Shown: piece by piece, positions 1-20,393 of the stretch | Position numbering within the stretch: the first letter of the stretch is position 1 | Layout: every line of letters starts with the position of its first letter | Virus record (IMG/VR): IMGVR_UViG_3300022680_000042 | Span: 1 to 20,393 of that record | Length of the DNA stretch: 20,393 nt | Strand: one strand, 5' to 3' | DNA from: a virus | Position numbers and translations under genes: made by a program | The notes under the pieces: generated by a model | Told to the model about the DNA's origin: nothing | Seen by the model: the letters and a program-made list of their open reading frames with translations, nothing else | Databases searched by the model: none

Positions 1-479
1 TCAATCCATGCGTCCGTTGCCTTGTCATGGTATAATGGCGTTAACACGGTAAAACCGTGAGTTCCTTGCACGACTTCAATAATCGTTTGACCGCCGCCGC
101 CGATTGCAACAAGTTCCGTTCCGTCGTCGCCGTAATACTGCTTTTCGTCGGTGCTCCAATAGATCGCGCCTGCAACGCGCGAGAGCGATGTCAACGTCGC
201 CGTCGTTGCTTGCGGTGCTCTCAAGAAGTTTACGGCGCTCGCCGTTCCACCATTGAATGAACCGCCGTTGATCGCTGGGTTCGTCAACGTTTTGTTTGTT
301 AACGTTTGCGTGTCGGACGTCCCGACGACGTCGCCAGTTACGCCATGAACGCCGCTCGATGCGCCCGTATGCGATGTAACGCTATTTTCAAGCGAGATTC
401 CTTCGGTTCGAATTGTATTGAACCATGAAGCCAGAATCTTTTTTGCATTTTCTCTTTCCAGTATGTCTAAAAATGCCAT
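1..479 (-). CDS. Tail fibre / receptor-binding protein, 3' end outside window
   Basis: The frame is open from an ATG at 479-477 to the window edge (159 full codons, no stop), so only the N-terminal part is seen. The start is supported by the ribosome binding site AAGGGGG, five bases upstream. Residues 19-21 are W-F-N, the motif shared with the three genes just upstream, here in the context ASWFNTIR; I infer it marks the region that attaches to the tail tip. From about residue 37 there is HTGASSGVHG and then GTSDTQTLTNKTLTNP, a motif well known from phage tail fibres. Around residues 120-128 the sequence YWSTDEKQYYGDDGTEL resembles a fibre shaft segment. It is the fourth fibre-type gene in a row. 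Tail fibre assignment is good; the receptor and the C-terminal fold are unknown. Confidence 0.8.
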   Translation of the reverse strand, partial: MAFLDILERENAKKILASWFNTIRTEGISLENSVTSHTGASSGVHGVTGDVVGTSDTQTLTNKTLTNPAINGGSFNGGTASAVNFLRAPQATTATLTSLSRVAGAIYWSTDEKQYYGDDGTELVAIGGGGQTIIEVVQGTHGFTVLTPLYHDKATDAWI

Positions 480-492
480 ATAGCCCCCTTAT

Positions 493-1317
493 TTAAATCC
501 CTATTACATCAACTTGAACGTTGCTAAATTCGGCTGTAAAATTAAACGAGGGATCGACGGCACCCGTATGGTGAATAATCGCTACGTTTAAAGTGTAAGT
601 GCCCGCGCTCGGCGCATAAAAAACTCCCGTTGCGCACTCTATAGTGTTTTGTCCCACTCCTAAAGGGGTGGTTTGCATACCGCCCACTGCGAGCCTTGAG
701 TTTGTGGTGTCGTAAAGCCCGAGAGCCACGGTGCTAGCATCAACCCTCCCGATTTTCGTCCCTCTAATAGAACAAAAAGCGAAACCTGAAGGCGTATAAA
801 ATGATATAGATTCAGTTTGAGCGACTATTTTATAAGATAAATTTGTATCAGTTCCAAAAAATTGAGTGATGCTTGAAAAACTTGCGCTTGAACGGCGACC
901 GCGGAAAGTTTTATTTGCGACTTCTTGAATGTTTGTGTTCACCGTCGCGTTCGATGTTAAATCAGGATCGTTAAAAGCGCCTAAATTAATACCACCGTCG
1001 CTCACTTCGAAAGCTGCATTCAAATCTACATTGTTTTTAAAGTTCGTTGTTATCTCTTTTTCGCTTGTCCCATCGTCAGCTATTTTTAAAACGCCGCTTG
1101 TCTCTTTTAGATAATTCGAATTAATGTCGCACTTGCCGCCGCTTGCGATATAATGATTTAAAAATCGAAACGTATTGTTCCCGAAGGAACCCGCTTCGGT
1201 TGTCGGTGCGCCGTTTTGCCTCGGAACTATATCGCCTTTTAACGCTGTTATAAACTGATTAAACCAGTCGCTTGTTATAGTCCCTTGAGTTCTATCAACT
1301 AAAGTATTCGTTCCCAT
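493..1317 (-). CDS. Tail fibre / receptor-binding protein paralogue 3
   Basis: A 274-residue protein. It begins MGTNTLVDRT and has W-F-N at residues 18-20, as in its two upstream neighbours. Residues about 40-60 (GSFGNNTFRFLNHYIASGG) resemble the short fibre segment usually written as G-S-x-x-Y-x-W-x-x-x-Y. The C-terminal third has the look of a beta jelly roll of the C1q/TNF or fibre-tip kind: ALGLYDTTNSRLAVGG, then AGTYTLNVAI, and a terminal strand VQVDVIGI. This ending is close to those of the other two complete paralogues. The start has AGGA about ten bases upstream. Five bases separate it from the gene before and thirteen from the gene after. I infer a trimeric adhesin on the tail tip; no enzymatic motif is seen. 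Confidence 0.7.
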   Translation of the reverse strand: MGTNTLVDRTQGTITSDWFNQFITALKGDIVPRQNGAPTTEAGSFGNNTFRFLNHYIASGGKCDINSNYLKETSGVLKIADDGTSEKEITTNFKNNVDLNAAFEVSDGGINLGAFNDPDLTSNATVNTNIQEVANKTFRGRRSSASFSSITQFFGTDTNLSYKIVAQTESISFYTPSGFAFCSIRGTKIGRVDASTVALGLYDTTNSRLAVGGMQTTPLGVGQNTIECATGVFYAPSAGTYTLNVAIIHHTGAVDPSFNFTAEFSNVQVDVIGI

Positions 1318-1321
1318 AAAA

Positions 1322-2149
1322 TTAAAATCCTATAACTCTAATTATAACGTTTTTCATTCGTGATTCAAAGTCTGATGAAGCTAACGTATGTTGTACAGTT
1401 GCCTTGACTGTGAAACTTTGGCCTTCGGTACCTGCAACAAACGTTCGAAGTGTTCTAGTGGTGTATGCTTGCAAAGTTCTAACGCTCACTTCAGTCAAGC
1501 GCAGATATGGCCCCGTCAAATAATTATTACTTCCGTCTCTTAAATAAAATCGTAAATTCTGTTGGTCTATACTCGCCGTTGAAATTTTATAAACTGCGAA
1601 ATCTGCTTGCATATAGATGAAAGCGCCGCCCCTTGGAATATCAAATGTTAAAGAGTTGCTATCTACTATTGTATTGCTTGTTGTCGCTGTTCTTAGTGTC
1701 GGATCGCTTAAAGTGAACAAACAATCAGGGATAGACACCGTTTCGATATCTTGCAACGCTTGTTTGATTTGTCTGTTATCTTTGATTACGCTGTCTGAAG
1801 TCACCCCGAGGTTCGTCGCATCTTCGCTTAAACCTGAAAGTGTTATCATTTTCGTGATATCTTTTAACTTGTCCGTTACGTTATACGTTGCGCTTGTCTC
1901 ATCAAAAAGAAAAATCTCGCCGCCGCTTTCATATAATTTCGAGTTACCAAAGTTTATAGAACCATCGGCGCTCACATATATTTTCGAAAATCTATATGCC
2001 GATGTCCCGATTGAGCCAGCGCTTGATTCAACAGCACCGATTGCGTTTCTTGCGAAGATCGTGTTTATAATTGAGTCCCTCAACGCATTAAACCATATAG
2101 AAGTGATTGGAACGCCGTCAATGCGCGTGTCTAAAGTTATATTCCCCAT
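1322..2149 (-). CDS. Tail fibre / receptor-binding protein paralogue 2
   Basis: A 275-residue protein starting MGNITLDTRIDG with W-F-N at residues 19-21. Residues about 46-60 (SIGTSAYRFSKIYVS) match the short fibre repeat seen in the paralogues. The last 130 residues look like a beta sandwich: NLRFYLRDGSNNYLTGPYLR, then a TVKATVQHT strand, and a final strand NVIIRVIGF. The start is supported by GAGGG about eight bases upstream, and the gene overlaps the end of the preceding paralogue by 13 bases. I infer a second adhesin with the same anchor and a different tip. The similarity is clear by eye at both ends and weak in the middle. Confidence 0.7.
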   Translation of the reverse strand: MGNITLDTRIDGVPITSIWFNALRDSIINTIFARNAIGAVESSAGSIGTSAYRFSKIYVSADGSINFGNSKLYESGGEIFLFDETSATYNVTDKLKDITKMITLSGLSEDATNLGVTSDSVIKDNRQIKQALQDIETVSIPDCLFTLSDPTLRTATTSNTIVDSNSLTFDIPRGGAFIYMQADFAVYKISTASIDQQNLRFYLRDGSNNYLTGPYLRLTEVSVRTLQAYTTRTLRTFVAGTEGQSFTVKATVQHTLASSDFESRMKNVIIRVIGF

Positions 2150-2973
2150 ATGATAACCCTCGGGTTTAAAATACTGTTTGTCTCCCCTGAAGTGGCAGGA
2201 TCACGATTTATAGATCTTGTGTGCAAGTAAACGGTATATGTTCCAGCCGCTCCAAAGTCGTAATAATGAGAATAGCTCCTCTCAAGATACCCCGAAAATT
2301 CCCTGTCTGCTTCAGTGTAAAAATAATCAGGCGAAACGGAAATATCAAGCGTCGGCATATACGTTTCCGTCAATCCGCTATTTCCCAAATATAAAGCGGC
2401 GTTCCCGTCGTGTGAAAAAGCGAATAAACAAAGCCCCGTTGTCGTCTTTATGTCTAACGTAAAATTGGGGACGATCTCAACGCCGGGGGATGTCCCCGCG
2501 CTATAGGCCCATGTCTTCGAGTAACTTAAATATTTCGCTGCGACTTTGTCACTTCGAAAAGATCTGTTTGAAATCGCTTCAATCGCTTCTTTATATGTTG
2601 AGTTATCGGGAATGGTCGATCCCGTGAATGTTCCGAAATCTTGCGCGTCGATCGGCAAGCCTACTAATGTCTTTAGACTCTCTTGATTAATAAGCCTATC
2701 ACGAAGCTCGATGTCTTCGTCGCTTCCTTTGTTATAAATTAATTCCCCTGAAACATCACGAATTGAAGCCGCGCCTATTTCTATTGAGTTTTTGACATAT
2801 GTCTCACTCCACGGAAGCGACGTTGAACCGCAATTCAACTGACCGTTGACGGGAGCGCCATCGTTGCCCCTTGGGATGATGTCGCCATCAAGTATATCTT
2901 TGATCTTATTGAACCAGTTCTCGGTTCTAATAATTTGACCGCCCTTTCGAGCGCGGAGAGTCTGTTCACCCAT
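2137..2973 (-). CDS. Tail fibre / receptor-binding protein paralogue 1
   Basis: A 278-residue protein starting MGEQTLRARKGG with W-F-N at residues 20-22 in the context NWFNKIKDIL. Residues about 47-60 (NCGSTSLPWSETYVK) are the clearest copy of the fibre segment G-S-x-x-x-P-W-x-x-x-Y. The C-terminus ends AGTYTVYLHT and, after a loop, RVIIWGI, parallel to the endings of the next two genes. It is the first fibre gene after the tail hub, with a three-base gap. AAGGG lies about 11 bases before the ATG, a rather long spacing. I infer a receptor-binding or fibre protein attached at the tail tip, from motif, position and paralogy. Confidence 0.7.
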   Translation of the reverse strand: MGEQTLRARKGGQIIRTENWFNKIKDILDGDIIPRGNDGAPVNGQLNCGSTSLPWSETYVKNSIEIGAASIRDVSGELIYNKGSDEDIELRDRLINQESLKTLVGLPIDAQDFGTFTGSTIPDNSTYKEAIEAISNRSFRSDKVAAKYLSYSKTWAYSAGTSPGVEIVPNFTLDIKTTTGLCLFAFSHDGNAALYLGNSGLTETYMPTLDISVSPDYFYTEADREFSGYLERSYSHYYDFGAAGTYTVYLHTRSINRDPATSGETNSILNPRVIIWGI

Positions 2974-2976
2974 GTT

Positions 2977-4209
2977 TTAAATTTCCCTTAATGTATATGT
3001 TACTTCTAACTTCGAAATATTATAAACGATTTTTATTATTTTCCATTCGGTTGTAATTGGTATTGTCAAATCAAAAAGTTCATACGGGAGTACATCGACA
3101 TCGCTTTGTGCGGTTCCACATATCGGAATTGACGTGTCTATATCTGTAAAAACGAGTGTTGGATAGTCTATATTGATTTTGTCGAGCATCTTTAATGCAA
3201 GCGTTACGTAGTTTAAATTTGTCGTCAATTCGAGTTCTTGCTTCTTATCTTGGAACTCGTCAAGTATGCCTTGCAGGATATTATTTTGCTTTGTCAAATC
3301 AGTAAAATATGGCTGATTGAACTCTTTTTTATGAACGCCGTTTATAGAGATCGAAGAGTTGTTTGTTTTTTTCGCGGCGCTGCCGTCCCATACAAGAAAG
3401 TTAAAAACACGTTGAGCGCCGTTATTATAGTTGCTTATTGAAACGATGTCTTCAATTCCGTTCGGCGAAGCTTGACCATAAAACGTTTTTTTATTTGTCG
3501 CGCTTTCATCTCGTGCCTTTACAATAATGGCATCGTCTTCAATAAGTAAAACGCTATTGCCAAGAAGTAACAATTCGTTTAATGCTTCTCTGACGGTCTT
3601 GTCTTCGAACTCCGTGACGTCGTCTATCGTTTGATCGATGTCGACATTTATGTTTGCAACGCTAACTGTTAAAAGACTCGTTATTTTGTCATCGCTCAAA
3701 ATCGTTTCAATGGCCTCACTTATTAAATCACCGTTTGAAAGCGACGCAAAATCGACTTCGGTTCGATTGAATAATGTCTCACGGCCTAAGATCTTAAAAG
3801 AGACCTCCTCGGTTAAAGCATCTTGTCTGAATGAATCATCAACGATGAGACCTTTGAATATCTCGACCTCGTCAGACAAATAAGACACGCCTGCGATCGC
3901 AGTTCCGCAATATGGCCCTTCATCCATTAAATTATAAGTAATTTTTATTTGTGAATCGTTTCGCTTAAAAACGAATAGGCTCCGCCCGTTGACGTCGCCC
4001 ACGTCGTTAAACTCCCCGCCGCGATTGTTTAATTTAATTGTAGCGTTCGGATATTGATAAACACCAATTTGATATTCGCTTGAATCAATGCCAATTTTAA
4101 GTTGTCCAACGCTTAAAACATATTTCGATATGTCTACCCAATCGTCATAGATGCCGTTGGCATCAAATGTCTTTAAATAAACGTTTATGTTATTAAGTCC
4201 TAAAATCAT
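2977..4209 (-). CDS. Tail hub / tip protein
   Basis: A 410-residue protein between the distal tail protein and the fibres, the usual place of the tail hub of a siphovirus. The first 150 residues are beta-rich with the pattern seen in gp27/Gp37-like hub proteins: ISKYVLSVGQLKIGIDSSEY, then a strand reading ATIKLNNRGGEFND, then VEIFKGLIVDD. The middle (about 195-240) has an alpha/beta segment, TVREALNELLLLGNSVLLIE. The C-terminus ends in strands WKIIKIVYNISKLEVTYTLREI. The ATG overlaps the stop of the preceding gene (ATGA) and is preceded by GAGG, so translation is probably coupled. No lytic enzyme motif is seen, so cell wall degradation, if any, must come from elsewhere. The function is assigned from order and general pattern rather than a diagnostic motif. 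Confidence 0.6.
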   Translation of the reverse strand: MILGLNNINVYLKTFDANGIYDDWVDISKYVLSVGQLKIGIDSSEYQIGVYQYPNATIKLNNRGGEFNDVGDVNGRSLFVFKRNDSQIKITYNLMDEGPYCGTAIAGVSYLSDEVEIFKGLIVDDSFRQDALTEEVSFKILGRETLFNRTEVDFASLSNGDLISEAIETILSDDKITSLLTVSVANINVDIDQTIDDVTEFEDKTVREALNELLLLGNSVLLIEDDAIIVKARDESATNKKTFYGQASPNGIEDIVSISNYNNGAQRVFNFLVWDGSAAKKTNNSSISINGVHKKEFNQPYFTDLTKQNNILQGILDEFQDKKQELELTTNLNYVTLALKMLDKINIDYPTLVFTDIDTSIPICGTAQSDVDVLPYELFDLTIPITTEWKIIKIVYNISKLEVTYTLREI

Positions 4210-5000
4210 GATATAACCTCAACGAGGTTCATGTTTACGACGATACCAGTTTGATAGATGCCGCTTGCAAAAGCGGGATTCCACTCATTCGAAGTTTTGC
4301 ATAAATAAATATCTTCGAGTCTATAGCCTAAACGTCGCGATGAAAATTGATCTTCGTCGCCCCCACACGGCCAGAATAAAAATCCCTCATTTGCTGCAAA
4401 CAAACCTTCAATAATGGTCAAGTCGTTATCATCACGCAAATTGCTAACGGTCACTCTTGAACTATATGCCCCGATTTTTTCTTTCACGGCTTGTTTACCT
4501 GAAAGTAAGCGTGAAGTTCGTCTATTTCTTGAAAGCGTCGGGTTTAATACTGGCCACCCTTCAAAACGCCCGATGATATCAGTTGCAATGAATTGATATA
4601 AAAATTTGTCGTCGTCGGGGGTTATCGTGCCTTGAATAATCAAACGTAACATCGATGTAGAGACGTCATTAAAGACGTGATATGTTGACTCACTTGAGTT
4701 CGTCGTTTCATTAATGGGCGTTGAGAAGTCAACATATGTAGATCCGTTCCAGTATTGAATAGTGTATGCCTTGAAATTATGCTTCAAAAGTAAAATATGG
4801 TTCAAGTCCTGTTCATCTACGAAATCAATATCGATCTGTGTATTGTCAGAGTCAACGCTATCGGTTGTTACCCATGCGCTATTGTTAGAACGATTTCGAA
4901 AAAAATCGGTGTAATCGTTTGCCTGCGTCGCCGTTACGATAACGTCTGTGCTCTCGATGTCTAGTTTATTTTTCTCAAAAAAAACGATTTGTTTAGGCAT
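4206..5000 (-). CDS. Distal tail-like protein with discoidin-like N-terminal half
   Basis: A 264-residue protein directly after the tape measure gene, with one base between them. The N-terminal half (about 25-135) has the pattern of a discoidin-like beta sandwich: TQIDIDFVDEQDLNHILLL, HNFKAYTIQYWNGSTYVDF, then VSTSMLRLIIQGT. The C-terminal half has GFLFWPCGGDEDQF followed by GYRLEDIYLCK and a strand GIYQTGIVVNMNLVEV, typical of phage proteins downstream of the tape measure in B3-like and related tails. I infer a distal tail protein that joins tube to hub. The discoidin-like half could bind carbohydrate, which is speculative. Confidence 0.6.
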   Translation of the reverse strand: MPKQIVFFEKNKLDIESTDVIVTATQANDYTDFFRNRSNNSAWVTTDSVDSDNTQIDIDFVDEQDLNHILLLKHNFKAYTIQYWNGSTYVDFSTPINETTNSSESTYHVFNDVSTSMLRLIIQGTITPDDDKFLYQFIATDIIGRFEGWPVLNPTLSRNRRTSRLLSGKQAVKEKIGAYSSRVTVSNLRDDNDLTIIEGLFAANEGFLFWPCGGDEDQFSSRRLGYRLEDIYLCKTSNEWNPAFASGIYQTGIVVNMNLVEVIS

Positions 5001-5001
5001 T

Positions 5002-7464
5002 TCATCCGTTCCTTATAGATATATTTAAATTTTCGCGCTCGTTAAATTCTGCTTCAATAAGTTCCGACAAACTATCACGTAAGGTTAACACGATTTCCGT
5101 CGGGCCTGCATTATAATCGTTATACGCGCCTCTTGCAGCGACTTCATCCATGAATGACGGCGCGATTTCTTTGGGAACGACAAGTTCACCTGGAGTCAAT
5201 AACGCTGGAACGGTATCAGTATTTCCAGCGCCAGGAACGAAACCCCCACGATTAAGCCCTGCGACGTTTGCGGTTCTCTCCGCGCCGTATGCTACCAATG
5301 CCGCGGCTGCCGCTGCACCGAGTGCAGGCCCTACAATAGGAATGCCTGCAAGTGATGAATAAGCCTTGATCGCACCCTCTTGCGTTGAAATCGCGATGTT
5401 AACAAGCGCCGCGGCCTTGCCGATGGCTTTTAATTCTTTATTTTTAGAGTTTTGAAGTTGCGAAAGTTCTTGCGCCGCTGTCTTCGCCCCTTGCACCTCT
5501 TCGGAATTGACGAAACTTCGAAAATCCGCAAGATTCTTTCCAAAGCGTATTTCGTCTTCCAGATACTGGTTCCGTCGCTTTGTCTCTGCTTTATATTGTG
5601 ATTTGCGGAAATCTTTTTGAACTTCACTTTTCGTTTTAACTTGATTTAGAAGATCATCAAGTTCTTTTTGATTGAAGTTTGCGCGGTTCTCTTCGTCAAG
5701 GCTGTTTGCAATATCAAGGAATGCTTGCTGTCTTTCAAGGTCTTCAAGCTCTTGTTGCTCCTCAAGCAAAAGCTGTTCATCGCGAAGTCGCTGCGCTCGT
5801 TCCCGATCTCTTTGGGCTTGGTTCTCGGCTATTCGCGCTAGCGTTTCATTCTTTTTATTTTCGGCTCTAATTTCTTTCGCGTTAGACTCTGTTATGAGCG
5901 CCTCTTTTGCTGCCTTCTCTTTTTCAAGTGCTTTAATGCGCTCTTCGGTCTTCGCTATAAAATCGCTGTTATCAATTCCGCTTGTCGTGTCTTCTTTTAA
6001 CTCTTTAAGCAAGTTCTTTTGGAACTCAAGTTCCTGGTTGAGTGACCTAATTTTTTTCGCGGAATCATCGCCTTTGTCAAACAATTTAAATAGTGCTTTA
6101 AAGCCGCTTATGATTTCAGGTAAGAACGAAATCGCAAGTGACGCGCCTAGAGTGATTGAAGCCCACATCGTTTTTGCTGCGAAACCAGTTGATCTCATGG
6201 ACAATGACAACGCTATAAATAACGTCCGAAGCTTGACGATGCCCAAACCTAAAATGCTCGCCCCTGCCGTTATGCCTGCAAACGAAGTGACGATCAAAAA
6301 CGCTTTCGTCGCTACCGTCCCAAGGAAACTAGGAAACTCGCGAATCGTTTGGAGAAGCGACGTCAAGCCGTTTAGAACTCCAATCGTTGCAGGCGCAAGT
6401 TTGGAGCCGAACGAAATCGCGAGGCTTTCGACCGTGCGAAGGAACTTATTGAATGCGACGGATACTGTTTCGTTTTTGACAGCAAGTGCATCTTGAAACG
6501 TCGTTGCACGTGTCGTTTCGTTCCCCAGTTCTTTTAATATCTTAGTAGTCAATTCTGACTGTTGGCCCGTTAACGAAATCGCAGCGCTCACGGCTTCGGA
6601 TGATCCAAGTAACTCTTTGAGTTTAACAACGTCGCCTCCGACGGCATCGTTTAACTCGTCCAAAGCACCTTTTAAACCCTTTGCACGTATATTCTGTAAA
6701 GAAAAAGCGCGTTGAACCTCTTCCGTTTGTCCTTTAAGTCTTTTTTGTGCATCAACTGCGGAGACCAAAACCGCGCGGTATTCTGTGAATGCTTGCGCCG
6801 CTGGCTTCGCGCCGTTCGCAGTGAGCGCCGTAGAACTCGCTAGGGCTTCATCAAACGAGATCCCTAGGTTTTTCGCAAGACCGCCGATTTTATTAAACTC
6901 ACGTGATAGCGCCGCAACGGTCGTTACACCGAATTTCTGCGCTGTAAAGAATTTTTCAGCGATTGCATCGGCGCTGCCTGCTTCGTCGCCGTATGCAGTG
7001 AGTGCAGCCGTTAGAGCCTTAACACTCGTCGCGGTGTCCGTCGCGCCCGCGCGTGCAAGATCAACGGCGCTTGCAAGTGCGCTTGTCGCTGCCTCGGCTG
7101 GAACACCTGCGGATACTAGATCAAATAAACCGGCGTTTAATGATTCGAAAGATTCGCCTGAAGACGCGCCTAGAGTAAGTATATCGTCGCTTAAGTCCTG
7201 AATCCCCCGACTTAAAGATTTCGTTTGAAACGAACTTTCATCAAGAAGCGTGACAACGTTTGTGAAACCGTCCTCAAATTTTGAAAAAGATGATACGGCG
7301 GCGACGGCGCTTGCCGCAAGTGCAGCGAACGCGATACTTGAAACCTTCGCACTTTGGGCAAGTGTTTTTTCAAGGTCTTTTGTCTCTTCTTTTGCCTTGT
7401 CAACGGCAGCTTGAAATCCCTTTGCGCTCCCGTTTATTTTAATAAATAAACTTTGATCAGCCAT
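5002..7464 (-). CDS. Tail tape measure protein
   Basis: An 820-residue protein and the largest gene here. It sets tail length and sits inside the tube before ejection. The N-terminal 350 residues match the PhageMin_Tail type: KAKEETKDLEKTL, hydrophobic alanine-rich helices from about 43, then SSFSKFEDGFTNVVTLLDES and YGDEAGSADAIAEKFF. About 375-455 holds long hydrophobic segments that could insert in membrane during DNA entry. About 460-655 is highly charged and predicted coiled coil, rich in E, K, R and Q. Near 705-725 is an alanine-rich hydrophobic helix, and near 740-765 the sequence GGFVPGAGNTDTVPALLTPG is the C-terminal signature common in tape measures. At about 0.15 nm per residue it predicts a tail near 120 nm. 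The ATG has AAGGG upstream and overlaps the chaperone gene by eight bases. Confidence 0.93.
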   Translation of the reverse strand: MADQSLFIKINGSAKGFQAAVDKAKEETKDLEKTLAQSAKVSSIAFAALAASAVAAVSSFSKFEDGFTNVVTLLDESSFQTKSLSRGIQDLSDDILTLGASSGESFESLNAGLFDLVSAGVPAEAATSALASAVDLARAGATDTATSVKALTAALTAYGDEAGSADAIAEKFFTAQKFGVTTVAALSREFNKIGGLAKNLGISFDEALASSTALTANGAKPAAQAFTEYRAVLVSAVDAQKRLKGQTEEVQRAFSLQNIRAKGLKGALDELNDAVGGDVVKLKELLGSSEAVSAAISLTGQQSELTTKILKELGNETTRATTFQDALAVKNETVSVAFNKFLRTVESLAISFGSKLAPATIGVLNGLTSLLQTIREFPSFLGTVATKAFLIVTSFAGITAGASILGLGIVKLRTLFIALSLSMRSTGFAAKTMWASITLGASLAISFLPEIISGFKALFKLFDKGDDSAKKIRSLNQELEFQKNLLKELKEDTTSGIDNSDFIAKTEERIKALEKEKAAKEALITESNAKEIRAENKKNETLARIAENQAQRDRERAQRLRDEQLLLEEQQELEDLERQQAFLDIANSLDEENRANFNQKELDDLLNQVKTKSEVQKDFRKSQYKAETKRRNQYLEDEIRFGKNLADFRSFVNSEEVQGAKTAAQELSQLQNSKNKELKAIGKAAALVNIAISTQEGAIKAYSSLAGIPIVGPALGAAAAAALVAYGAERTANVAGLNRGGFVPGAGNTDTVPALLTPGELVVPKEIAPSFMDEVAARGAYNDYNAGPTEIVLTLRDSLSELIEAEFNERENLNISIRNG

Positions 7465-7759
7465 TTTTTCCCTTGTGTTCTTTTTTCATTCGTTCAAAAA
7501 CATTCATTGCCTCGGCCTTTCCTTTTTCATCGACGATGGGATCAAACGTTTCAGGCCCAACATACGGCTTTTTCATTTTTAAGCCGTGGAACTTCGCTTG
7601 CATTGCAACTTCATCATACGTCGCTTTCTGAATGACAATTGACAAAACTTGAATTTGCCTCGCCGTCAAATTATAAAAATCGTCTAATTTATACCCATAT
7701 CTTCGCGCGAAAATATCATAAACGGTTGCGAAACACGTTTTATCAGTCTCCGCGCCCAT
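7457..7759 (-). CDS. Tail assembly chaperone, frameshifted C-terminal part (gpT-like)
   Basis: A 100-codon frame between the first chaperone gene and the tape measure. Its upstream part overlaps the 149-residue frame by 76 bases in the minus-one register. It has an ATG at 7759-7757 but no good ribosome binding site: the nearest G-rich run is about 19 bases upstream. A slippery heptamer just before the ATG instead allows it to be made as an extension of the first frame, giving GCC ATG as the first codons after the shift. The fusion would be about 225 residues. The text contains YGYKLDDFYNLTARQIQVL, a segment resembling the short tail-assembly proteins that precede tape measures. In lambda, gpG and gpGT arise in the same way and recruit the tape measure protein. 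An independent start remains possible. Confidence 0.75.
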   Translation of the reverse strand: MGAETDKTCFATVYDIFARRYGYKLDDFYNLTARQIQVLSIVIQKATYDEVAMQAKFHGLKMKKPYVGPETFDPIVDEKGKAEAMNVFERMKKEHKGKNG

Positions 7760-8133
7760 GGCTTTTTTAATTTAGTTACCCCGTCATGCATCTTTTTTTC
7801 AGGTTGACTGTCAATGAGTGTTTGCGTGAGAGGGGGAAGACATCGCGATATTAAATCCGTTTTGCTTGAAAATTTATTGACGAAATTTTCAATGCATCCA
7901 AAAAAATGCTGGTCTTCTTGACTTAATAACATAAAAGTCAACTCCGCTATAACAAGCGGATCAAGCGCCTCAAGCCTTTCAGCCAGGTAAACAGTCCCTT
8001 GTTTTTCTTTCGTCGTATACCGGCTGTCCACCCATGTTTGAATAAATAAAGTAAACGGATTTAAAAAGAATCTGCGTTTATTCAATTCAAAAAATTTAGG
8101 GAACGGTTTTAAATTATTTAATTCTGTCTTCAT
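7684..8133 (-). CDS. Tail assembly chaperone, first frame (gpG-like)
   Basis: A 149-residue protein between the tail tube gene and the tape measure, the normal location of the tail assembly chaperone. The ATG has AAAGGA about five bases upstream. Visible features are an aromatic and basic N-terminus (FPKFFELNKRRFFLNPFTLF), a helical middle around DPLVIAELTFMLLSQED, and a basic tail. The last 25 codons overlap the next frame. Codons 122-124 (TTA AAA AAG) form the slippery site, so a share of ribosomes would leave this frame after residue 124. No sequence motif identifies the protein on its own; the assignment rests on gene order and the frameshift arrangement. Confidence 0.7.
   Translation of the reverse strand: MKTELNNLKPFPKFFELNKRRFFLNPFTLFIQTWVDSRYTTKEKQGTVYLAERLEALDPLVIAELTFMLLSQEDQHFFGCIENFVNKFSSKTDLISRCLPPLTQTLIDSQPEKKMHDGVTKLKKPWARRLIKRVSQPFMIFSREDMGIN
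7762..7768 (-). promoter_or_regulatory. Minus-one ribosomal slippage site A AAA AAG
   Basis: On the minus strand the heptamer A AAA AAG lies in the correct phase of the first chaperone frame (codons TTA AAA AAG, residues 122-124). Slipping back one base gives AAA AAA GCC ATG and enters the downstream frame, which has a TAA only six bases before the heptamer and is open after it. This heptamer is the one used by E. coli dnaX. A GGGG run ends exactly ten bases upstream, matching the spacing of the stimulatory Shine-Dalgarno element of dnaX. I saw no convincing downstream hairpin. Confidence 0.78.
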
Positions 8134-8154
8134 AACGTCCTTTCACTTTTTATT

Positions 8155-8183
8155 TTAACAAAAATAAAAAACTATTATATATT
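8155..8183 (+). promoter_or_regulatory. Promoter of the plus-strand small regulator
   Basis: TTAACA at 8155-8160 and TATATT at 8178-8183 are separated by 17 bases, each one mismatch from the sigma-70 consensus. The predicted start, near 8190, is about 30 bases before the ATG of the plus-strand gene. A GGA at 8210-8212 is the only ribosome binding site candidate, nine bases from the ATG. Confidence 0.65.
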
Positions 8184-8202
8184 TAATATGTCATACAATT
8201 AA
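8174..8202 (-). promoter_or_regulatory. Possible minus-strand promoter for chaperone and tail tip genes
   Basis: The minus strand reads TATAAT at 8179-8174, with TTAATT 17 bases upstream (8202-8197). The -10 is perfect and the -35 matches only three of six bases. It overlaps the plus-strand promoter, so the two could interfere. In AT-rich sequence a chance match is easy. Confidence 0.3.
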
Positions 8203-8221
8203 AAATAATGGATTTTAAAAG

Positions 8222-8401
8222 ATGAAAATAAAAGAAAAGAAACAATATAAAAATGAACGAATAATTTTCAGATTGAAAGAAGACGAGAAAAACATGCTAC
8301 GTGTTCGAGCACTTCTTTATGCTGAAGGGAACTTGTCGGCGTATTTGAGGCATGCAGTTCTAAACTACATGCCTCTTAAAAGTGACCTTAAAGGTGATTA
8401 A
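8222..8401 (+). CDS. Small ribbon-helix-helix-like DNA-binding protein
   Basis: A 59-residue gene and the only one on the plus strand. It reads MKIKEKKQYKNERIIFRLKE, then DEKNMLRVRALLYAEGNLSA, then YLRHAVLNYM and a short tail. The order is a strand (RIIFRLKE), a helix (DEKNMLRVRALLYAEG), a turn with NLS, and a second helix (AYLRHAVLNYM). This matches ribbon-helix-helix and MobC-like small proteins, where a strand R-x-x-x-x-R-L is followed by L-S-x-Y-L-R. It has its own promoter and sits between the tail tube and chaperone genes. Its stop codon overlaps that of the convergent tail tube gene. It was probably acquired as an extra cassette and may be autoregulated or act on phage or host promoters. 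The target is unknown. Confidence 0.72.
   Translation: MKIKEKKQYKNERIIFRLKEDEKNMLRVRALLYAEGNLSAYLRHAVLNYMPLKSDLKGD
8347..8375 (-). other. Long hairpin after the tail tube gene
   Basis: Arms GAGGCATG and CATGCCTC, then one non-identical position, then AGTT and AACT around a CTA loop, make a 29-base near palindrome. In minus-strand RNA the odd position is a U-G pair, so the stem is 13 continuous pairs. In plus-strand RNA it is a C-A mismatch. It begins 22 bases past the tail tube stop codon. No T-run follows, so it is not a classical terminator. It lies in the 3' end of the plus-strand gene. Confidence 0.75.
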
Positions 8402-9285
8402 CCTTCGCCTAAGATCTTAGTTATTTTCGCAACGGCGTTCGCTTGCGCATCATATAGAAGTTTTACTTCAAGTTCAGGAATTGCAAAAACAGTTTCTTCA
8501 AGCTGAATCGGGAAACCTGCACCGACGGCTTTTAAAACGTCGATTTCCATTAATGAACCGTCGCTTCGTTTCGCAGAAACGAGAACTTGCCCATGTTCGG
8601 GGAATGTTGCATCGTTCTTTCCAATAATGATTTCTGAAACTCCGCCATGCGCGGCTTGAACTTTAAAATAAGCGGTATCGTCGGCAGTCATGCCAATGGT
8701 GCCGCTTCCGCCAGTTAGCTCAATCCCAGTGTTTGGAACTTCCACGGCGGTGCTTGCTGTGATTGTTAAAGGCGACGCTGTAATTTTCAAAAGATCGTCC
8801 TGAAAAGACAAGTCATTCCCGTTTGAAAATGATACGTCTGTAGTCGCATAAACGTCAACGGTGTCAGTTGTAACCGCTTTAACGATATATGTTGCATCTT
8901 TTAGATCCGTTTCACTACCAGATTTAGCCGCCGCTGAAGCAATACCAGTTGCTGCCTCGACAACGGACGAACCTTTAACATTTGTGATCGTTCCAACGGA
9001 ACCGGTCGAACTCGCCGCCGTCGTCGTTACCGTCGCGCCTAAAAACAGCTCGAAAAGAAAATCAGGAAACGACTTTACTGACGCTGAGAAAGTGCTGCTA
9101 ATCGTTTTAGCTTCACTCGCCCACGCATAACGGTTTGAACCGCCGAATAAGTCTTCATATTCACTGCTTAAAGATAGAGTTCCGCCCCCGATGATTTTAA
9201 AAATGCCGTATGGCAAGCGGTCAGTTCTTCTATAAGGCACGAGTGAATGAATACCATATGATATAAAGTCTCTACTTAATGACAT
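8398..9285 (-). CDS. Major tail tube protein
   Basis: A 295-residue protein positioned between the tail terminator candidate and the chaperone genes. The ATG follows AAGGGGG with ideal spacing, suggesting strong translation as expected for a major component. The N-terminus SYGIHSLVPYRRTDRLPYG, followed by GGTLSLSSEYEDLFGGSNRYAW, suits the family of tube proteins with a beta barrel and an insertion-loop start. The middle (about 85-170) is rich in S, T, A and V and could be an inserted Ig-like or surface domain, longer than in minimal tube proteins. The C-terminus (about 225-290) returns to charged strands such as HGQVLVSAKRSDGSLMEIDV. No sheath gene accompanies it, which argues for a non-contractile tail. 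Confidence 0.7.
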   Translation of the reverse strand: MSLSRDFISYGIHSLVPYRRTDRLPYGIFKIIGGGTLSLSSEYEDLFGGSNRYAWASEAKTISSTFSASVKSFPDFLFELFLGATVTTTAASSTGSVGTITNVKGSSVVEAATGIASAAAKSGSETDLKDATYIVKAVTTDTVDVYATTDVSFSNGNDLSFQDDLLKITASPLTITASTAVEVPNTGIELTGGSGTIGMTADDTAYFKVQAAHGGVSEIIIGKNDATFPEHGQVLVSAKRSDGSLMEIDVLKAVGAGFPIQLEETVFAIPELEVKLLYDAQANAVAKITKILGEG

Positions 9286-9312
9286 AAAACCCCCTTAGAA
9301 TTATTTTTGCTT

Positions 9313-9798
9313 TCATTCGGCGGATATCGCAGCGGAAATGATAACCCCCGAAGACCGCATCATTCGGCCGTTAAGGTCGAATTGTGTTGGTTCTAGACTT
9401 CGCACTTGAAATTTTATCCCTCTTTGAATCTTATCAAAGTTCTTTTGGGATGCACTTTTAAGCGCTCTGCTATAACGCAACATCTTATAAAACACGTTCT
9501 CACTTTCCTTTGCGCCGTCGTCGTATGAAAAAACCTCGAAGCCTACGCGGATCGTTTCAAGCGTGTTGTTATAATTATTATCGTTTATTTCGTTGTTTGA
9601 GACAAGACCATAAACAACAAAGTTCTCATAGTTAAAAACGTTATTGTTTAAATTCTGCAAAAAATAGGCGTTGTCATTTATTTTTGGCATCACGAAGTCA
9701 TTTTTTTCGGTGTCTATCAAAATCAATTCATTATTTAAATTCGTTTTAATAACGTCGTGTGATTTTTTTAATAGTGTTTCAACATCGAATTTTGCCAT
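9313..9798 (-). CDS. Probable tail terminator protein
   Basis: A 161-residue protein just upstream of the tail tube gene. In siphovirus clusters this place, after the completion protein, is normally taken by the tail terminator that caps the tube. The content is consistent with an alpha/beta fold: an N-terminal helix (FDVETLLKKSHDVIKTNL), a strand TIRVGFEVFSYDD near 85, a helix KESENVFYKMLRYSRAL, and C-terminal strands (GIKFQVRSLEPTQFDLNGR, then SSGVIISAAISAE). GAGG is seven to eight bases before the ATG. No diagnostic motif is seen; the assignment comes mainly from position. Confidence 0.5.
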   Translation of the reverse strand: MAKFDVETLLKKSHDVIKTNLNNELILIDTEKNDFVMPKINDNAYFLQNLNNNVFNYENFVVYGLVSNNEINDNNYNNTLETIRVGFEVFSYDDGAKESENVFYKMLRYSRALKSASQKNFDKIQRGIKFQVRSLEPTQFDLNGRMMRSSGVIISAAISAE

Positions 9799-9799
9799 G

Positions 9800-10369
9800 C
9801 TATACCTCTTTTAATTTGTCGCTAACGAATGTTTCAACTATATCTTTCCAACGCTGCAAACGTCGCGGGCCCGCTGCGCCGATAGGATCGTCCTTGTCGT
9901 CAAGAAAAAGCGGTTTCCTTAATGGGATTTTCTTTCTAGGTGCGTCAGATTGATGATATTTAAAATATTCAACGTTTGAACCTAATATCATTGTTTCCTT
10001 TGTTATCTCTTTGATCGCTTGTGGATCACTCGGTCTTGTCAACGATCGAGCGAGATCGCCCTCGCGCAATAACAGAGGATACGCGAAACCTACTTTGCGA
10101 ATTTTCTGCAAACGGTAGGCGTCTCTTCGTGTCATCCACTCGCCTTGATATCGTATTCTTGTAAACGGCTTAAAGCCGCCGAAGTCAGGATATTTGCCTT
10201 GACTCTTTAATGCGAAAATAGCCCTGTTCTCTTTGTAAAACGCTTTTGCGATGGCCCCAAACACGGGCCTAAAGTCCGACACGCTTATTTCGGCCTTTTT
10301 CAAGACATCTTGAAAAGCCTTGTCGTTGGCTATTTCATAGGATTGAGCTAGTAAAGGTTCATCTGCCAT
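9800..10369 (-). CDS. Virion morphogenesis / tail completion protein (Mu gpG-like)
   Basis: A 189-residue protein. The segment VEYFKYHQSDAPRKKIPLRK near residues 132-152 fits the Phage_tail_S / virion morphogenesis family, where Y-A-x-x-H-Q is followed by a P-x-R-P-F motif. Residues 42-100 are basic, with GFKPFTRIRYQGEWMTRR. The function is likely joining head and tail or completing the tail. It is separated by one base from genes on both sides. The start is ATG with only a weak upstream G-rich site, CTGG. The fit to the family is good by eye but not certain. Confidence 0.65.
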   Translation of the reverse strand: MADEPLLAQSYEIANDKAFQDVLKKAEISVSDFRPVFGAIAKAFYKENRAIFALKSQGKYPDFGGFKPFTRIRYQGEWMTRRDAYRLQKIRKVGFAYPLLLREGDLARSLTRPSDPQAIKEITKETMILGSNVEYFKYHQSDAPRKKIPLRKPLFLDDKDDPIGAAGPRRLQRWKDIVETFVSDKLKEV

Positions 10370-10370
10370 A

Positions 10371-10841
10371 TTACCAGTTGTTCCCCGACTTCGTGAACGT
10401 CTTCGTCGCGTTCGAACCTGCGAATAGCGTCGCCTTTTGCGGTCTGACTGATATTAAGTCGGTGTCAGGAAGCGGAGTCACTGGTCTTGGGAAGCATCCT
10501 TTGCAATTGTCTATCGGCGGTGCGATTTCATCAAGCATCTTGTTTGCAATCATGTCCCATGAACCCGTTACACGTTGATTGATGTTAGAGCTGTTTGAAC
10601 TTGTTAGTTCAAGAACTTCTTTGATTATTGATGCAACTTTATACTTCGCTACCGTTGCAAGCATGACCTCGCTTTCAGGGCCAATGTTGTCTATGTCGTA
10701 ATAGTTTTTTAAACGGGCGTTTATAAACGTTTCAGCATCCGTTATAAACTGCGAAACGTCGGCGCTTGTTACGGCGCTTTCTGTGCTAAAAGTCACATTC
10801 CTAAATAGCGATTGAACTTGTGTCAAATCAGTATATGCCAT
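10371..10841 (-). CDS. Head-tail connector / adaptor protein
   Basis: A 156-residue protein. Its first 100 residues look helical, with YTDLTQVQSLFRNVTFS, then VSQFITDAETFINARLKNYY and a helix running VMLATVAKYKVASIIKEVL. This is the layout of gp6/gp15-like adaptors that bind below the portal, where a helix with FI-x-x-A-x-x-x-I is followed by a further bundle. The C-terminal 50 residues, with GCFPRPVTPLPDTD, are likely extended. AAGGGG lies seven bases before the ATG. The position before the completion protein supports a head-tail joining role. Confidence 0.6.
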   Translation of the reverse strand: MAYTDLTQVQSLFRNVTFSTESAVTSADVSQFITDAETFINARLKNYYDIDNIGPESEVMLATVAKYKVASIIKEVLELTSSNSSNINQRVTGSWDMIANKMLDEIAPPIDNCKGCFPRPVTPLPDTDLISVRPQKATLFAGSNATKTFTKSGNNW

Positions 10842-10850
10842 TAAAGCCCC

Positions 10851-12737
10851 TTATAAAAATTCTTTAAAAGTAAAATTATAAAATATTGAACCCGTACCCG
10901 AATCTGTTTGCGCGACGATGATCAAAGCATCACTTGTTCCGCTTGCCTCTCGACCTATATATAAATCACTTTTAATTTCAGATTTGCTTTCACTTGCAAT
11001 TTGATTTTTTACATTAAGTGAAAAATAACCACTGCCAACGATTGAACCGTTTGCATAACTTGTCAATGCGGTCAAATAGTCGAACACTCCACTTTCGCCC
11101 GGTGTCCATGTTGCGCCCGTTAACGTAGGATTATAAATAATTTTAAAAAAAGCGTTGTCCGTTCCGCTAACTGGAAACATCGCAGTTTTTAACGCTTGCA
11201 AAGATGCGTTCGGAAAGTTTGAATTAATTCTAATTCCAGTGACAAAACTTTCAGTCGTCGAAAGAGCTTTGGGCGTAACACCGCTGTTTAATATCCTGAC
11301 GGGGCCTTCCTGCACACCGGAGCCCGATGATTGAACGGCGAAACACGTAAAAGAACTTGTAACCGTGCCTGACGTCGCACCTGTATTTTCAACCTCAAAT
11401 TGTATCGGCAAGTTCGCCGTAGCCATAAATGGGACCACCAGCGTATTCGATATATAGTAGGTATGGACTAGAACGAAAGTTCCAGCAATATCGACAAAAA
11501 AACGCGCGCCCCTTGATGATAACCAACCGAAGTCGATTTTAAAAACTGTTTGTTTCGTCCAATCGATTGAAAGGCCGCTTGGACCAGTTCCGTCAAGTGG
11601 ATCATCCCATGAGTTGCGCTCAATCGTTGTGTTGACGACGCTCCCACTTGTCGAACTTCGTATTACAAGACGTGCGTCAGTCCCGTCATGCTCAAAATAA
11701 ATCCCGTTGTTATCGTCAAAATAGCCCCATCGCTCACGCCTGTTTAATGTAGGGTTCGGGCGATATATTATAAATATCTCTTGAGCGTTGCCCTTATTGT
11801 ATTGAATATTCCTTCGGGTGCGGATCGATGCCTTGTCCCCGCTTGCGGAAGTCGTTGTCAATTCGATTTGCGTCTTCGTAGAGTTCCTTAGAACCGTTCC
11901 GCTTCCTGCATTTAATGGTGAGAAGTATCTAGTTGTATCAAGTGGATGATTTGCAGAATATTCAAAAAGCTTGAAAGGCGCTGCGACTGAAAAACGTCTA
12001 AACGCATCGAGATGATAGTCAGGGAACGAAACAAAAACGGGGTTCGATGGAGTTAACGATTCTTGCCCAGTTGAATCAAACAACGTCGTTTTTAATTGCT
12101 TATTACCGTTTACGCTTATATCGTTCTCAATCTCTTCAAGCGACATTTTAAAGTTGCCGTTTGTCGTTGCGTTGAAATTGACAAACACGCCGTGCGGATT
12201 TTCACCCGTCAAAACTGCTTTCATGAGCTCGGCGTCGTCCTCACTCGTTATGCTATCGCTTATTTTATGGCTCGAAGGCTTCGAGTTCGTCTTTTTAAAA
12301 ATCGTGCTTAAACTAAATGTCGTTTGATCAGTTCCGCCGTTGGTATATTCAACTTTAAAATATTTTCTGTTCGGTTGAAACGAAAAAGTCTTGTTTGTCG
12401 CGGCTGGGATTGTAAAAGAGTCTTCGGCATACCAGACGACTCCGTCGTCGCTTGTATAGTATGACAAGCCATCTATAGCGCTTGAAACGTCGCTGTATAC
12501 GTTAACGAAGATTAAAGCGTAATCAAGAGTTTCTCCGGCGGCACCTTCAAACTTCGTGCCTGCAAGCAACGGCGTTGACGTCGTGTTGTTTAAGCATACC
12601 TTTCCGTCAAGGACGACTTTGAGTTGTCCACTGTCATTAATTGTTATGCTCTTGCCATCGCTTGAGAACATGGCCACCTTCAAAAGGTGGTCAGCCGCGG
12701 TTGATATCCAACTTTTAATCTCGTTTATGATTGACAT
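10851..12737 (-). CDS. Large beta-rich virion structural protein
   Basis: A 628-residue protein between the capsid and connector genes. The N-terminal region (about 45-150) is a beta sandwich: NNTTSTPLLAGTKFEG, YYTSDDGVVWYAEDSF, then KYFKVEYTNGGTDQTTFSL. The middle (about 330-455) carries RWGYFDDNNGIYFEHDGTD, then NSWDDPLDGTGPSGLSIDW, then TVFKIDFGWL and further strands ending NLPIQFEVENTG. I recognise both segments from large structural proteins of phages and giant viruses, where the second looks like a lectin-type sandwich. Its place among head genes suggests a head fibre or capsid surface protein. No ribosome binding site is clear; the ATG overlaps the preceding stop by one base (TAATG), so translation is probably coupled. 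Confidence 0.65.
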   Translation of the reverse strand: MSIINEIKSWISTAADHLLKVAMFSSDGKSITINDSGQLKVVLDGKVCLNNTTSTPLLAGTKFEGAAGETLDYALIFVNVYSDVSSAIDGLSYYTSDDGVVWYAEDSFTIPAATNKTFSFQPNRKYFKVEYTNGGTDQTTFSLSTIFKKTNSKPSSHKISDSITSEDDAELMKAVLTGENPHGVFVNFNATTNGNFKMSLEEIENDISVNGNKQLKTTLFDSTGQESLTPSNPVFVSFPDYHLDAFRRFSVAAPFKLFEYSANHPLDTTRYFSPLNAGSGTVLRNSTKTQIELTTTSASGDKASIRTRRNIQYNKGNAQEIFIIYRPNPTLNRRERWGYFDDNNGIYFEHDGTDARLVIRSSTSGSVVNTTIERNSWDDPLDGTGPSGLSIDWTKQTVFKIDFGWLSSRGARFFVDIAGTFVLVHTYYISNTLVVPFMATANLPIQFEVENTGATSGTVTSSFTCFAVQSSGSGVQEGPVRILNSGVTPKALSTTESFVTGIRINSNFPNASLQALKTAMFPVSGTDNAFFKIIYNPTLTGATWTPGESGVFDYLTALTSYANGSIVGSGYFSLNVKNQIASESKSEIKSDLYIGREASGTSDALIIVAQTDSGTGSIFYNFTFKEFL

Positions 12738-13069
12738 TATTGTTTAGAAACCTCTTCAATGTCTTCTATAGCCTCTTTCACTTCATCAACGATGTCGTCG
12801 ATCGCGTCTTCCATTTCGTCAATTATTTTATTCATCGCTTCGGCTTTTTTTGATTTCTTGTTTGTTTTAGGTTTTGTCTTTTGCTTCGGAGCTTGCTTCT
12901 CAATAACCTTCGTAGCATCAATCCATGTCTTAACGCCGATTGTTTCAAGTTGTTTTTCTTGAGCGCTTGTCAAATCTACCTCGATGGGCTTAAGTGTTAT
13001 AGCGACATCGAAAAAATTCATTACGCCTTGCGGATGTCTTTTCCTTAATTTCAAAGAATATTTTTGCAT
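12737..13069 (-). CDS. Small lysine-rich/acidic protein of the head block
   Basis: A 110-residue protein of unknown function. A TTG at 13081 would extend it by four codons, but the ATG at 13069-13067 has GAGG directly before it and is preferred. Residues about 1-50 are a small ordered part with FFDVAITLKPIEVDLTSAQE. Residues about 58-82 are lysine-rich (KQKTKPKTNKKSKKAEA). The last 30 residues are a very acidic predicted coiled coil with repeated D-x-x-D and E-x-x-E, ending IEDIEEVSKQ. A capsid-associated accessory protein is possible from position. I do not recognise the family. Confidence 0.6.
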   Translation of the reverse strand: MQKYSLKLRKRHPQGVMNFFDVAITLKPIEVDLTSAQEKQLETIGVKTWIDATKVIEKQAPKQKTKPKTNKKSKKAEAMNKIIDEMEDAIDDIVDEVKEAIEDIEEVSKQ

Positions 13070-13083
13070 ACGGCCTCGCAAAG

Positions 13084-13102
13084 GGGGCGCTAAAAACGCC
13101 CC
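13084..13102 (-). other. GC-rich hairpin after the major capsid gene
   Basis: Arms GGGGCG and CGCCCC flank a T-rich loop. In the minus-strand RNA a U-G pair extends the stem to seven pairs with a five-base loop. It starts nine bases past the capsid stop codon and ends 15 bases before the ATG of the next gene. Only CTTT follows, so it is a poor terminator and more likely a pause or stabilising element. Confidence 0.55.
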
Positions 13103-13110
13103 GATCAGAA

Positions 13111-14022
13111 TTAATATTTACATTTAATTGATTTTGTCCACAAACCGAAGCCAAAACCCACTCGGTAATCAATACCGTAAAAGTTTTTCTTGCGAAGGAA
13201 ATTAGGCATAGTTCCTTTTTCCATAGCTTCAAAAACTGGGGACTTACGATTTTGTTTGATAACAGCTTGAACGCCTTGATTGATGTCAAACATATACCAA
13301 TCAGCGCCAGTTATACGACCAGTCGTCATATAAGTTGCAGCGCCTTTTAATGTATTTGTGGTGTTAGACAAAAGAGAAGCTCCAAAAAGCTCATCAAGAA
13401 CGCCTTGTAAGTCAGGGCTTGCAATGATATGAAGCTTTCTTTCGCCTTCATTTAATGGTTCGCCTTGATCGTCAACGAATTTTTGCATTTTCGCACGCAT
13501 CAATTTGAAGTCGCTTGCCATCTCTGAAGTTGTTGGGAGCGTGCCAGCTTTCGTTCCAGTATGTAGGTTGGATTGAGCCGTTCCGCCGGCGAAATAAACA
13601 TGCGATGTTGAATAAAACGGAAGACCGTCAAAACATAAATCTGTGTCGCCCGCAAGAATGGTATCGAAAAATAATTTTCTTGGGTGAGTTTTTGCGCGTC
13701 TTGCAAGATCCGCAGTTCTCATTTTGATAGAACCGTATTGGTCATCTTCTAGGTCATCGCGGTCAACTTGGAGTGTTGCTTCATACGATTTGTTAGGAAT
13801 CTCGTAATTGTAATCACGAACGCCGCTCAATTGTCTTTCATCGATCCATTCGCGAAGTTGTGGTGACTCGCCCAACCAGCCGTATTTTTCTTTATTCGAT
13901 GTCGAATTTGTTTCGGTGATCATTGGCATGACATCAGCGGGATTTTCGCCGTTATCAAATGACTTCATAAACTCCGTGCGGAGCGCTTTTTCTAAAACGA
14001 TAGGATTAGTTATTTGTCCCAT
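13111..14022 (-). CDS. Major capsid protein (Mu gpT-like)
   Basis: A 303-residue protein of the Mu T family. Recognisable parts are YGWLGESPQLREWIDERQ near residues 47-65, then YEIPNKSYEATLQVDRDDLE, then ADLARRAKTHPRKLFFDTIL and DLCFDGLPFYSTSH. These correspond to the conserved core of this family, in which a W-L-G-x-x-P segment precedes E-W and a D-G-x-x-F-F/Y-x-x-x-H segment follows. The ATG has AGGGGG a few bases upstream. The length, about 300, is normal for the family. The position after the protease/scaffold and decoration genes agrees. Confidence 0.9.
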   Translation of the reverse strand: MGQITNPIVLEKALRTEFMKSFDNGENPADVMPMITETNSTSNKEKYGWLGESPQLREWIDERQLSGVRDYNYEIPNKSYEATLQVDRDDLEDDQYGSIKMRTADLARRAKTHPRKLFFDTILAGDTDLCFDGLPFYSTSHVYFAGGTAQSNLHTGTKAGTLPTTSEMASDFKLMRAKMQKFVDDQGEPLNEGERKLHIIASPDLQGVLDELFGASLLSNTTNTLKGAATYMTTGRITGADWYMFDINQGVQAVIKQNRKSPVFEAMEKGTMPNFLRKKNFYGIDYRVGFGFGLWTKSIKCKY

Positions 14023-14036
14023 TATTTCCCCCTAAA

Positions 14037-14444
14037 TTAATAAACGTTGATGTCCACAAGAATTTTCGTTGCGCTAATAACCTCAATGATTCGACCGACT
14101 GCAAGTTCATTTGTTCCTTGAGTCGTTGAAACAGTTTGATCATCCGAAGCGTAAACGATAGAACCGACGGCGCTTTGAGCTGCGCCGCTTGTAACCATTT
14201 CGAAAATGCCAACACGTTGAACGCGGCAGTTCTCGTCGCCTGCACTTCCTGCGGAGTTGTCAACTTTTTCCCATGCCATACCCGCAAAAGCTGCGCCTGC
14301 TTCGGCTGCCATAGGTGCAAGATAACCAGCGGCGTTTATTTTGCAAATAGCGCCTTTATAAATAATGTCGCTTGCAACGACTGGAAAGGAAATTAATTCA
14401 CGTCCTTTTTCGATTATTTCTTTGTTTGCTGCGAGTGCTGCCAT
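14037..14444 (-). CDS. Small capsid decoration / cement-like protein
   Basis: A 135-residue protein between the protease/scaffold and the capsid protein. It has the pattern of small head-stabilising proteins (DUF2190-like): SDIIYKGAICKINAAGYLAP, FAGMAWEKVDNSAGSAGDEN, then VGIFEMVTSGAAQSAVGSIV and a strand TKILVDINVY. Such proteins sit on or near the capsid surface. The start codon overlaps the stop codon of the upstream gene by one base (TAATG), and a GGGGGG run lies seven bases before. Decoration is a likely role; no biochemical evidence is in the sequence. Confidence 0.7.
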   Translation of the reverse strand: MAALAANKEIIEKGRELISFPVVASDIIYKGAICKINAAGYLAPMAAEAGAAFAGMAWEKVDNSAGSAGDENCRVQRVGIFEMVTSGAAQSAVGSIVYASDDQTVSTTQGTNELAVGRIIEVISATKILVDINVY

Positions 14445-14863
14445 TACATCCCCCCATTATACTTGATGTAGTCTTCTTTTGAGATCCCAAGCGCTTTAAT
14501 CGCTTTAAGGTCCTCTTCGCTTAATTTTACGTCGTCGTTGTTTTTAGCTACCGCGCCTTTTGACTCAACTTTAACGTTTGTTGCAAGTGAAAGGACTTCA
14601 TGAAGACCTTTACCTTCATTCATCGCTTTCAATTGAGCGGCGTTTATTTTGCCTTCGTCAAAAAGAACTTTATTTTTTGCTTCAAGTTCTGCTTTTGCTT
14701 TTTCAGATTCAAGAGTTTCAAGTTTTTCAGAAAGTTTTTTATTTTCATCTTTCATTGAAGACAAAATCGTTTTTGTTTTTCCCTCGGTAAGTTGAAACTC
14801 AACGATTTGCTTTTCAAGTTTCCCGACGACTTCTTTGTGCTCAGAAAGTTTAATAGTTTCCAT
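14444..14863 (-). CDS. Nested scaffold protein, internal start in the protease gene (Mu gpZ-like)
   Basis: An ATG at codon 271 of the protease gene (14863-14861) is preceded by GAAGGGG with good spacing, a better site than most starts in this window. Translation from it would give 139 residues, METIKLSEHKEVVGKLEKQI onward: a coiled coil, a short GKINAAQLKAM helix and the shared C-terminus. Lambda Nu3 and Mu gpZ are made as in-frame internal products of the protease gene in the same way. I infer that a free scaffold is made and then cleaved or lost. It shares its stop codon with the long product. Confidence 0.75.
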   Translation of the reverse strand: METIKLSEHKEVVGKLEKQIVEFQLTEGKTKTILSSMKDENKKLSEKLETLESEKAKAELEAKNKVLFDEGKINAAQLKAMNEGKGLHEVLSLATNVKVESKGAVAKNNDDVKLSEEDLKAIKALGISKEDYIKYNGGM

Positions 14864-15673
14864 TGTATCCCCTTCTTTCATCTTTTCTTTTAATGAAACG
14901 ATCGCATCCATTTTTAAAAATGGGCGATTGACAAGACCACCACCGAGCAAAGTCGGGCCGTGCTCTTTGCCAGTATGCGGATGAACATAGTTCATATTAA
15001 ATTCTGGCGAAAAATACCGAAAATCTTTGTCGCTCAATGCTTGCGCGCCTTTCGGTGTCCAAACTACTTCGCCAAATAAAGTTTTACCGTCGTATGAAAC
15101 AAAGACATCCTTTAACCATCCCGCCGCTTTTCCCATGTCATGATCAAAATCAATCGAAATATCTACGCCAGTTACTTTATTTTTAAAGTTATCCGCAAAC
15201 TTTATCAACATATCTTTCGTTATTTCGATCTCGCCATAGTTGACGTGATAACCCTTAACGACTTTTGCAAGCTCTATAATATGAGGAAGTAACGAACCGA
15301 GTTTAATGGTTTTGTCGTCATTCCTCAATGACAAAAAATGCATTTCCGCCATTGTATCGACTTTTAAAAGTCCAATACGTGCAAAAACGCTTTTTGTCAC
15401 TTCTATTTTTTTTAAACTACTTTCGACAAACTCGCTTTTGTCATATTGATCTATTTCAAAAACGCTTGTTTTGTCTTTTACGACATCTACTATGAAGCCC
15501 TGTTCACGCGCCCAAACACGCGCGTCCTGTTCCTCTTCAAAAATGTTTTTGTCAAATATCAATGATTGAATAACAGACGAAGGATCGACATTTAATTCTT
15601 TTAATCGCTCCTCAACGTTATCCACTGATACATAAAACTCCTTGTCTAAAAGGAAATTTTTAATTAAAGCCAT
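14444..15673 (-). CDS. Prohead protease with C-terminal scaffold (Mu I-like)
   Basis: A 409-residue protein in three parts. The N-terminal part (about 1-95) has EEEQDARVWAREQGFIVDVV, a helical motif found in other prohead proteases. Residues about 100-255 match the Mu I family: VDISIDFDHDMGKAAGWLKD at 170-189, LFGEVVWTPKGAQAL at 199-213, DKDFRYFSPEF at 215-225, and TLLGGGLVNRPFLKM at 241-255. Residues 271-409 are scaffold-like: a long charged coiled coil (SEKLETLESEKAKAELEAKN) and a short C-terminal domain. The protease cleaves the scaffold and processes the head in Mu. The ATG has GGGGGG three to four bases away. I cannot name the catalytic residues with confidence. Confidence 0.85.
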   Translation of the reverse strand: MALIKNFLLDKEFYVSVDNVEERLKELNVDPSSVIQSLIFDKNIFEEEQDARVWAREQGFIVDVVKDKTSVFEIDQYDKSEFVESSLKKIEVTKSVFARIGLLKVDTMAEMHFLSLRNDDKTIKLGSLLPHIIELAKVVKGYHVNYGEIEITKDMLIKFADNFKNKVTGVDISIDFDHDMGKAAGWLKDVFVSYDGKTLFGEVVWTPKGAQALSDKDFRYFSPEFNMNYVHPHTGKEHGPTLLGGGLVNRPFLKMDAIVSLKEKMKEGDTMETIKLSEHKEVVGKLEKQIVEFQLTEGKTKTILSSMKDENKKLSEKLETLESEKAKAELEAKNKVLFDEGKINAAQLKAMNEGKGLHEVLSLATNVKVESKGAVAKNNDDVKLSEEDLKAIKALGISKEDYIKYNGGM

Positions 15674-15690
15674 GATCCCCCCATAAATAA

Positions 15691-15720
15691 ATAATACACC
15701 ATTTTTGTTTATTTGTGCAA
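15691..15720 (-). promoter_or_regulatory. Weak promoter candidate before the protease gene
   Basis: In the 48-base gap the minus strand has TTGCAC (15720-15715) and TATTAT (15696-15691) with 18 bases between them. The -35 half is poor (three of six). The gap is the second longest between minus-strand genes in the head block. Read-through from the portal promoter could serve as well. Confidence 0.25.
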
Positions 15721-15721
15721 A

Positions 15722-17944
15722 TTAATTGCAAGTACAAGTTTCACTTAAATTAATGCTTTTTACTTCTTGTTCCGTTAGCGTCGGCAGTCCAGTTATTTTT
15801 GGTTTTGACTTCGCGGTGTTCATTATAGGTGTTAAGTAACTTTTACAATTCCAATGAAGCGGCGGCGTATATTCAAAAAGGGCCGGATCATCTTTTGATA
15901 TAATACGACCGTTCAACTTTTTGCATATGGGCGCTACCGGCGAAACATTAGAAAATCTAAACGCATAAATTTTGTCTTGGACATCTTTGTCGAAAAACAT
16001 ATCTAATCGAACCTGGTTACTTATAAGTGACGTCGTTGTCGTGGCCCCTGTTGCTATTTTCCCACTAGCGGAATAATTCGCAAGCTCATCCGTTAAAAGC
16101 TTTTTCATTTCACGCTCGGTCAGGTCTGCATTTTCGTTATTCATATAAACAAAAGCAACACGATCTTTTATTTCGTTTGCGTGTCTTTCTGATATCAAGC
16201 TAGATTGCGCCGTTAACAGCTTTTGAACGTGTAACGGGAGCTTCGAAAAATTCTGTTCTTCAAACTTAATGCCTATAAGCTGTTCGTCAAGTTTTTTGGA
16301 CATCTCGATATTTTCAGATAGTTCCAAATCGCTCAATCCAAGCTCTTCAAGCGTTCTTTCAAACGAACGGTTTGCCGCGGTTGTTAATGCACCTTTTAGC
16401 TGTCTTCTATATTTTGCTACGCCCCCAACATTTATTTCAGATAGAGCATCAAGCTTTTTCGACGCTGGAAGTTTCGCATATCTATTAACGACCGTCGCTA
16501 TTAGTTTTTCGCTCATAAAATCGATGTTGTTTTTCATTACATCGGCCACATGTTTAGACTCGTCAATAATAATTTTTCTTGCGGTGTCTTCGAGCTTTAT
16601 TGCCTCACTTAATTGAGTTGTTTCATCGTCGCCGCCGACGTCATCTTGTGTTTCGTCGCTTTGATCGTCGCTGCTTTCATCCGCTGGTGGCGTGTCCTCG
16701 CTTGTTTGGTTGTCCATGACCGACCCCTCGGCTTTTTTGGGAAGTTCAAAACGCTCCCTAATGTAGTCTTCAAGCGTTTCGTCGGGCGTTATGATTTGCG
16801 CGCTTGTAAATCCCGTAACGATTTCCATGAACTCTTTTCCTACTCTATCAGTTATTCCAGAGACATTTAGCTTAGGCATTAGTTCAAGATCTTCCCCAAA
16901 GTTCGCTTGGAAATAATATGGCAACAAATCGTTATTAATTGTATCAACGATATTTTTCGCGAACGATCCAATCACAAGCGTAAAAAACCTTTCAAGATTT
17001 TCAGACAATGCAAAAGCGCCAGCGTTACCGCCGGTTCCAAGTTCAAGGAACGTCGCAAGTATCGCACCCGCCATTTTCTCATTTTCTCTTTTTATAGAGT
17101 CTTCAAGTTTATTAGGATCAAAACCATTATTTGAAAAAAGGTCCAGCTCCCAACCATTAGGGAACGTTAAATAAGACGATTCGCCGCTGCAATAATTTTC
17201 AAGTATTGTTATCGCCGCAAGGTATTCCTCATCGGCAGGCGATACCGTCGCAGGTACTTTTAGCTTTGGACTTGGTATTGCAAAACGTTCAATACCAATC
17301 ATCTTGATTGTCTCAATCATGTTTTGTCGCTTATACGGTGGATATAATGGGCGAAGTAACGAAAAGCCGTTATCATCCCCCTCTTTTTCATTAAAGAAAA
17401 TTAAAAGTTCATTTCGTGGTATCCAAACGTCAACACTGACGTCCCCTTGTTGCACTTGATGTACCTCAAGGAGCTCTCCGGTCGCTTCGTCATGCTTCCA
17501 CTCATCAATCGATTCTTGCGCTCGAAACGCAAGCGATTTAATAGTTGTTAACGGGCCGAACTCTTTTGTTTGAGCGTTCATGCTTATAGGCTCAAAAACA
17601 GAATATCCATGAATTAAAAAAGTCGTGATCTCGTCCAACTTTGAAGTGAATTTGCCATCGTTAAATAATATATGATTGAGCGCCGATGCGATCTTGATGT
17701 CTTTCTCTTCGTCGCTTATCGGTGAAATAGTCCAACTCGCGTTTCGAATGGGCGAGCGAATAGCGCTTAAAATTTTTCTGATTTGGGGGTTGTTCCTGCG
17801 CATCTTATTGTAGGTGATCGCAGCATCCACGCCTTGAAGTTCGGTGATATATTCGTTTTGATATTTGCCGCTTGATATATCCGTCCCACTCTTCCCTTTG
17901 GGTGCGTCTTTAAAAGTGAATAATACTTTTTCATTTTCGGCCAT
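15722..17944 (-). CDS. Portal protein fused to Mu F-like head morphogenesis domain
   Basis: A 740-residue protein. The first 400 residues match the DUF935/Mu gp29 portal family: YNKMRRNNPQIRKILSAIRS near 46-65, ASWTISP, then FLIHGYSVFEPI and WIPRNELLIFFNEKEGDDNG. An acidic linker (about 408-448) rich in D, E, S and T follows. Residues about 560-710 match the Mu F-like family: YAFRFSNVSPVAPICKKLNG and then TPPLHWNCKSYLTPI near 690. F-like proteins act with the portal in head assembly. In Mu the portal and F are separate genes; here they form one protein and no second F gene is seen. The ATG has GGGGG upstream. Confidence 0.88.
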   Translation of the reverse strand: MAENEKVLFTFKDAPKGKSGTDISSGKYQNEYITELQGVDAAITYNKMRRNNPQIRKILSAIRSPIRNASWTISPISDEEKDIKIASALNHILFNDGKFTSKLDEITTFLIHGYSVFEPISMNAQTKEFGPLTTIKSLAFRAQESIDEWKHDEATGELLEVHQVQQGDVSVDVWIPRNELLIFFNEKEGDDNGFSLLRPLYPPYKRQNMIETIKMIGIERFAIPSPKLKVPATVSPADEEYLAAITILENYCSGESSYLTFPNGWELDLFSNNGFDPNKLEDSIKRENEKMAGAILATFLELGTGGNAGAFALSENLERFFTLVIGSFAKNIVDTINNDLLPYYFQANFGEDLELMPKLNVSGITDRVGKEFMEIVTGFTSAQIITPDETLEDYIRERFELPKKAEGSVMDNQTSEDTPPADESSDDQSDETQDDVGGDDETTQLSEAIKLEDTARKIIIDESKHVADVMKNNIDFMSEKLIATVVNRYAKLPASKKLDALSEINVGGVAKYRRQLKGALTTAANRSFERTLEELGLSDLELSENIEMSKKLDEQLIGIKFEEQNFSKLPLHVQKLLTAQSSLISERHANEIKDRVAFVYMNNENADLTEREMKKLLTDELANYSASGKIATGATTTTSLISNQVRLDMFFDKDVQDKIYAFRFSNVSPVAPICKKLNGRIISKDDPALFEYTPPLHWNCKSYLTPIMNTAKSKPKITGLPTLTEQEVKSINLSETCTCN

Positions 17945-17966
17945 TTGTCCCCCAGAATTTATTCTT

Positions 17967-17986
17967 AAACGGTGTCAATACCGTTT
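17967..17986. repeat. Inverted repeat in the leader of the portal gene
   Basis: Arms AAACGGT and ACCGTTT are separated by six bases. It lies between the -10-like elements and the ribosome binding site of the portal gene. It could be an operator or a 5' hairpin of the late transcript. On the plus strand it is followed by T-rich sequence, so it could also stop antisense transcription. Confidence 0.55.
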
Positions 17987-18003
17987 TTCATTTTTGCGTA
18001 TAT

Positions 18004-18020
18004 ATTATAATAACATTATA
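18004..18020 (-). promoter_or_regulatory. Possible late promoter region before the portal gene
   Basis: Two TATAAT hexamers occur on the minus strand at 18020-18015 and 18009-18004, in the 104-base gap before the portal gene, the longest between minus-strand genes outside the plus-strand insert. No good -35 lies 17 bases upstream of either. That fits an activated promoter or one read by a phage sigma-like factor, but also chance in AT-rich DNA. Confidence 0.4.
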
Positions 18021-18048
18021 CTGTTTTTATTTTATAAAAAAATAAACA

Positions 18049-18276
18049 TCATTTTCTTAAAAACTCTAAAATCTTCAATATTACATGTAGTGGGAAACCC
18101 TCTTTAATAAAAAATTTTCTGAATTGAAGTATATACGTTTCATCTAAAAAGAATTTAATATTCGACAAATAAAAATAATCTATGATGCCATCAATGCCTT
18201 TATCGTTGTAAGCATAAATCAAGTCTTGCTTCATCGTATCGTCTAATATTCGAACAAATTTATCTACATCATACAT
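18049..18276 (-). CDS. Hypothetical small helical protein
   Basis: A 75-residue protein of unknown function, MYDVDKFVRILDDTMKQDLI onward. It is mostly helical and rich in F, I, L and K (FRKFFIKEGFPLHVILKILEF). It overlaps the preceding gene by eight bases and has AGG seven bases before the ATG. It is the last gene of the regulatory block before the portal promoter region. No signal peptide or membrane segment is visible. Confidence 0.55.
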   Translation of the reverse strand: MYDVDKFVRILDDTMKQDLIYAYNDKGIDGIIDYFYLSNIKFFLDETYILQFRKFFIKEGFPLHVILKILEFLRK

Positions 18277-18973
18277 CTTGTAACCTGTTTTTCCCTAAAA
18301 TCTTTATGATTTTTTCCTTAACGTCGTCGCCCCAAAGCCATCTCTGAAACGCTGCGAGAGTATATATCGCATATTTAATTGAGTCATCGACGTCTTTTTT
18401 TAAATGTCTTTCTATATCCACCCATAAGCACAACCTGCCGCCTCTATAAGTTTTTACCTCAACAAAAGGGCAATCGTCCGTTATGAACAACGCCTTATTT
18501 TTAAAAAGTCCATTTATTGTTTTTGATGAAATGCCTCTACAAATAAAAAACTTTTTTATAGAACCCGCATGCGCGTTAGGTCTATTTAAAATTTTTGATA
18601 TTTGATCAAAATTTAATAACCCTGCAAATTTTAAACACGAAATTTGTTCTTCGCTTGTAAAACGTCGCTGTTTAATATACCCTTTGTGCTCCTTATGATG
18701 CTCTAGTATAGTTTTTACTCTTAGCTCAGGGAATTTTTTTTGTGTCTCATTTCTTGAATGACTCCTAAAGTAATCAAAAACTTTTTTTATGTCTTGGTCG
18801 TTATATTTTAATGGCTTAAAAAAATTTAGATCTAATGCTGCCCCTGCGCGCCTTACAGTTGAAATGCTCACGCCTAATTCGTCGGCTATTTCCTGCCGCT
18901 TCATCCTCGCGTGATTGTCTTTTATAAAGTTAATTTGTTTTAAGGTCAGAATATTAGGAATTTTTTTATTCAC
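18269..18973 (-). CDS. DNA-binding protein with several helix-turn-helix segments
   Basis: A 234-residue protein starting with GTG, overlapping the previous stop by four bases (GTGA). Residues about 10-46 form a clear helix-turn-helix: LTLKQINFIKDNHARMKRQE and then IADELGVSISTVRRAGAAL. A second helical unit (about 57-93) and a third (about 105-145, with NFDQISKILNRPNAHAGSIK) resemble further such segments. The C-terminal 80 residues start with a strand region (CPFVEVKTYRGGRLCLWVDI) and end in helices with AIYTLAAFQRWLWGDD. A role in regulating the late operon or in packaging-site recognition (small terminase-like) is possible; nothing visible decides between them. Confidence 0.6.
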   Translation of the reverse strand: MNKKIPNILTLKQINFIKDNHARMKRQEIADELGVSISTVRRAGAALDLNFFKPLKYNDQDIKKVFDYFRSHSRNETQKKFPELRVKTILEHHKEHKGYIKQRRFTSEEQISCLKFAGLLNFDQISKILNRPNAHAGSIKKFFICRGISSKTINGLFKNKALFITDDCPFVEVKTYRGGRLCLWVDIERHLKKDVDDSIKYAIYTLAAFQRWLWGDDVKEKIIKILGKNRLQDV

Positions 18974-19197
18974 TTCATACCACCCAAAAACTTAGCTGCC
19001 TTTATGGCCGTATCTATTGTTTCGTTTAGCCTCGCAACGCAGTTGCAAGCGGCGTTAACATTCTGCGCGTTCATCTCTCTTGATGTGACATTCACCATCA
19101 TTCTATTCAGTTGGTTTATGGTGTCCTCTACTTTAAATTTTTCAACAACATAGTTAACACGATCCTCACGTCTTATTAAGCCATTTTCATTATCCAT
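18970..19197 (-). CDS. Conserved-type small phage protein near terminase
   Basis: A 75-residue protein. The second half, NAQNVNAACNCVARLNETID followed by TAIKAAKFLGGMK, resembles a small helical phage protein type with V-N-A-A-C-N-C and two long helices found near terminase genes. Function is unknown. It overlaps the sigma-like gene by 22 bases and has GGAG about ten bases before the ATG. Confidence 0.6.
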   Translation of the reverse strand: MDNENGLIRREDRVNYVVEKFKVEDTINQLNRMMVNVTSREMNAQNVNAACNCVARLNETIDTAIKAAKFLGGMK

Positions 19198-19757
19198 TTT
19201 TTTAATTCTCCATTTAAGTTCGTTTGTCGTACAAAATGAAGTCTATCATATATTTTTTTTACTTGAATGTTAAATTTTGATACCGTGGTCGAAATGACTG
19301 GCTCTGACAAGCCTAGAGCATTGCTTGCATCTCTTTGGTTCATCCCTCCCAAAATGAGCATTATACGGTCGTAATCTTGCGTTTTGTCTAATGCCTTCAT
19401 CAACGCGATTTCCCTAAATGGGTCCATGTCCATGAAGTCTGCATCCTCTTCATATACCTTTGTGTCTTCATAGAGTTCATTATTAGTTTCTATTTTAAGT
19501 TTATGGCCGTTCCTGCCGAACTTCGCACGCATATAATCTACATATGAACAATAATAACTATAAGTCCGAGAGTGATCTTTTACCATGTGTTCAGTTACCC
19601 AACCAACACAGTCCTCGTGGTCAACTGCGTTTCGAAATAATTTTCGAGACCATTTTTCGAATTTTTTTATATGAGTGAATAACTCTTGATCTGTCAGGTA
19701 CTTCCTTCGGTTTTTCCTTGTAATAGAAGCATCGACCTTTTTTTCGTTCGAACTCAT
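19176..19757 (-). CDS. Sigma-factor-like regulator
   Basis: A 193-residue protein with a sigma-70-like outline. Residues 46-82 (DHEDCVGWVTEHMVKDHSRT, then YVDYMRAKFGRNG) resemble region 2, where D-x-E-D is followed by a helix and W/Y-x-x-x-x-x-x-x-x-D-x-x-R. Residues about 128-171 (YDRIMLILGGMNQRDASNAL, then GLSEPVISTTVSKFNIQVKK) resemble region 4 with its helix-turn-helix. Such short phage regulators can direct late transcription. A good ribosome binding site (AAAGGGTG) supports the ATG at 19757, although an overlapping frame covers the first 45 codons. It lies upstream of the possible late promoter at 18004-18020, which it might recognise. Confidence 0.65.
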   Translation of the reverse strand: MSSNEKKVDASITRKNRRKYLTDQELFTHIKKFEKWSRKLFRNAVDHEDCVGWVTEHMVKDHSRTYSYYCSYVDYMRAKFGRNGHKLKIETNNELYEDTKVYEEDADFMDMDPFREIALMKALDKTQDYDRIMLILGGMNQRDASNALGLSEPVISTTVSKFNIQVKKIYDRLHFVRQTNLNGELKKWIMKMA

Positions 19758-19875
19758 AAACGCACCCTTTATGATAGACTAAATAAGTAGGCAATACATC
19801 TTGAAAAAATAAATAAATTATATTTTCTTTGTTTAATAAGATGACTTTGTTTTTTTCCTGAATTAGCGAAGTCAT
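19621..19875 (-). CDS. Uncertain small gene overlapping the sigma-like gene
   Basis: An 84-codon frame whose ATG directly follows the terminase stop. Only the first 39 codons are outside the sigma-like gene; the rest overlaps it by 137 bases in another frame. The start MTSLIQEKNKVILLNKENII is a plausible protein and a GAG lies eight bases upstream. One of the overlapping frames may be partly wrong. Without homologues it stays uncertain. Confidence 0.35.
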   Translation of the reverse strand: MTSLIQEKNKVILLNKENIIYLFFQDVLPTYLVYHKGCVYEFERKKGRCFYYKEKPKEVPDRSRVIHSYKKIRKMVSKIISKRS

Positions 19876-20393
19876 TTAAATTCTCATTTCTTTAATTCTC
19901 TTTTTTTGTCCATGAGATGAAGACTTAAAAAAACCGTCGCTCTTTTTGTGAGGTGTTCCAAAAGTCCCGATTTCGGGGATCATATAGCGACCGTAGTTCG
20001 CAAGCATTAAAGCGTCGGCGCTATCGGGCGACTTAAGCCCCGTTCGCGCCTTGTAGTCATCTTTCGATTCAATCTGCATCTTCCCACTAGTGTCATATGA
20101 ATAACGTATCATCGGCAATTGAACTTGAAAGTCTTCTACCTCAAGCAAGTCCATTAATTCAATGTCAACTGATAGCATATCCAACATTTTGGCTTTAAGG
20201 TTTTTATATCTTTTTCGATGTTTCGCTTTGTCGTCTTCATGGTCTTCAAGGTCAGGAACGGCTTGACCGTTATGCATCTCATGAACCGTTATCAATCTTT
20301 CTTTTCGATAGAACTCTTCGAGTTCGTCGTACACGCCTGCGCCTACACCCGTCGCATCAACAAGGACGTGAACGTTGTCAAAGCTATGCCTTA
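19876..20393 (-). CDS. Terminase large subunit, C-terminal nuclease part (5' end outside window)
   Basis: The frame continues to the right window edge, upstream of an internal GTG at 20334, so the gene is cut off. The last in-window codons read HVLVDATGVGAGVYDEL, the nuclease-domain motif with an acidic residue followed by A-T-G-x-G. Near the C-terminus TGLKSPDSADALMLANYGR is the second nuclease signature, with S-P-D-x-A-D-A. These place it in the RNase H-fold nuclease of the large terminase that cuts the genome during packaging. The ATPase part would be to the right. The acidic residues visible are those expected, so nothing suggests a dead copy. Confidence 0.92.
   Translation of the reverse strand, partial: RHSFDNVHVLVDATGVGAGVYDELEEFYRKERLITVHEMHNGQAVPDLEDHEDDKAKHRKRYKNLKAKMLDMLSVDIELMDLLEVEDFQVQLPMIRYSYDTSGKMQIESKDDYKARTGLKSPDSADALMLANYGRYMIPEIGTFGTPHKKSDGFFKSSSHGQKKRIKEMRI

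Follow-up and report, generated by a model that had tools for sequence, protein, structure and literature searches.

Gene neighbourhood and reading frames

The window (the whole stretch of DNA analysed, 20,393 bases long; its IMG/VR virus record is classified as linear and as a probable fragment) carries on its minus strand the structural module of a Mu-like phage, including a portal, a Mu-like protease and a gpT major head protein, the last of which is approximately 31% identical to its counterparts in Mu-like phages, those of Pseudomonas included. The head module is followed on the same strand by (i) a probable tube gene, (ii) two small overlapping frames (ORF1 and ORF2) and (iii) a tape-measure gene. 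The two frames, assigned here to a tail assembly chaperone, are placed between a tape-measure gene recognized by family matches and a tube gene for which no family match was found, and which was named from its position and conservation only. A profile search of cellular genomes revealed no relative of the tube protein, and neither this protein nor ORF1 had a match among 50,697 phage records. The features of the locus are listed in Table 1.

Table 1. Position of the identified genes and sequence elements within the window
Feature	Position	Strand	Basis
Tape-measure gene, starting inside the end of ORF2	5002..7464	-	PF10145 and several tape-measure PHROGs
ORF2, -1 frame, gpT-like part, 101 codons after the slip	7457..7762	-	Conserved domain; no start codon for the whole domain in relatives
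ORF1, putative tail assembly chaperone N-domain (lambda gpG-like), 0-frame product of 149 aa	7684..8133	-	ORF, gene place, fold model
Downstream stem, 3' arm (TTTTCGCGC)	7705..7713	-	Folding and register analysis
Downstream stem, 5' arm (GCGCGGAGA), from 6 nt after the heptamer	7747..7755	-	Folding; stem found family-wide
Slippery heptamer A AAA AAG, in phase, predicted to be the used site	7762..7768	-	Position and phase the same in 17/17 distinct relatives
Shine-Dalgarno-like GGGG (CGGGGTA), possible 5' stimulator, 10 nt before the heptamer	7779..7782	-	Duplex energy
Upstream A AAA AAG, in phase, probably incidental	7792..7798	-	No Shine-Dalgarno, no placed stem, not in relatives
Probable tail tube protein	8398..9285	-	Position and conservation; relatives 54–73% identical, most full-length

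The ATG of ORF1 is preceded by a Shine-Dalgarno-like sequence, AAAGGA. Direct reading of the sequence revealed TTA AAA AAG at 7770-7762, which places the heptamer in the phase of ORF1. The initial annotation had proposed that a -1 slip at this site yields LKK followed by AMGAETDK, and this was borne out by the sequence, in which the shifted frame reads on as GCC ATG GGC GCG GAG. The -1 frame is open since its last stop (TAA, 7774-7772). This stop indeed lies just before the heptamer, as claimed, but the gap between them is three bases and not six, the latter figure being the distance between their first bases; all other coordinates in the annotation were correct. The predicted fusion comprises 225 residues (124 + 101). 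The second frame contains an internal in-frame ATG at 7759, 9 nt from the start of the heptamer, which the annotation had not mentioned and which has no Shine-Dalgarno sequence at a usable distance; the annotation had described the second frame as lacking its own ribosome binding site. In the window ORF1 runs 25 codons beyond the slip site (PWARRLIKRVSQPFMIFSREDMGIN; 7684-7761, minus strand), and its counterparts in the relatives described below stop within 6 codons.

No sequence family match was obtained for ORF1 or ORF2 of the window, and comparison with families and PDB sequences provided no firm name. In an AlphaFold model of ORF1, residues 11–108 form a core of high pLDDT, and the slip site falls in the tail of low confidence that comes after it. 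The only PDB matches of this model with Z of at least 2 were 3KLU (YqbN, Z 5.6) and 3FGX (Z 4.6), both weak and both phage tail assembly chaperones (PMC9603447). Many of the BFVD fold matches are named tail assembly chaperones, none of them below E 0.001, and the Pfam family Phage_TAC_12 matched weakly in 3 of 16 family members. The ORF2 model had no informative PDB match. The fold model, Phage_TAC_12 and the gene order agree in pointing to a tail chaperone, the fold and the family evidence each being weak when taken alone.

Several other features of the window were recorded. A 59-aa ORF (plus strand, 8222-8401; MKIKEKKQYKNERIIFRLKEDEKNMLRVRALLYAEGN...), possibly ribbon-helix-helix-like as judged by eye, occupies the antisense strand between the tube gene and ORF1, and a counterpart (32–49% identical) is kept at the same place in 14 of 17 relatives. 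Within the Mu-like protease gene (14444-15673), an in-frame ATG at 14863 (minus strand) is preceded at a distance of approximately 6 nt by GAAGGGG, and may be the start codon of a nested scaffold protein like that of Mu. The tail module is followed by three tandem paralogous genes (minus strand, 493-2973; individually 493-1317, 1322-2149 and 2137-2973), which are 26–30% identical (E about 1e-12 or better) and probably encode tail appendage proteins; the adjacent segment 3-479 has only a short WFN motif in common with them.

Conservation of the frame overlap in related loci

Searches with the ORF1 protein alone yielded no matches, and relatives were reached by using the head, tube and tape-measure proteins as queries. 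Seventeen distinct close relatives were analysed (L002, L003, L004, L013-L016, L018-L025, L034 and L036); L017, apparently a copy of L016, is not counted among them. Their ORF1 products are 21–31% identical to that of the window.

In all 17 distinct relatives (18/18 with the window) an in-phase A AAA AAG or A AAA AAA is present at the frame overlap, with the second frame at -1. The corresponding protein position reads LKK (RKK in L013), and the two lysines at the slip are among only five invariant residues in the ORF1 alignment. Given Leu-Lys-Lys, the probability of a heptamer, calculated from codon usage, ranged from 0.14 to 0.53 per sequence, i.e. a joint chance of approximately 7e-8 for the first 16 sequences if these are independent, a figure that shared ancestry makes optimistic. 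The 0-frame stop is found 0–18 nt after the heptamer in all 17 relatives (TAA directly after it in three, the others at 3, 15 or 18 nt) and at 75 nt in the window only.

In the relatives, the first 100 nt of the second frame after the slip contained no ATG, GTG or TTG, except in L025 (ATG at +36) and L034 (ATG at +63), where both codons lie within or close to the conserved domain. The ATG at +9 in the window has no counterpart in any of the 17. The fusion is consequently the only sensible route to the conserved second domain, since the heptamer is in phase and the relatives provide no full-length start of its own. A broken heptamer combined with separate starts, the arrangement that the initial annotation had named as evidence against its proposal, was found in none of them. 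This comparison (17/17 relatives) strongly supports the proposal that the two tail-chaperone frames are joined by a -1 frameshift at 7768-7762.

Among farther relatives, in-phase slip sites of other kinds were observed at the overlap, namely A AAA AAC (L006, L007) and G GGA AAC (L039). Runs of 8 or 9 A occupy the slip site in three distant relatives (L030, 3645-3652; L040, 3517-3525; L043, 3638-3646), and at such runs polymerase slippage could replace ribosomal slippage or add to it.

Sequences flanking the slip site

Folding of the 72–80 nt that follow the heptamer revealed a long stem, which opens approximately 6 nt on and closes roughly 55–60 nt later. As a control, the -1 frame was recoded synonymously with the codon usage of each locus. 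Against this background the stem gave a mean z of -2.62 over the first 16 sequences (Stouffer -10.5), as compared with -0.38 and -0.41 for control stretches 90 and 159 nt further downstream. With the later-added L034 (z -3.7), the stem is present in 17 of 18 sequences. The remaining one, L036 (at 3694), keeps the heptamer without a stem (z +0.2) and offers a natural contrast for the role of this structure. RNAalifold applied to the raw alignment returned a stem of only 4 pairs, because the sequences pair in different registers; counting within a single register also gave modest numbers, and splitting the sequences by register resolved the pairing. Within two registers, one codon apart, compensatory changes keep the arms paired (e.g. 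G-C to A-U at columns 44/104 and 46/102, and A-U to C-G at 48/97). The window has its own register of nine pairs, and its stem, when considered alone, reaches only marginal significance (z -1.62, p 0.07). Counted from the first base of the P-site codon, this stem begins at 12 nt, and in dnaX a distance of 11–12 nt between these points has been reported to act (PMC7282821).

The GGGG run occupies the position given in the initial annotation, ten bases before the heptamer, which falls within the spacing of 9–14 nt described for Shine-Dalgarno stimulation of -1 frameshifting (PMC5009743). No other stretch of ORF1 matches the anti-Shine-Dalgarno sequence as strongly as CGGGGTA (duplex -6.3 kcal/mol). 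Many relatives carry a stronger GGAGG or AGAGG, L020 and L022 being examples with a strong element, and in some (L023, L025) the element is weak or absent. Its signal relative to synonymous recoding was modest (mean z -0.90, Stouffer -3.8). Since the element partly follows from the Glu/Asp-rich protein sequence, as the recoding revealed, strong conservation, which had been considered, was withdrawn; a conserved Shine-Dalgarno-like 5' stimulator is likely, and less consistent than the stem.

The heptamer at 7798-7792 is in phase and its -1 path (GAT GCA TGA) soon reaches a stop (TGA, 7786-7784), exactly as had been annotated. Such a stop within a few codons is the usual outcome of a -1 slip at most places in a gene. 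No Shine-Dalgarno sequence (best duplex dG +0.7) and no suitably placed stem accompany this heptamer, and it does not occur at that place in the relatives. The other genes of the window contain 11 in-phase A_AAA_AAR sites in 5,942 codons, so one extra heptamer near the frameshift is unremarkable. The suggestion that two slip sites act here, each with its own outcome, was therefore not upheld, the upstream heptamer being specific to the window, devoid of stimulators and within the background rate.

Proposed mechanism and comparison with known systems

The locus is best explained as a pair of tail assembly chaperone genes in a Mu-like phage, predicted from its sequence to be expressed by programmed -1 ribosomal frameshifting (probability of about 0.93). 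Most ribosomes would read ORF1 through to its stop, giving the short chaperone. A fraction would pause, with the downstream stem at the mRNA entry channel and the Shine-Dalgarno-like stretch paired with 16S rRNA; the lysyl-tRNAs on A AAA AAG would then re-pair one base back, and reading of the -1 frame would yield the fusion. By analogy with lambda gpG/gpGT, the N-domain would cover the tape-measure protein, and tube subunits would be brought in by the extension. The points against this reading are the marginal stem of the window, its weaker 5' element, the 25-codon overrun of ORF1, the ATG found after the site in the window only, the lack of a sequence family match for ORF1 and ORF2, and the low Z of the fold matches.

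That ATG might allow ORF2 to be produced as a separate protein, by reinitiation or coupling. It is in frame and close to the slip site, but 19 nt separate it from the end of the closest G-rich stretch, a distance too large for normal initiation, and it occurs in no relative, yet the heptamer is in phase in all; we regard separate synthesis as most improbable. Slippage of RNA polymerase on the A run, producing mRNAs one base short or two bases long, would fit a homopolymeric site and the longer runs of the three distant relatives mentioned above, and the literature documents it at runs of 9 A (PMC5009743). Only 6 A are present in the window and in most close relatives, however; the phase of A_AAA_AAR is strictly kept, and a stem and a Shine-Dalgarno-like element at ribosomal distances would have no obvious role in this process, which makes it a very improbable source of the second product.

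The two in-phase A AAA AAG heptamers of the window might also cooperate, the upstream one leading to a truncated chaperone of 116 residues and the downstream one to the fusion, in a three-way product ratio. This is improbable in view of the absence of the upstream site from the relatives, its lack of accompanying elements and the background frequency of such heptamers in other genes of the window. The chance that an error in sequencing or assembly has split a single gene into two frames is practically nil: the window is a metagenomic contig, but 17 other distinct contigs show the same break at the same site, by which this reading is already refuted.

With programmed ribosomal frameshifting as the preferred reading, the locus appears to represent a known kind, i.e. 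a chaperone frameshift of the lambda G/GT type in a divergent Mu-like lineage; the less usual trait would be a dnaX-like arrangement throughout the family. The lambda G/GT pattern would thereby gain a family of tail chaperones that is divergent in sequence and escapes Pfam and PHROGs, and annotators can join both frames in these phages. It is conceivable, although unlikely, that this lineage relies on a complete dnaX-type cassette rather than on a simple slip site, which raises the proportion of fusion far above the few percent of lambda- and HK97-like systems (6–7% is an example for lambda-type genes; PMC3711429), with further tuning by the upstream A AAA AAG in the window. A high proportion of this kind would mean that the stoichiometry of the chaperones during tail assembly is different. 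The 18 natural cassettes, with stem and A AAA AAG, bear on the question of how stimulator strength sets the chaperone ratio and tail length.

Tail chaperone frameshifts are widely conserved and usually -1 (PMC5009743), the -2 shift of Mu being an exception (PMC4378225, PMC2628397). Phage Mu gp41-gp42 resembles the window in combining this type of head module with a frame change in the chaperone, and differs in the size of the reported shift. Closer in this respect are the D3112-like Mu-like Pseudomonas siphophages (PaMx73), with Mu-like head genes and -1 chaperone frames (PMC4378225). The slip site proposed for PaMx73 is T TTT TTC (PMC4378225), in contrast to the A AAA AAG of the window, whose ORF1 and tube proteins are, as noted above, without a match in phage records.

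The lambda gpG/gpGT system shares with the window the order of tube, chaperone, -1 extension and tape measure, as well as a short product and a fusion (PMC5009743; PMC7618472), which in the window are predicted. Its slip site is G GGA AAG, whereas the family described here has A AAA AAG in the window, a conserved stem and often a clear 5' Shine-Dalgarno-like element, and the chaperone frames of the window have no lambda-type family match by sequence. The likeness to E. coli dnaX, which comprises A AAA AAG, a short spacer, a stem-loop and, less consistently, a Shine-Dalgarno-like element (PMC5009743, PMC3711429, PMC7282821), is closer than the initial annotation had claimed from the GGGG run and the heptamer, because a conserved downstream stem is also present. 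The two nevertheless differ in the gene concerned, in the weak 5' element of the window and in the outcome of the slip, which shortens the dnaX product and would lengthen that of the phage.
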